From: Endomicrobium sp. | Lineage (GTDB): Bacteria > Elusimicrobiota > Endomicrobiia > Endomicrobiales > Endomicrobiaceae | NCBI GenBank assembly: GCA_031262585.1 | Contig: JAISHK010000009.1 | Span: 62,001 to 126,000, forward strand | Length of the DNA: 64,000 nt | Direction: 5' to 3' | In this document: piece after piece, positions 1 to 64,000 of the stretch | Position numbering within the stretch: position 1 is the first letter of the stretch | Layout: each line of letters opens with the position of its first letter | Made by a program: the position numbers and the translations under genes | The notes under the pieces: generated by a model | Database searches by the model: none | What the model was told of the DNA's origin: nothing | The model's input: the letters and a program-made list of their open reading frames with translations, nothing else

Positions 1-628
1 TCAGTTCTCCACTATGTAATCCTCCAGTTTTCTCATCAAAATCCCTAAAGCCAGTACTTAATCCACTAACATCTCTTGGATTTAAATGCAATTTCTCTAA
101 CTTAGTCAGTGTCGGAGTTACTAATTTTGTTATACTTGTAAATCCTTGACCTCTCTTTTCTCCACTTATTTTAAACAATTCATCTTGTACTCTTTCTAAA
201 ATATTCTCTACACCCTCATTCTCATTAAAAACATCTTTTACTGTTTTTGTTCCTATTTTTATTATTTTTCTTCCTACAGATTTATCCCGTATTATCCTTC
301 CATAATATTCCACATTTGCTGCCGTTGGAACTCTATCAACCAAACTTATTAAATACTTCATCAATTCTCTATCTTCTTCACCTTTTTTTTTTAATGCATT
401 ACAAACCGTAAGTAAATCTACCGCTTCATCTTCTATATATAATTCCATTATTGTTTTATAAATACGTTTATTTTTCCCATTATAAAAATCGTTCTCATCT
501 ATTATACCTATTAACTTTATTATCGCCTCTTTCTCTATTAACATTGATCCAATTACTGCTTCTTCTGCTTCTATAGCTTGGGGAGGAATTAACTTCTTTA
601 ATTCATTCATTTTGATTTTTCCATTCAT
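1..628 (-). CDS. dnaB: Replicative DNA helicase DnaB, N-terminal part (runs off the left edge)
   Basis: My reverse-strand translation gives 209 open codons with no stop up to the window edge. The protein begins MNGKIKMNELKKLIPPQAIE, followed by the EAEEAVIGSML segment typical of the DnaB N-terminal helical domain (about residues 20-115), then the linker and the FDEKTGGLHSGEL approach to the RecA-like motor domain. The Walker motifs lie outside the window. DnaB is the hexameric helicase that unwinds DNA at the replication fork. It follows rplI, the usual rpsF-ssb-rpsR-rplI-dnaB order, which supports the call. The start could be the ATG at 628 or the one at 610. The second has a weak GGA about 9 nt upstream. 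Confidence 0.9.
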   Translation of the reverse strand, partial: MNGKIKMNELKKLIPPQAIEAEEAVIGSMLIEKEAIIKLIGIIDENDFYNGKNKRIYKTIMELYIEDEAVDLLTVCNALKKKGEEDRELMKYLISLVDRVPTAANVEYYGRIIRDKSVGRKIIKIGTKTVKDVFNENEGVENILERVQDELFKISGEKRGQGFTSITKLVTPTLTKLEKLHLNPRDVSGLSTGFRDFDEKTGGLHSGEL

Positions 629-707
629 TTGAAAACATAACAAATCTTATATTTATTCATTTCCACTCTCTTTCAACTACAATCTTATTTTATTAATAAT
701 CATCTTC

Positions 708-1151
708 TTACTTTTCAATAACTTTTAGCTTTACATTTGCTTCCAGTTTGCGACGAATTCTCACTTTTATTTTATAATCTCCTATCTTTCTTATTTTTTC
801 CTTAATTATTATATCTCGTTTTTCTATTTTATACCCCTTATCTTGTATTAATTTAGCTATTTCTATTCCACTTACTTCACCATATATTTTCCCTTTCTCG
901 CCTACTTTTACTCGTGCTACAATTTCCATCCCATCCAATTTTTGCTTTTCTTCCGCCGCTTTTATTATTTCCTCTTCTAATTCCCTTTCTTTATTTCTCT
1001 TATCATACTCTAATTTCTTTATATTTCCTTTATTTGCCTCCAATGCCAATTTTTTGGGTATCAAATAATTTCTTGCATAACCATTCGCTACATCTATTAT
1101 CTCACCACATTTCCCTATTCTGGGAATATCTTTCTCTAAAATTATTCTCAT
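708..1151 (-). CDS. rplI: 50S ribosomal protein L9
   Basis: A 147-residue protein of normal L9 length. The N-terminal RNA-binding domain carries the family signature NGYARNYLIPKKLA at residues 23-36. A long charged connecting helix follows (about 40-75), then a C-terminal domain rich in Lys and Ile. L9 binds 23S rRNA at the base of the L1 stalk. The ATG at 1151 is preceded by GGAG. It lies between rpsR and dnaB in the conserved S6-SSB-S18-L9-DnaB operon. Confidence 0.95.
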   Translation of the reverse strand: MRIILEKDIPRIGKCGEIIDVANGYARNYLIPKKLALEANKGNIKKLEYDKRNKERELEEEIIKAAEEKQKLDGMEIVARVKVGEKGKIYGEVSGIEIAKLIQDKGYKIEKRDIIIKEKIRKIGDYKIKVRIRRKLEANVKLKVIEK

Positions 1152-1178
1152 TTCTTTTTTTCTCCATTTTCACTAATT

Positions 1179-1451
1179 CTAATTTTCCTTATATCCCAAA
1201 TATCCCAACATTCGTCCTCTTTTTATTCCTCTTTCTATTTCTCTCTGATGCTTCGCACATGTCCCACTCATACGACCAGATATTATCCTACCTTTTTCAC
1301 TTACAAACGCACGTAACAAACTTATATTTTTATCATTAACTTTTACTTTATCCGCACATATACGACATACCTTTTTCCTTACATACATTCCCTTTTTTAT
1401 TCTTGGAACCGCTCCTCTTGCGACTTCCACATTCTTCTTTTTTACCTTCAT
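1179..1451 (-). CDS. rpsR: 30S ribosomal protein S18
   Basis: A 90-residue small-subunit protein with an N-terminal basic extension of about 20 residues. Cys29, Cys32 (VCRICADK), Cys65 and His68 (GTCAKHQR) are those of the zinc-binding C+ form of S18, which suggests metal is still bound. A strong GAGGGGGG ribosome-binding site precedes the ATG. It pairs with S6 in the platform of the 30S subunit, and the S6 gene is in the same operon. Confidence 0.95.
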   Translation of the reverse strand: MKVKKKNVEVARGAVPRIKKGMYVRKKVCRICADKVKVNDKNISLLRAFVSEKGRIISGRMSGTCAKHQREIERGIKRGRMLGYLGYKEN

Positions 1452-1467
1452 TAGCTATCCCCCCTCT

Positions 1468-1914
1468 TTAAAACGGTATATCTTCTTTTTCGTCTTCTAC
1501 TGCTTCTTCCACATCATTTCCAACTACATTATTCCATTCTTCCTTTTCAGCTTTCAATACAGCTAAAAATTGTACTCTCAAACAAATCACTTCTAATCTA
1601 CTTCTCTTTACTCCATCTTGCCCAGTCCATTTATTCATATGCAAACGTCCCTCTATTTGCACCGGAGAACCTTTCTTTAATCGCTCTCCGCAGCGTTCTC
1701 CCTGTTCGCCCCATACTATTATAGGCACATACGTTACTTCTTCCTTCCACTCACCACTATCAACTTCCTTTACTCTACGTCCCATTGCTATATCAAATTT
1801 ACATACAGCCGTTCCTTTACTAGTACGCCTTAATTCTGCATCTCTTGTCAATCGACCCGTTATTATTACTATATTTTGCTCTGGTAGCCGTAACTTTCTT
1901 TCTTCTTCACTCAT
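1468..1914 (-). CDS. ssb: Single-stranded DNA-binding protein
   Basis: A 148-residue SSB. The OB fold spans about residues 12-112, with the early strand NIVIITGRLTRDAELR and the WGEQGERCGERLKKGSPVQIEG core. The acidic C-terminal tip ends EDIPF, matching the partner-docking DDDIPF tail, so the protein appears complete. It coats single-stranded DNA during replication and recruits repair and replication enzymes. Its ATG directly abuts the TAA of rpsF (TAAATG) with AGGAG just upstream, implying translational coupling. Confidence 0.95.
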   Translation of the reverse strand: MSEEERKLRLPEQNIVIITGRLTRDAELRRTSKGTAVCKFDIAMGRRVKEVDSGEWKEEVTYVPIIVWGEQGERCGERLKKGSPVQIEGRLHMNKWTGQDGVKRSRLEVICLRVQFLAVLKAEKEEWNNVVGNDVEEAVEDEKEDIPF

Positions 1915-2262
1915 TTACTCACTCCTCTCTCTTTCTTTTTTCTCTTCTTCTTTTGCCATCTTTTGCTTGTCTATTTTATTTCTCTTTTCAATAACTTTTA
2001 CAGTCATGTTTCTAATTATACCTTCTTTTCTATGACAAAACTCTTCGACTTCCTTTACCGTAGTTCCATCTCCTATAAAATCCATATTTATATACTTGCC
2101 TTCTTCCTTGCCTTTTATTTTGTACGCTAGTCTCCTACTAACCCCTTCTTCCATTCTTTTCACTATTCCATTTTTTTTCTCTACTATCTCTTTTAACTTC
2201 GTTAATAACTCTTTTTCTTCCTTCAAATCACTTTTAATAATAATTCTAGTTTCATATTCCAT
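1915..2262 (-). CDS. rpsF: 30S ribosomal protein S6
   Basis: A 115-residue protein with the ferredoxin-like S6 fold: an initial MEYETRIIIKSDL strand, the RMEEGVSRRLAYKIKGKEEG hairpin, and INMDFIGDGTTVKEVEEF. The C-terminal tail is a Lys/Glu-rich extension. It is the first gene of the ribosomal/replication operon. A strong GGAGG lies about 12 nt upstream of the ATG. Confidence 0.93.
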   Translation of the reverse strand: MEYETRIIIKSDLKEEKELLTKLKEIVEKKNGIVKRMEEGVSRRLAYKIKGKEEGKYINMDFIGDGTTVKEVEEFCHRKEGIIRNMTVKVIEKRNKIDKQKMAKEEEKKERERSE

Positions 2263-2667
2263 TATTTTCTTACTCCTCCACCTTTTTATTATATCAAATA
2301 TTTACTCTTTCTTTTTTCTTTATACTACATATTTTTTCATTTTTATTCCGATTTAGTATTCAAATCTCACAATTAATTTTTTCAATACATTCAATACATA
2401 TTTTTATTTTGATTTAAAGCATTTTAACTTTATAACATCAACATCTTTGCATACAAATCTCTTAATTCAGGTCACATTATGTGATGTTAAGCCCTCCATA
2501 ACCTATAATTTTTTTGAATAAGAAATTTTTTCTCTGTCTTATTGATACTATATCGTATTTTCAAACACAGTTTTTAATATCACCGTATATTCCAGTTATA
2601 TACGAAATAATTTCTACTGTTATTATAACAAAATAACTCATTATCGAAACCAATTGATTTGCAAAAA
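2263..2667. other. Gene-free stretch upstream of rpsF
   Basis: About 400 bases with no open frame of note. On the minus strand it holds the rpsF ribosome-binding site at 2274-2278 and a TATAAT hexamer at 2288-2293, but no matching -35 box, so I do not call a promoter. Nothing else recognisable was seen. Confidence 0.5.
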
Positions 2668-3759
2668 TCAATTTTTATCTTTTTTTTTCTTATCAAAATC
2701 ATCATATATTATACAATCTTTACCCACGAATATAGTTATATCAGAATAAATGTTGCTATTATAAGATACGATTATCTTTCCTGTTTTTAATATATTGGCT
2801 ATTCTCAACGACTGATAAAAATTCCCTTTATTATCTTTTATTAAAGTTTTATAATAACTTACATTGAAATTAGTCCAATCTAAAACATCAAACTTATTCT
2901 CCCTCAAAATCCATCCTATCTTTTCAGCCATACGTGATTTTTTAGAAGCATTCTTTATATCAATAATAACATCATTATTACTTTTCTTAGAATTCATACT
3001 AACATTGTAAACTTTATTTAAAAATTCTTCTGTATTTCGCTTATCTAACTCCACTGTTAAGTCTGTATACTTTACAGGAAGCTCGCAAAACATAATAACA
3101 GGTTTAAAAAATTTAAATCTTAAAAATAAAGAAAACAAAGATTTCTTAGAAATATTTATGTCCAATAAACCATATTGTTTATAAATATTTAGTACTTTGT
3201 ATATTGCAAATTTCGAAATATATTCTATTATTTCAAGATGGGTTAATGATTTTAAATCTCTATTTTTAAAATTATCATTTAAAATAAAATCACGCAGCTT
3301 TTTATCATTTAAAATTATAGGTTTTAATTTTTTAAAATTTACGTTTAAATAAAAATCAACTTTCGCTGTATTACCTATGATTTTATATAAATCTAAATAA
3401 AATCTCTCTATTGCATAATCCAAATTTTTTTTTGAATTCTCATAGAATAACATTTTTAAACTCTTGCCTCTATTTTTAACAAAATCAACAATAACATCTG
3501 TATTTATTGACAAAATTTTCAATATATTAGAACTCCTTTCATATAAAACAACATAAGTCTCCAATTTTTTTGGAAATAAATTTCCTATATCATATAACAA
3601 GATAATAAAACTAACTTTATTTCCATTTTTAATTTTATTTTCAATAATATTATTTTTTTCAATATAAATATAAAAAGACAAAACTACAATTAAAAATATA
3701 CAAATTGTAAAAATTATTATCTTAATTATCTTTTTTAGAAACATACCAATTCCAAACAT
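2668..3759 (-). CDS. Membrane-anchored LCP/LytR-family protein with LytR_C domain
   Basis: A 363-residue protein with one N-terminal transmembrane segment (residues 8-32), a weak LytR-CpsA-Psr-like extracytoplasmic region (about 48-215) and a clearer LytR_C domain (264-350, VIIDIKNASKKSRMAEKIG onward). LCP enzymes usually transfer glycopolymers to peptidoglycan. Here the usual IPRD stretch reads SINTD (84-88), so the conserved Arg is absent and the catalytic role is doubtful. It overlaps yqeK by 38 bases, and an ATG at 3744 is an alternative start. A yqeK/nadD neighbourhood is common for this family. The domain call for the N-terminal half is tentative. Confidence 0.6.
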   Translation of the reverse strand: MFGIGMFLKKIIKIIIFTICIFLIVVLSFYIYIEKNNIIENKIKNGNKVSFIILLYDIGNLFPKKLETYVVLYERSSNILKILSINTDVIVDFVKNRGKSLKMLFYENSKKNLDYAIERFYLDLYKIIGNTAKVDFYLNVNFKKLKPIILNDKKLRDFILNDNFKNRDLKSLTHLEIIEYISKFAIYKVLNIYKQYGLLDINISKKSLFSLFLRFKFFKPVIMFCELPVKYTDLTVELDKRNTEEFLNKVYNVSMNSKKSNNDVIIDIKNASKKSRMAEKIGWILRENKFDVLDWTNFNVSYYKTLIKDNKGNFYQSLRIANILKTGKIIVSYNSNIYSDITIFVGKDCIIYDDFDKKKKDKN

Positions 3760-4306
3760 CTATAGTTTGAGGGCAAAGCCAACTACCACTTCTAATAACA
3801 TATTCTATCTTTTTTGCAAGAACTGCAAAAAATGCTTCGTTTAAATTCTTTTTAGCCAAATTTCTGATTTGTATAATTTGTTTCCCTTTTCTATTGTCAG
3901 AAACATAATCAGATACAAAAATTAACTTTTCCAAAATACCCATATTTTTTTTACCAAAAGTATGATACTTTATTGCATTTAAAATATCTTTATCTTGTAT
4001 TTTAAACTCCTTCTTCGCAATAATCTCTCCAGCAAAAGAATGAAGAAGTTGTGGAGAAAAAACCGATATTTCATTAAAATATTTAAAAGTTTTACGTTTT
4101 TTAAATAAAGAAAGAATCTCATTGTCTGTCATAGCTTTAGCACAATCGTGCAAAAGACCGGCAATTTTAGTCTTAAATATACTCACATTATTTTTTGAAG
4201 CAATCTCAATCGCAAACCTTGCAACATTATAGGAATGATCAAATCTGTTAGGACTTAAATGCTTAAATAAATAATCAATTATCCGCATTTCAATATTTTT
4301 ATTCAT
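3722..4306 (-). CDS. yqeK: YqeK-type HD-domain Ap4A hydrolase
   Basis: A 194-residue HD phosphohydrolase. Metal ligands expected for the family are visible: His24 (HSYNVARFA), His53-Asp54 (LLHDCAK), His89 (LLHSFAGEI), His115 (YHTFG) and Asp133 (FVSDYVSDNR). YqeK proteins cleave diadenosine tetraphosphate symmetrically to ADP. The ATG overlaps the nadD stop by 4 bases (ATGA), and the nadD-yqeK pair is a classic association. The start could instead be Met7. Confidence 0.87.
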   Translation of the reverse strand: MNKNIEMRIIDYLFKHLSPNRFDHSYNVARFAIEIASKNNVSIFKTKIAGLLHDCAKAMTDNEILSLFKKRKTFKYFNEISVFSPQLLHSFAGEIIAKKEFKIQDKDILNAIKYHTFGKKNMGILEKLIFVSDYVSDNRKGKQIIQIRNLAKKNLNEAFFAVLAKKIEYVIRSGSWLCPQTIDVWNWYVSKKDN

Positions 4307-4881
4307 TTATATATCTTATTTTTAATAATATAATTATAAACTTTATCGTTAAGAAAAAATGAAGCATTTTTAGAATTTTCTTTTATAAGTTTCCTTATTT
4401 TAGTAGAAGAAATATTTTTTATTTCTTTATCTATAAAAACAGTCCTATCCAAATATTTTGTATTTTTACTTATCTCAATTCCCGGTCTCTTTGCAACCAT
4501 AAACTTATATTTATTAGCAAGATAATCTATATTTTTCCACATAGGTAACTCAATAAGAGAATCCGAACCTATAATCATGTATATTTCATCTTCAGGATAT
4601 AAATCTTGAAAATAATTTAATGTCTCATACGAATACACTGTTTCTTGCCTTAGTATCTCAAATAGACTAATTTCAGTTTTCTTTAAACCTTTTATAGCAA
4701 TATTTAACATTTTAATCCTATCCTGTACATTTGCATACGATCTTATCTTATGAGGGGGCATATATGCTATAACAAAAATTAATTTTTTTAATTTAAAAAC
4801 ACTTAATGCTAATTCAGCAATTTGTATATGAGCATTATGAACAGGGTCAAATGAACCACCAAAAACTGCAACTTTATCCAT
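4303..4881 (-). CDS. nadD: Nicotinate-nucleotide adenylyltransferase
   Basis: A 192-residue nucleotidyltransferase. The nucleotide-binding GGSFDPVHNAH motif is at residues 8-18 and the ISSTKIRKLI motif at 157-166. The IIGSDSLIELPMWK segment marks NadD rather than CoaD. It makes nicotinate adenine dinucleotide from NaMN and ATP, a step of NAD synthesis. nadA lies 40 kb away in the same window, so de novo NAD synthesis is at least partly kept. It starts immediately after the stop of the TPR/SH3 gene upstream. Confidence 0.93.
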   Translation of the reverse strand: MDKVAVFGGSFDPVHNAHIQIAELALSVFKLKKLIFVIAYMPPHKIRSYANVQDRIKMLNIAIKGLKKTEISLFEILRQETVYSYETLNYFQDLYPEDEIYMIIGSDSLIELPMWKNIDYLANKYKFMVAKRPGIEISKNTKYLDRTVFIDKEIKNISSTKIRKLIKENSKNASFFLNDKVYNYIIKNKIYK

Positions 4882-5622
4882 TTACATTACACTTCCTATA
4901 TTAGCACTTAAAATCCAACCTGTAAGAGTTTCATCTTCCAAGTCAACCTTTATATTATTCCAATTTCCATTTTTGGCAATTACAGATATAACTCTACCTT
5001 CAGGAATTGTAAAAAGCTCTACATTATTTTCGCTAGGACCACTTCTAACGTTTGAAGTGGTCAAAACAATCGCTTTTCTTGAAGAAAATTCTTCCCACCC
5101 TTTTAGTACAAGAAGAAAAGTGAAAAAAAATAAAACAATAATTAAGCTTATTATAATTTTTTTAAACATTAAATTCGGTTTTACTATAAATAAAGATAAT
5201 ATAATAATAAATAAAATTAAAATGCTTGAAAATAATATGGTTATTTCATTTAATGAAAAATGGTTTGTAAAAATATTATAAATCTTTTTTCGTTTTATAT
5301 TGCCTGAAATATAATATAAATATTGTGCATTACTTTTTATTTCTTTATTACGAGGCGCAAGTTTTAATGCTTTTTCTATATTCAAAACAGCTTTTCCAAC
5401 CTCACCGTTTCTATAATATGCATTTGAAAGATTGTAATAAATGTAAGGATTATTTACTTTTTCTACCTGTACCAGACTTTCGTATATTTCAATAGTTTTA
5501 GAAAAGTTTCCTTTCTTAAAATTCCCCTCAGCATTATCTAATTGTATTTGATGCACATTTTTTGCTACACAAGCACCAAAACAAAAACAGATAATAAAAA
5601 TACTTAAGATTTTTTTCATCAA
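4882..5622 (-). CDS. TPR and SH3-domain membrane protein (BatE-like)
   Basis: A 246-residue envelope protein. The N-terminus is a signal peptide or lipoprotein signal (cysteine at about residue 18 in FGAC). Tetratricopeptide repeats follow (about 28-100, with YYNLSNAYYRNGEVGKAV), then two membrane segments (about 124-148 and 152-174), then a bacterial SH3 domain (about 185-244, with NVRSGPSENNVELF). This architecture matches BatE-type proteins of aerotolerance operons, but no other bat gene is seen here, so the role is uncertain. It abuts nadD exactly and probably heads the nadD-yqeK-LCP transcription unit. Confidence 0.7.
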   Translation of the reverse strand: MMKKILSIFIICFCFGACVAKNVHQIQLDNAEGNFKKGNFSKTIEIYESLVQVEKVNNPYIYYNLSNAYYRNGEVGKAVLNIEKALKLAPRNKEIKSNAQYLYYISGNIKRKKIYNIFTNHFSLNEITILFSSILILFIIILSLFIVKPNLMFKKIIISLIIVLFFFTFLLVLKGWEEFSSRKAIVLTTSNVRSGPSENNVELFTIPEGRVISVIAKNGNWNNIKVDLEDETLTGWILSANIGSVM

Positions 5623-5842
5623 TCCACCCTGTTTTTAAGTATAATTAAAAAATACGCATTGGTATTTTACAATATTTCATTTTACATACAAGTAAAAAAA
5701 GATATAATTCATATTAATCATATTTCAATATTCATTTTTTATTATCGAAAATTAAAATCATAATATATCTATTTTAATATCTAATACAAATTTTTTATAC
5801 AATATTTAATTTTAGATAATGTTCTATAAACCTAAACAACGT

Positions 5843-6742
5843 CTAATTACAATTCATATTATTAATTTTACTTTTTTTAAAAAATCGTAAAGCAAACGAA
5901 ATATCTTGAAGAATTTGTTTTTTTAGATCTTCATAACCTGAAAATTTTTTTTCATCTCGTATCTTTTTTATTATCGTAATTTTTGTTTTTTCTCTCTTCC
6001 ATACATCTTTAAAATTTAAAATATGCGTTTCAGGCACTATTTTTCCTCCTCTTTTGAAAGTAATGCGACTACCTATACTGGTAACTGAAGGATATGTTCT
6101 TTCTCCTTGTGATATGAAACTCACATACACACCTTTTGGAAGAAGCTTATCCTTATCCACTTTTAAATTAACTGTAGGGAAACCCAACTTCTTACCTATA
6201 CCTTTTTCCTTGAAAGGAAATCCTATAAAAGAATAGTTTCTGCCCAATAGTTTTGTTGCATTTTTTATATCATTTTTTTCAATCAACCTTCTTATTAATG
6301 AAGAAGAAATTTGTTCTGAAGAACTTTTCAAAGGCTTAACTATTTTCACTTCAATATTCTTGTTTTTTGCTTTCTTTTCAAGCCATTTAACAGTACCCTC
6401 TCGATTTTTACCGAACGCAAAATTAACACCGCACACTATTTTAGAAATACTAAGCACCTTGCATAAAAAATTATCAAAAAACTCATCTGGAGTAAACAAC
6501 AAAAATTTTGAAGAAGCTTTTATAACAACTATTTTATCAACACCAATAGACTTAATCTCACATAATTTTTCTTCACAAGTTGCAAGTAATCCTCTAACTT
6601 TTCTAAAAGGTCTTTCTAAAACAATTGCTATACTTTTTAAATTATTTTTTTTTGCAATGGCTATAGTTTTATTTATAAGAAATGTATGTCCTTTATGTAC
6701 TCCATCAAAAGTTCCAATGGTTATTACTGATTTTCTTGCCAT
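5843..6742 (-). CDS. ribF: Bifunctional riboflavin kinase / FAD synthetase
   Basis: A 299-residue two-domain enzyme. The N-terminal FAD synthetase domain has GTFDGVHKGH at residues 10-19 and the VCGVNFAFGKNREGTV loop. It ends with the SSSLIRRLIEKNDI region. The C-terminal flavokinase domain (about 170-290) has KKLGFPTVNL and GVYVSFI. It converts riboflavin to FMN and FAD. In many bacteria it lies next to truB, and here the intervening 266 bases hold only a truB fossil. A GGATG-type site precedes the ATG. Confidence 0.93.
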   Translation of the reverse strand: MARKSVITIGTFDGVHKGHTFLINKTIAIAKKNNLKSIAIVLERPFRKVRGLLATCEEKLCEIKSIGVDKIVVIKASSKFLLFTPDEFFDNFLCKVLSISKIVCGVNFAFGKNREGTVKWLEKKAKNKNIEVKIVKPLKSSSEQISSSLIRRLIEKNDIKNATKLLGRNYSFIGFPFKEKGIGKKLGFPTVNLKVDKDKLLPKGVYVSFISQGERTYPSVTSIGSRITFKRGGKIVPETHILNFKDVWKREKTKITIIKKIRDEKKFSGYEDLKKQILQDISFALRFFKKSKINNMNCN

Positions 6743-6807
6743 TTCACATCCATTAATTCTATTAACTTTTCATAAAATATTAAGTTTTTTATATTTTATT
6801 TGCATTT

Positions 6808-7008
6808 TCAAGATCCTTTTTTATGTAAAGTTTTTAATGTGACTCCACATCCTAAAACATTCCCAAAATCTAATACTTTAGTCGCTTCTTTTATTTTTAA
6901 TATCAAGTTTTTTAACATTACTCTTAACACTAGCACTTTTAGAAATAACACTACCATCTAAATCTCAGTATCTATAACAAATTCACATGATAAAAAACTT
7001 GATAAATT
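6808..7008 (-). pseudogene. truB: Remnant of tRNA pseudouridine-55 synthase truB
   Basis: Between nrnA and ribF, exactly where truB normally sits, minus-strand translation gives LDFGNVLGCGVTLKTLHKKG, then S, a stop, K and C. TruB proteins have a conserved LGCGAxLxxLRRxxSGxF near this point. Here GGA to TGA and TTC to TGC changes would explain the stop and the lost Phe. Upstream codons are frame-broken and the catalytic domain is gone. The alignment is by eye. It implies that tRNA U55 modification is lost or encoded elsewhere. Confidence 0.62.
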
Positions 7009-7995
7009 TTATTTTTCTTCAAATTTTTTTTTTAAGGCACTGCTTATCATTTTTATTGAAGTCTCTACATTTTTATTTATTATACATCCTGCAGCGTTTT
7101 TATGTCCACCGCCTCCGTAAATTCTCACAATATCTAATAAATTAATTTTTTTTACAGAGCGACAGGTTATTCTCGTAGATTCTTTATTAATTTCTTTAAA
7201 AACACAACTTACTTTTACTCCTTTTATTTTTAAGCCATAATTTACTATACCCTCACTATCATCATATCTTGCACAACTTTTTTTAAACATATTTTTTGTC
7301 AAAACAATATAAAAAAACTGATCATTAAAAATTGTTTTCATACTACACAATGCAAGTCCTCGTAATTTCAATGCATTAACACTAATATTTTCGTAAATTT
7401 CTCTATATATCTTATTTATATTTATTCCATACTTCATAAGTTTTGCAGCTGCTATGTGTGATTTAAACGTAGTATTAATTTGCTGAAAACATCCAGTATC
7501 GGTTAATATACCTGTATATAGATTTTCTGCTTCGTTTTTTGTAAGCTTAATTTGCATATATTCAAAAATATTTAAAACTAGTTCTGCAGTTGACGATGAA
7601 GAAGGCATAATATAATTTATTGTACCAAAATTTGTAGATGAATAATGATGATCTATATTGATTATTTCACGAGATTGATTTGGAGTAATTATATTTCCCA
7701 TTCTTAAAAAACTATTTGATTCTAAAATTATAGCACAATCAAATAAATCAGTTTTCTTTACAGACATTTTTATTTTATTGATACCTTTCAAGAACTTTAG
7801 AAAATCAGGTATTTTATCTGCACAACAAATACAAACCTTTTTTCCAATACGAGTCAAAACCGAAGCTAAAGCTAAAGCTGAACCAATACTATCCCCATCT
7901 GGCTTCACATGCCCAGCTATAAAAAATGTTTTTGAATTTTTGATTATTTTTGAAATTTCTAAAAGTTTCTTTAACTCAAGACAAGTTACATTCAC
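7009..7995 (-). CDS. nrnA: DHH/DHHA1 oligoribonuclease / pAp phosphatase NrnA
   Basis: A 328-residue DHH phosphoesterase. Motif I is GHVKPDGDSIGS (28-39), the DHH triad is Asp115-His116-His117, and the DHHA1 domain ends with GGGGHKNAAGC (about 293-303). The usual motif II Asp is Glu here (IILESNSFLRMG), a variant that I believe occurs in some relatives. NrnA degrades nanoRNA and dephosphorylates pAp. The start is GTG at 7995 with GAGG 8 nt upstream; no in-frame ATG lies further upstream. It sits in the infB-rbfA-nrnA-truB-ribF order. Confidence 0.9.
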   Translation of the reverse strand: MNVTCLELKKLLEISKIIKNSKTFFIAGHVKPDGDSIGSALALASVLTRIGKKVCICCADKIPDFLKFLKGINKIKMSVKKTDLFDCAIILESNSFLRMGNIITPNQSREIINIDHHYSSTNFGTINYIMPSSSSTAELVLNIFEYMQIKLTKNEAENLYTGILTDTGCFQQINTTFKSHIAAAKLMKYGININKIYREIYENISVNALKLRGLALCSMKTIFNDQFFYIVLTKNMFKKSCARYDDSEGIVNYGLKIKGVKVSCVFKEINKESTRITCRSVKKINLLDIVRIYGGGGHKNAAGCIINKNVETSIKMISSALKKKFEEK

Positions 7996-8096
7996 ATCTA
8001 AATCCTCATTATCATTCTGCAGTAAAAATCAACTGCTGCTGCCCACATTTTAAACTTAAATAAAAAAATGATTAACAATTACAAATAAATATACAT

Positions 8097-8450
8097 TTAC
8101 TTTTTTTCATTTTCTATACTTTCAAGTATATTAAACACTTTCATAGCCTTTTCATTCGTATTGTCATAAACAAAAAATATTACAGGTATACGTCTTAAAT
8201 TTAAGCGTAAAGCAAGCTGATGTTTAATTTCACATGTATTTTTTTTTAAAATTTCAGCTACTTTTTTTTTATCATCTTGAAAACCTAACACAGAATAATA
8301 AATTTTACAATTTAAAAGATCATTGCTAAGCTTCACACCCAATATAGTAACAAAACTAGAGTTCAAGTCTCTTATTTGTCTTACAATTTCAGATACTGTC
8401 CGCCATATAAGTTCTCCTACTCTTATAGATCTTCTGTATGATAATGGCAT
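8097..8450 (-). CDS. rbfA: Ribosome-binding factor A
   Basis: A 117-residue single KH-domain protein beginning MPLSYRRSIRVGELIWRTVS, matching the RbfA N-terminus. The RIPVIFFVYDNTNEKAMKV stretch near the end corresponds to the conserved RxxPxLxFxxD region. RbfA assists maturation of the 16S rRNA 5' end and cold adaptation. It follows infB by 56 bases, the usual order. Confidence 0.9.
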   Translation of the reverse strand: MPLSYRRSIRVGELIWRTVSEIVRQIRDLNSSFVTILGVKLSNDLLNCKIYYSVLGFQDDKKKVAEILKKNTCEIKHQLALRLNLRRIPVIFFVYDNTNEKAMKVFNILESIENEKK

Positions 8451-8506
8451 AAATTTTCCTTTTATCCATGTTTATAAAATGCATATTTATCTAACAAATC
8501 TTTTAA

Positions 8507-10819
8507 TTAATTGTCTTCTAGCTTTCTTGCAATTTTCTCCATTGTAAAATTTTCAATAACATCTCCAACTTTTACATCTGAAAAGTTTTCAATACTAATG
8601 CCACATTCATAACCTTTTTCAACTTCTTTTACATCATCTTTAAATCTCTTCAAAGACGAAATATTCCCTTCAAAAATAATAACATTATCTCTTAAAAGTC
8701 TTACTTTTGCTCCTCTCTGTATCTTACCGTCAGTGACAGAACAACCAGAAATTACTCCAAAACTTGAAAGTCTAAATACCTGTTTCACGATAGCGTTCCC
8801 AAGTATATTTTCTTTCATAGTAGGTTCGAGCATACCTTCCATAGCAGCTTTAATATCTGAAATCAAATCATAAATAACTCTGTAAACATTTATGCTTACT
8901 TTTTCAGATTCAGCAAGTTTTTCCACCACAGCATCAGGGCGCAAATTAAAACCTACTATCAAAGAATCTGAAGCAACAGCTAAATCAATATCCGATTCAG
9001 TAATCGCACCAGACCCCTTATGTATTATTTTCAAACTAATTTCAGGGGAAGAAAGTCTTTCTAAAGAATCACTAAGCGCCCCTAAAGAACCTTGAACATC
9101 AGTTTTTAATATTATTCTCAAATCTTTTGATTGTCTCATACTTATATCTGTAAGAGATAAATGGTGCCTTGATTTTAAAGAAGCTTCTTTAGCTTTCTCT
9201 CTTCTGGTTTGAGCAATTTCTCTAGCTTGAGATTCATGCTCCACTACAATAAATTTATCACCAGCTTGCGGAAGTTCATTAATACCTAAAACTCCCACAG
9301 GAGTACCTGGCAATGCAAAAATTACTCTTTTACCATATTCATCTACTAATGCTCTCACCTTACCATATGTTGTACCAACTACCAAATTATCACCAATCTT
9401 CAAAGCACCGTTCTGAACTAAAAGTGTAGCTACAGAACCCTTACGCGAATCAAGTCTCGCTTCTACCACTATTCCCTCAGCATTTTCGTCAGGATTAGCT
9501 TTAAGTTCCATCATTTCAGCTTTAAGTAAAATCATTTCAAGCAATGAATTAATATTAATTTTTTGTTTAGCAGAAATATCAACCATTATAGTATTACCAC
9601 CCCATTCTTCAGGAATAAGTCCATAATTACTTAGTTCTTGTCTTATCTTCTGTGGATCAGCATAAGGTAAATCTATCTTATTCACTGCAACTATAATAGG
9701 TACATTTGCAACTTTTGCATGATTTATAGCCTCAATAGTTTGAGGCTTTACTCCATCTACTGCAGAAACAACTAACACAACTATATCTGTAACCTGCGTT
9801 CCTCTTGAACGCATCGCAGTAAAAGCCTCATGTCCAGGTGTATCTAGAAAAGTAATATAGTCGCCACTTGGAGTCTTAACTTTATATGCTCCTATATGTT
9901 GCGTTATTCCTCCCTGTTCACCTGCTACAACATTACTGCTTCTTATACAATCCAAAAGAGAGGTTTTACCATGATCTACATGTCCCATAATGGTAATCAC
10001 AGGACAACGCTTTTTTAATTTTGCAGGATCTCCTGCTTTCATAACACTTATTTTATCCTCAGAATAAATAGATTCCATCTTAGCATCATAATCAAACTCA
10101 TTAGCTAAAAGAATGGCTGTATCAGTATCAAGTCTTTGGTTTATAGTAGCAAGACTACCCATCGATAAAAGTTTTTTTAAAACATCACCAACTCTAAGAT
10201 TCATTTTTTCGGCAAGTATTTTTACTGTTATTAATTCATTAATTAAAATTACGTCTTTATACTTATGTGCCATTTGTTTAGAAGCAGAAGTTTCAATTTT
10301 TAAAACAGATTTTTGCTCTGCTTGACTTTCATTTACATTTGTATTAGTAGTAATTTGGTTATTTTTGTCATTTTTACCAATTAATTTATCTGATTTATCA
10401 ATAAACTGTTCTGCTCTTATTTCTTTTTCTTCAATAGAAATATTAACAATAGGTTTAATTTCATGGATAATTACTGATTTTTGTTGTTCTTTCAATACTT
10501 CTTTTTTCCGTTTTTCTTTTTTTACAACATATTTTTTTTCTACTCGCTTCAGCACATTTTTCTTTTTCTCATAATCTGTTTCTTGAACTATTTTATTTGA
10601 TGAGTGTCTTTTTGACATTTTTGGTTTTACAGTCTTTATTTCATGTTTTAAATTTGTTTTTTTAGAAACAATTCTAACTTTAACTGTCCTTTTAATTGGT
10701 AAAACTGCAGTCTTTTTAGTCGAAGTACTTTTCGTCTTAGTTTCTTCCGATGAAGTAATCTTTTTTTTTGTGTTTTTTTCTTCAGAATCTCCTAGTTTAG
10801 TAACTCGTTTTAATGGCAT
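8507..10819 (-). CDS. infB: Translation initiation factor IF-2
   Basis: A 770-residue GTPase. The first 185 residues are a low-complexity Lys/Thr/Glu-rich linker, followed by an IF2_N domain (about 188-245). The G domain has G1 GHVDHGKTS (279-287), G3 DTPGH (326-330) and G4 NKID (380-383). Domains II, III and the fMet-tRNA-binding C-terminus follow, with [19 protein letters not shown] and the [12 protein letters not shown] segment. It delivers initiator tRNA to the 30S subunit. GGGAG precedes the ATG. It lies in the rimP-nusA-infB-rbfA operon. Confidence 0.96.
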
Positions 10820-10867
10820 AAATACTCCCTGCTTATTTATTAATAATAAAGGTACTTGAAAAAATAA

Positions 10868-12124
10868 CTAACAAGACAAACTTTTTTTTGCAGATTCAAT
10901 AATTTTTTCAGCTGTTTTAGGCCCTATACCCGGTAAAGTAGTAAGATTTTCAACAGTAAGAATCGTAAGTTTCTTTATATCTGTAAATCCTGCTTTAACA
11001 AGTATATTTATAATTTTTTCACTAAGACCTTCAAGTTTCTCAAGGGCTGCAGTTTGCCTTTCAATTTTTTCTTCATTTTCACGCTTTTTCTGTCCTTCAG
11101 ACTTTATATCTATATGCCAACCAGTAAGCTTTGCTGCAAGTCTTACATTATGCCCATTTTTACCAATAGCTAAAGATAACATATCATCACTTATCAATAC
11201 TTCAGCTTTTTTTTCTTCTTCAGAAAGAATAACCACATAAATTACCTTGGCTGGAGACAAAGCTGCAGTTATATACTTAATAGGATCGGTAGAATAAGGT
11301 ACTAAATCAATTCTTTCACCTCTTAATTCATCAATAATAGGTTTAACTCTTGCACCTTTCACTCCAACGCATGCCCCAACAGGATCAACTTTAGAATTAT
11401 TAGATCGAACTGCTATTTTTGACCTCATACCCGGTTCTCTAACAATATTTACCATCTCTACAACTTTTTCATAAATTTCAGGAACTTCAAGTTCAAAAAG
11501 TCTTTTTATAAGTTCCGTACTTACTCTTGATAAAACAATACCAGAACTTCTACTATTTCTTTCAACTTTTATAATTACTGCTTTTATATGTTGTCCAATA
11601 TCAAATCTTTCTTTAAAAACTTGTTCACTTATCGGCAAAATAGCTTCAGTTTTACCTATATCTACTATAAGATTCTTATTTACTACACGATATATAACAC
11701 CATTTATAATGTGTCCTATTTTTTTCCTCATTTCTTCAAATAAGGAATTTCTTTCAGATTCTCTGATTTTTTGCATTATAACCTGCTTCGCAGTTTGTGC
11801 TGCAATACGGGAAAAATCTTGTGTATCTAACGGAATTTTTATATTAGCACCAATTTTTAAATCTTGCCCAAACTTTTTCACTTCTTTAACACTAATTTCT
11901 AAAAGAGGATTTTCAACATCTTTTACTACAGTCTTTATTACCATCGCAGCCATTTCTCCCGTTTCAAAATCAACTTTAGCCTCAACATTAACATTTTTAC
12001 CTACATGTTTTTTATAGGCCGATACAAGAGCGTTTTCTATAACTATCAAAATATCTTCCTTATTAATCTTCTTATCTTTTTCAATCTGTTCAAGAACTAT
12101 TAAAAGTTCGCCCTTATCAGCCAT
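10868..12124 (-). CDS. nusA: Transcription termination/antitermination protein NusA
   Basis: A 418-residue NusA. The N-terminal RNA polymerase-binding domain covers about 1-125, the S1 domain about 130-200 (GVIYRVVNKNLIVDIGKTEA), and two KH domains about 205-345 (VDPVGACVGVKGARVKPI and LSLAIGKNGHNVRLAAKLTG). The C-terminal helix-hairpin-helix has LTTLPGIGPKTAEKI. It modulates pausing, termination and rRNA antitermination. A GGAGGCTGAA site precedes the ATG, 9 bases after the rimP stop. Confidence 0.96.
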   Translation of the reverse strand: MADKGELLIVLEQIEKDKKINKEDILIVIENALVSAYKKHVGKNVNVEAKVDFETGEMAAMVIKTVVKDVENPLLEISVKEVKKFGQDLKIGANIKIPLDTQDFSRIAAQTAKQVIMQKIRESERNSLFEEMRKKIGHIINGVIYRVVNKNLIVDIGKTEAILPISEQVFKERFDIGQHIKAVIIKVERNSRSSGIVLSRVSTELIKRLFELEVPEIYEKVVEMVNIVREPGMRSKIAVRSNNSKVDPVGACVGVKGARVKPIIDELRGERIDLVPYSTDPIKYITAALSPAKVIYVVILSEEEKKAEVLISDDMLSLAIGKNGHNVRLAAKLTGWHIDIKSEGQKKRENEEKIERQTAALEKLEGLSEKIINILVKAGFTDIKKLTILTVENLTTLPGIGPKTAEKIIESAKKSLSC

Positions 12125-12133
12125 TTCAGCCTC

Positions 12134-12592
12134 CTATATTTCTGTTTCCACATTAGCCTTTTTTATATTTAAAAAATTTATTTCCACTATACCATTCATC
12201 ACATCATCTACTTTCGCCTTACTATCTCGAAAATCCAGAAGCTTACCAGAAAAAAATCTTTGATTATTAATCAGGTCAAAAGTTTGAATTCTTACTTTGG
12301 CACCAATAAAACGCTTAAAACTTTCTTCTTTTTTTAAAATTCTATTAAAACCAGGAGATGAAACTTCAAGTATATAAGAATCTTTAAATATATCACTTTT
12401 ATCTAAAACAATACTAAAAATACGACTAATATTTTCACAGTCGCTTATTTTTATTACTCCATCACTCTTATCAATAAAAATTCTAACTAAACAGTCACCA
12501 TCCTCTTTAACATACTGCACATCAACTAATTCAATATTTTCCTTTTTGGCGATTGATTCAAGTAAATTCTCAATTTCTTCTATTTTATTCAT
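12134..12592 (-). CDS. rimP: Ribosome maturation factor RimP
   Basis: A 152-residue protein with the RimP pattern: IELVDVQYVKEDGDCLVRIF and IDKSDGVIKISDCENISR in the N-terminal domain, then YILEVSSPGFNRILKKEESF leading into the C-terminal SH3-like barrel. It is needed for 30S maturation. It is the first gene of rimP-nusA-infB. The upstream AAGGG site is about 11 nt from the ATG. A rho-independent terminator separates it from rplA. Confidence 0.92.
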   Translation of the reverse strand: MNKIEEIENLLESIAKKENIELVDVQYVKEDGDCLVRIFIDKSDGVIKISDCENISRIFSIVLDKSDIFKDSYILEVSSPGFNRILKKEESFKRFIGAKVRIQTFDLINNQRFFSGKLLDFRDSKAKVDDVMNGIVEINFLNIKKANVETEI

Positions 12593-12611
12593 TTACAAGT
12601 AACCCTTTATA

Positions 12612-12644
12612 TAAAATAAAAGACGGCCCTCATAGCCGCCTTTT
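12612..12644 (-). terminator. Rho-independent terminator after the rplK-rplA genes
   Basis: On the minus strand a 10-bp stem (AAAAGGCGGC, loop TATGAGG, GCCGTCTTTT) is followed by TTTATTTTAT. One position pairs G-U on the minus strand but would be A-C on the plus strand, so orientation is minus. It lies 27 bases past the rplA stop and before rimP, ending the L11-L1 unit. Confidence 0.82.
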
Positions 12645-12670
12645 AGATATCAAATTCATTTAAAAAGCAT

Positions 12671-13348
12671 TCATATTCCTTGTTCGACAAATATACTAGG
12701 TCCCATTGTTGATGAAATAAAAATACTCTTTATATACTGTCCTTTCACGCTTGAAGGCTTTGCTTTTAAAATAGCTTCTACCACAGATCTTATATTATCT
12801 ACTAGTTTTTCTTTTTCAAAAGATGACTTTCCTACAGGAACATGAACAATTCCAAAAGAATCATTTTTATATTCAATTCTGCCTTTTTGTAGTTCTGTAA
12901 CTGCAGTAGCTACATCAAATGTTATAGTCCCAGATTTAAGATTTGGCATAAAACCTTTAGGTCCAAGAATCTTTGCAACTCTGCTTAAATCCTTCATAAC
13001 ATCAGGTGTCGCAACTAAAACATCAAAATCAATGTTCCCCTTTGATATACTTTCAAGTAAATCATCATAACCTACAATATTTGCTCCAGCTATATCTGCT
13101 TCTTTCTGTTTTTCTCCTTTAGCTAAAACTGCGATTTTTCTTACTTTCCCAATACCATGAGGAGGAGACACTGTACCTCTAACTATTTGATCACTTTGTT
13201 TTGGATTTATACAAAGTTTGATATGTAATTCTATCGTCTCATCAAATTTTGCTTTTGATGTTTCCTTCACGAGAGACGAAGCTTCTTCTATTGTGTAAAT
13301 TTTATTTTTGTCAATTAATTTTCTAACATCATTTAACCTCTTACCCAT
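12671..13348 (-). CDS. rplA: 50S ribosomal protein L1
   Basis: A 225-residue L1. Recognisable stretches are TIELHIKLCINPKQSDQIVRG, VAKILGPKGFMPNLKSGT and the C-terminal AKPSSVKGQYIKSIFISSTMGP. It forms the L1 stalk of the 50S subunit and in many bacteria represses its own operon. GGAGGG immediately precedes the ATG. Unlike the common order, rplJ, rplL and rpoBC do not follow. A terminator does. Confidence 0.96.
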   Translation of the reverse strand: MGKRLNDVRKLIDKNKIYTIEEASSLVKETSKAKFDETIELHIKLCINPKQSDQIVRGTVSPPHGIGKVRKIAVLAKGEKQKEADIAGANIVGYDDLLESISKGNIDFDVLVATPDVMKDLSRVAKILGPKGFMPNLKSGTITFDVATAVTELQKGRIEYKNDSFGIVHVPVGKSSFEKEKLVDNIRSVVEAILKAKPSSVKGQYIKSIFISSTMGPSIFVEQGI

Positions 13349-13422
13349 TTACCCTCCTAAATTATACCAAGAATTAAAACCAACTCTCACAATTTGTTTT
13401 ATACGTTTATACTACTTAATAT

Positions 13423-13860
13423 TTATTTATTAACCACATCTATACCCATGCTCTTTGCAGTTCCTTCTACCATAAGTATTGCAGCTTTAATATCACCATT
13501 TGCATTTAAATCAGGCATTTTTTGCTTTGCTATTTCTTCTACTTGAGCCACTGTTATTTTGCCGACTTTGTTTCTATTAGGAACACTCGAAGCTTTAGTA
13601 ATACCTGCTGTTTTCTTTATTAAAGCAGAAACAGGTGGCATTTTGGTTACAAAAGAAAAAGTCCTGTCCTCATACACAGTTATAACAGCAGGTATAATTA
13701 TACCTTTTTCCATTGTTTTTGTTCTTTCATTAAACTGTTTACAAAAATCCATAATATTTACACCTTGTGGGCCTAATGCAGAGCCTATCGGAGGGGCAGG
13801 ATTTGCTCCACAGGCCGGAATTTGCAATTTAATTTGTATCTTTTTTTTCTTTGCTACCAT
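13423..13860 (-). CDS. rplK: 50S ribosomal protein L11
   Basis: A 145-residue L11 with [20 protein letters not shown] at the N-terminus (the proline-rich helix-22 of the factor-binding domain), [18 protein letters not shown], and the rRNA-binding C-terminal domain ([19 protein letters not shown]). It binds the GTPase centre of 23S rRNA. It sits in the conserved secE-nusG-rplK-rplA order. Confidence 0.97.
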
Positions 13861-13956
13861 TTTATATTACTCCTAATCTTCTATTTTTTAGACAAAAATT
13901 TCAAAAACTTCTAGATTAAATTTAAACCTTAAATTATTTTACATTTATATCAATAT

Positions 13957-14487
13957 CTATATCTTTTCAACTTGCAAAAAATCAAGCTCCACAGGCGTAG
14001 GCCTTCCAAATATGACCACCATAACTCTAAGTTTACCTCTTTCTTGATTAATTTCCTCAACCATTCCAATAAAATGCTTAAACGGACCTTCAATAATACG
14101 CACATTTTCTTCTTTTTCAAATGATATTGCTGGCTTAGGTTTAGAAGTATTTGGATTAATAACCGTATTAATAAGATTTACAACTTCATCTTGAGCCATT
14201 GGTACAGGTTTTACTCCTCCTAGGAAACCTGTAACACCAGCAGTATTCCTAACAAGCCAATACGTAGTATTATTTATTATCATTTCTACAAAAACATAAC
14301 CAGGATAAAATTTTCTTTTCTTTATTTTTTTTTTGTTTTGCTTTATTTCAACTACTTCCTCTGTAGGAACAAGAATTTGAGAAATAAAATTACCCATATT
14401 TAGATTTGCTACAGCCATTTCTAAACTTTTTTTCACCTTATCCTCATGTCCTGAATAAGTATGAACAACATACCATTGATTCGCCAT
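13957..14487 (-). CDS. nusG: Transcription elongation factor NusG
   Basis: A 176-residue protein with an NGN domain (QWYVVHTYSGHEDKVKKSL at residues 3-21; FYPGYVFVEM around 60-69) and a C-terminal KOW domain starting about residue 124 (VRIIEGPFKHFIGMVEEI). It couples RNA polymerase to Rho or ribosomes. GGAG precedes the ATG, and secE ends 14 bases upstream. Confidence 0.97.
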   Translation of the reverse strand: MANQWYVVHTYSGHEDKVKKSLEMAVANLNMGNFISQILVPTEEVVEIKQNKKKIKKRKFYPGYVFVEMIINNTTYWLVRNTAGVTGFLGGVKPVPMAQDEVVNLINTVINPNTSKPKPAISFEKEENVRIIEGPFKHFIGMVEEINQERGKLRVMVVIFGRPTPVELDFLQVEKI

Positions 14488-14501
14488 TTTTTACTCCAAG
14501 C

Positions 14502-14690
14502 TTATAATAAAATGCCTACAATTGCTCCAAAAAATAAATCTACTACACTTACAAAAATAGACATGACAACAACAAAAACAACCACTACCAGCGTTATTCC
14601 TGTCACTTCTTTTTTATCAAGCCAAGTAACCTTTGTAAGCTCGTAATACGCATCTCTAAAAAAACTTATAGCATCCTTAAGCAAATTCAT
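14502..14690 (-). CDS. secE: Preprotein translocase subunit SecE
   Basis: A 62-residue single-span SecE of minimal bacterial length. The amphipathic helix FFRDAYYELTKVTWLDKKEV (about 10-29) is diagnostic, followed by one transmembrane helix (about 33-57). It stabilises SecY in the inner-membrane translocon. It lies between tRNA-Trp and nusG, its conserved place. Confidence 0.95.
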   Translation of the reverse strand: MNLLKDAISFFRDAYYELTKVTWLDKKEVTGITLVVVVFVVVMSIFVSVVDLFFGAIVGILL

Positions 14691-14717
14691 TTTATACCTT
14701 ATTAAAATTTAATCAAA

Positions 14718-14788
14718 CGGGGGCAGAAGGATTTGAACCTCCAAAGCTGGTTTTGGAGACCAACAGTTTACCATTAGCTTATGCCCCC
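14718..14788 (-). tRNA. tRNA-Trp (CCA)
   Basis: It folds with a perfect acceptor stem GGGGGCA/TGCCCCC, an anticodon loop CTCCAAA giving anticodon CCA, and a good T stem. The discriminator is G, as expected for Trp. The D stem is weak, with a C-A mismatch. CCA is not encoded. It sits between rpmG and secE. Confidence 0.95.
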
Positions 14789-14803
14789 AACACATCATGT
14801 AAA

Positions 14804-14956
14804 CTATTTTGTTTCCTTATGTTCTGTACGTTTTCCACAATTTCTACAAAACTTCCTTAAAACAAGCTTGCCTTCTTGTTTTTTACCCCTTTCAAAGTAA
14901 TAGTTTCTATTTTTGCATACGCTACAAGCCATTGTTATAATAACTCTGTCCGCCAT
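14804..14956 (-). CDS. rpmG: 50S ribosomal protein L33
   Basis: A 50-residue L33 beginning MADRVIITMACSVCKNRNYY. Two CxxC pairs (CSVC and CRNC) make it the zinc-ribbon form. The open frame extends upstream to 15001, but the ATG at 14956 has GGAG at the right spacing and matches the family start, so I use it. It lies between the tuf remnant and tRNA-Trp. Confidence 0.93.
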   Translation of the reverse strand: MADRVIITMACSVCKNRNYYFERGKKQEGKLVLRKFCRNCGKRTEHKETK

Positions 14957-15068
14957 TTTAATCTCCAATTTTTTTATACCACTACTCCACAGTAAAAGCA
15001 TTTACCATTTCTTTTGAAATAAAAAACGTCATAAATGTCGCTTTTGTTTATTATACAATATTATTTGA

Positions 15069-15205
15069 CTATTCAACAATTTCCCTAATAACCTCCAAAC
15101 CGACTGTTTTTCCACTTTTCTTTCGATATTTTCCTCTTATGTTTTTTTTAATTACGCATACACAGTTACATCAACAATATCATCATAAAATAATACTTTC
15201 ATTTA
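15069..15205 (-). pseudogene. tuf: C-terminal remnant of elongation factor Tu gene (tuf)
   Basis: Just before the stop at 15069-15071 the minus strand reads YRKKSGKTVGLEVIREIVE. This aligns without gaps to the EF-Tu C-terminus (typically FAIREGGRTVGAGVVTEIIE). Upstream, DDIVDVTVYA then a stop, LKK and a further stop resembles the GDNVxVxVEL strand that precedes it. The rest of the gene (about 350 codons) is gone. The place is exactly where tuf lies in the tRNA-Tyr-Gly-Thr-tuf-tRNA-Trp-secE cluster of many bacteria. A working tuf copy must exist elsewhere. The alignment is by eye. Confidence 0.72.
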
Positions 15206-15263
15206 TTTTTTAAAAATTTCATAAAACAAAAAACAAAAATAACAATTTTAATATAAAACACAT

Positions 15264-15335
15264 AGCCGAGGGCGGGAATTGAACCCGCGACCACCTCCTT
15301 ACCAAGGAGGTGCTCTACCACTGAGCTACCTCGGC
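15264..15335 (-). tRNA. tRNA-Thr (GGT)
   Basis: A cloverleaf with acceptor GCCGAGG/CCTCGGC, anticodon stem CCTCC/GGAGG and loop TTGGTAA give anticodon GGT. The discriminator is T. CCA is not encoded. It is the third tRNA of the Tyr-Gly-Thr cluster. Confidence 0.96.
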
Positions 15336-15367
15336 TTATTACTTAAAAAGTTAAATTAATTCAAAAA

Positions 15368-15438
15368 AGCGGGAGACGGGAATCGAACCCGCATAACCAA
15401 CTTGGAAGGCTGGCGCACTACCACTATGCTACTCCCGC
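15368..15438 (-). tRNA. tRNA-Gly (TCC)
   Basis: Acceptor GCGGGAG/CTCCCGC, anticodon loop CTTCCAA giving anticodon TCC, and an intact D-loop and TTCGATT T-loop. CCA is not encoded. It lies 32 bases from the Thr gene, probably co-transcribed. Confidence 0.96.
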
Positions 15439-15471
15439 AAATATTCACTACTCTTTTTAAAATGTTTTATA

Positions 15472-15555
15472 TGGGGGCGGATGGATTTGGACCACCGAAG
15501 GGACAAGCCCGCCAGATTTACAGTCTGGTGCATTAGACCACTCTGCCACACCCCC
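15472..15555 (-). tRNA. tRNA-Tyr (GTA)
   Basis: A class II tRNA with a long variable arm. Acceptor GGGGGTG/CGCCCCC has one wobble pair. The anticodon stem CCAGA/TCTGG encloses CTGTAAA, giving anticodon GTA. The discriminator is A. It is first in the Tyr-Gly-Thr cluster. Confidence 0.96.
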
Positions 15556-16812
15556 AAAACCAATAAAACAATTAACTCATCAAACCATCAAAAACTTAAT
15601 CTTCTCTATTTGGAGACAACGGTGGTGATTCTACAAAAAAATACTATTCTTGTCAATTTATGAAACACAATTTTCACTCTATCTTTTAAACATTATTCAA
15701 TCATGTTTAAAATCTTTTTCTTACTTAATTAAAGTGCAATAATAGTTTTAATATAATATCAAAATCATTCCTTCAATTATAACTACATAAATATAGCATA
15801 TTAAATTCTGCTAAATTTTTAAAATTTTACAAAATTGAATACATTAATAATATAACAAATACTTCATTTATCTATTTTTTATTTTTAAATTTACAAATTA
15901 TTTTGAATTTATCAAGAGATATAACCAATATTTAATGATATTAAACTGTAATATTTAAAAAATATGTTAATAAAGAAGTATTTTCATGTGAAAAACAATG
16001 AAATAAAAAACCAAAAACTCAAGCTATTTCAACAAAAAGTGGTCAACTGTTTGCAATTACTCGTTATGATTTTAATGATAAAAATCGTATTTTGAAATAG
16101 CATGTCAAATAAAGGATGCGAAATTTGCCAATATACTATTTTTTGTGATAACAAAGGAAAAGAAGTACAAATAAAAATTACCGCAGTACCGTGATATGAG
16201 ATACACAGCGAAACATTGCGTTCTTACGCAAAAAGTTTCAACTAAAACATAAAACGTTTTATCGAATTTACAATGCAAAAGAAATGATTGATCAATACTC
16301 TAAACAATATCCACAGATAATTTTACAGCGATACCTAAAATTATCAAATCATAATATTTTCGTAAACTTGATTTACATAGAACTACAAAATATTATTAGA
16401 GTTGATCCAAGAGAAGAAGTCGCTCATTTAAATTTTATAATCTTAAAACAATATACAGAATATTTAATAGTCATGGTTACAACAGTTGTTGGTATTATGT
16501 TAATAAAAATTTTAATCATAAAAGTTTGGAGTCCAAAACACAAAAATACTGAGAGACAATTTAAATACACAAAATTAATTACACCAAACCAAACTATAAG
16601 ATATATAAAAGACTTAACGAATGGTCATAATTTAATTATACATAAACTGAAGCAAACAATATATCTAAAACTAACCATCATAGAATATTTGGTTAAAATT
16701 TTTAGTATATTTAAATTGACTTTTACAATTTTCACTAAAATATTCATTAATTACAATATATCGTTTACAAAATTAAATCACGTAACTTGTAATAACAGTT
16801 ATTTATTTATCA
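15556..16812. other. Gene-free decayed region between tRNA-Tyr and the xerD pseudogene
   Basis: No intact gene was accepted. A 179-codon plus-strand frame (16284-16823) is open, but past about residue 60 it is hydrophobic low-complexity AT-rich sequence, so I do not call it as a working gene. Its first part seems to continue the broken plus-strand coding traces listed separately at 15990-16500. Confidence 0.5.
15990..16500 (+). pseudogene. Unidentified decayed plus-strand gene
   Basis: Coding-like pieces follow one another in shifting frames on the plus strand: AISTKSGQLFAITRYDF, then GKEVQIKITAVP, a stop and YEIHSETLRSYAKSFN, then FYRIYNAKEMIDQYSKQYP leading into the open frame at 16284. 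The polarity and amino-acid composition look like a real protein broken by frameshifts and stops. I do not recognise the family. Confidence 0.4.
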
Positions 16813-17500
16813 TCAACATCTAGAACAAAATGTTTCATGTTATTGTATTATTTTATTTTTGTCAACATAAGTATAAATCTGCGTAGTTATAGTTGAAATG
16901 TAACTCACTATTTCTCTAACAAATCTAATACCTACTCCAGCAGATATATAGCAAACTTTCTTTTAAAAATATAAAAAGTAATAAATTTTTTTGACTTTTT
17001 CCCAAAAAATAAGTCTTTTTAGAACCTTTTCCAATAATTCTGAAAAACAATTATGCAAATTTATAATCTCTGAAATTCTATGACCAGTAGCGTATAACAC
17101 AAACCCTATTCCCTTATATTTACTTCACTGTCAGCAGTAATAGAATTTAATAAGAGTGCAATTTCTTCAAAAATAAGTATATTAGGTAAACTTTCAGGCA
17201 TTTTAAGAGAAACTAAATAAATAGTTGGTTATTTTTTATTAATTCTTTATTACTTTAAAATTTATAAAATTATCTTATAGATTCCATAAGTCCGTAAATC
17301 AATCCAGTTTTAATCCTCTTGCTTTTACATTAAACAAAAATCAGTTACATCATTATGCTTAAAATCATAAAAAGAAAACTGTTTCTCCTTAACCATATAT
17401 TATAAACTTTAAAATACTAATCCTATAATCTAAAACAATATTTTTAGATAAATCTTTTTCAGCATATTAATTATGCTAATTAAATCTTCAATTTAAAAAA
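16813..17500 (-). pseudogene. xerD: Decayed XerC/XerD-type tyrosine recombinase
   Basis: Minus-strand islands match the whole length of XerD in order. N-terminal AEKDLSKNIVLDYRISILKF is at about 17403-17463. Then come KHNDVTDF, LKMPESLPNILIFEEIALLL (near 17200), LYATGHRISEIINL (near 17080) and IIGKGSKKTYF. The C-terminus GVGIRFVREIVSYIST, TTQIYTYVDKNKIIQ, a stop and HETFCSRC resembles the GADLRxVQExLGH, TTQIYTHVD and HxxFHPRA of the family. Stops, frameshifts and loss of the HxLRH segment rule out function, although the catalytic-Tyr segment IYTYV remains. The enzyme normally resolves chromosome dimers at dif. Confidence 0.83.
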
Positions 17501-18543
17501 TGAAATCTTAAAGGATTTTGATATGGCTATAGTTTGACTGATAAAATCATTTTTCTATTTTCAAATTATTTTCATTGATGCCAACACAAATTTAAATTTA
17601 TTATATTGTTCTAGTAAAGATAATTTATTAAAAAACTTTGATAATTCTGTACTTTTTCAAATACAACTAATATTCATTTTTTTACATTTATAATAACTTT
17701 GATGCATTAAAATCATTATCATGACCTACTTTATAACAACTGACTTTCTCATTCAGAAAAATCTGTAACTTTACCATCAACCCTTAGATAAACAATAAAG
17801 ATCTAATAATAATACTTTCTAACATTACTAGTTTTTATCGTTTTTAAAGAAAACACGTTATGAAACTGCAGTTAAATTTGTTATTACAAAATTTTGAACA
17901 AATTTTTCAAGATAATCATTTATTCGTAACAGTTTCAACCATTGAATTAAAATTTAATTTATCATTCTTATAATAGACTCAGCAATTATTTCCATCTAAC
18001 AGACTTTCACAAACCGTTTGTACATGCTCACCAACCAATACTCTTAATTCTATTTATAAAACCATTTAACATCTCTTCAGAACGAGAAAACTTATGCAAG
18101 GAAAGTTCTTTTTAGGAATAGTTTCATAAGCCGAATTCGTATCACATAATAAAGAAAAATCAGATGATAAAAATATGCCGAGTTTTATTTACCCCTTTTG
18201 AAACTATTCCTCTAGTAGCTTCTTTTTTAATCTCTCTATAAAACCTTGCTATTCCATACAAACAAAATTATAAATCATCTGTTTTACCTTGTAAGTTTCT
18301 AAATTCCAATAGCAAAATTAATTAAATTCTTTCTTATTTCCTATTCTTTAGTTTGTCACAGCTTATTTAAAAGTTGAATATAATGCTTATAAAAAAAATC
18401 ATCATATCAGAATTGCCATAAAAAACCCAATAAGAAAATCTACTCATAAACATTATAATATAATTGAAAAAGAATTGATAATTTAATAGTATATATAAAA
18501 TGGTGATAAATAATAAAAAACAGCAATAAACACAAAATTTAAT
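17501..18543. other. Gene-free decayed region before the PAP2 gene
   Basis: About 1 kb without an intact gene. Minus-strand pieces such as RFYREIKKEATRGIVSKGVN and IFLSSDFSLLCDTNSAYETI (near 18150-18260) look like broken coding sequence, but I could not assign a family. No ribosome-binding site or promoter is convincing. Confidence 0.45.
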
Positions 18544-19482
18544 ATGAAAATTAAAATAATAAATTATAAATTTCAACTTTGGATTTCTAATATTCTTTCA
18601 AAAGCATTAAAATTTCTTACAAAAATAAAAATTGTACTTATAGCATTTACAATCGTTGTAATTTCTTTACAAATAATACATAAAATAACTCCTAAAAAAA
18701 TTTTACCTCAAAAACAGATACAAAAAACTCGTAATATTATCGAATCTCAAAAAATAAACTTAACAAATAAACTTAACGAGTTAAATAAACTAGACAAAAA
18801 AATCCAATTCTACACAAATACTGAAAAGTACGATGGATTTCACTTTTTTGTATCGCAGAATTTGCAAAAATATAATAGGTCAAACATTCCAAATATTCTC
18901 GTGAGAAAAAACAATTTATTTCAAAATCTCATAAATTTTGAACACTCTATTTTTAAATTTATCAATTTAAAGCTGAATTGTAAATTTCTAAATTTTTGTA
19001 TGCGCCCAATATCTTATTGCGACTCTATTAATTTTAATATCAGTTTTTTTACAATATTAACAATATCTCTAGTAATACTGTGGAAAAATAAAAAAGATAC
19101 CTTTTTAATAAATCTTGTTCTTTTAGCAAGCATTATAATATTTGTAGGTATAATAACATACTTTCTAAAACAGTACTTTAAAAGACTTCGTCCTATGACT
19201 CTGTTTGGTGATGAAAATGTTAATCACTTATTTGAAAAAAATCATTTCCATTCATTCCCATCTGGACACACCGCAAGTTCCGTTGCCATTTGCGTTTTTA
19301 TGTTTATGAATGTAAAAAAATACTGGTACTGGTATGTAATATTTGCTATATTATCGGGTTTTTACAGAATTTATACAGGCAATCATTTTCCTTGTGATGT
19401 CTTAGCAGGCATATTAATAGGATTTTTTTCTTCTTATATAGTTATAACTATATTCCGAAAATTTAAAGTACAAATAAAATAA
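18544..19482 (+). CDS. PAP2-family membrane phosphatase
   Basis: A 312-residue integral membrane protein. The three PAP2 motifs are intact: KxxxxxxRP at 209-217 (KQYFKRLRP), PSGH at 239-242, and RxxxxxHxxxD at 275-285 (RIYTGNHFPCD). Several transmembrane helices flank them. The first 100 residues are a membrane anchor plus a Lys-rich segment with coiled-coil character. Likely substrates are lipid phosphates such as undecaprenyl pyrophosphate or phosphatidate. It is one of the few plus-strand genes here. It ends directly against the convergent btuD (19482/19483), and no clear Shine-Dalgarno is visible. Confidence 0.82.
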   Translation: MKIKIINYKFQLWISNILSKALKFLTKIKIVLIAFTIVVISLQIIHKITPKKILPQKQIQKTRNIIESQKINLTNKLNELNKLDKKIQFYTNTEKYDGFHFFVSQNLQKYNRSNIPNILVRKNNLFQNLINFEHSIFKFINLKLNCKFLNFCMRPISYCDSINFNISFFTILTISLVILWKNKKDTFLINLVLLASIIIFVGIITYFLKQYFKRLRPMTLFGDENVNHLFEKNHFHSFPSGHTASSVAICVFMFMNVKKYWYWYVIFAILSGFYRIYTGNHFPCDVLAGILIGFFSSYIVITIFRKFKVQIK

Positions 19483-20274
19483 CTAAACTTTAATACATTC
19501 ATCGGATATTGGAATAATATAAGGTTTATTAGAAATTGGATTTGTTTTAACAGCAACTATGGTATTATAAATTTGTCCAATATCTCGATAATTTAAAACT
19601 TTATCAGGTGTCCCGTAACTATATATTTTACCATTGTCCATCAAAGCAAGCTTATTACAAAATTCACTAGCAGCGTTTAAATCATGTAAAGTTAAAATTA
19701 TAGTTTTATTATATCGCTCATTTAATTTTTTTAAAATTCTTAAAACATTATTTTGACTGCCAATGTCTAAATGTAATGTAAGTTCGTCAAAAACAATAAT
19801 TTCAGTTTCTTGAGCTAAAGCTTGAGCTATTAAAACTTTTTGTTTTTCTCCTCCTGAAAGCGAATCAATTTTTTTTTTTGCAAAACTTGTTATATCTAAA
19901 AAATCCATAACTTTTTTTACAACAATATAATCATTTCTTGATGGCATTTTAAAGATATTCATATATGGATATCTTCCAAACATTATAAATTCCAATGCAT
20001 TAAAAGGCAACATCACATCAACATCTTGTGGTAGAAAAGATATAATTTTTGCAATTTTTTTTTGTGAAAAAAAAATCACATTATTATTATTTATACATAC
20101 TGTTCCACAAGAAGGTTTTATTAAGTTGCATAAAACTTTTAACAATGTACTTTTTCCCGCACCATTTTTTCCAATTATACCCAAAAAATCTTTGCGCTCT
20201 ATATTTAAAAAAATATTTTTCAGTATCTGTTCATTCTTAAAATAACCTGCAGAAACATTTTTTATATTTATCAT
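19483..20274 (-). CDS. btuD: Vitamin B12/iron-type ABC importer, ATP-binding subunit (BtuD/FecE-like)
   Basis: A 263-residue ABC ATPase. Walker A GKNGAGKST (35-43), Q-loop LPQDVD (81-86), signature LSGGEKQK (139-146), Walker B and D-loop VFDELTLHLD (161-170), and H-loop TLHDLNAA are present. The usual DEPTSHLD reads DELTLHLD, so the Pro after the catalytic Glu is Leu. It energises the permease encoded immediately upstream, with a 4-base overlap. The B12 assignment comes from the neighbouring adenosyltransferase gene; siderophore or haem transport cannot be excluded by sequence alone. Confidence 0.85.
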   Translation of the reverse strand: MINIKNVSAGYFKNEQILKNIFLNIERKDFLGIIGKNGAGKSTLLKVLCNLIKPSCGTVCINNNNVIFFSQKKIAKIISFLPQDVDVMLPFNALEFIMFGRYPYMNIFKMPSRNDYIVVKKVMDFLDITSFAKKKIDSLSGGEKQKVLIAQALAQETEIIVFDELTLHLDIGSQNNVLRILKKLNERYNKTIILTLHDLNAASEFCNKLALMDNGKIYSYGTPDKVLNYRDIGQIYNTIVAVKTNPISNKPYIIPISDECIKV

Positions 20275-21278
20275 AATGCATTTTCCCTAGATTTAAACAA
20301 CAAAATGCTAAAAAAAACACCGCCTATTATATTTGTAAGTACTCCAACTGGTATTAATATAGAATTAAACAAAACTCTGCTTAAAATATCGCAAAACAAT
20401 AAAAAAATTGCTCCAAACAAACCAGACATCGGTACTAAAATAATATTGTTAGCTCCTAAAATTTTCCTCATTATATGAGGAACCATTAAACCTACAAAAC
20501 CTATAACTCCACCAACAGAAACCGTAACACTGGTAATAAAAGATGCTAAAATAAACAGAAATTTTACATTTCTTTCGACATCTACTCCAATAGTTTTTGC
20601 TTTTTCTATCCCCAACGACATTACATTAATAATATTGCCTGATAAAGATAAAAACACTATTCCAACCAATACAACAATCACAGCAAATGATAATACCTTT
20701 TCATTAAACATATTAAAATTTCCTACCAACCAAACAAAAGAAGCTTGAATATTTTTTGATGGTGACAACGCAAACATCAACATAATTAATGATGAAAAAA
20801 TATAACTTACAACAACACCAGATAAAATCATTGAATTTGAATTAAATTTTTTATAAATACTAATTATATACACAATTAATACCGAAATCATAGCACCCAA
20901 AAAAGCAAAAACAGGAATAAAAAAACTTGTTAAAGAAGCAAATCCAAATACAAAAGCAATAACCACACCTAGAGCGGCCCCGCTAGAAATACCTAAAGTA
21001 AAAGGATCAGCTAATGGATTCTTTAATATCGCTTGAAAAACACAACCACTAACAGCAAGGGCCGCTCCTGTAATGCAAGCCATAATTGTTCTAGGTAAAC
21101 GCACCTGTAATATTATAAAAACCATATTTGCATCTATATTTTTAAATATATCATATATTCCACTTGATCCACATATTAAAGAAAATAAAAACACAACAAA
21201 AAACATAATTATTGATAAATAAATAAACAAAAGTTTTTTATTCACTCTCAAAAACGTCTCCATATATAATTTTGGCAA
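20271..21278 (-). CDS. btuC: Vitamin B12-type ABC importer permease (BtuC/FecCD family)
   Basis: A 335-residue polytopic protein of the FecCD family with about ten membrane helices. Conserved family stretches are VRLPRTIMACITGAALAVSG, LADPFTLGISSGAALGVV and VGGVIGFVGLMVPHIMR, the latter forming the ATPase-coupling region. The likely start is TTG at 21278, preceded by AGAGGAG with 9-nt spacing. ATG at 21263 is the alternative. It overlaps the end of btuF. Confidence 0.88.
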   Translation of the reverse strand: MPKLYMETFLRVNKKLLFIYLSIIMFFVVFLFSLICGSSGIYDIFKNIDANMVFIILQVRLPRTIMACITGAALAVSGCVFQAILKNPLADPFTLGISSGAALGVVIAFVFGFASLTSFFIPVFAFLGAMISVLIVYIISIYKKFNSNSMILSGVVVSYIFSSLIMLMFALSPSKNIQASFVWLVGNFNMFNEKVLSFAVIVVLVGIVFLSLSGNIINVMSLGIEKAKTIGVDVERNVKFLFILASFITSVTVSVGGVIGFVGLMVPHIMRKILGANNIILVPMSGLFGAIFLLFCDILSRVLFNSILIPVGVLTNIIGGVFFSILLFKSRENAL

Positions 21279-22107
21279 TAACTATTACTCCTCTAGAAAA
21301 AGTTAAAGGTGTAGGAATAATTATATTTTCTGTTTTAATTACAAAAATTTTTGATTTTTTTACAGCATTTATCATTTTATATTTAAACCAATACTTTATA
21401 TCTTCTTTACTATTATTCCAAACATTTAAAAGTATTATAACGTCAGGATTACGTTTAATAACATTTTCAATATCAACTGAAAAATATCTTTGGTTAACAT
21501 TTTCATACAAATTTACTGTTTTAGTGTAATGATTATAACCATTTAAAAAATTTTTATTACCGGCAGTATATAATGGATTTGAATCTATTATCCAAAATAA
21601 TTTTAATTTATTAAAAATTTTCAATCCATCATAAATCTGTTCAAGTATAAGTTTTGAAAAATTTATTATTTCTTCAGCTTCCTTCACTTTATTGAGTTTT
21701 TTTGAAAGAGCATAATAATTCTCACATATATCATCAAAACTGTTAGCAGCTTCCATAACATATACATTAAGGCCTAATCGCTTAAGCTTTTCAACAACTA
21801 ATTTATTATTTCCATCTTTAGTAGCGATAATCAAATCAGGATAAAGTGAAACTATTTTTTCTATATCAGGCTCTAACATAGTGCCTATAATTTCCTTTTT
21901 TATTTTCCCTTTAGGACAATAAAGCGTTATTCCTTTTACAAATTCTTCTTCACCCAATTCATAAAGACTTTTTGTTACTGAAGGTGCTAATGAAACAATA
22001 CATCTGTATTCTTTAGCATTTATATTGTTTGCAAATAAAAACAAATTTACAATAATATAACAGATAACTTTCAATATAAAATATAATTTGCAATTATACA
22101 TAAGCAT
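21238..22107 (-). CDS. btuF: Periplasmic B12-binding protein (BtuF-like)
   Basis: A 289-residue secreted substrate-binding protein. It has an N-terminal signal peptide (hydrophobic core about 10-27, cleavage near NINAKE), then the class III fold with IVSLAPSVTKSLYELG (about 37-52), IGTMLEPDIEKIVSLYPDLI and RNPDVIILLNVW. Such proteins deliver corrinoids or siderophores to BtuC-type permeases. It lies between the adenosyltransferase and permease genes, which supports corrinoid specificity. Confidence 0.85.
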   Translation of the reverse strand: MLMYNCKLYFILKVICYIIVNLFLFANNINAKEYRCIVSLAPSVTKSLYELGEEEFVKGITLYCPKGKIKKEIIGTMLEPDIEKIVSLYPDLIIATKDGNNKLVVEKLKRLGLNVYVMEAANSFDDICENYYALSKKLNKVKEAEEIINFSKLILEQIYDGLKIFNKLKLFWIIDSNPLYTAGNKNFLNGYNHYTKTVNLYENVNQRYFSVDIENVIKRNPDVIILLNVWNNSKEDIKYWFKYKMINAVKKSKIFVIKTENIIIPTPLTFSRGVIVIAKIIYGDVFESE

Positions 22108-22112
22108 ATTTA

Positions 22113-22628
22113 TTAATATTCTATACCTTTTTGAAACTTTATCCCGTTATTATATGGATGTTTTATTTCTTTCATTTCTGTAACCAAATCAGCAATATTA
22201 ATTAATTTTTTTGGGGCATTTCTACCTGTTACAATTATATCTGATTTTTCACGCAAATTTCTGATAACGGAAAGAAATTCATTTTCATTTATAAATTTAT
22301 CTCTTAATGCAATATTAAATTCCTCTAAAACAATTAATTTATACTTTTTTTTAGAAATTGCGATATTTCGCAATTTTTCCATAGATAAAACACATTGTTT
22401 TTTAACTTCATCAATACTTATATTTTTAGCACAATATGGATGCTGGTTTGCAAATGAAAAAAAATTAAAATTATCTAACCTAGTTAAAATTTTTTGTTCA
22501 CCATAAAAACTTTCACCCTTAAATAATTGTATAAGACAAACACTAAACCCATGTCCCAAACAGCGAATTATTTGACCTATAGCTGCAGTAGTTTTTCCTT
22601 TTCCATTACCAGTATTTACAATTATCAT
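22113..22628 (-). CDS. btuR: Cob(I)yrinic acid a,c-diamide / corrinoid adenosyltransferase (CobA/BtuR type)
   Basis: A 171-residue P-loop enzyme. The P-loop NTGNGKGKTTAAIGQ is at residues 5-19. RCLGHGFSVCLIQLFKG, LIVLEEFNIAL and DIIVTGRNAPKKLINIADLV follow the BtuR/CobO pattern closely. It transfers adenosyl from ATP to cobalt(I) corrinoids, making adenosylcobalamin. It is first in the B12 uptake operon. GAGG lies upstream of the ATG. The class II ribonucleotide reductase at 31265-33565 is a plausible consumer. I see no cobalamin riboswitch upstream. Confidence 0.92.
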   Translation of the reverse strand: MIIVNTGNGKGKTTAAIGQIIRCLGHGFSVCLIQLFKGESFYGEQKILTRLDNFNFFSFANQHPYCAKNISIDEVKKQCVLSMEKLRNIAISKKKYKLIVLEEFNIALRDKFINENEFLSVIRNLREKSDIIVTGRNAPKKLINIADLVTEMKEIKHPYNNGIKFQKGIEY

Positions 22629-22740
22629 ATAAACAAAACCTCAAAACCATATAAAGGAACAAAATTTTTTACTAAAATTAAGACAAGATTGGAAAGTTGA
22701 AAATTACATTAATCCATTTATCATATTAACACATTAACAC

Positions 22741-22772
22741 AAACGATTTTTTTAACTTTAAAAAAATCGTTT
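22741..22772. repeat. Long AT-rich perfect inverted repeat upstream of the B12 operon
   Basis: Arms AAACGATTTTTTT (22741-22753) and AAAAAAATCGTTT (22760-22772) are exact complements around AACTTT, and the central AA/TT can extend the stem. It lies about 110 bases upstream of btuR. It could be a weak terminator on the plus strand (TTTT follows) or an operator. The function is unknown. Confidence 0.6.
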
Positions 22773-23773
22773 TAGATTTGTAACAATTATTTTATATTAT
22801 TTTGTCTCTCTAAATGCTCCATCAGTGTAAAATAATATTTTGACAATTTCTTATTATTTTCAATATTCTAATTTTGACTAAATAAAACACTATAATAATC
22901 ACTGGACTAGCATTTTCTATTCTATATCAATTTGAATTTTGCCATTACAGTGCTTAGCTATTATAACAGATGCAACATTGCATTTTAAAACAATTTTTGC
23001 TCTTCATTTTGATTAGTATTAACATCTGTTTTAAAACACAAAAACGTTTTACGAGTATTTTTGTTAAAACTTTTAAATTTTTTCTTGATATTATATAAAA
23101 TAACCCAATATTTCATAACCAAGAAGATTATCAAAACTCCACTAACAAATCTTTTTCTAAATTATTTCTATATCCATACTATCAATCCTTTCTTAACTAT
23201 ATTTATCTTGTCCTATTACAATTTTCACTCTAATTTGTTTATAACGTTTTCTTTTTCATATGCATATTTTTTTATTTCTTTCATTCGTCTTAACAATTTT
23301 CCTAAAACCTTCTCCTCTATTTTTTACAAACACTTTACTAAAAACCTATTGACTCCTCGTGTTTTTTCTTTATGACATTTTACTCCATGCCAATTTAAAT
23401 ATTACATTAAGTTTAAACTGTTTTTTTATATTTATTGCAAATCACCTATATTCGGATTTTAAATTCTTTAATTATCGTATAGGCTTAAAAACATCTGTAA
23501 ATAAATGAATAATTAATTCATAAATTTTTGCTGATTCAATACTCTCTTCTACATCATCAGTAAAAATATTTCATACATACTAGCCCCCAAAAAGTAAATT
23601 TATATTTATTAATAACTAATGCTAATAAAGATACAATATTCCCTCTCTTATATGAATATGCAAATTTTTAAGTAAGTAAAAATTAATTCATCAAAATCTT
23701 TTATCTATGCTCAATTATTTTATCTATACATACTCTAATAAATTTTAACAAATCAAACCTATGTAAAAAATAA
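22773..23773. other. Gene-free decayed region between btuR and phoU
   Basis: A kilobase with no intact gene. A 104-codon plus-strand frame at 23061-23375 is low-complexity Phe/Leu/Ile/Thr and looks like antisense of decayed minus-strand coding. Traces on the minus strand include RMKEIKKYAYEKENVINKLE and FRKRFVSGVLIIFLVMKYW, which I could not assign. The folB-like remnant is listed separately. Confidence 0.45.
23458..23690 (-). pseudogene. folB: Possible remnant of dihydroneopterin aldolase (folB)
   Basis: A single minus-strand frame with stops reads NFYLLKNLHIHIREGILYLY, then LLININL, then TDDVEESIESAKIYELIIHL, then FTDVFKPI. The order resembles FolB: an initial I-KNLxIH strand, a hydrophobic LxINIxL strand, a TDDLxxTVxYxxIxExI segment and a following FxLIE region. 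The family's Tyr in the fourth element is Ser here. Four internal stops exclude function. The assignment is tentative. Confidence 0.38.
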
Positions 23774-24454
23774 TTATAAAACTTCATCTATATGTAAAGT
23801 CCTTGGATGACGAATATCTTTTCCATGAACCATAAAAATAATGTCTTCGCTAATATTTGTTGCGTGATCCCCAAGTCTTTCTATGCTTTTTGCAATAAAC
23901 ATTAAATCCACAGCTCTTTGAACAATGGTAATATCTACAAATTTAAGAATTAAACCCTTAATATCTTCAATAACCCTATCTCTTAAATAATCAACTTCTT
24001 TGTCTTTATCAAGCACAGACAGTGCTAAGTCTGGATCACTTGTATTAAAAGCTTTTATACAGTCCAAAATCATATTTTGAACATCTTCCACCATTTTAGG
24101 AATATCAATAAGAGGTTTAAGTTCTGGATATTTTATTAAGTCTAAAGCCATTCTGCTTATATTCAACGCTTCATCGCCCATTCTTTCTAAATCGCTGTTT
24201 ATTCTCATCGCGGAAGTTATAAATCTTAAATCTGCCCCAACAGGCTGATTTAAAGCTATCAACTTTAAACATTTGTCATCTATAACTATTTCCTGTATAT
24301 TCACTTCTTTCTCAAGACTACCAACTATATCAAACAGTTTTGTATCTCTCTCAACAAGTTCTTGAGTTGCAATTTTTATCATATTTTGAACAAGCCTTGC
24401 CATACCAAGAAGATTATTTTGTAAATCGCTCATTTCAACATCAAAATGCCTCAT
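23774..24454 (-). CDS. phoU: Phosphate transport regulator PhoU
   Basis: A 226-residue all-helical protein with two PhoU repeats. Each carries the metal-binding E/DxxxD pattern: INSDLERMGDEALNISRMAL in the first and IAKSIERLGDHATNISEDII in the second. PhoU restrains PstSCAB and the phosphate signal. The frame opens at 24466 with GTG, but the ATG at 24454 has GGAGGGAATA directly upstream, so I use that start. It is last in the pst operon. No phoB or phoR is seen in the window. Confidence 0.93.
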   Translation of the reverse strand: MRHFDVEMSDLQNNLLGMARLVQNMIKIATQELVERDTKLFDIVGSLEKEVNIQEIVIDDKCLKLIALNQPVGADLRFITSAMRINSDLERMGDEALNISRMALDLIKYPELKPLIDIPKMVEDVQNMILDCIKAFNTSDPDLALSVLDKDKEVDYLRDRVIEDIKGLILKFVDITIVQRAVDLMFIAKSIERLGDHATNISEDIIFMVHGKDIRHPRTLHIDEVL

Positions 24455-24662
24455 TATTCCCTCCACATTTAAAACATATTTGATATTAAATTTTTCTTAT
24501 TTTCCTCATTAAAAACAATTAGAATTATTCATAAAACATTATTTATTAAGCGCTTTACTCTTTTATTTTTAAAATGCTTTTCTATAAGTTTTCCTATTAA
24601 AAATTTCAATAATAAATTTATAAATCAAACAAAAACTTTATTTGAAGCAATAACCAACAATT

Positions 24663-25418
24663 TTATCCAAAATGACCGGTCACATAGTCACTAGTTTCTT
24701 TTTTTAAGGGATTCGTAAATATTTTTTCAGTTTTATTAAATTCTATAAGTTCCCCTAAAAACATAAATACAGTATCCTGAGAAATTCTTGCAGCCTGTTG
24801 CATATTATGAGTTACTATTACTATCGTATATTTATTTTTTAAAACCATCATCAATTCTTCGATTCTTCTTGTAGCTACAGGATCAAGAGAAGAACAAGGT
24901 TCATCAAGCAAAATAATACGAGGCACAACTGCGATAACCCTAGCTATACAAAGTCTTTGTTGTTGCTCCAACGTCAAAGACAAAGCAGATTTACGTAATT
25001 TATTTTTAATATCATCCCATAATAAAACAGCCTTTAAACTCTCTACAACAATTTTATTAATAACATCTTTATCAGATGCTATTCTATTAACTTTTAATCC
25101 AAAAGCTACATTTTCATAAATTGAAATTGGAAACGGATTTGGTCTTTGAAAAACCATACCAACATTTCTTCTTAAAAAATCCACATCAACATCATCATTA
25201 TAAATATTTTCTCCAGAAATTTTTATTTTCCCTTTAGTACAAACACCTTCTATAGTATCGTTAATTCTATTTATAGATCTCAAAAGTGTTGACTTACCAC
25301 ATCCTGAAGGACCTATCATAGCAGTAATTCTTTTATCCTCAATATTAATACTAATATTCTTTAATGCATGAAAATCAGAATAGTACAAATTAAAATTTTC
25401 TATTTCTATCTTAGACAT
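24663..25418 (-). CDS. pstB2: Phosphate importer ATPase PstB, copy 2 (degenerate signature motif)
   Basis: A 251-residue ABC ATPase with Walker A GPSGCGKST (36-44), Q-loop Gln91 in VGMVFQRPNPFP, Walker B IILLDEPCSSLDP (168-180) and switch His204 in VTHNMQQAA. The signature, normally LSGGQQQRL, reads LTLEQQQRL (148-156), so the two glycines and the serine are replaced. These residues contact the nucleotide held by the partner subunit. Copy 1 next door keeps the signature but lacks the Q-loop Gln and switch His, so the two probably act as a heterodimer. The gene follows copy 1 with a shared base at 25418. Confidence 0.9.
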   Translation of the reverse strand: MSKIEIENFNLYYSDFHALKNISINIEDKRITAMIGPSGCGKSTLLRSINRINDTIEGVCTKGKIKISGENIYNDDVDVDFLRRNVGMVFQRPNPFPISIYENVAFGLKVNRIASDKDVINKIVVESLKAVLLWDDIKNKLRKSALSLTLEQQQRLCIARVIAVVPRIILLDEPCSSLDPVATRRIEELMMVLKNKYTIVIVTHNMQQAARISQDTVFMFLGELIEFNKTEKIFTNPLKKETSDYVTGHFG

Positions 25419-26170
25419 TATCCAAACCTACCAGTTATATAATCTTCAGTTTCTTTTTTCTTGGGTGATACAAATAATTCCCCAGTTTTGTCAATTTCTA
25501 TAAGTCTACCCATAAGAAAAAACGCTGTTTTATCACTTACACGTGATGCCTGTTTAACATTATTTGTAACAAGCACTATAGTATATTTTCGTTTAAGTTC
25601 AATCATAGCTTCTTCAACTTTTGCCGTGGATATAGGATCAAGTCCTGAACAAGGCTCATCAAACAATATAACTTCAGGATTGACTGCAAGAATCCTAGCT
25701 ATACAAAGTCTCTGCTGCTGCCCTCCAGACATTTTCATTGCTGAAAAATTTAATCTATCTTTAACTTCATCCCATAAAGATGCATCTTTTAAAGTTTGTT
25801 CAACAATATCATTTTGTTCTGACTTCGTTTTAATAAGGCCAAATAACTTTGGAGCGTATACAATATTTTCATATATGCTCATGGGGAGAGGTATTGGCAT
25901 GGCAAAAAGCATACCCACTCGCCTTCTTAATTTTTCCATATTCATGTCAAATATATTATTGTCATCAAGGTAAACCACTCCATCACGATAATAAGCTATA
26001 TTTAAATCATTCATTCTATTTAATGTCCTTAAAAAGGTAGTTTTACCACTATTTGCTGGACCTATAACGCTTAGAATTTCATTTTGTACGATATTTATAC
26101 TTAATGACTTTAAAACACATTTTTTATTATAATAACAACTCAATTGTTTAACTTTAATTTTATTTACCAC
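25418..26170 (-). CDS. pstB1: Phosphate importer ATPase PstB, copy 1 (degenerate Q-loop and H-switch)
   Basis: A 250-residue PstB paralogue. Walker A GPANSGKTT (37-45), signature MSGGQQQRL (147-155) and Walker B VILFDEPCSGLDP (167-179) are intact. The Q-loop Gln is Ala90 (VGMLFAMPIPLP), and the switch His is Asn203 (VTNNVKQAS), so this subunit is unlikely to hydrolyse ATP at its own Walker site. It overlaps pstA by 7 bases. With copy 2 it would couple to PstC/PstA, one ATPase perhaps per permease. Confidence 0.9.
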   Translation of the reverse strand: MVNKIKVKQLSCYYNKKCVLKSLSINIVQNEILSVIGPANSGKTTFLRTLNRMNDLNIAYYRDGVVYLDDNNIFDMNMEKLRRRVGMLFAMPIPLPMSIYENIVYAPKLFGLIKTKSEQNDIVEQTLKDASLWDEVKDRLNFSAMKMSGGQQQRLCIARILAVNPEVILFDEPCSGLDPISTAKVEEAMIELKRKYTIVLVTNNVKQASRVSDKTAFFLMGRLIEIDKTGELFVSPKKKETEDYITGRFG

Positions 26171-27018
26171 TTTCTACGTTTCCTAAAATAAATTCTTGCA
26201 ATAATTGCAACGCAACTCATCGTTAAAACCATCATTAAAAGAACAAGAGCTGTGCCATATATTAAATTTTTAGGCATATTTGGAATTTGTGTTGAAATGA
26301 TATACAAATGATAAGGCAAAGACATCACCTGGTCAAATATAGAATGCGGCAAATGAGGGACATAAAATGCAGCTGCGGTAAACAATATAGGAGCCGTTTC
26401 TCCTGATATTCTTGCAATACTAAGTATTGTTCCAGTTAAAATTCCAGGAATAGCATTAGGAAGAACTATATGTCTAATGGTTTGCCAACGACTTACACCT
26501 AAAGATAAACTTGCTTCTCTAAATGAATGAGGTACACTGCTTAAAGCCCCTCTAACCGTAGTTATAATAACTGGCAATTCCATTATAGACAAAGTCAAAG
26601 CACCCGCAATAATCGAAACTCCCAACCTAAAAAACATAACAAAAATGCCAAGTCCAAACAATCCATAAACAACAGATGGAACACCAGCTAAATTTACAAT
26701 GGCTAGCTTTATTATTCTTGTAAGCAAATTATTTTTTGCATATTCATTTAAATAAATCGCAGCACAAACACCTATAGGAAGAGTTACTATAATAGAACAT
26801 AAAACTATTGAAAACGTTCCAAGTATCGCAGGCAAAATTCCACCTTCGCGCATTCCATTTTTAGGCATAGAAGTTAAAAACTCCCAACTTATTGCTGATA
26901 ATCCGTTTTTTACAATTACAAATACTATCATAAGTATAGGAACAATAGCTAAACCAACTGTAATACAAAGAAGAGTATATGAAAGTTTTTGTGATAACTT
27001 AGGATTTAATTTTATCAT
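26164..27018 (-). CDS. pstA: Phosphate ABC transporter permease PstA
   Basis: A 284-residue inner-membrane protein with six predicted helices. The binding-protein-dependent transport signature is in SFREASLSLGVSRWQTIRHI, with FTAAAFYVPH typical of PstA. It forms the phosphate channel with PstC. The start overlaps the pstC stop by 4 bases, and GMREGGILPAILGTF matches the family's extracytoplasmic loop. Confidence 0.93.
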   Translation of the reverse strand: MIKLNPKLSQKLSYTLLCITVGLAIVPILMIVFVIVKNGLSAISWEFLTSMPKNGMREGGILPAILGTFSIVLCSIIVTLPIGVCAAIYLNEYAKNNLLTRIIKLAIVNLAGVPSVVYGLFGLGIFVMFFRLGVSIIAGALTLSIMELPVIITTVRGALSSVPHSFREASLSLGVSRWQTIRHIVLPNAIPGILTGTILSIARISGETAPILFTAAAFYVPHLPHSIFDQVMSLPYHLYIISTQIPNMPKNLIYGTALVLLMMVLTMSCVAIIARIYFRKRRKW

Positions 27019-27884
27019 AAATTTTTATTCTTTCCCAAAAACAAATCTGCCAAAAAATTCACCATAAAAGTTATAACAAAAAGTACAAAGCCTATAGCAA
27101 ATAACGATTTGTAGTGCATTCCTTCTCTAACAGTTTCCCCCATTTCAGCAGCTATTGTAGCAGTCATTGTTCTAACAGGTTCAAAAATCGAATGAGGAAT
27201 ATGTGCTGCATTTCCAGTTATCATCATTACAGCCATTGTTTCTCCAATTACTCTACCAATGCCAAGCATTATAGCAGCTATTATACCAGGCATAGCGGCC
27301 TTTAAAACAATTCTTCTGATTGTCTGCCATTTTGTAGCACCTAAAGCAAGGGCACCTTCTTTATACTGCCAAGGAACTGAACTAATTGCATCTTCAGATA
27401 TGGTAACTATAGTAGGTATAGCCATAAACGCAAGCATCATAGCTCCTGAAAAAGCAGTAAGTCCTGTAGGTAAATTAAAAATGTTTTTTACTATTGGAAC
27501 AATAGTAACCATACCAACAAAACCTATAACTACACTTGGTATAGCGGCCATAAGTTCAACCAACGATTTTAAAACATCTTTTACACCTTTAGGAGCAATT
27601 TCAGAAATAAAAAGTGCAGTCATAACACCTATAGGAACTGCTATTAAACAAGCTCCGGTCGTTACTAAAACAGAACCCATAATCAAAGAGAAAATACCAA
27701 ATGATGGTGGTTCTGAAGTAGGATACCAAAAATGTCCTATAATAAATCTAACAATGCCAAAATCTTTTAAAAAAGTAAAACTCTCTTTAAATAAAAAAGC
27801 AAAAATCAAAACTACAAAAACAACAGATAACATACCACATACAAAAATGATAATTTCCATTATATTGTCTATAGTTTTTCTCAT
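27015..27884 (-). CDS. pstC: Phosphate ABC transporter permease PstC
   Basis: A 289-residue permease with six helices. The EAA coupling loop is YKEGALALGATKWQTIRRIV, and FGIFSLIMGSVLVTTGACLI matches the conserved PstC N-terminal region. AAGGGT lies upstream of the ATG. A 130-base spacer separates it from pstS, enough for a processing site or attenuator, though no clear hairpin was seen. Confidence 0.93.
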   Translation of the reverse strand: MRKTIDNIMEIIIFVCGMLSVVFVVLIFAFLFKESFTFLKDFGIVRFIIGHFWYPTSEPPSFGIFSLIMGSVLVTTGACLIAVPIGVMTALFISEIAPKGVKDVLKSLVELMAAIPSVVIGFVGMVTIVPIVKNIFNLPTGLTAFSGAMMLAFMAIPTIVTISEDAISSVPWQYKEGALALGATKWQTIRRIVLKAAMPGIIAAIMLGIGRVIGETMAVMMITGNAAHIPHSIFEPVRTMTATIAAEMGETVREGMHYKSLFAIGFVLFVITFMVNFLADLFLGKNKNL

Positions 27885-28014
27885 ATTAACCCTTGATCAT
27901 AATCTTACAGAAAATCCTGTAAAAATAAACTTTTCACCATAATACTTTGAATTTTTTCAGTTTTTTTAAAAATAATTCCATCTGTCAATTCCTTTACAAC
28001 TTCTTATTGCTATA

Positions 28015-28920
28015 TTACTCTTTTTTTAGTTTTTTTATTGGAGCAAAATCAGTATTTAAAACAATATTCTGACCTTCATCAGATAAAGCATATTTTATAA
28101 ACATTTCAACAACACCATAAGGTTCCCCATTTGTATAAAGATACAAAGGTCTTGAAATAGGATATTTACCATTCATTACATTTTCAAGATTAGGGTAACC
28201 GTATCCATCTTTATTATTTATAGCCACAGAAATAGCTTTTACTCCATTATTTATAAATCCCATACCCACATATCCCAAGGCGTTAGAATTTTGATAAACC
28301 TCATCATATATAGCTTGTGAAGACGACATCATAAGAGAATGCATGGAAAATTCATTATTAGAATTCTTATCATTATTTCTTAAAACTCGTTCTTTAAAAA
28401 ACATATGCGTTCCTGAATTACTTTCTCTTGATAAAACCACTATTTTTTTATTCTCACCACCAACTTCTTTCCAATTGGTAATTTTCGCCATAAAAATATC
28501 ACGCAACTGTTCCAATGTTAACTTACTAACAGGATTATTTTTATTTACAAGCACTGCTAATCCATCAATTCCAATTTTAAATTCAACTGGTTTTATCCCT
28601 TTAATATCAGCTAAAAGTTTTTCCTTTTTTTCTATTTTACGAGATGACATTGTAATATCACATGTCTTATTTATCAAAGAAGCAAAACCCGTACCAGAGC
28701 CTCCACCCGTAACACTTATGTTGCAATTTGGATACTGCTTTACAAAATTTTCAGACCAAGCTTGAATAAGATTTACAATAGTATCAGAACCTCTTATTTG
28801 TATAGACTCAACATATCTAGTATTGTTTTGAATTTTTGTACATGCAGGGAAAAACGCAAATAATATGCTTATAGTTCCAAATACTGACACAAAAACTAGA
28901 AATATTGTTAATTTTCTCAT
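28015..28920 (-). CDS. pstS: Phosphate-binding lipoprotein PstS
   Basis: A 301-residue periplasmic binding protein. A lipoprotein signal ends at FFPAC (Cys about residue 27). Phosphate-contacting segments are visible: IQIRGSDTIVNL, TGGGSGTGFASL and SRESNSGTHMFF. ATG at 28920 overlaps the guaA stop by one base (TAATG), and a GTG at 28929 is a poorer alternative. It starts the pstSCAB1B2-phoU set. Confidence 0.92.
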   Translation of the reverse strand: MRKLTIFLVFVSVFGTISILFAFFPACTKIQNNTRYVESIQIRGSDTIVNLIQAWSENFVKQYPNCNISVTGGGSGTGFASLINKTCDITMSSRKIEKKEKLLADIKGIKPVEFKIGIDGLAVLVNKNNPVSKLTLEQLRDIFMAKITNWKEVGGENKKIVVLSRESNSGTHMFFKERVLRNNDKNSNNEFSMHSLMMSSSQAIYDEVYQNSNALGYVGMGFINNGVKAISVAINNKDGYGYPNLENVMNGKYPISRPLYLYTNGEPYGVVEMFIKYALSDEGQNIVLNTDFAPIKKLKKE

Positions 28921-30449
28921 TATTCCCACTCAATTGTTGCGGGTGGCTTATTAGAAATATCATAAACTATTCTATTAACACCTTTAACTTCATTAACAAT
29001 ACGAGAGGACATTTTATCTAAAAGCTCATAAGGAAGTTTAACCCAGTTTGCTGTCATCGCATCTTCTGAATTGACAGCTCTTATAACAATCACATATTCA
29101 TAAGTTCTAGAATCACCCATAACACCTACAGTTTTAACAGATAGTATTATAGCAAAAGCCTGCCATATTTTATCATAAAGACCCGCTTTATTTACTTCCT
29201 CTGTTACTATATTGTCCGCCTTTTTCAGAATATTAAGTTTTTCTTCAGTTATTTCGCCTATTACTCTCACTGCAAAACCTGGTCCAGGGAATGGCTGTCT
29301 ATTTATAATTTCATTCGGAATTTTAAGTTCTATTCCTAAAATTCTTACCTCATCCTTAAACAAAAATTTTAATGGCTCAATTAATTTCATTTTCATTTTT
29401 TCAGGAAGGCCTCCGACATTATGATGACTTTTAATAAAACTTTTAGTATCCCTTATAGATACACTTTCTATAATATCAGAATATATAGTGCCCTGCAAAA
29501 GAAAATCTATTCCTTTCAATTTTTTAGCCTCTTTATCAAAAACTTCTATAAACATATGACCTATAATTTTTCTTTTTTGTTCAGGATCTGTAATACCTTT
29601 TAATTTTGATAAAAACAATTTTTTAGCATCAATTACTATAAGATTTTTACCAAAAAGTTTACCAAAAACTTTACGTACTCTTTCTGTTTCACCAAATTTT
29701 TGCAAACCATGATCAACATAAATGCATATTAACTGTTTACCTATAGCTTTATAAAGCATCACTGCTGCAACAGAAGAATCAACACCACCGGAAAGAGCAC
29801 ACAAAACTTTACTTTTCCCAACTTGTTTTTTAATTTTTTTTATTTCATCAACTATATAAGTTTTTATGATCCAATCACGCTTTGAATCACATATTTTAAA
29901 TATAAAATTTTGAAGCATTAGTTTACCACTAACAGAATGCTTCACCTCAGGATGAAATTGAACACCATATATTTTTTTTGATACATGTTCTATAGCAGCA
30001 TACGGAGTATTCTCTGATCTTGCAATAACTTTAAAGTTTTTTGGCATTTTTAAAAGCCTATCCTCATGACTCATCCAAAAAATCTCTTTTGAGTTGATCC
30101 CATCAAATAAAAGACTATCACAACTTAAATTGACGCTTGCAATGCCAAACTCTCTATTTTTAGATGAAACAACTTTACCACCTAAATATTGTGCTATAAG
30201 TTGCATACCATAACATATCCCTAAAATAGGAACATTCAATTTCCATATTTTTGAGTCAGGCCAAATAGCTCTTTTGGAATAGACGCTACCATACCCACCC
30301 GAAAGAATAATACCTTTTAAATTTTTAAATTCCCCTAAAAAGTCTACTGACTTATCTCCAGGATGTATTTCACAATATACCTTTTCCTCTCTTATTCGTC
30401 TTGCAATTAACTGTGTGTACTGTGAACCAAAATCTAATATCAAAATCAT
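28920..30449 (-). CDS. guaA: GMP synthase (glutamine-hydrolysing)
   Basis: A 509-residue two-domain enzyme. The N-terminal class I glutaminase has the nucleophile in LGICYGMQLIAQ (Cys near residue 78) and the GVQFHPEVKHS triad part. The C-terminal ATP pyrophosphatase has ALSGGVDSSVAA. The dimerisation domain ends with RIVYDISNKPPATIEWE, so the protein is complete. It converts XMP to GMP. It overlaps pstS by one base, an unusual pairing with phosphate uptake. Confidence 0.97.
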   Translation of the reverse strand: MILILDFGSQYTQLIARRIREEKVYCEIHPGDKSVDFLGEFKNLKGIILSGGYGSVYSKRAIWPDSKIWKLNVPILGICYGMQLIAQYLGGKVVSSKNREFGIASVNLSCDSLLFDGINSKEIFWMSHEDRLLKMPKNFKVIARSENTPYAAIEHVSKKIYGVQFHPEVKHSVSGKLMLQNFIFKICDSKRDWIIKTYIVDEIKKIKKQVGKSKVLCALSGGVDSSVAAVMLYKAIGKQLICIYVDHGLQKFGETERVRKVFGKLFGKNLIVIDAKKLFLSKLKGITDPEQKRKIIGHMFIEVFDKEAKKLKGIDFLLQGTIYSDIIESVSIRDTKSFIKSHHNVGGLPEKMKMKLIEPLKFLFKDEVRILGIELKIPNEIINRQPFPGPGFAVRVIGEITEEKLNILKKADNIVTEEVNKAGLYDKIWQAFAIILSVKTVGVMGDSRTYEYVIVIRAVNSEDAMTANWVKLPYELLDKMSSRIVNEVKGVNRIVYDISNKPPATIEWE

Positions 30450-30503
30450 TTCGATTACCTAATTTTTGTATTTATGCTACTTTTATTTATTTTTTGGATT
30501 GTA

Positions 30504-31055
30504 TCAAATTTTTGCAGAAGTTATAGTTTTTTGTGTTTGATATTTTCCTTTTCTATCAGCGTAAGAAACTTCACATGGTTCATTTGCACTTAAAAATAAT
30601 ATTTGAGCTATACCTTCATTCGTGTAAATCTTTACAGGCATAGACATGCTATTTGATATTGAAAGTGTAACATAACCTTCCCATTCAGGTTCAAATGGTG
30701 TAATATTTACAAAAATACCACATCTTGCATAAGTAGATTTACCAAATGCTATGGTTATAATATTTCTTGGCACCTTGAAATATTCTAATGTTTTACCCAA
30801 AACTACTGTATTTGGAGGAATTTCTATATATTTCTCAACCTTTATAAATTTAAATAAATTATCTTGTACTTGTTTAGGATCAAGAGTTTTAGAAATCTTT
30901 TTCATAATCATAAATTCATTAGAAAGTCGTACATCATATCCATAAGAAGATAACCCATAAGAAATTTTTCCATCTCTTATTTGCTTGGCTTCAAAAGGTT
31001 CGATCATATTGTAATTAAGTGACATTTTTTTTATCCATTTATCGTTTTTAACCAT
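30504..31055 (-). CDS. dcd: dCTP deaminase
   Basis: A 183-residue trimeric-dUTPase-fold enzyme. Conserved stretches are LSSYGYDVRLSNEF, FGKSTYARCGIFVNITPFEP (catalytic Ser/Arg region), EWEGYVTLSISNS and KIYTNEGIAQILF, ending SYADRKGKYQTQ. It deaminates dCTP to dUTP for dTMP synthesis. The frame opens with GTG at 31064, but that codon lies inside the AAGGTG ribosome-binding site, so ATG 31055 is preferred. It follows the RNR gene. Confidence 0.92.
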   Translation of the reverse strand: MVKNDKWIKKMSLNYNMIEPFEAKQIRDGKISYGLSSYGYDVRLSNEFMIMKKISKTLDPKQVQDNLFKFIKVEKYIEIPPNTVVLGKTLEYFKVPRNIITIAFGKSTYARCGIFVNITPFEPEWEGYVTLSISNSMSMPVKIYTNEGIAQILFLSANEPCEVSYADRKGKYQTQKTITSAKI

Positions 31056-31078
31056 TTTAATCACCTTAAATATTAAAT

Positions 31079-31120
31079 AGGTTCAGAATGACAAAAAATA
31101 AGTATTTTCACTCTGAACCT
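31079..31120 (-). terminator. Stem-loop between nrdJ and dcd
   Basis: Arms AGGTTCAGA-TGA and TCA-TCTGAACCT form a stem of about 12 pairs. One pair is T-G on the minus strand but A-C on the plus, favouring a minus-strand RNA. No strong T-run follows (TATTTAATATTT), so it may be a weak terminator or an RNA-processing hairpin. Confidence 0.55.
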
Positions 31121-31264
31121 TATAATTACAACTAAAAAACAATTTATTTTGCACTATAATACTTTAATTTAAACACTTATAAAATATTTTATGAATTCTT
31201 ATTTCTTTCTATACTTTAATAATATTCAAACCAATTTAAGCTATAAATCGATAATAAAATATTG

Positions 31265-33565
31265 TTAAAAACACCTTGAATAACCACAATCCCGACAAAT
31301 TCCACACCCTTCTGAAAAATTCAACATTTCTCCACACTCTGGACATTGTGGACACGCACCTGAAACATTGGTACACGATTCTGATGTATAATAATTTTCT
31401 TGATAATTATGCTCATCAACTTTTTCAACATGATTTATTCGCTCAAAAAGATTTGGAGATGACTTTTCTTTATCATACGACTCTAAAGCTTTAGCCACTG
31501 CATCAGCACAGGACAAAATTAATCCACCCTCTGCAAGCATAGGTGCTGGACATCTTATACCCTTTAACTGATTCACAATTATATTCTGATTAATTCCAGA
31601 ACGCAAGGCTAAGGAGACCAAACGGCTCATAGCCTCCGACTGAGACGCAGTACAGCCACCTGACTTTCCGAGTTGTGTAAATACCTCACATACTCCTTTA
31701 TTATCTTCATTTACTGTAACATACATTTTACCACAACCCGTATGCATAAGAAGTGTAAAACCCACAGTCTTAGTAGGTCGAACTCTTGGTTGTGTCTTTT
31801 GGCTTTGAACAGATTCTTTTTTTTTGTTTTTTACAAGATTTAAAACCTGCTCATTCCTGCTTCCGTCACGATAAACAGTCACTCCCTTACAACCTAGTTT
31901 ATATGAAAGAAGATATGCTTTTTTAACATCTTCTTTAGTTGCTGTATTAGGAAAATTAACTGTCTTTGAAACAGCATTATCCGTAAACTTTTGAAAAGCT
32001 GCTTGCATTTTTATATGCTCTTCAGGAGAAATATCATGAGAAGTAACAAATACTTTTCTTATATCTTCAGGAATTTCTTTGAAATCACGTATACTACCTT
32101 TTTCAGCTATCCTATCAATAAGCTGAGATGAATAAAACCCTTTTTGTTTTGCAAGCTTTTCAAAGTAAGGATTTACTTCATACATTTCTTCATAATCTAA
32201 ACATTGTGCTCTCTTATATACAAGAGCAAAAAGAGGCTCTATTCCTCCTGAAGCTGAAGCTATTATTCCAATAGTACCAGTAGGAGCAATTGTGGTTGTA
32301 GTCGCATTCCTTATAGGCTTAATCTTAGCATATATACTTTTTTTAAAATTTGGGAAGGCTCCCCTTTTCATCGCCAGTTCTTCCGAAGCTTCATGAGATT
32401 TACGCTGAATAAAACCCATAAGCAGCTCGGCAAGATTTAAAGATTCTTCACAACCATAAGGAACACCTAAATATAAAAGCAAATCTGCCCAACCCATAAC
32501 TCCAAGTCCCACTTTTCTATTAGAACAAGTCACTTCATCTATTTTTTTTATAGGATATTTATTCATATCTATCACATTATCAAGAAAATGAATCGCCAAT
32601 TTCACAGTTTTTTCCAACTTATTCCAATCAATATTTCCATCTTTTATAAAGTGTCCTAAATTTATTGAGCCTAGATTACATGATTCATAAGGTAAAAGAG
32701 GCTGTTCGCCACAGGGGTTTGTAGATTCTATAATCCCTAATTCAGGAATAGGATTTTTTTCATTTATTCTATCAATAAAAACTATGCCAGGCTCACCATT
32801 TTTCCACGCTTGATCAATTATTTTATCAAAAACATTTTTTGCATTTAATTTACTGACAATTTCACCGTTTCTTGGATTATAAAGATTATAATATTCATTT
32901 CTTTCAAAAGCATCCATAAACTCCTTGGTAACTGCAACAGATATATTGAAATTATTCAAACTTGCATTTTCATTTTTACATGCTATAAATTCTAAAATAT
33001 CAGGATGATCTATTCTAAGCATGCCCATATTCGCACCACGTCTTGTCCCGCCTTGTTTTATGGCCTCTGTAGCAGCATTAAAAACCTGCATAAAAGATAT
33101 CGGACCAGAAGAAACTCCCGATGTAGTCTTTACTGTATCCTTATTTGGACGAAGTTTTGAAAAAGAAAAACCTGTCCCTCCACCTGATTTATGTATGAGG
33201 GCTGTATTTTTCAAAGTTTCAAAAATAGAATCCATTGAATCATCTATAGGTAAGACAAAACAAGCGGAAAGCTGTTGTAAATGTCTTCCTGCATTCATTA
33301 AAGTTGGTGAATTAGGTAAAAAATCTAAACGAGACATTAAAAAATAAAATTCTTTTACCAAAGATGCGATGTCAGCACTACTATCGTACTTTTTATCAGC
33401 CTGAGCAATATTTTCAGCAACTCTATAAAATAGATCCTCAACATTCTCAATGACGCTATTATCCTTATTCTTCTTTAAATAACGTTTTTGAAGAACAGTA
33501 ATTGCATTTTTGCTCAGATTTACTTTCTCTTTCAATAAATCCTCTTTAATCACATTTTCTGACAT
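31265..33565 (-). CDS. nrdJ: Adenosylcobalamin-dependent (class II) ribonucleotide reductase
   Basis: A 766-residue reductase. RLDFLPNSPTLMNAGRHLQQ and LSACFVLPIDDSMDSIFETL open the barrel; KSGGGTGFSFSKLRP, GGTRRGANMGML, NPCGEQPLLPYESCNLGS (active-site Cys and Glu region) and APTGTIGIIASASGGIEP follow. The C-terminus has a TSCPD-type domain (GGCTASQSEAMSRLVSLAL) and a zinc-ribbon-like tail, CPECGEMLNFSEGCGICRDC. It reduces ribonucleotides using adenosylcobalamin, independent of oxygen. The B12 uptake/adenosylation operon is 9 kb away. A broken nrdR lies immediately upstream. Confidence 0.95.
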   Translation of the reverse strand: MSENVIKEDLLKEKVNLSKNAITVLQKRYLKKNKDNSVIENVEDLFYRVAENIAQADKKYDSSADIASLVKEFYFLMSRLDFLPNSPTLMNAGRHLQQLSACFVLPIDDSMDSIFETLKNTALIHKSGGGTGFSFSKLRPNKDTVKTTSGVSSGPISFMQVFNAATEAIKQGGTRRGANMGMLRIDHPDILEFIACKNENASLNNFNISVAVTKEFMDAFERNEYYNLYNPRNGEIVSKLNAKNVFDKIIDQAWKNGEPGIVFIDRINEKNPIPELGIIESTNPCGEQPLLPYESCNLGSINLGHFIKDGNIDWNKLEKTVKLAIHFLDNVIDMNKYPIKKIDEVTCSNRKVGLGVMGWADLLLYLGVPYGCEESLNLAELLMGFIQRKSHEASEELAMKRGAFPNFKKSIYAKIKPIRNATTTTIAPTGTIGIIASASGGIEPLFALVYKRAQCLDYEEMYEVNPYFEKLAKQKGFYSSQLIDRIAEKGSIRDFKEIPEDIRKVFVTSHDISPEEHIKMQAAFQKFTDNAVSKTVNFPNTATKEDVKKAYLLSYKLGCKGVTVYRDGSRNEQVLNLVKNKKKESVQSQKTQPRVRPTKTVGFTLLMHTGCGKMYVTVNEDNKGVCEVFTQLGKSGGCTASQSEAMSRLVSLALRSGINQNIIVNQLKGIRCPAPMLAEGGLILSCADAVAKALESYDKEKSSPNLFERINHVEKVDEHNYQENYYTSESCTNVSGACPQCPECGEMLNFSEGCGICRDCGYSRCF

Positions 33566-33589
33566 ATTTTCTTTCCCATGATTACTTGA

Positions 33590-33747
33590 GAATCATAAAA
33601 AAAATATTTTTTAAAATCTTTCAAAAACAAACCAGTATATCTCTTTCACGACTAAAACATTTTTCTCATCACTTTCTGCAGAAGCATGCTCTACAGGACG
33701 AAAATCAGTAACTCAATCGTAAGCACCTTCACGAAAAAATATTTCAT
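33590..33747 (-). pseudogene. nrdR: Remnant of the RNR repressor gene nrdR
   Basis: Directly upstream of nrdJ the minus strand reads MKYFF, then in the next frame REGAYD, a stop, VTDFRPVEHASA, then in a third frame RKMF, a stop, S, a stop and KRYTG. NrdR starts MKCPFCGAYDxKVxDSRPVExGxxIRRRRECxxCGKRFTTFE, so GAYD, VTD-RPVE and KRYT fall in register. The zinc-ligand cysteines are lost and the ATP-cone domain is absent. The alignment is by eye. NrdR normally represses ribonucleotide reductase genes. Confidence 0.6.
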
Positions 33748-34491
33748 TAATTTCTCTTTTTTTTATCAAAAACACAATACGATACAAAACAAACCTGCTG
33801 TACCAAATTAATGCTACAATAATACATGTAGATTTGTCAAGGTAATAATATAGCATTATTATCATATAACATAATTTAAGATTTTCCATCTCTTTTAGCC
33901 TTACATAAAGCTTTGTCAACTTTACTAAACTTCCATGCCTACCTAAAAACATAAAAACTACTGCTACAACACTTTGCTCGTTGCAGTTTCTAGTTTAGTT
34001 TCTGCAAAAAACGTCTTAAATAACCGAGAAGACTATCTCTTTTTAACCTATCATCATTTCCTCAAAAAGATTTATTCTTTTAATAACTAAAAAAATTTGT
34101 AAATTAAGAATAGACTCTTTTGCAAAACAGTCATCAGAACCATTTTTTTAATAGTCATTACAATACATTCTAAAAGTTAATTCTCTATTTTTTAATGACA
34201 AATAAATAATACTTATTTTATTAATGTTAAACTCACTATAATTTATAACATTATACTTTCATCTCGATTTAAAAATTTTAACGAATGTCATATTGAAATA
34301 AACCTCTATCGTACAAAACACTCGCTTTGTATAAATTTTATCACATTTCTATAAATTCTTATGCAAAAATACTAATTTTCTCATCAAGAAACACAATCCT
34401 ACGCTTACAATTACATTTATTTGCAAAGAAAATAAACTTTTTATAAACAAGAACAATTCCTCAGTGTATTCGTAAATTTTACAAAACTTCT

Positions 34492-34750
34492 TCACTTCTT
34501 GATAAGAGGATAAACTCTACTACTCTTTGAGTGTTTAACTCCTCTTTGATCTTTCATTAAAATAAAGATACATATAAATTCTATTAATTCACCAGTAATT
34601 ACAAGCTTTTGGAACTGTTAACCCAATGAGAAAACTGCTATAAAAAAATCATTACTTTTATGACTTCGTAATAGAAATTTATTATCTTTAAAAATATTCT
34701 CAATCTTAAAGTAAAAAATACACTTTTCATATAAAAAGTTAAAATATTAT
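34492..34750 (-). pseudogene. Unidentified broken ORF
   Basis: One frame runs for about 82 codons with a single internal stop: FNFLYEKCIFYFKIENIF, NKFLLRSHKSNDFFIAVFSL, then a stop, QFQKLVITGELIEFICIFIL and MKDQRGVKHSKSSRVYPLIK. Composition is protein-like rather than random. I do not recognise the family. No ribosome-binding site was looked for beyond the visible start. Confidence 0.32.
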
Positions 34751-35733
34751 TTCTTTAATATTTTAGACTATTTTAAAACTTTTTCCTTATTAAAATATCA
34801 CAATTCTTCAAAAATCTATGCTTTATAGAAATATATTTTACTCTTTATATCTCAAGAATTAAACACATACAAATTATAAACAAAATCTCTATCAATATTA
34901 CCTATATCTTAGATTTTTTCATAAAAATATAATGTTCAAAATATATAATGATAATAACATAAATTAATAGCACACTACGAATATAAATAATAAAACACTA
35001 TTATAAAAATTTAAAATAAGATAAAAACTGACTATTGGATAAAATAATAAGTTTACAATCCAAAACAGCTAAAAAACTTATGTAAGAACAGGAATTAACA
35101 GAATTAAAACTACATATAAAGTATCTTTATCTATTTTTCCTTTTAATATATCAAAATCAAAATAACAACAATTACAATCCATCCATTTCAAATAAAAAAA
35201 ATACTTACTAGAAATATAGTTTGCAACTATTTTTTCAGCTCATTTTTCAATTTCCAACTAATAAACTTAAATTCTTTTATCCAAATATCATCTTTTTTGC
35301 AGACCCATGAAACCCATAATCTACATCACTAAAAACTATAAACAAAAAAGCTTTTATTTACGATTCTCTAATTACTAAAGTTTTGTCGATTTTAATTTAG
35401 TAATATTTGTTTTCGATAATGCCTTAGATTTAGATAAAGAAACAACAACATTGTCTAAATTATTTTTTAAGATAAAAAATGTCTATATCTTTTTCTTTTA
35501 CTCTTATAAACATAAAATACAATACCATTATTTTTCAAAATTATATTTAAATTTGAATATAATCTTTAAAATTATGTTAGATATTCCCCGTCTGACACAG
35601 AAATGTTTATAGTTTTTGAATCATCATAAACAAAAAAAACAAAACTCTATAAAAATAACTAGTGTTAATGTTAAGGCCCCAATGTAATAAGACAGATTAG
35701 TTATTTTATTTTCCCAATTCAGCAATAGTTATT

Positions 35734-36110
35734 TTATATTTTGATATTTTTTTCTAAAAAATCTGCATAATGTAAAAAATTGCTGCCATATTTAAACAAA
35801 ATCTTTAAACCTGAAAGCAAATACCTTGGATTAATTTTTTCGCCTTTAAGTATGTATTAATATAATTTTGAGAATTTTTAATTTTCCGACAAAACTTTAA
35901 GCAATTTTAACGACATCTGAAGAAAATGTTTGAATAATATATTTTAAAATTGATTCTTTATCCTCAACTTTTTATTTTCTGTTAACATGAAATTATTTCT
36001 CCACACTCTAGACAAAATACAAAACTAATTTCGTCTACTATTAAAATTTCCTTAAATTCTGAATTATCTAAATACTTATTGCCAAAAACAAACTTGCTTT
36101 AAATAGATGT
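35734..36110 (-). pseudogene. Unidentified decayed gene with a well-preserved C-terminus
   Basis: The 3' end is a clean frame ending GEKINPRYLLSGLKILFKYG then SNFLHYADFLEKNIKI and a stop at 35734-35736. Upstream frames give YLDNSEFKEILIVDEISFVF and CLECGEII, then ESILKYIIQTFSSDVVKIA, separated by frameshifts. The polarity is consistent over 370 bases. I could not assign the family. Confidence 0.38.
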
Positions 36111-36819
36111 TGTTTAATATCATTATTACACTATTATTTTGTCAAATTATACAAAAATTTAATATTATAAAATTAAAGATATATGTTACGTTTTACTATT
36201 TTCTTCAACAAATCATTCCAAACAAAAAGCAATATGAAAAAGCTTCTAAAATAAGGCATTTTAGCGGTTTTTTCATATTTAATATCCTTATCTTTTTCTT
36301 ATACTACCAAATATTGAATAATCTCCAATTTTTCCATTTCCTCAAATACCTTCCATTTCTTGTGATACAAATAAACACAACAAAAGAATTTTGATTCAAC
36401 ATGCCACATTTATACAACTCTCGCAAATTTAAATATACTTTTTTTCTGCTAGTTATATTTATACATCAAAACTTTGACTCAAGTATTTCAAAATAAAATT
36501 TTCAAACTTTAACATAAAAAATAGGATAACCACCCTTTTATATAATAATATTATCCGATATTTTCTTCATACCTATACATTTCAATAAATTTAACTTCGA
36601 TTTCATTTATATTCTAATTTTCTATATCTATTTTATTATATGTACATATCATATTAAATCTATAAATTATATATTACACTGTTTTTTTACACTTTAATAA
36701 TTTTTAATACTGTAACTATAATTTTTTTACCATTATCTGTTTGAAACATTCCTATTCCAAATACTTGAACACTTGGAATTTTCTACAAGCTAACAAAGGC
36801 CTATAAATTTATAAAAAGG

Positions 36820-36846
36820 AAGGCTTATGGATGCATTGAAAGCCTT
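36820..36846 (-). terminator. Possible terminator hairpin inside the eroded region
   Basis: Seven-base arms AAGGCTT and AAGCCTT surround a loop containing ATGCAT. On the minus strand the stem is followed by CCTTTTTAT. It may mark the 3' end of one of the decayed minus-strand genes. The evidence is weak. Confidence 0.25.
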
Positions 36847-39080
36847 ACCGTAACTCAATTTAAATGATTTTAGTTTTTATTGTAACAGCAACATATATCA
36901 AAGTCTCAATTATTTAAAAACATTAATTTTGAGTCTTTAACACATAATATACAACATTTATGTTATATTTATTTTTTATAAGATTTTCAACTTTTTTTGG
37001 CATGTTCTCAAGAATAAAGATTTTATAATGCTTTGAAATCTTATAGCTACACAATTGTTATTATTAGTTTTTGGAGATATAATTTTACCTGTACAGATAG
37101 TATTCAGAAAAAGTGTCAAATTCACTCCCATTATAACAAACAATCTGAATCAATAATTTTTGATACTCTTGTCATTTTTGATATAACAAAGAACTTCTGA
37201 TAAATCTAATATAAAAATTTTATACTTTTTCAACTCTTTCACAATCAATAAGAATTTTATTGAATTAGTTATTATATCTGTCAATCACTTTATCTAAAGT
37301 TACGTACTAGACAAATACTTCTTTATTTGAATTTTTTATCACCTATTCTAATAATAATTAGTACATTCTTCTAAATTTAATAAATTAAAATGAATTTGTA
37401 CTTGTTCTACAATCTTTTGTTATGGCTTTATTCTGTAAATTAATAATTTTATTACCAAATACTATTCAATTCAATATTTTTTTAAATTATTATAATTGCT
37501 TTTAACTGGTCCCAAAAATCATATTTTTAGAAGAGAATATTTCTTAAAAACAATTTCAACACTTCTTCACATATCCAACAACATCATCGTTTATTTTAAA
37601 ATCAACAGTTTCTAAAGCATAGTAATTATTATTCATTTCCTCTTCAATGTACTTTATACACAGTACTTAATAATAAAATCGCAAAAAACAAAGTTTAATC
37701 TGTTAATTACTACCCTCTTTATGCTAATATTATATTTATAAAACACTTTTTTAATCATGACTTACTTTATTGAACTTTTTACAATTGCAAATCTTAATTT
37801 TAATGGCTCATAAATCTATACTTTTAAGTTTATATATACCTCCTCTATCAAATGTTTAAATGAAACAATGCATTACGGAATGATGCCGTTACAAGTATAA
37901 ATTACCATTCAAAGTTTCTTAATCTTCATTTCTAGCCACAAAAACATTTTCTCATGATGATTGAAAATAATCTTTATTATCAATTATGAATAGAAAATAT
38001 ATTGAAGACGAACCGATTTAATACCTTTATTATAGAAATTATGCAATATAAATATTTCCTCTAAGATCAGCAGAAATTGGTTCAAATATAAATACAACAC
38101 ATAAAATATAATGTACATTCATCTTTTATCAAAGACAATACAGTTTTATAGTCCCATTATATTCATTTTATTTATGCCAATATAAATAAAGACTCCTATT
38201 TTTACTTTTATATTTTCTACAGTTATAACAAAATGATTATTATAAATAAGATTTTTAATCAAGTTTTTAGTATACACGGATATGTATAATTTATGAAGCG
38301 AGTTGACACCGTACAAAAACAATAGTTTTGAAAGATCTTTTTATTTCATTGTAAAATTTTTACATATTTTTTATCGGGAAACAACTTGTACATACTTTAG
38401 GTAGACTTATTTTTATTATAGACAACATAAACATTTCATACAATATATCTCAAAATCCTGACTTTATGAAAATTTTTTTTTCATAAATTTTTGAAAAAAT
38501 AATGCTGACTATTCAAAATTATTTCATTACATATTCGCTATATATCGTTGTAATAAAGATATCAAAAAATCAACTTTAAAACATTCACTCAATAATTTTG
38601 AACTGCACTTATCTATGTACTTTTAGATACATAACATCAAAAAGACATGAAGTATAAAGATTTAAAGTATCCTGTAAAGAATGTAGTATGAAATAACCAC
38701 CAACCATCATAAATAAAACAATTTCTATTCTTTTTATTTGAAAGTTGAATTTCAATATTCTATTAACACAGAACCGAAGCCTAAAGATTTTCAAAATTTG
38801 ATATTTAGGAAATTTTTATTTATACTTATAAATATTTAAAATCATGTAACAAAACCGACGATTTTAATCTTGTTATACTTAGAAAGACTATCGCAAATTT
38901 TAATCAACGTGTTGTTATCAACAACCATTAATTGAAAAGACAAAAAATCTTTCTAACGAAATAAACTAAATTCTAAATAAAATTCTTTAATGTTTTTATA
39001 ATAATAAACCGATCACTATTTATTTTTAAACTAATTACATTTATACCTTTGATATGCTAATGTTTAGAAACTAATTTTAA

Positions 39081-39536
39081 TTACTTAAAAGAAATAAGCA
39101 AAGGAACCTCGCCACAATCTGGGAACAAATAACAATTAATGCACTCATTCCATATCTTGTGGGGAAGCGTTTCTTTGGGGATTATAACATAACCAAGTTT
39201 TTTAAAAAAATCGGGTTTGAAACTTAATACAAAAATTTTATTTATCCCTAAGAATTTCGCATTGTCTTGAAGTTTTGTAACTATTTTTTTCCCAATTCCT
39301 TGTTTGCTAAACTCTTCTATTATAGCTAAAGCTTTGATTTCCGCCAAGTCCTCCCATGAAACATGCAACGCTCCACATCCTATTATTTTATTGTCATTCT
39401 CAGCTACGATAAATTCTTGAACATTCTCATATATTGCACTTAAAGATCTATGAAGCATTTCTCTATTATTGGCATAATGTTCAACAAGACTGTGTATTTC
39501 TTTTACATCTTTAACCTTTGCCGGTCTTATATTCAT
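39081..39536 (-). CDS. GNAT N-acetyltransferase, N-acetylglutamate synthase type
   Basis: A 151-residue single-domain acetyltransferase. NIRPAKVKDVKEIHSLVEHY and REMLHRSLSAIYENVQEFIV, IIGCGALHVSWEDLAEIKAL, the acetyl-CoA loop EFSKQGIGKKIV (QxxGxG/A), and PDFFKKLGYVIIPKETLPHK then IWNECINCYLFPDCGEVPL follow the short N-acetylglutamate synthase subfamily found in arginine biosynthesis. argC, also in this window, fits that role. It is isolated between an eroded region and the hrcA promoter. Confidence 0.78.
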   Translation of the reverse strand: MNIRPAKVKDVKEIHSLVEHYANNREMLHRSLSAIYENVQEFIVAENDNKIIGCGALHVSWEDLAEIKALAIIEEFSKQGIGKKIVTKLQDNAKFLGINKIFVLSFKPDFFKKLGYVIIPKETLPHKIWNECINCYLFPDCGEVPLLISFK

Positions 39537-39775
39537 CTTATCCTCATTTTATATTAATGCACTATGCACAACAACACTTAGCCATGATACGATATTATTG
39601 TCTTAATTGTCAATTATTCGCAAAATTCAAATAAATTACTAATAATATTCTCCCTATCCAAATAAAATTTGTTTATTTATTTAAAGAATTTAGAAATATG
39701 CATAATGCAAAAGTTTTATTTGTTTTAATAGTTAATAGTTTATTGAAAATCTGGTATTTATCATAAAACTATCTC

Positions 39776-39809
39776 TTAAATGCTAAATGCTTAAATGCTA
39801 AATGCTAAA
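39776..39809. repeat. Short tandem repeat TTAAATGC/TAAATGC
   Basis: Four consecutive copies of a 7-8 base unit (TTAAATGC, TAAATGC, TTAAATGC, TAAATGC, then TAAAC). It lies about 65 bases upstream of the heat-shock promoter. Slippage would make it length-variable. No function is evident. Confidence 0.7.
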
Positions 39810-39843
39810 CAATTCATATATATTTACAAAATTCAACAAAAAC

Positions 39844-39872
39844 TTGACTAAACGTAAAGTTAGTGCTAGAAT
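39844..39872 (+). promoter_or_regulatory. Housekeeping-type promoter of the hrcA-grpE-dnaK operon
   Basis: TTGACT (39844-39849), a 17-base spacer and TAGAAT (39867-39872). This is the best sigma-70-like promoter seen in the window, and its predicted start site lies within the CIRCE element just downstream. Confidence 0.8.
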
Positions 39873-39873
39873 A

Positions 39874-39900
39874 TTAGCACTTCGCTATTATGAGTGCTAA
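39874..39900 (+). promoter_or_regulatory. CIRCE operator (HrcA binding site)
   Basis: TTAGCACTT, nine bases (CGCTATTAT), GAGTGCTAA. This matches the CIRCE consensus TTAGCACTC-N9-GAGTGCTAA with one mismatch in the left arm. It overlaps the expected transcription start and lies 32 bases before the hrcA ATG, so bound HrcA would block initiation. Confidence 0.95.
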
Positions 39901-39932
39901 TATATCTTGTTATTGTTTTTAAAGAGGACAAA

Positions 39933-40970
39933 ATGCGTCACGTAGCTTCAGAAATCCTAAAGGAACGGAAGACCAAAATTTTAAGTGCTATTATTCACCA
40001 ATATATTAAAACTGGCAAACCTGTCGGATCAAATATATTAATAGAAAAATATAATATTTCTCTTTCACCAGCTGCAGTCAGAAATTTAATGGCAAATTTA
40101 GAAGAAGAAGGATATCTTACACATCCACATACTTCTGCGGGAAGAATTCCTACGGACAAAGGTTATAGAACTTATGTAAATAACCTTGTAAAGTTACAGA
40201 GCTTTGCTGTAGAAGAAGAAGGGAGAATAAAAAAAGAGTATGAACAAAAACATAATGAAATTGAGACTATTCTTTCTGAAACTTCACGCATTTTATCAGG
40301 TCTTTCTCAATACACTGGTTTTGTCATGGCTCCTAAAGCTCAATATGATGGCATAAAAAATATTGAATTGGTGCAAATTACAAAGCATCAATTATTAATT
40401 ATTTTACTCACTAACAGTGGATTGATAAAACATAAAAAAATTGATGCTTTTCTCACACAAACTCAACTTGTTCATCTCAGAGATTTTTTAAACAAATCAT
40501 TAAGAGGAATATCTGTTGCTCAGGCAAACAAAGAAATTATATCGCACATAATAAATTTTAAACAACATGAAGAAGAATTTCTAAGAATTGCAGAAAAAAT
40601 AAGCGACGTTTTTTACGATATACAAGATGATATTTACATAGATGGTACGTCAAATGTGGTAGAATTACCTAATTTCAATGATTTTGAATCACTAAAATCA
40701 CTTATAAAATTTAATGAGAATAAAGAAAAATTTATAAAAATAATAAATAAAGATTTCAATAGCAATGGAATAAATGTAAAAATTGGTTCTGAAAATATGC
40801 TTGATGAACTTAAAGATTTAACTATAATAACAACCGTTTACAAGAATGGAGAGCAGGCCGTCGGAATTTTAGGTATTATCGGACCAAAACGTATGGAATA
40901 CCAAAAGATGATGTCGCTTGTAAGTCATGTTTCTGAAATGTTAAATAAATTTTTTAAAGACAAAAAATAA
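39933..40970 (+). CDS. hrcA: Heat-inducible transcription repressor HrcA
   Basis: A 345-residue repressor. The winged helix is at about 1-75, with TGKPVGSNILIEKYNISLSP, AAVRNLMANLEEEGYLTHPH and TSAGRIPTDKGYRTYV. A GAF-like dimerisation domain follows, ending in GPKRMEYQKMMSLVSHVSEM. The frame opens at 39894, inside the CIRCE arm, but ATG 39933 has AGAGGA upstream and matches the family start. It autoregulates through CIRCE and controls grpE and dnaK behind it. Confidence 0.95.
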   Translation: MRHVASEILKERKTKILSAIIHQYIKTGKPVGSNILIEKYNISLSPAAVRNLMANLEEEGYLTHPHTSAGRIPTDKGYRTYVNNLVKLQSFAVEEEGRIKKEYEQKHNEIETILSETSRILSGLSQYTGFVMAPKAQYDGIKNIELVQITKHQLLIILLTNSGLIKHKKIDAFLTQTQLVHLRDFLNKSLRGISVAQANKEIISHIINFKQHEEEFLRIAEKISDVFYDIQDDIYIDGTSNVVELPNFNDFESLKSLIKFNENKEKFIKIINKDFNSNGINVKIGSENMLDELKDLTIITTVYKNGEQAVGILGIIGPKRMEYQKMMSLVSHVSEMLNKFFKDKK

Positions 40971-40982
40971 TTGGAGGCAAAG

Positions 40983-41531
40983 TTGGAAAATAAAAAAGAA
41001 GATACTATAAACAAACAAGTTATGGATAATTGCAACTACGATGATGATAAGAATGAAAAGATTTCCGAACTTGAGATTTTAAAACAAACTGTTGAAGAAC
41101 AAAAAAACTTAGCTCAAGATTATTATAACCAACTTTTAAGACTTAAGGCTGATTTTGAAAATTACAGGAGACGTTCTGAAAAGGAAAAAAAAGATTATTT
41201 AGAATGGGGAAAAGAGAAAATTCTTGTTAAACAAATAGGAATTAATGATGTTTTACAACAAGCTTTGAAAAGTGCAAAAACAAGTAAAAATGTAGAAAGT
41301 ATTGTAATTGGCCTTGACATGATAAATAAAGAATTCTCAAAAATGTTAAAAGAAGAAGGGATTGAAGAAATACAATGCGAAAAATTTGATCCTAATGTTT
41401 GCGAAGCTTTAGAATATATTGAAAGCGATGAAATTGACAACAAAATTTTAGAAGTTTACCAAAAAGGATATAAAATGAATGGTAAACTTATAAGAACAGC
41501 AAAAGTTAAAGTAGCAAAAAATAATAAATAG
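40983..41531 (+). CDS. grpE: Nucleotide exchange factor GrpE
   Basis: A 182-residue DnaK co-chaperone. It has a long N-terminal coiled coil (about 20-75, [20 protein letters not shown] then [14 protein letters not shown]), and a C-terminal beta domain with [18 protein letters not shown] and [20 protein letters not shown]. The start is TTG at 40983, with GGAGG five bases upstream. An earlier TTG at 40971 lies before the Shine-Dalgarno and is less likely. It starts 12 bases after the hrcA stop, implying coupling. Confidence 0.93.
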
Positions 41532-41541
41532 GAGGAAGCAT

Positions 41542-43401
41542 ATGACAAAAATTATCGGCATTGATCTAGGAACATCAAACTCTGCGGCTGCTATTATGGA
41601 AGGTGGCAAAACTACTCTTATTCCCTCAGCAGAAGGAACAACACTAGGAGGAAAGGCATTCCCTTCTTATGTCGCATTTACAAAAGATGGGCAACTTTTA
41701 GTAGGAGAACCCGCAAGAAGACAAGCAGTTACGAACCCGGAAGGAACTATAAGTGCTTTCAAAAGAAAAATGGGAACTGACTATAAATACAAAATAAACG
41801 ACAAAGAGTTTACTCCACAGCAACTTTCTGCTTTTATTCTTCAAAAAATTAAAAAAGATGCGGAAGCTTATTTGGGAGAAACAATTTCAAAAGCAGTAAT
41901 AACAGTTCCGGCTTATTTTAACGATAATCAAAGACAAGCTACAAAAGATGCAGGAGCAATAGCAGGTCTTGAAGTTGTGAGATTAGTAAATGAACCTACC
42001 GCGGCGTCGCTTGCTTATGGTATAGACAAAGTTGGCAGTGAACAAAAAATATTAGTTTTTGATCTTGGCGGGGGAACTCTCGATGTAACTATTATGGAAA
42101 TGGGAGCTGAGGGAACGTTTGAAGTTCTTTCCACTTCAGGAGATACACAACTTGGTGGAACTGATATGGATAATGCTATAATTGATCACATAGCTAATGA
42201 TTTCAAAAAAACTAACGGTATAGACTTGCGCAAAGATAAAATGGCTGTTCAACGCTTAAAAGAAGCATCTGAAAAAGCAAAAATTGAACTTTCAAACATT
42301 TTAGAAACTGATATAAATCTCCCGTTTATAACGGCTGATGCATCTGGGCCTAAACATTTAACGATGAAGTTTACAAGAGCAACTCTTGAAAACCTTGTAA
42401 GTCATATTGTTGAAAGATGCCAAACATCAATAGAACAAGCTATAAAAGATGCCAAACTCACGTCTACAACTATCACCAGAATAATTTTGGTGGGAGGACC
42501 AACAAGAATGCCTATTGTTCAAAAGTTTGTTGAGAACTGTATCGGTAAAAAAGTAGAACGTGGAATAGACCCAATGGAATGTGTATGTTTTGGAGCAGCA
42601 GTCCAAGCTGCTGTACTGACAGGTGATGTTAAAGATATTCTACTATTGGATGTTACTCCACTTACATTAGGACTTGAAACTATGGGTGGCGTAAGAACAT
42701 CTTTAATAGAAAGAAATACTACAGTCCCTGCTAAACGCTCTCAAATATTTTCTACAGCAGCAGATAACCAACCAAGCGTTGAAATTAATGTACTTCAAGG
42801 CGAAAGACCTATGGCAAAAGATAATTTATCTCTTGGTAGATTTATGCTTGACGGAATTCCACCTGCACCAAGAGGTGTTCCTCAAATTGAAGTGACATTT
42901 GACATAGATGCAAACGGCATTTTACATGTTTCCGCAAAAGATAAAGGTACTGGGAAAGAGCAATCTATTAAGATATCATCGTCTACAAAACTTTCAAAAG
43001 AAGATATAGATAAATATGTAAAAGAAGCTGAACAATATGCCTCAGAAGATGCAAAACATAAAGAAGAAATAGAGATAAGAAATGAAGCCGATAATCTTGT
43101 TTATTCTGTGGAAAAAAGTTTAAAAGAACATGGCGATAAAATTTCATCTGACGAAAAACTTTCAATAGAACAAGCATTAAATTCTTCAAAAGATGCTTTG
43201 AAAGGAAGTGATATTAATATAATCAAAGCAACAAAAGAAGCATTAACTACAGCTTCTCACAAACTTGCCGAAGCTGCATATAAAGAAGCATCTCAAGCAC
43301 AAAACAATCAAGGAGCAACACAACAACAAACAAATACTAATGATAATAATAATGAAAAAGTAGTAGAAGCAGAAGTAGTTGACGATAACAAAAACAAATA
43401 A
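41542..43401 (+). CDS. dnaK: Molecular chaperone DnaK (Hsp70)
   Basis: A 619-residue Hsp70. The nucleotide-binding domain has [36 protein letters not shown] and [17 protein letters not shown]. The linker is [18 protein letters not shown] ([13 protein letters not shown]). The substrate domain has [20 protein letters not shown], and a Gln/Asn-rich tail ends in [13 protein letters not shown]. An AGGAGG site precedes the ATG. It lies 10 bases after grpE under CIRCE control. Confidence 0.98.
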
Positions 43402-43646
43402 TGAAAAACAGTTATCTTTTTTGTATTGATGTTTTTTAAATTTATTACTTAATCATCAACAATTTAAACATCTCGGTATAATTGTAAGTTTTACATTGAA
43501 ATTTAAATGTAATGTTGTATGTTGATTGTGTAATTATAGTTGTTGAATTAATATCAATCTTACAAATGGGGCAATTTTAATCAGCTTATTATGTAACAAT
43601 TTTGAAATATAACAGTAATACATCATATCTATAAGGGACAAAAGAA

Positions 43647-44759
43647 ATGAAACGCGATTATTATGAAGTACTTGGAATCAATAAAACTGCTTCTGCGGAA
43701 GAAATTAAGTCGGCATATAGAAAATTAGCTTTAAAATATCACCCTGATAAAAATCCAGGGAATAAAGAAGCAGAAGAAAAATTCAAAGAAATAAATGAAG
43801 CCTATGAGGTATTGTCAGATTCTCAAAAGAAACAACAATATGATACTTTTGGTCATGATTCAGTAGGTGGAGGACAAAATAGATATACATATACAAGTGG
43901 TGATTTTTCAAATATGGGTGATATCTTTGGCGACATCTTTGGCGATATCTTTAGTGGCACCAATCGTTCAAGAAATAGAGCTTCACAACAGAGAGGCGAA
44001 GATTTACGTTATGATATAAATATTTCTTTTCTTGAAGCTATGAAAGGCAGTGAAATTTCTATAAATATCCCTAAAAAAGAAATCTGTTATATGTGTCATG
44101 GAACAGGTAGTAAAGACGGGACCCCTACTCGTTGCCCTCAATGTAATGGCATAGGTCAAATAAAATATTCTCAAGGATTTTTTTCATTTAGTCAAGAATG
44201 TCCGAAATGTAAAGGAAAAGGAACAATTGTAAATAACCCTTGTTATGAATGTAAGGGTGAAGGAATAGTAAAGAAAAAAAAGACTATCAAAGTAAAAATT
44301 CCTGCTGGAGTTGATGAAGGAACTTCTCTAAAAGTTTCGGGTTCGGGTAATGCAGGTATTAATGGAGCACCTGCTGGAGATTTATACGTTGTAATCCATT
44401 TAAAACCCTCTGTGAGTTTTAGAAGAAATGGTAATGACTTATATACTGATATTTCTATTTCTTTCTCACAAGCGGCAATGGGCATGGAATACGAGGTTCC
44501 TGTAATAGAAGGATATGTAAAATTAAAAATTCCAGCAGGAATACAACCAGGTGCTATTTTAAGAGTACGTGAACAAGGATTTCCATTACTTGGCAGAAAA
44601 ACAAAAGGTGATCTTTACGTCAAAATAAATATCTCTGTACCTAAAACTATGAATGGGACCCAAAAACGTGCACTTTTTGAGTACGCAAAAGCTATGGGAG
44701 AAATTCCAAAAGATACAAAATACCAAAATGACAATTTCTTTAAAAAAATTTTCAATTAA
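43647..44759 (+). CDS. dnaJ: Chaperone DnaJ (Hsp40)
   Basis: A 370-residue full type I DnaJ. The J domain (4-70) has [16 protein letters not shown] with the HPD motif. The Gly/Phe linker contains a three-fold GDIF repeat (about 92-103). Four zinc repeats follow: [24 protein letters not shown] and CYECKGEG. The substrate-binding C-terminal domains follow. It stimulates DnaK ATPase. It is separated from dnaK by 245 bases, so it may have its own promoter; AAGGGAC precedes the ATG. Confidence 0.97.
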
Positions 44760-44865
44760 TATTTCATCTCGTGTTAAATATTTTTACGAAATGTATAAAA
44801 TTACAATCCCTTTCATTTTCACTAACATGCAAGATGATATATAAATTTATAAGGAATGATTATCT

Positions 44866-45795
44866 ATGATGAACAATATTATTAAAAGTTTAAATAAGTT
44901 AAAAAAAGAAAAAAATGCGGTAATTTTAGCTCACATATATCAATTACCAGAAATTCACGATATTGCTGACTTTATAGGCGATTCACTAGAATTAAGTAGA
45001 AAAGCAACTCAAATAGATATTAAAACTATTATTTTCTGCGGAGTACATTTTATGGCAGAAACTGCGTTTATATTAAATCCCAACAAAAAAGTTTTAATTC
45101 CAGATATTAATGCAGGTTGTCCTATGGCAGACATGGTGACCGCTGAAAAATTAAAAAAATTTAAAACAAAATTTAAAAATCCTTACGTCATTTCTTACGT
45201 AAATAGTTCTGCAGAAGTAAAAGCTGAAAGTGACATATGTTGTACATCATCTAACGCTGTAAATGTTGTAAAAAGTATAGCTTTAAATAAAAATTTAAAG
45301 GATATAGATATAATTTTTGTTCCAGATAGGAATTTAGGTAATTATGTCCAAAAAGTTTCAGGTATAAAAATGAATATATGGGATGGTTTTTGCCCCACAC
45401 ACAATAACTTTATTCTTCCAGAATACGTCATAAAAGCAAAAAAAGAACATCCTAATGCTGAAATACTTATGCACCCAGAATGCCACCCTGCGGCTATTTC
45501 TTATGCTGATCATATTATGTCAACTGGAACAATGTGTAAATATATAAAAAAAAGCTCTGAAAACGAATTTATTATAGGCACTGAAACAGGAATTTTATAC
45601 AAGTTAGAAAAAGATAACCCAACTAAAAAATTTTATCCTGTAACAAATCTTGCAGAATGTCCTAATATGAAAAAAATTACACTGGCGAAGGTTCTTGATA
45701 CTCTTATAAATTTGAAAAATATTGTATCAGTCCCCAATAATATACAACAAAAAGCTTATCAGCCACTTTTAAAAATGATAAAAATTAGTGCTTAG
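44866..45795 (+). CDS. nadA: Quinolinate synthase A
   Basis: A 309-residue iron-sulfur enzyme. AHIYQLPEIHDIADFIGDSL, FCGVHFMAETAFILNPNKKV, INAGCPMADM, YVNSSAEVKAESDICCTSSN and LMHPECHPAA are canonical, and the cluster cysteines in GCPMAD, near DICCTS and in AECPNM are present. It condenses iminoaspartate with DHAP in NAD synthesis and works with NadD. The first of two adjacent ATGs has AAGGA 10 bases upstream. It is convergent with holA. Confidence 0.96.
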   Translation: MMNNIIKSLNKLKKEKNAVILAHIYQLPEIHDIADFIGDSLELSRKATQIDIKTIIFCGVHFMAETAFILNPNKKVLIPDINAGCPMADMVTAEKLKKFKTKFKNPYVISYVNSSAEVKAESDICCTSSNAVNVVKSIALNKNLKDIDIIFVPDRNLGNYVQKVSGIKMNIWDGFCPTHNNFILPEYVIKAKKEHPNAEILMHPECHPAAISYADHIMSTGTMCKYIKKSSENEFIIGTETGILYKLEKDNPTKKFYPVTNLAECPNMKKITLAKVLDTLINLKNIVSVPNNIQQKAYQPLLKMIKISA

Positions 45796-45848
45796 ATTCA
45801 AATTGTCAAATACTGAAAACACGTGTAATAAATTATACTAATATTTTA

Positions 45849-46886
45849 TTAAGATCTGTTACAAATAAACAAAACCGCTTCTTCTAGAGTGGATATTGCA
45901 TCATTCTCTCCAGTTTTGATTGCAATGTCCACTTTTAATATTTTTTTCAAACTTTCTTTTAATATGTTAGTATTGTGTTTTTGTAAATTTTCAAAAAATG
46001 TTTTTACATAAAAATTGTGTATTTTAAGAGTTAAAGCTGTTTTAGAAATAGATAAATTCTGTTCTTCAATCATGCTCTTTGCATTAAGCATTTTTCTTAC
46101 AGTAGAAGCAATTACAGAAAGGATAACTGTAAGTCCTTCTCCTTCCCTTAAAAGTTTTTCTAATACAAACATTGACTTTTTTAAATCTTTTGATTCAATA
46201 CTTGAGGACAAAGCGTATACATTTGCATCCTTTGTATACCCACTTATCTTTTCTAAATCGTTCTGCATAACATTTTTTCTTTCCCCTACAAATAATGATA
46301 TTTTTTCAATTTCATTCGTAATATTAAATAAATCTGTTCCATTTTCCTCAATAATCCTTAAAACGATATCATACGAAATCGTTTTTCCTTTTTGAGAAAA
46401 TTCATTTATTATAAACTCCTTTATCTCACTCTCATATCGCCTTCTACAATCTACGCAAATGCAATTTTTTAAAGAAATACATTTATTTATAAACTCTTTT
46501 CTTTTTAATACAGTCTCTTTTTTGTAATTATCATTGTATAAAAATACTAAGCAAGACGTATTCGTAGTAACATCTGTATTATTATTCATTAAATAATTAG
46601 AAAATCTTTCAGCGTCAATAGCTTTCATTTTATTAACACCTTTAACGATAACAATCTTTTTATCACTTAGAAAAGGAATAGTTTGAAGAGCACTTAAAAT
46701 ATCTTCAAAAGAAGACTCAGAAGCATAAAAAACTTCTTTATTAAAATTGCTTGAAACAAAAAGATTACCAGTTTTGTCAAGACATTTATCAATAAGATAG
46801 GATTCTTCACCTGCAAACAAATAAATGGGGAATATTCTTTTAGAAAATATTAACTCATCAAAATCTTGAACTCTTAAAATAGGCAT
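45849..46886 (-). CDS. holA: DNA polymerase III subunit delta
   Basis: A 345-residue clamp-loader subunit. IFPIYLFAGEESYLIDKCLD at the N-terminus matches the PxYLLxGxExxLI start of HolA. FLSDKKIVIVKGVNKMK and LFNITNEIEKISLFVGERKN are followed by the helical C-terminal domain with a KMLNAKSMIEEQ-type segment. It opens the sliding clamp. It lies downstream of lptE, as in many Gram-negative genomes. Confidence 0.88.
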   Translation of the reverse strand: MPILRVQDFDELIFSKRIFPIYLFAGEESYLIDKCLDKTGNLFVSSNFNKEVFYASESSFEDILSALQTIPFLSDKKIVIVKGVNKMKAIDAERFSNYLMNNNTDVTTNTSCLVFLYNDNYKKETVLKRKEFINKCISLKNCICVDCRRRYESEIKEFIINEFSQKGKTISYDIVLRIIEENGTDLFNITNEIEKISLFVGERKNVMQNDLEKISGYTKDANVYALSSSIESKDLKKSMFVLEKLLREGEGLTVILSVIASTVRKMLNAKSMIEEQNLSISKTALTLKIHNFYVKTFFENLQKHNTNILKESLKKILKVDIAIKTGENDAISTLEEAVLFICNRS

Positions 46887-46927
46887 TATTTTAACTCAGA
46901 ATTTTTTTTATAAAAACAACTTATCAT

Positions 46928-47497
46928 TCATTTTACTAAAACATTTTTATCTGATATACTTGCAATAGAACCAAAACATTTTACTATACGTCTTATAATA
47001 TTCCTTGACATTTTATCGCAGACAATTTCCCCAGCATATTCTTCACTCATAGTATTATTATTTTGCATTTTTTTAGAATCTAAATATATTTGAACACCTT
47101 CCATATTTGGTTCTATCCATATTATACTGTTATCTTTATAAGTTAAAGCAATACTTGCTATAACTACCAAAAGTTTGTATTCAGGAACCATATTTGAATC
47201 ATAAGTAAGTGATTGTAAAATATATCTTTTTATAGTAACAATAAGAACACCATCTGCCTCAACTTCGTTATTCACTAAAGATAAACGTCCATCAGATATT
47301 ATTTCATTAATAACACTATTCATAAATTTTGTTTCAAAACCAAACTGATTAGTATTATTTATAAAAGGTTTCACATATATTTTTTTAATATTCTCTGGCA
47401 AGGTCTGTATAGTTAACCCATAATGAGAAGACATACATGATATTGAAAAAATTAAAAGCAATCCAAATAAAAACGATAATATAACAATTTTTTTCAT
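46928..47497 (-). CDS. lptE: LPS-assembly lipoprotein LptE-like
   Basis: A 189-residue lipoprotein. The signal peptide ends at FSISC (Cys21). The mature part starts with SHYGLTIQTLPENIKKIYVK and PFINNTNQFGFETKFMNSVI, the strand-helix pattern of LptE, followed by DGRLSLVNNEVEADGVLIVT. LptE plugs LptD and loads LPS into the outer membrane. Its place between leuS and holA is conserved. It indicates an outer membrane, though LptD is not in the window. Confidence 0.82.
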   Translation of the reverse strand: MKKIVILSFLFGLLLIFSISCMSSHYGLTIQTLPENIKKIYVKPFINNTNQFGFETKFMNSVINEIISDGRLSLVNNEVEADGVLIVTIKRYILQSLTYDSNMVPEYKLLVVIASIALTYKDNSIIWIEPNMEGVQIYLDSKKMQNNNTMSEEYAGEIVCDKMSRNIIRRIVKCFGSIASISDKNVLVK

Positions 47498-47507
47498 AAA
47501 ACCTTCA

Positions 47508-49946
47508 TCATTTTACAACTACAGTAATAATCTTGTTTTTAATATATATAAATCTCATCACTTGTTTATTTCTTAACTGCAGCATAATTTTATCATCTGA
47601 ATTTATAATATCTTTAACTTCATCTTCTGTTGCATCAATTGGCACTACTATTTTTCCTCTTAATTTTCCATTTATCTGCACAGGAAGCTCAAGAAAAGAT
47701 TCTTTTATTATATTTTCATCAAAAACAGGCCAACTACAAGTTGATATATACCTTTTACAACCTAATTTTTCCCATATTTCTTCACAAAGATGAGGTGTAA
47801 ACGGTGACATTAAAAGAATTACTGTTTTATAAACTTTCAAAGATACGTCATTATCATTTGAATGATACTTATATGCATACAACGCATTGACAAGTTCCAT
47901 GATAAAGGAAATAGCAGTATTAAATTGAAGTTTTTTTTCAATATTATCAGTAACTTTTTTTATGGTTAGGTGCATTATTTTTAAAATATCATCCTTATCT
48001 TTTTGACAAGCAATTTCTTTTGATTTAGTATTGACAATATCAAAAAGATGCCATACTCTGTTTACAAATCGCCAACATCCTACAATATTGTTTGACGACC
48101 AATCAAGTTGTTTTTCAGGAGGAGCAACAAAAAGAATAAAAAGTCTTAGTGTATCCGCACCATATTTTGAAATGACTTCATCAGGACTTACAACATTCCC
48201 TTTTGATTTAGACATCACTCTTCCATTTAACGTAACCATTCCTTGAGTCAAAAGATTTACAAATGGTTCATCATATTTCACAATGCCTAAATTCCTCATA
48301 AACCTATACCAAAACCTCGCATATATTAAATGCATACACGCATGTTCTATACCACCTATATACTGATTTACAGGCATCCATGAATCTAATTTTGTCTTGT
48401 CAAAAATGACATCTTTACTATGAGGATCACAATATCTTGCATAGTACCATGAAGAATCAACAAAAGTATCCATTGTATCTGTTTCTCTTTTTGCACCTAG
48501 ACCACATTTTGGACACTTTACAATCGTAAAATCTTCGCTAGTTTTTAAGGGAGATTCTCCAACACCGCTAAACTTAACATCTTCTGGCAACAATACAGGC
48601 AAATCTTCTTCAGGAACAACCACAGTTCCACATTTCTTACAATGAACTATAGGGAAAGGAACTCCCCAATATCTTTGCCTTGATATAAGCCAATCTTTAA
48701 GTCTAAATTTAACTGTTTTCTTTCCAAAATTCTGCTTCTCAATCCATTGCGTTATTACACTAAATGCATCATTAGAACTTATTCCATTAAATTGGCCAGA
48801 ATTTATAAGAATACCATCATCTTCATAAGCATGCTTGCTAATATTCGAATCATTACCTTTTATAACATCTTTTATAAAGATACCATGTTTTTTTGCAAAT
48901 TCCCAGTCTCTTTGATCGTGTGCAGGAACAGCCATAATAGCTCCAGTCCCATATTCAGTTAAAACATAATTTGCCACAAAAATAGGAATTTCTTCATTTG
49001 TCGCCGGATTTACTGCATTAATTCCTTTAAGTCTTATTCCTGTTTTTTCTTTATTTGAAGTTCTTCCTATTTTTGATTTTATACCACTGAAAAGAATGTA
49101 TTCTTTTACTTCTTTATAATTTACAAGTTGCTCTTTTATTTCATTAATAATTTCATGTTCAGGAGCAACAACCATAAAAGTTACACCAAAAATAGTATCT
49201 GGTCTTGTTGTAAATACCTTTAATTTTTTATCTGTTCCTGCTAAAGTAAAATAAATTTCCACACCATAAGACTTCCCTATCCATTTTTTTTGCATTGACA
49301 AAACTTGCTGAGGCCATCCAGTAAGTTGTTTATGTCCTTCTAAAAGCTCATCGGCATAATCTGTAATCTTTATAAACCATTGTTCTAATTGTTTTTGTTC
49401 CGTTTGACTATCACATCGCCAACATAATCCATTTAAAACTTGCTCATTTGCAAGCACGGTTTGACAAGATGAACACCAATTTACTTTAGCATTTTTTCTA
49501 AAAACTAAACCCTTTTCCCACATCTTTATAAAAAGCCACTGAGTCCACCTATAATATTCTGGTTCACATGTTGCAATTTCTCTACTCCAATCGTAAGAAA
49601 TTCCCAAAGATTTCAATTGCTTCCTCATATGTGAAATATTTTGTCTAGTCCATTTCGCAGGATGAATTTTATTCTTTATTGCTGCATTTTCTGCAGGTAA
49701 TCCAAAAGCATCCCAACCTATGGTATATAAAACATTCTTTCCTTTCATCCTATGAAAACGCGCACAAACATCACCTATACTATAATTTCTAACGTGCCCC
49801 ATATGTAAATTGCCAGATGGATAAGGAAGCATTTCCAAACAATAATATTTATCTATATTTAAATTTCTCTTACTTTCAAATACCTTATCTATTGCCCACC
49901 TACTTTGCCATTTTTTCTCTACTTTAAAACAATCATATTCTGTCAT
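47508..49946 (-). CDS. leuS: Leucyl-tRNA synthetase
   Basis: An 812-residue class I synthetase. The HIGH motif is LPYPSGNLHMGHVRNYSIGD. A zinc module with paired CxxC (WCSSCQTVLANEQVLNGLCW) and the CP1 editing domain (TTRPDTIFGVTFMVVAPEH, GTGAIMAVPAHDQRDWEF) follow. KMSKS reads MSKSKGNVVSPDEV. An anticodon-binding domain completes it. The frame opens at 50006, but Met at 49946 (MTEYDCFKVEKKWQ) fits the family and has GGAG upstream. It is first in leuS-lptE-holA. Confidence 0.97.
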   Translation of the reverse strand: MTEYDCFKVEKKWQSRWAIDKVFESKRNLNIDKYYCLEMLPYPSGNLHMGHVRNYSIGDVCARFHRMKGKNVLYTIGWDAFGLPAENAAIKNKIHPAKWTRQNISHMRKQLKSLGISYDWSREIATCEPEYYRWTQWLFIKMWEKGLVFRKNAKVNWCSSCQTVLANEQVLNGLCWRCDSQTEQKQLEQWFIKITDYADELLEGHKQLTGWPQQVLSMQKKWIGKSYGVEIYFTLAGTDKKLKVFTTRPDTIFGVTFMVVAPEHEIINEIKEQLVNYKEVKEYILFSGIKSKIGRTSNKEKTGIRLKGINAVNPATNEEIPIFVANYVLTEYGTGAIMAVPAHDQRDWEFAKKHGIFIKDVIKGNDSNISKHAYEDDGILINSGQFNGISSNDAFSVITQWIEKQNFGKKTVKFRLKDWLISRQRYWGVPFPIVHCKKCGTVVVPEEDLPVLLPEDVKFSGVGESPLKTSEDFTIVKCPKCGLGAKRETDTMDTFVDSSWYYARYCDPHSKDVIFDKTKLDSWMPVNQYIGGIEHACMHLIYARFWYRFMRNLGIVKYDEPFVNLLTQGMVTLNGRVMSKSKGNVVSPDEVISKYGADTLRLFILFVAPPEKQLDWSSNNIVGCWRFVNRVWHLFDIVNTKSKEIACQKDKDDILKIMHLTIKKVTDNIEKKLQFNTAISFIMELVNALYAYKYHSNDNDVSLKVYKTVILLMSPFTPHLCEEIWEKLGCKRYISTCSWPVFDENIIKESFLELPVQINGKLRGKIVVPIDATEDEVKDIINSDDKIMLQLRNKQVMRFIYIKNKIITVVVK

Positions 49947-52900
49947 CTTTTTATCTCCACAATCATAGTTAACTAATATCCCCAAAATATTTACCAACAA
50001 ATTCAAAATTCTATTTCCAAAACCCTGTAAACTTGATTTATTTTAATTAAATTCAAAATATTGGACAATCTTAATATGATAATTATCAAGTTTTTGTATT
50101 CAAATTATGAATTATCATTATACCAATTGTGTTCGTATCTTTGCAGCAACACCTGACAACATATTTAGTCTACGTTTAAATTTTATTATAATTTTCTTAC
50201 AAAAAGCTTAACATTAAGTTCTTTAAACTGCAACAACTACCTTTCATTTTCATTAAATTCAACTTTCAACTAGACTTTTTCAATTGTTTCTAAAATATGC
50301 TATTATAAGACAAATTTAAACATCCTTACAGCAAAAAATATCAACAACGAAAACTGTTACTATTTTTATTTAATTCATTTTATAACAAAAAAACGATCAA
50401 CTTTATTAATAAATTTCAAACTTAAATAAACTAAACGTATTCAATTATAGCAAATAAAACACTTTGTCTCTTTTAAATCATAAAAAGTAACTTCATGATA
50501 AATGATATATATAAAATGATCATTTTTTATAATAAAAAATAAATCTTATAAAAAACTATAAAACTCTTTAATTTTATTTTTGTAGTACTTGTTTTTTGAT
50601 TTTTATTGAAAAGTTTAATCTATCAAAAAGTACACTCTTCCTTTTACTTACTTTTATGTATATATTCAATTAACCCTATTATTTCTTACTATTAATCGCC
50701 ATTGTTAAGATTATCTATTGTTAAATAGGTATAAAAATATCCACTCCAAATTCAGATTTTACAAAGTTAGTTAACAATTTCATATCTTATACATTTGTCT
50801 CGCATTTACATTAATTCTTATCTTTGGATCTTTAAATTTTATAACAATATATTTTCTCCTCTAGGGAAAACAACAAATTTATTTGCTTGTCTAATCTTTC
50901 TTAATCAAATCATTTCATTATCGCATTTCTTCTTCGAACAATTCTATAATTATTCTTCCATTTATTTTAATTTAATATCTGCTATATATTTTGCTCGCTT
51001 ATTACATAAAAAAATACAAGAATAAATCTAGTCGCACAAATTTAAATTAATGTTTTGGTCTCCCGAGTAATAACAAGTTGTGAAATAATGCTTCGTGTAG
51101 TTAACTACTTATACTCCAAAAAATTGGATTGATAAATTAAAATTATTATCGTTCCAACTATCTTTCATCAGTAACATAAAAAACTTTATTATTTTCAGTG
51201 TTCTTAATTTTAACATATAAAATTAAAAATTTTTATTTTTCACTAAACAATATAAAAATGATTAAGTATTTCTTTATAATAATCTAAATTTTTAGTATGC
51301 TTTTTTAATATTAATGCTTAATCTTACTAAACAAAATAGTTATTTTAATGTTATGATCTCTCCTTTCACTTTTTTCATTATCTCTTATTTTTAGATACAT
51401 CAAAAATAAAACTTCTATGATACAATTTTAATTTTTTAAAAATAGTTATCTATCCTAACATCTCAAAAATTTTAAAAAACACCATTCTTCCTAAATCTCT
51501 TTTGTAATCATGACTGTTTTTATATATTTTTTTATAAAACAGTCAAAATTATCATCACTAAATCAAATATTCCATATCTGTATTATAAACAAATATAAGT
51601 TATATTAGTTTTTTGTTATTTTATTTGCTTTATATTGTCTTTTATAAATCTACCTTAATTTCTATACAGAATTTTCGAGAAAAATGTAAAGAACATTTAA
51701 TATTGCTTAAAACGAACAGAACAAAAAGTCATTTTAATTTTTCAATTCGTATTTTTTATTAAATATTTAATATCTATCTGATACAATCTCAATATTTCTC
51801 AAAATTAAATATAGATCAGCTAATAAAATTATAAAGCTTAATATAACTTTATATCATTTTTTTATCTTAAATAATTTAAATACTAAAAACAATTTCCATT
51901 TTTTTTAATGATAATTATATTTCTATAATTAATTTTACACAAATATAAAAAAGTTAGTTTCAATGAGTACTTATTCTATAAGTAAATCAAAAAGCTTATT
52001 AAAACTATATATAGACTATTTGTATATAGAAAAACAAATAAATAGACACTCAATTGAATAAGATAAGAATCATATTTAGCGTAGTAACAACCATAAATAT
52101 TACTTACTTTATTTTCGCTTTTTTAATTGAAACACATTAAATGATATTACAACATATATTAAAATAATTCATATAAATTTGCTATCTTTTTATTTCTTCT
52201 ATATTAAGATATCAAATCTGAAGATACTTATTAATCAATTTCTAACTAACATTTTTTTTATTCTTATTCTCTTTTAACAAATGCTTATTTTGCAGATTTT
52301 TAAAGGTTATTATAAAATTGCTATAACTTAATTAAAAAATTTACAAAGAATATGAAATCGGATAATAAACCATTACAATTTTATTAAAATACAAATTAAT
52401 ATGAATCTCAAAAGATTCTGGATTTGTGATTAAAAAAGATAAATTATTTAAATTAAATTTAAAGATAAATGTCACTTAAGTTTTAACAACATAAATTATA
52501 AAAACTAAATAGCATATAAAATCATTAATTTTTGGATAATAGAAATATCAAATAAATTTAGAAAAGAATATTTTCAGATAACAAATCTTAGACATTGTTT
52601 ATAAAATTTTGTAATATGAAATAAAGATTAAATTATTTATAAAAAACCAAAGAAAAAACAATTCTAATTTCTTAATTATTTAAGAATAACAAGAAAATTA
52701 TATAATTTCCCATAATTTAAAATATAGTGAAAAGATAAAATATTTTACTGATAGAAAAATTTTTTGATAAGAATTATCAACTTGTTAATAAAACCAACGA
52801 AGTTTTAATTTGTCAAACAAAGACCTAGTTTAAAAAATGCATATTTCAAGTTTGTCGACGAATAAGAGACTACACATTACAAGATATATAACTTACCAAA

Positions 52901-53794
52901 CTTGAATGGAAGAAATTTATAACAAAAGTTTTCTTAGAATTTTAACCTCTTTTAATTGAAAAATACTTTATACGAGATTATGCACTTAGGACTTATTTCT
53001 CTATCGCGAAAATTTTACACTAAATTAATCATGTTTTTTTGAATTACTAAATATAGAAAAGATGTGTATAGTGTTTTATTTATAGCGATAAGTTAAATAA
53101 TTATTAATGTAAATCCATTCCGCATTTATAAGTAAAGTTTAAACATTTGTTTTAATTTAGATGTTTAGAACGAAATAAACACTGAACAACATTTGCAAAA
53201 TAGGTACAATATAGCGACTGCAGTAAAATAACAGTAACTCGGCATAAAGCAAGTCAAAACATATATTTCAATATTGTAAAAATACAACTTTAACAAAAAA
53301 ATAAAATTTAAATAATATTTTGTTCCAGATTATTTAGAGCAAGTAGAAACTACTAAATATAAATATTGAAAACAGAAAAATCAAATTCTGTTGCTTAATG
53401 TTTAAGTGATAAGAGAAAAACTATTAAGTTTAGAATAATTTAATATTTGTTTTTTTACAACAAATTCAAAAATAACGAACAACTTTTCTTTTGTATGAGT
53501 TGCGCAAAAGATAACATAAAGATACAAATTATTATAAACTAGACTTTTTATAATCTATGATAGCAAAAGTATTTTTGCCAAAAAGAGATGAAATTAAATT
53601 GTTAAGCTCAACATCCAAACTTTATAACTTAAAACCAAAAACATAAAACCAACTTACATAGCATTTTTTAATTTTTAGTTTATAAAAATTAACGAAATCA
53701 CATAAACAAAAATTATTATTAATTTCAAATAGCTTTATTATAATAGCAACTTTAAACAACAGTAAAGAATTTTAATCACCAATAATAACAACAC
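49947..53794. other. 3.8-kb gene-free eroded region between leuS and tRNA-Asp
   Basis: No intact gene. A 76-codon plus-strand frame at 50795-51025 is Phe/Ile/Ser-rich and is antisense to a minus-strand trace YIVIKFKDPKIRINVNARQM (about 50790-50860). A plus-strand trace near 52870-53000 reads CRRIRDYTLQDI, a stop, LTKLEWKKFITKVFLEF, a stop, and IEKYFIRDYALRTYFSIA. None was assigned. The centre (51100-52700) shows no coding character and is almost pure A/T. No tRNA or hairpin was noted until 53795. Confidence 0.5.
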
Positions 53795-53870
53795 CGGGGA
53801 CGACGGGAGTTGAACCCGCGATCTCTGCCTTGACAGGGCAGTGTGTTAAACCAGACTACACTACGTCCCC
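53795..53870 (-). tRNA. tRNA-Asp (GTC)
   Basis: Acceptor GGGGACG/CGTCCCC, anticodon stem CTGCC/GGCAG and loop CTGTCAA give anticodon GTC. The discriminator is G, as expected for Asp. The T-loop TTCAACT is intact. CCA is not encoded. It stands alone between an eroded region and glyA. Confidence 0.96.
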
Positions 53871-54073
53871 AAACAAATAAACGAAGATATTATATTAGAA
53901 AGTTAATTAAAAGTCAACTTTTTACTCTAAATGATAAGAATTTTTTAGAAATATCAAATAAACTAATATTTGTATAAATCTTATAAAATCAACAAGAACC
54001 CCACACTCCATACATAAATCATAAGTTTCTAAAATCACACACGATTTATATATAATGTTTTGTAAAAAAATCA

Positions 54074-55324
54074 CTAATATTTCAATCTTTTATAAATGTT
54101 AAATTTATAACACAAATTCAACATATCTGCTCTAACTTCAGCAATAACTTTTTTATTATCAATATTTTTAAGAACTTTTATTATAGACTCAGCTATTTTT
54201 ATCATTTCTGCTTCCTTCATGCCTCTTGTTGTAACAGCAGGTGTTCCAATTCGTATCCCGGACGTTATCGCAGGTTTTGCTTGATCATAAGGTATTCCAT
54301 TTTTATTTAAAGCTATTCCTGCTCGTTCTAATGTTTCCTGAGCAACTTTTCCACTAATGCCTAAAGGTCTTAAATCTACTAAAAATAAGTGCGAATCTGT
54401 TCCACCGGAAACAATTTTCAAACCACCATTTTCTAAAACTTCAACAAGTTTTTTTGCATTAGCCAAAACTTGTTTTTGATATTTTTTAAATTCAGGTTTT
54501 AATGCTTCATTAAAAGCCACAGCTTTAGCAGCTATAACATGCATTAATGGCCCACCCTGTTCACCAGGAAAAACTGCAGAGTTAATCTTTTTAGCAAGTT
54601 TTTCATTGTTTGTAAGAATTAAACCACCACGAGGACCACGAAGAGTCTTATGTGTCGTTGTTGTTGTAATATCTGCATATTCAATAGGAGATGGATAAAC
54701 TCCGGCAGCGATTAACCCAGCATAATGCGCTATATCAGCCATATGATAAGCTTCAACATTTCTTGCAATTTCTGAAACTTTTTTCCATTCCCATATTCGT
54801 GAATACGCACTAGCACCACTAATAATAAGCTTTGGTTTATTTTCTATAGCGAGTTTTTCCATTTCATCATAGTTTATATAACCTGTTTTTTCATAAACAT
54901 TATAAAATACTATTTTAAACCATTTACCTGAAACATTAAAAGAATTACCGTGCGTTAAATGTCCACCATGTGATAAATTAAGTCCCATAATTGTATCACC
55001 AGAATTTAAAAGGGCAAGTTGAACTGCAAAATTTGCTTGGGACCCAGAGTGAGGTTGTACATTCGCAAATTTAACATTAAAAAGCTTCTTTGCTCTTTCT
55101 ATTGCTAAATTTTCAACTATATCAACAACTTCACATCCTCCGTAATATCTTTTATAAGGATAACCTTCAGCATATTTATTTGTAAGACAAGAACCCTGTG
55201 CTTCCATAATAGCTTGTGAAGTAATATTCTCTGAAGCAATAAGCTCTATCGTTTCTCTTTGTCTTTTGAGTTCTTTAACTAAAACATCATAAACTTTAGA
55301 ATCGTTTTTTCTTACATTTTTCAT
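54074..55324 (-). CDS. glyA: Serine hydroxymethyltransferase
   Basis: A 416-residue PLP enzyme. [51 protein letters not shown] and the PLP-lysine motif [15 protein letters not shown] are present; [14 protein letters not shown] carries the cofactor Asp and His. It interconverts serine and glycine, supplying one-carbon units. The frame opens at 55351, but ATG 55324 has GGAG six bases upstream and better matches the family start. It directly follows tsaC. Confidence 0.96.
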
Positions 55325-55347
55325 AATACTCTCCAGCAAATCGCATA

Positions 55348-55956
55348 TCATGTATATTTTAACAATTCATTAGCATCTAAACAACCTTTACGAATAACAG
55401 TATACGGAAATTGTACCATATCTATAACCGTAGATTCAAAAGAAAATTCACATCGTCTCCCATCAATTATAATATCAACTATTCCATCAAAACCTAAAGT
55501 TTCCCAAATATTCTTAGCACTTTTTTCATTTGACATATTTACAGAAGTTGTGAAAATAGGTCTACCCAATTTTTTTAATAAATTTAGCATAAATTTATCA
55601 TTAGGAATTCTGACACCTAAATCATTCCTACCACTTGAAACAATTTTTCCTAATTCTGTTGTTGGAAATATTAAAGTAAGCTGCCCAGGCCAAAATCTTT
55701 TAGCAATTTTTAATGCCTTTTCAGAAACTTTCACAAAAAGTTTTACATCATTAATATCAGAAGTCATCAAAATAAGAGGTTTTTTAAGACTCCTCTTCTT
55801 AATCTCATATAACTTTCTTTGAGCTTTAACATTAAAAGAGTCAACAGCAAAACCATAAACAGTTTCGGTCGGAACAATTGCTATCCCACCATCTTTTACA
55901 ATTTTGACTGTTATTTCATAAACTTTCTCATCTCTTACAGATATTTTTAAAGTCAT
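55348..55956 (-). CDS. tsaC: L-threonylcarbamoyladenylate synthase (YrdC/Sua5 family)
   Basis: A 202-residue YrdC-domain protein. [72 protein letters not shown] and [17 protein letters not shown] follow the family throughout. No Sua5 C-terminal domain is present. It makes threonylcarbamoyl-AMP for the t6A37 modification of ANN-decoding tRNAs. AAGGTGATT precedes the ATG. It is 16 bases downstream of argC. Confidence 0.92.
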
Positions 55957-55972
55957 ATAATCACCTTTAATT

Positions 55973-57013
55973 CTACATCAATCCTGTAGTTTCAGGTAAG
56001 CCAAATATAATATTCATATTTTGAATCGCTTGACCTGAAGCTCCTTTAACTAAATTATCTATAACTGAAATTATTGTAAGCTTTTTTATTCTATTATCAA
56101 CCTTCATGCCTATTTTACAATAATTTGTATTAACAACATCTTTTATTCCAGGCATTATGTCTTCATCTAAAATTTGCACAAAAGTATTATTTTTATAAAA
56201 TTCTTTATATATCTCTACTATTGTATATGTAGATAATTGTTTTTGAAGATTTAGATAAATCGTAGAGAGCATTCCTCTTTCAACAGGCATAATATGTGGA
56301 GTAAAACTTATCATAACATTCCTATTAGCCAAAACAGAAAGTTCTTGTTCAATTTCAGGAATATGTCTATGACTGCCTGCAATTTTATACGCCCTAAAAT
56401 TAGGATGCTCACCATCATAATAATCATTTGCACTTCTTCTACCAGCTCCAGAAATCCCACTTTTAGAATCTATTATTACTTCACTTAAATTCACAAAACC
56501 ATTTTTAATTGCCGGAGCACAACCAAGTATAACACTTGTAGGATAACAACCAGGATTAGCAATTAAAGAGGCTTTTTTTATTCTATCAACATTAAGTTCT
56601 GGTAATCCATAAACCGCTTGTCTTATATACTCTTTGGCAGGGTGATTAATATTATACCACTTCTCATACAGCTCAGGATTAGTTAATCTAAAATCTGCAG
56701 ATAAATCTATAACTTTAATGCCCATTTTAATAATAGACGGTACTAATTCAATAGCAATTGCATGAGGCAAAGCAAGAAAAACAATATCGCAATTAGCCGC
56801 AATCTTGGATGTATTTAGAGGTTCTATTTTTAATTTCAAAAAATTTTTCAAATTTCTAGAAGTAAAATTTGGATAAATATCTTTTAAATACTTTTCTTTT
56901 AAAAAACTTTTTCCATAAAGTCCTGTTATTTTTACATTTGGATGTCCAGAAAGAATTTTTAAAAGTTCTTCTCCTGCATAACCTGTTACACCTACAATAC
57001 CTACTTTAATCAT
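55973..57013 (-). CDS. argC: N-acetyl-gamma-glutamyl-phosphate reductase
   Basis: A 346-residue NADP-dependent reductase. The Rossmann start is [53 protein letters not shown], the catalytic Cys in [34 protein letters not shown] and [20 protein letters not shown] are canonical. It performs the third step of arginine synthesis. The frame opens at 57034, but ATG 57013 has GGAG seven bases upstream. The acetyltransferase at 39081 could supply its pathway. Confidence 0.95.
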
Positions 57014-60000
57014 TTTTTCTCCATATTGCAACAAATTATTATAAAATTACTCTTTTCCTACGCACTTTTATGTGTGCAATTTTAATTTATTTAATAAATA
57101 GCGATACAAAGATTAATTTTTAAAAACCTTGCAGAAAAATGATGAGAATATTTTTAAAATATATAAAAACACGCATGCTTTACTAAAAATCGAATAACAT
57201 TATTATACATAATATTACTTATAAAATACTCAAATTACAAATTAAAATACTATATCAACAATTACATACATGTGCATGAGACATATCAATAATATTTTAA
57301 ACACATAAGACAAAAAATTATCCAAACTTTTTTTATTTATATTTTTAAATATACACCAATTCGGTAAAAATCATATTTCGTTTTACAGTATATACTAATT
57401 AGTACTTATCTTTTAAATGTTCAAGAATTTCTAATATTTGATTTATACATATACTAATGGTATACCCCATCTTACAAAGTTAAATAACAGCTTTTTAAAA
57501 CATTTTTTACATTAACAAAATATTTATTATTTGTTTTACAAATTCAAAGTTAACTGGAGTTAAAATAATTTTATCATACTTGTAAGTTTTCAATTTGAAT
57601 AAAAAATTGTGTTGCTTTTTATATTAGAATTCAAACAAACTGCCCTGATCAACCAGCAATCATTTTATTTAAATCATAACTATAGAAGCTTTGATTACAT
57701 GGCATCATAAAATGTTCCGCTATTCCTAAACCAAATATTGCTTTTGACCATTTAAGAAAAGATATTGATATTAAAATTTTAATATTCTTTCTTGCTATGA
57801 TGTCATCAATACAATACTTTCCATATTTTGCTAAGATAAAAAATTATTTAAAAAAAGATATGGAACAATTTGTTTTTTATATAAATTGAAATATTTCTAT
57901 TCATTTTCAAAATACTATAGTCAATTTGTTTATGACTTTTTTATTTTATCATTTTAACAGAATGTAATTTTGCTTCAAAAATATAATATAATTTCTTAAA
58001 AAATGAATCACCGTTAATTCACTTATACCACAACTCCTACTTTACAAAAAAATAATACTTGTTAACCCATAAAAATATAATTAAAATAAAAAGAATTAAT
58101 GAACACATTTATACAAACTGTTGTAAACAAATACACGCACAAAGAAAAAAATATGTATACTACTTAAATTATGTAATAAGAAAAATTGTTTTTCTAAAAA
58201 ATTTCATAATCTCAACACCTAAAACATAAGATTTTTACTTTCAATAAATAAAAATTGCCTATTCTTATTCTACATATACTCACTAAAAAAATTTCATAAA
58301 CAAGAATTATGGTACAAATAAATCAAGTTTATTGTAAATGTTTTTTTGACATTAAAAACAGGAATTACACCAATTAATACAACAACACAAAGCATTTTAA
58401 TCAAAAAAGCTATTAAAAAACGCAAAAGACAATACTATAACTCTATATCTCTCAAAAGTTCATCCACATAACATCCATAATGTTAAAAACATTTGTTACC
58501 TACCATCTACACAATACTTATAATACACGATTATCCACAATATATTTATATAAAATTCACTAGAGCAACTAAAAATTGAATAAGAATTTTAATTTAAATA
58601 TCCAGTCTCTTAAATTTTATGTCATCAATAAAATTCAAAAATAAGCATCAATAAAATACTATATAAAATTTCTAGCAAATTTCTAAGACTAAACATAGAA
58701 AAGATGTAATTTGTTTGTCAAGAAATAGCAACATTATACATACAATAGTTATGTCTGTTCTACATTATACTATAAATTTGGATGTATAAAACATTTAAAA
58801 TATGTTTTTATGTTTAACAAAGTAACAATAAATCTTTATAAAAAACATTAGCTCTATTATACTGGGAATACGCTTTTTGCTCATCACTCTTGTAAATTGT
58901 GCCATTTTATATTTATTAAGACCTAAAGCGTAATGGTATAACTCTCTATTGAAAAATCAATTAAAACTTCTTGATTAGTTTTATACATAACAAAATAACC
59001 TTTTTTAACATAATTTTGACTTGCTAACAAGTCAAAATAAAGTAAAGTCTTTTCTAATACTGTTGAATAGCATATAAAGTTCCACTACAAAAAAACTATT
59101 AACAAAAATTTAATACATTAAAGATACAGGAATTAATTTTGGTATCTCTTCTTTTAATACTAGAATCTAATGAAAAAGAAATAAAATAACAACATATTTA
59201 TTGATATAAATAGTAATGGATTTAAAAATTATAAAACAAAAATGGTATCATAACAATCAGAATAGATAAATATAAATTCTCTCAATTTTTTAGTCATAAA
59301 TAAAAAATATTATAATAAATACTAATCAAAAATTACATTTTTAACTAAAAAATTGAAATATATTATGGTGTTAAAATATTAAAATTTTCAATAGTTTTAT
59401 AAAAAAGAGAAACAGTATAATAATTATTAAATCCGATTTCAAGTAAGAGAAGATCTTTTATTACAAATTAAACTGTTTTACACATTTATTATTAAAAAAG
59501 AAATTTTTTTTAAAAAAAATAAAAAAAATGTTAGTATCAGTAAAATAAACTGAATAATAACAAAAAAGCTTTTGTTTTTAGTTTTCTTCTTACAAAAAAC
59601 AAATAAACTACTAATACAAGTTCGGATATTCTGTGGCAAGTAATGATTTTATCACAATTATACCAAACAACAGCATAAAAGACATATAAAAATATTTTTT
59701 CTCTTAGTCTGCTAAAAGATAAAGTACAATGCGAGTAACAAAAACATGAAATAGAACGCATAACCTTGTATGTGAGCAACTTAAAACAATATTTTTTAAA
59801 AACTAAATTTATCAAAAAAGAGACATACAGCTAATCAAAACTCTATACAAATAGACACAATAAGAGTACTCTTCTTTTTATTTTAATTAAAACGAAAAAC
59901 CATTTCACACGACAAACATGACACAATGTAAATAAAAAAGCAAAACAACCTCACTTTTTGCGCCATATCAGTAAAATAATACAAACCACAACAATTAAAA

Positions 60001-60083
60001 AATTGTTTTTTACAACAAAAGAATACAATAACTCCATTTTATATCGCTAAAATTTAGCAAACAATTATCATATCGCACTTTTA
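57014..60083. other. 3-kb gene-free eroded region between argC and the prepilin peptidase
   Basis: No intact gene. Coding traces on the minus strand include FGLGIAEHFMMPCNQSFYSY then DLNKMIAG (about 57650-57750) and VKKGYFVMYKTNQEVLIDFS then IESYTITL (about 58930-59020). Both look like broken proteins of unknown family. A 92-codon minus frame at 59537-59815 has a random Cys/Phe/Tyr-rich composition and no ribosome-binding site, so it is not called. Confidence 0.5.
59013..59038. repeat. Perfect 11-bp inverted repeat
   Basis: ATTTTGACTTG, four bases CTAA, CAAGTCAAAAT. Neither side has a T-run, so it is unlikely to be a terminator. It may be a protein-binding palindrome or chance in AT-rich decayed DNA. 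Confidence 0.65.
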
Positions 60084-60734
60084 TTAAAAAAATGTATTCA
60101 ACAGTAATGGGAACTGCGGAAGAAATATTGTTATAAAAGATGCCGTTGATAAAAATGGGCCAAAAGGTATATAATCTTTCCTTTCAATTTTTTTAATTGC
60201 TATTAATATTAAACCTATAATACTACCAAAAACCGCAGCAAGAAAAATTGCAATTAACGCTCTTTCCCAACCTATAAAAGCACCTACTCCTGCCATAAGA
60301 TTAATATCGCCACCACCAATAACTTCTTTTTTATAAATTAATTGTCCTAAAAAACCTATAATAAACAAAGTACTCCCACCTGCAAAAATTCCTAACAAAC
60401 AATTAATATATCTTACTAAATAAACTTCCCCTAAAATTTCATTTAAAAAACTAAATATGAATCCTACTATAATTAATCCGATAGATACTAAAGTAGGAAT
60501 TATTCTATGAAAATAGTCTATTACTGAAACTAAAATTAGAGAATATACAAGTAAAAAGAATAAAAGAAATTGAAAAGAAAAAGAAAACTTATAAAAAAGA
60601 AATTCTAATGATAAAGCAGTAAGACACTTAATAAAAAATGTTTTATAAATAGTATTACCTATTTTAAAACCTATATAAAAAACTAAAATTATTCCCAAAA
60701 TATAAAATGTCATTTTATAAATTAATTTAATCAT
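60084..60734 (-). CDS. Short type IV prepilin peptidase (A24 aspartic protease)
   Basis: A 216-residue polytopic membrane protein. The two catalytic aspartates are in VSVIDYFHRIIPTLVS (about residue 73) and GGGDINLMAGVGAFIGW (about 142), and PFGPFL near the end fits the family. The cytoplasmic zinc/N-methyltransferase loop of PilD (two CxxC pairs, about 60-70 residues) is absent: helix 1 (YILGIILVFYIGFKIGN) leads directly to the KCLTALSLEFLFYKF helix. It would process pilin-like signal peptides without N-methylation. No pilin gene is in this window. An upstream neighbour is coaD. Confidence 0.82.
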   Translation of the reverse strand: MIKLIYKMTFYILGIILVFYIGFKIGNTIYKTFFIKCLTALSLEFLFYKFSFSFQFLLFFLLVYSLILVSVIDYFHRIIPTLVSIGLIIVGFIFSFLNEILGEVYLVRYINCLLGIFAGGSTLFIIGFLGQLIYKKEVIGGGDINLMAGVGAFIGWERALIAIFLAAVFGSIIGLILIAIKKIERKDYIPFGPFLSTASFITIFLPQFPLLLNTFF

Positions 60735-60859
60735 TGATAAAAAAACTATCCAAATTCATCTTTTTCTTCTGTCTGCAGAATTTTGACTTTTTAATAAAAG
60801 ATAAACAAAAGAATAGATTATATATATCTTTTTGTTTATCAACAATTTTTCTCATTACA

Positions 60860-60991
60860 TTAGTATATCCATAAATATAAAGCCATACGGATCCCTAAAG
60901 AATATATGCCTTTTTTGTCAGCAATTTTTAAAATATTTAAAAACTTAAGTACAGCAACTAAAACAAATATTACTAATATAATAATCACCAT
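60860..60991 (-). CDS. Possible 43-residue membrane peptide or gene fragment
   Basis: ATG at 60991 with AGGA about 6 bases upstream opens a 43-codon frame. It has one hydrophobic helix (MVIIILVIFVLVAVLKFLNI) and then LKIADKKGIYSLGIRMALYL. Coding-like residues continue in another frame past the stop (GYTNVMRKIVDKQKDIYN), which suggests instead a frameshifted larger gene between coaD and the prepilin peptidase. The family is not recognised. Confidence 0.3.
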   Translation of the reverse strand: MVIIILVIFVLVAVLKFLNILKIADKKGIYSLGIRMALYLWIY

Positions 60992-61028
60992 CAATATTCC
61001 TAACTTACTGACTATTCTTATTCAACAA

Positions 61029-61538
61029 TTAGTTTTTTGTTAAATTTACTACTCTTTTCTTTAACTCTTTGTCAACATATTTAGGAACGAAATCAGCAGT
61101 ATTTCCGCCAAGTAGTGCGATTTCTTTTACCATACTCGAAGAAAGAAACGTGTAAGACTGTTCTGGCAATAAAAATACTGTTTCAACTTTCTTATTTAAT
61201 TTTCTATTCATTAACGCCATTTGAAACTCATATTCAAAATCAGAAAGTGCTCTCAATCCTCTTATTACAATAAAAGAATTAATTTTTTCAAGATAATCTG
61301 CTAACAGTCCTGAAAATGATGTAATCTTTATATTTTTCAAATGTTTTATAGACTTTTGTACTAAATTAAGTCTCTCTTGTAAAGAAAAAATATGTTTTTT
61401 ATTCACATTATCAGTTATAGCAACTATTACTTCAGAAAATAAACGAGATGCTTTTACTATGATATCCAGATGCCCATTCGTAGGTGGATCAAAACTTCCA
61501 GGATAAACAGCTGAAATCTTTTTAACCATAATTGACAT
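61029..61538 (-). CDS. coaD: Phosphopantetheine adenylyltransferase
   Basis: A 169-residue nucleotidyltransferase. AVYPGSFDPPTNGHLDII holds the nucleotide-binding HxGH-type motif. FSGLLADYLEKINSFIVIRG, LRALSDFEYEFQMALMNRKL and FLSSSMVKEIALLGG are diagnostic of CoaD. It makes dephospho-CoA. An ATG at 61529 (MVKKISAVYPGSFDP) is an equally likely start, and no clear Shine-Dalgarno decides between them. Confidence 0.94.
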   Translation of the reverse strand: MSIMVKKISAVYPGSFDPPTNGHLDIIVKASRLFSEVIVAITDNVNKKHIFSLQERLNLVQKSIKHLKNIKITSFSGLLADYLEKINSFIVIRGLRALSDFEYEFQMALMNRKLNKKVETVFLLPEQSYTFLSSSMVKEIALLGGNTADFVPKYVDKELKKRVVNLTKN

Positions 61539-61968
61539 TTATATCAATTTTCAATCTATTCTGTCAATGAAATATAAAATTCTATTACATAAAATACTTA
61601 TTATATTCTCACCACTTTTATTATCAATACCATTTCTAATACCTCATTTCATATATCATTTTAGTTAAAATAAAATCTTAACAAGATTCTGTTCTTAACT
61701 GCGCACATTTTTACTTTAACTAAATCTATTTTAAAGCAACTAATAAAACAGTAATCTGATAGATTTAAATTGCATAAAATGCTCAAATCAAAATTTGAAA
61801 ATTTCACATTTATATTCAAATTATCAATATTTTTTTGTTATAATTATTTTGCGTTCAAATATAATCAAGAAAGACAGATTGAATAAATATTATCACTTAT
61901 TTTAGTTTAATTAGCAAAATCTTTAAAAAATTATATAAAACAACTAAATCTTATAAAAAGAGGACAAT
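61539..61968. other. Intergenic region between divergent coaD and clpB
   Basis: About 430 AT-rich bases. A TATAAT hexamer at 61839-61844 on the plus strand could be the -10 of a clpB promoter with a long leader, but its -35 region is poor. I see no CIRCE element here, unlike at hrcA. AGAGGAC just before 61969 is the clpB ribosome-binding site. Confidence 0.45.
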
Positions 61969-64000
61969 ATGAATCTTTCCAAATTCACTATTAAATCGCA
62001 AGAAGCTTTAGCAGCAGCACAAAATACAGCATTAGAGCATGGCAATCAAGAAATTACATCTGAACATCTCTTATATGCCTTGATTAAACAACAAGACGGC
62101 ATAGTTAGCACTATAATAAAAAGAACTACAGCAATAGGACAAGAAGATATACTACTTGCTAATATTTCTAAGGATTTGATTTCAGAAATTGAAAAGAAAA
62201 CAAAAGTTTCTGGAGGCAACATATTTTTGTCTCAAGGATTAACAAAAATTTTTAATAATTCTGAAAAGGTAGCTAAAAATTTAAAAGACGATTTTATTTC
62301 CACTGAACATATTCTCATTTCTATAAGTGAAGATAACTTTGAAAATTCTTCGAAAATTTTAAAAAAATATGAAATTACAAAAGATGTTATTTTAAAAACA
62401 CTTGTTAGTATAAGAGGAGAACAAAGAATTACTGACCAAAACCCCGAAGATAAATATCAAGCATTAGAAAAGTACGGTAGAGACCTAACGGATTTTGCCA
62501 AACGAGGCAAATTAGATCCAGTAATAGGTAGAGATGGAGAAATACGCAGATGCATACAAGTTTTATCTAGAAGGACAAAAAATAACCCTGTAATAATAGG
62601 CGAACCTGGTGTAGGTAAAACTGCAATAGTAGAAGGTCTAGCGCAACGTATAGTTTCAGAAGATATACCTGAAAGTTTAAAAGATAAAAAAGTCATTGCT
62701 TTGGATTTAGGAGCATTAATAGCAGGAGCTAAGTACAGAGGTGAATTTGAAGATAGACTCAAAGCTGTACTCAAAGAAATTCAGTCAGCACATGGAAAAA
62801 TAATTCTTTTTATAGACGAGTTGCATACTATAGTTGGCGCTGGCTCTTCAGAAGGTGCCGTTGATGCTGCAAATATGCTAAAGCCTATGCTTGCACGAGG
62901 AGAACTAAAATTAGTAGGTGCTACTACACTTGACGAATATAAAAAATATATTGAAAAAGATGCAGCTTTAGAAAGACGTTTTCAACCTATTCTTGCTGAC
63001 GAACCATCCGTAAAAGACACAATTGCTATTTTAAGAGGCATAAAAGAAAAATATGAAGTCCACCATGGTGTAAAAATAAAAGATTCCGCTCTTGTTGCAG
63101 CCGCAACATTAAGCACAAGATATATAACCGACAGATGCCTTCCTGATAAAGCTATAGACTTAGTCGACGAATCAGCAAGTAAATTAAGAGTAGAAATTGA
63201 TTCCATGCCCATAGAACTTGACGCCATTGAACATAAATTAAGACAATTAGAAATAGAAAAACAAGCTATAAAAAAAGAAATGGATCTTGCTTCAAAAGAA
63301 CGTCTTGTAAATATAGAAAAAGAAATAGACAATCTAAAACATGATTCAGTTGAGATGAAGATTCACTGGGAAAAAGAAAAGTCTCGTATTTCAAAGATAA
63401 GGAAACTTAAAGAAGATATTGAAAGTATGAAGATAGAAGAACAAAAAGCTGAAAGAAGTGGTAATTTAAACACAGTTGCTGAAATACGTTATGGAAAAAT
63501 TCCCAATATGCAAAAACAACTTGAAGAAGAAAACAAAAAGCTTTTAAAATTACAAAAAGAAAAAAAGATATTAAAAGAAGAAGTTGACGAAGAGGACATT
63601 GCCGAAATTGTAAGTAAGTGGACAGGAATACCCGTTAAACGCATGATAGAAAGTGAAGCACAAAAACTTCTTAAAATGGAAAGTAAACTACACGAACGCG
63701 TTATAGGTCAAGATAAAGCTATAACTGCAATAGCAAACGCAGTACGTCGTTCTCGTTCAGGACTTTCGGATCCAAATAGACCTATCGGATCATTTCTATT
63801 TTTAGGACCTACCGGAGTTGGCAAAACTGAACTTGCAAAAGCACTTTCAGAACTTTTATTTAATGATGAAAAAAATATACTAAGAATCGATATGTCAGAA
63901 TATATGGAAAAACATAGTGTATCTCGACTTATAGGTGCTCCTCCAGGATATATAGGCTTTGAAAAAGGAGGACAATTAACTGAATCTGTAAGAAGAAGAC
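61969..64000 (+). CDS. clpB: Disaggregase ClpB, N-terminal 677 codons (runs off the right edge)
   Basis: My translation from ATG 61969 is open to the window end. The N-domain begins [23 protein letters not shown]1 has Walker [10 protein letters not shown], pore loop [15 protein letters not shown] and Walker [15 protein letters not shown]. The long coiled-coil middle domain (about 405-520) identifies ClpB rather than ClpA or ClpC. AAA2 starts with [20 protein letters not shown] and Walker [10 protein letters not shown], up to [16 protein letters not shown]. It works with DnaK/DnaJ/GrpE, all encoded here, to dissolve aggregates. Confidence 0.97.

Follow-up and report, generated by a model that had tools for sequence, protein, structure and literature searches.

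A decayed xerD gene and the probable broader loss of homologous recombination and of chromosome-dimer resolution in a genome of the Endomicrobium lineage

The xerD locus

The window analysed here, a contiguous stretch of 64,000 nucleotides, carries at 16819-17492 on its minus strand a xerD pseudogene that spans positions 13-298 of the 299 positions of the XerD consensus, as delimited by frameshift-tolerant profile alignment, tblastn and the TIGR02225 model. Translation of the minus strand over 17560-16810 yields XerD-like islands in alternating frames, and tblastn with XerD proteins of the same genus matched ordered pieces at 17460-16819 (minus strand, best E 1.8e-19). The profile, built from 28 XerD proteins of the genus, scored 168.3 bits over 17492-16819 on the minus strand, against 14.1 bits on the plus strand and a null of 60 dinucleotide shuffles with a mean of 15.6, a standard deviation of 1.8 and a maximum of 20.7; on the same scale functional xerD genes reach 575-614 bits. 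Within the 217 aligned codons identity to the XerD consensus is 61%, and the damage comprises three in-frame stops, ten frameshifts and deletions of 2, 7, 48 and 2 codons.

The islands, all on the minus strand, can be followed from one end of the protein to the other. The N-terminal island AEKDLSKNIVLDYRISILKF (17393-17468), identified by profile alignment as are those that follow, belongs to the core-binding domain and has a frameshift at either edge, at 17468 and 17394. Catalytic Arg-I (R-I, position 153) is retained in the Box I island LYATGHRISEI (17060-17097), and the lysine of the catalytic beta-hairpin (position 180) in the GKGSK island (17018-17034). At the junction of the 48-codon deletion (16954-16956) profile positions 203-250 have gone at 16955, and with them HxLRH, which provides His-II and Arg-II. 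The C-terminal island (16819-16929) reads IRFVREIVSYISTITTQIYTYVDKNKII, a stop at 16842 and then HETFCSR; here LGH has become SY (His-III to Tyr) and FHPR has become FCSR, while the nucleophilic Tyr is retained. The catalytic set R-K-HxxR-H/W-Y is therefore not found in one open frame.

A sequence-only reading of this DNA had described ordered minus-strand XerD islands broken by stops and frameshifts, which the 168-bit alignment and the tblastn matches bear out, with coordinates right to within about 10 bases; the HxLRH segment that it reported missing was removed by the 48-codon deletion. Its terminal motif close to HxxFHPRA does form the C-terminal end, but reads HETFCSR versus HKKFHPRG in relatives. 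At the level of sequence it is confirmed that 17492-16819 (minus strand) is a pseudogene, the decayed remnant of the one XerD gene that this Endomicrobium-type symbiont had. That the frameshifts are assembly or base-calling errors, a thought invited by the draft state of the assembly, has practically no probability in the face of the many substitutions, the 48-codon deletion, the 61% identity to the consensus and the intact flanking genes (read as ribosomal proteins L1 and L11, NusG, SecE and a PAP2 gene).

The draft assembly that holds the window (G000) comprises 937 kb in 11 contigs, with completeness rated 83.5%. The closest named-genome matches of its NusA are Candidatus Endomicrobium/Endomicrobiellum MAGs, many of them from termite guts, at about 65-79% identity (76-79% for the top matches), which by protein sequence places the genome in the Endomicrobium/Endomicrobiellum lineage of the Elusimicrobiota, with kinship to the Endomicrobium symbionts that live in protists of the termite gut; in a TopA tree its position is not firm. 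Some 66% of the window is coding-like, and ORF-poor stretches lie at 49947-54076 and 57014-60086. Another 5.5 kb (33566-39083) is without a substantial ORF; it was tested for recA since the adjoining gene neighbours recA in two relatives (G007 and G017), nothing rose over background, the real recA slot being on contig C9, and the stretch probably holds further pseudogenes. Beside the xerD fossil, 16284-16823 carries a 179-codon ORF with no convincing family match, perhaps a chance ORF or a relic.

Which recombinase was lost

It can be asked whether the fossil derives from a phage or mobile-element integrase, or from a second XerC, instead of the chromosomal XerD. Its motifs are common to all tyrosine recombinases, and the read-through was scored weakly by PF00589 alone. 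Among the NCBIfam models, however, the read-through fits TIGR02225 XerD best (E 8e-34, compared with 8e-28 for TIGR02224 XerC and 3e-9 for the integron integrase), and the genus XerD profile gives 168 bits versus 35 for the XerC profile. The neighbourhood, moreover, is orthologous to that of the functional xerD of a relative (G029, L078), whose five upstream genes recur in the same order and strand at 27458-23801 of the window, with about 6 kb of other genes between this block and the fossil. An integrase or a second XerC is accordingly very improbable, and the XerD identity proposed from the letters held where its phage or transposon alternative failed.

Search for another Xer protein with PF00589 and a XerD alignment revealed no intact XerD elsewhere in the 937-kb draft. 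The assembly contains only two other tyrosine recombinases: one is a wrecked XerC, encoded on contig C4, and the other, of archaeal appearance, sits on a contig of 3.4 kb. The latter was rejected as a replacement Xer and regarded as contamination; its contig (L071, G000:C11, 3447 bases) also carries an archaeal-type DnaG-like gene next to the XerA-like recombinase, and probably stems from a methanogen. In the comparison set of 35 genomes of the same genus, in which recA, xerC, xerD and dif were counted, 28 carry a XerD-type gene, interrupted by stops in two of them, and 30 carry XerC; among the carriers are assemblies measuring about 0.5-0.7 Mb.

XerC and dif

The xerC gene of G000, following topA at L070 7526-8644 (G000:C4), is still one open frame. 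Ten alignment columns have been deleted from its product, among them GKGxKER with the catalytic Lys hairpin; HTLRH has changed to HTLKH, with K for catalytic Arg-II, and LGH to LEH, so that neither the Lys hairpin nor the HxxR of a functional XerC is left. Of 106 invariant columns 28 are changed (26%), compared with 0-5.5% in relatives and 18% in G031; in TopA of the same genome, which served as control, the count is 6 of 166. Judged by these residues xerC is catalytically wrecked, dead or nearly so. Its C-terminal tail shows an apparent partial repeat of a segment ending in HPR.

The predicted dif of the genus, GTCCGATAATATATATTATGTTAAGT, was found by pattern search as one conserved site, with at most three mismatches, in 23 of the 35 genomes. 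The search for dif that the sequence-only reading had proposed gave no match within three mismatches across the 937 kb of G000. Taken alone this absence is weak evidence, because dif likewise went undetected in some relatives whose Xer genes are intact and whose assemblies are fragmented. In several relatives, however, dif is located between a lys1-like gene and asd, and in G000 this pair is intact while its 189-bp spacer (L145 6166-6354) is free of dif; such an intact yet empty slot is, as sequence evidence goes, a stronger indication of dif loss than absence alone. A diverged dif in the spacer was considered and rejected, the best full-length match having 10 mismatches. The spacer does contain an exact 13-nt match to the XerD arm, inverted, of a length reached by 24 of 3000 shuffles, which is only suggestive of a dif remnant. 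The same slot shows a direct duplication of TAATAATATTTAAATTAGTATTGATTT.

One may still suppose that dimer resolution survives, either through an intact XerD that escaped assembly or through the diverged XerC acting alone at a new site in the manner of XerH or XerS. The assembly lacks about 16% of the marker set, XerC remains a long open frame, and the exact XerD-arm match persists in the dif slot. Against this, XerC has lost the hairpin lysine, has K where catalytic Arg-II should be, and is changed at 26% of its invariant sites; dif is gone from its own slot, and the arm match is inverted and was equalled in the shuffles at the frequency given above. Survival of dimer resolution is in our estimate quite unlikely.

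Homologous recombination genes and FtsK

No RecA was detected in G000 even at E<=10, whereas intact recA is present in 29 of the 35 genomes of the genus. In G014 and others recA is flanked by metK on one side and by the transporter and pyrG genes on the other; the corresponding slot of G000 (L145 10185-11030, G000:C9) holds a 34-codon RecA relic of 36.9 bits (300 shuffles: mean 13.7, maximum 22.2), in place of the intact recA on which RecA-dependent homologous recombination depends. RuvB and RecR occur only as pieces with stops. Fossils of ruvA, ruvB, ruvC and recR lie at the conserved loci L267 4932-7108 (G000:C4) and L268 3720-4438 (G000:C7), where the relics in the syntenic slots score 245 bits for ruvB, 216 for recR and 176 for ruvA, with nulls of about 14-16, and a ruvC trace scores 23 bits against a null maximum of 18. 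The neighbours at the examined loci are intact, namely metK, pyrG, purF, carB, dnaX, the por and atp genes, yebC, queA, topA and ftsK. ComEC (L263, G000:C4:1991-2791) is intact as well despite the dead recA, a puzzling combination if the cell takes up DNA for transformation.

FtsK of G000 is encoded by a 715-codon open frame with motor and alpha domains (matches to PF01580 and PF17854), and its winged-helix gamma region aligns closely with relatives, so that the motor and gamma domains of an FtsK translocase are both in place; the Pfam gamma model, which was run on the G000 protein only and not on the relatives, gave no match. Decay of the gamma domain following the loss of XerD was rejected on the strength of that alignment. 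In FtsK the same gamma surface is used for reading KOPS and for activating XerD (PMC5052618). A natural separation of function is conceivable, though it is put forward tentatively: if this reading were true, gamma, conserved though RecA, RuvABC, XerC, XerD and dif are gone, would be selected for KOPS reading and DNA pumping alone, independently of XerD activation.

Order and meaning of the losses

XerCD acting at dif resolves chromosome dimers, which arise when RecA-dependent crossing-over joins sister circles. By sequence the dimer-making genes and the XerCD/dif system are both broken in this one genome, and the loss of xerD is very probably part of a broader breakdown that took both homologous recombination and the resolution of chromosome dimers. 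RecA-dependent crossing-over would have been lost first; sister chromosomes would then have formed no more dimers, selection on XerD, XerC and dif would have lapsed and these parts would have eroded, while FtsK would have been retained for division and DNA pumping. Most likely, then, XerCD/dif became dispensable because recombination had died and dimers had stopped forming. We infer the order of loss solely from the amount that remains of each gene: recombination is placed first because least is left of recA and ruvC, and the xerC frame is still open. It had been suggested from the letters that losing a Xer recombinase matters for segregating circular chromosomes. The loss itself stands, but the segregation problem has to be qualified, since recA, recR and ruvABC are dead too and dimers are probably no longer made.

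Several points weigh on this joint account. The draft is 83.5% complete, which leaves some room for relocated intact copies, and the genome is eroding broadly, so that the losses may reflect general decay and not a causal chain. Along these lines the loss of XerD would be non-specific erosion by drift without a causal tie to the loss of RecA, dimers being tolerated or rare in a slow-growing symbiont. The long ORF-free stretches of the window agree with this, and so do two relatives. G031 (L114, about 0.4 Mb) has a xerD with four in-frame stops and no detectable dif or RecR, its RecA and RuvB being intact, and G017 has RecA and no detectable XerC, XerD, RuvB, RecR or dif. Since G017 keeps RecA without Xer and dif, Xer loss does not always come after RecA loss, and the two genomes warn against a strict rule of RecA first and Xer second. 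On the other hand, at the loci examined in G000 the neighbours are intact and every recombination gene examined is dead, and relatives with smaller assemblies, G028 and G029 for example, retain recA, xerC, xerD and dif together. We regard non-specific drift as rather unlikely, though it deserves to be kept in mind beside the joint collapse of recombination and dimer resolution.

On the latter reading xerD may be needless in G000, where decay or outright loss has also struck the genes that create dimers (recA, recR, ruvABC) and its partners xerC and dif. A survey of 2009 left open how bacteria without dif cope, and all but one of them had kept a recombination enzyme (PMC2731167); G000 shows the recombination genes in decay together with the resolvases and dif, all within a single genome. 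Close relatives with the full set stand alongside, which makes the dependence of Xer on recombination testable phylogenetically.

Comparison with known systems

For the Endomicrobium/Endomicrobiellum symbionts, the lineage to which G000 belongs, recA and competence genes were reported to be conserved and expressed (PMC8809381), and a survey of Endomicrobia found DNA repair and competence functions without notable difference between free-living and symbiotic lineages (PMC11257099). Because these papers report recA as conserved and repair genes as alike across lifestyles, G000 looks like an exception among the Endomicrobia. This bears on the claim of recombination- and transformation-competent Endomicrobium symbionts (PMC8809381), for the G000 lineage has comEC and not recA. 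No paper naming both Endomicrobium and XerD was found in the literature searched.

With the canonical XerCD-dif system (TIGR02225, TIGR02224) the fossil shares an alignment along nearly the whole XerD model, and the relatives in the genus possess xerC, xerD and the 26-bp dif core; G000 differs in having only a xerD pseudogene and a xerC with a ruined catalytic site, and in lacking dif. In SOPE, the symbiont of cereal weevils, dif was lost along with part of the terminus (PMC3914690). This recent symbiont resembles G000 in the loss of dif, but in G000 it was dif itself that eroded, within an intact slot. Loss of dif and Xer is also on record for the insect endosymbionts Buchnera, Blochmannia, Wigglesworthia, Carsonella and Baumannia, and for Ruthia (PMC2731167); Ruthia is the dif-less species without homologs of RecA, RecB or RecF, whereas the other dif-deficient species encode at least one of the three (PMC2731167). 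The likeness to these organisms lies in a reduced, host-associated genome without the dif/Xer system, and the loss in G000 is a fresh instance of a type already known from insect endosymbionts. G000, however, belongs to another phylum, the Elusimicrobiota, and the parts of the machinery are still legible as fossils at their own loci, so that the loss can here be watched in progress.
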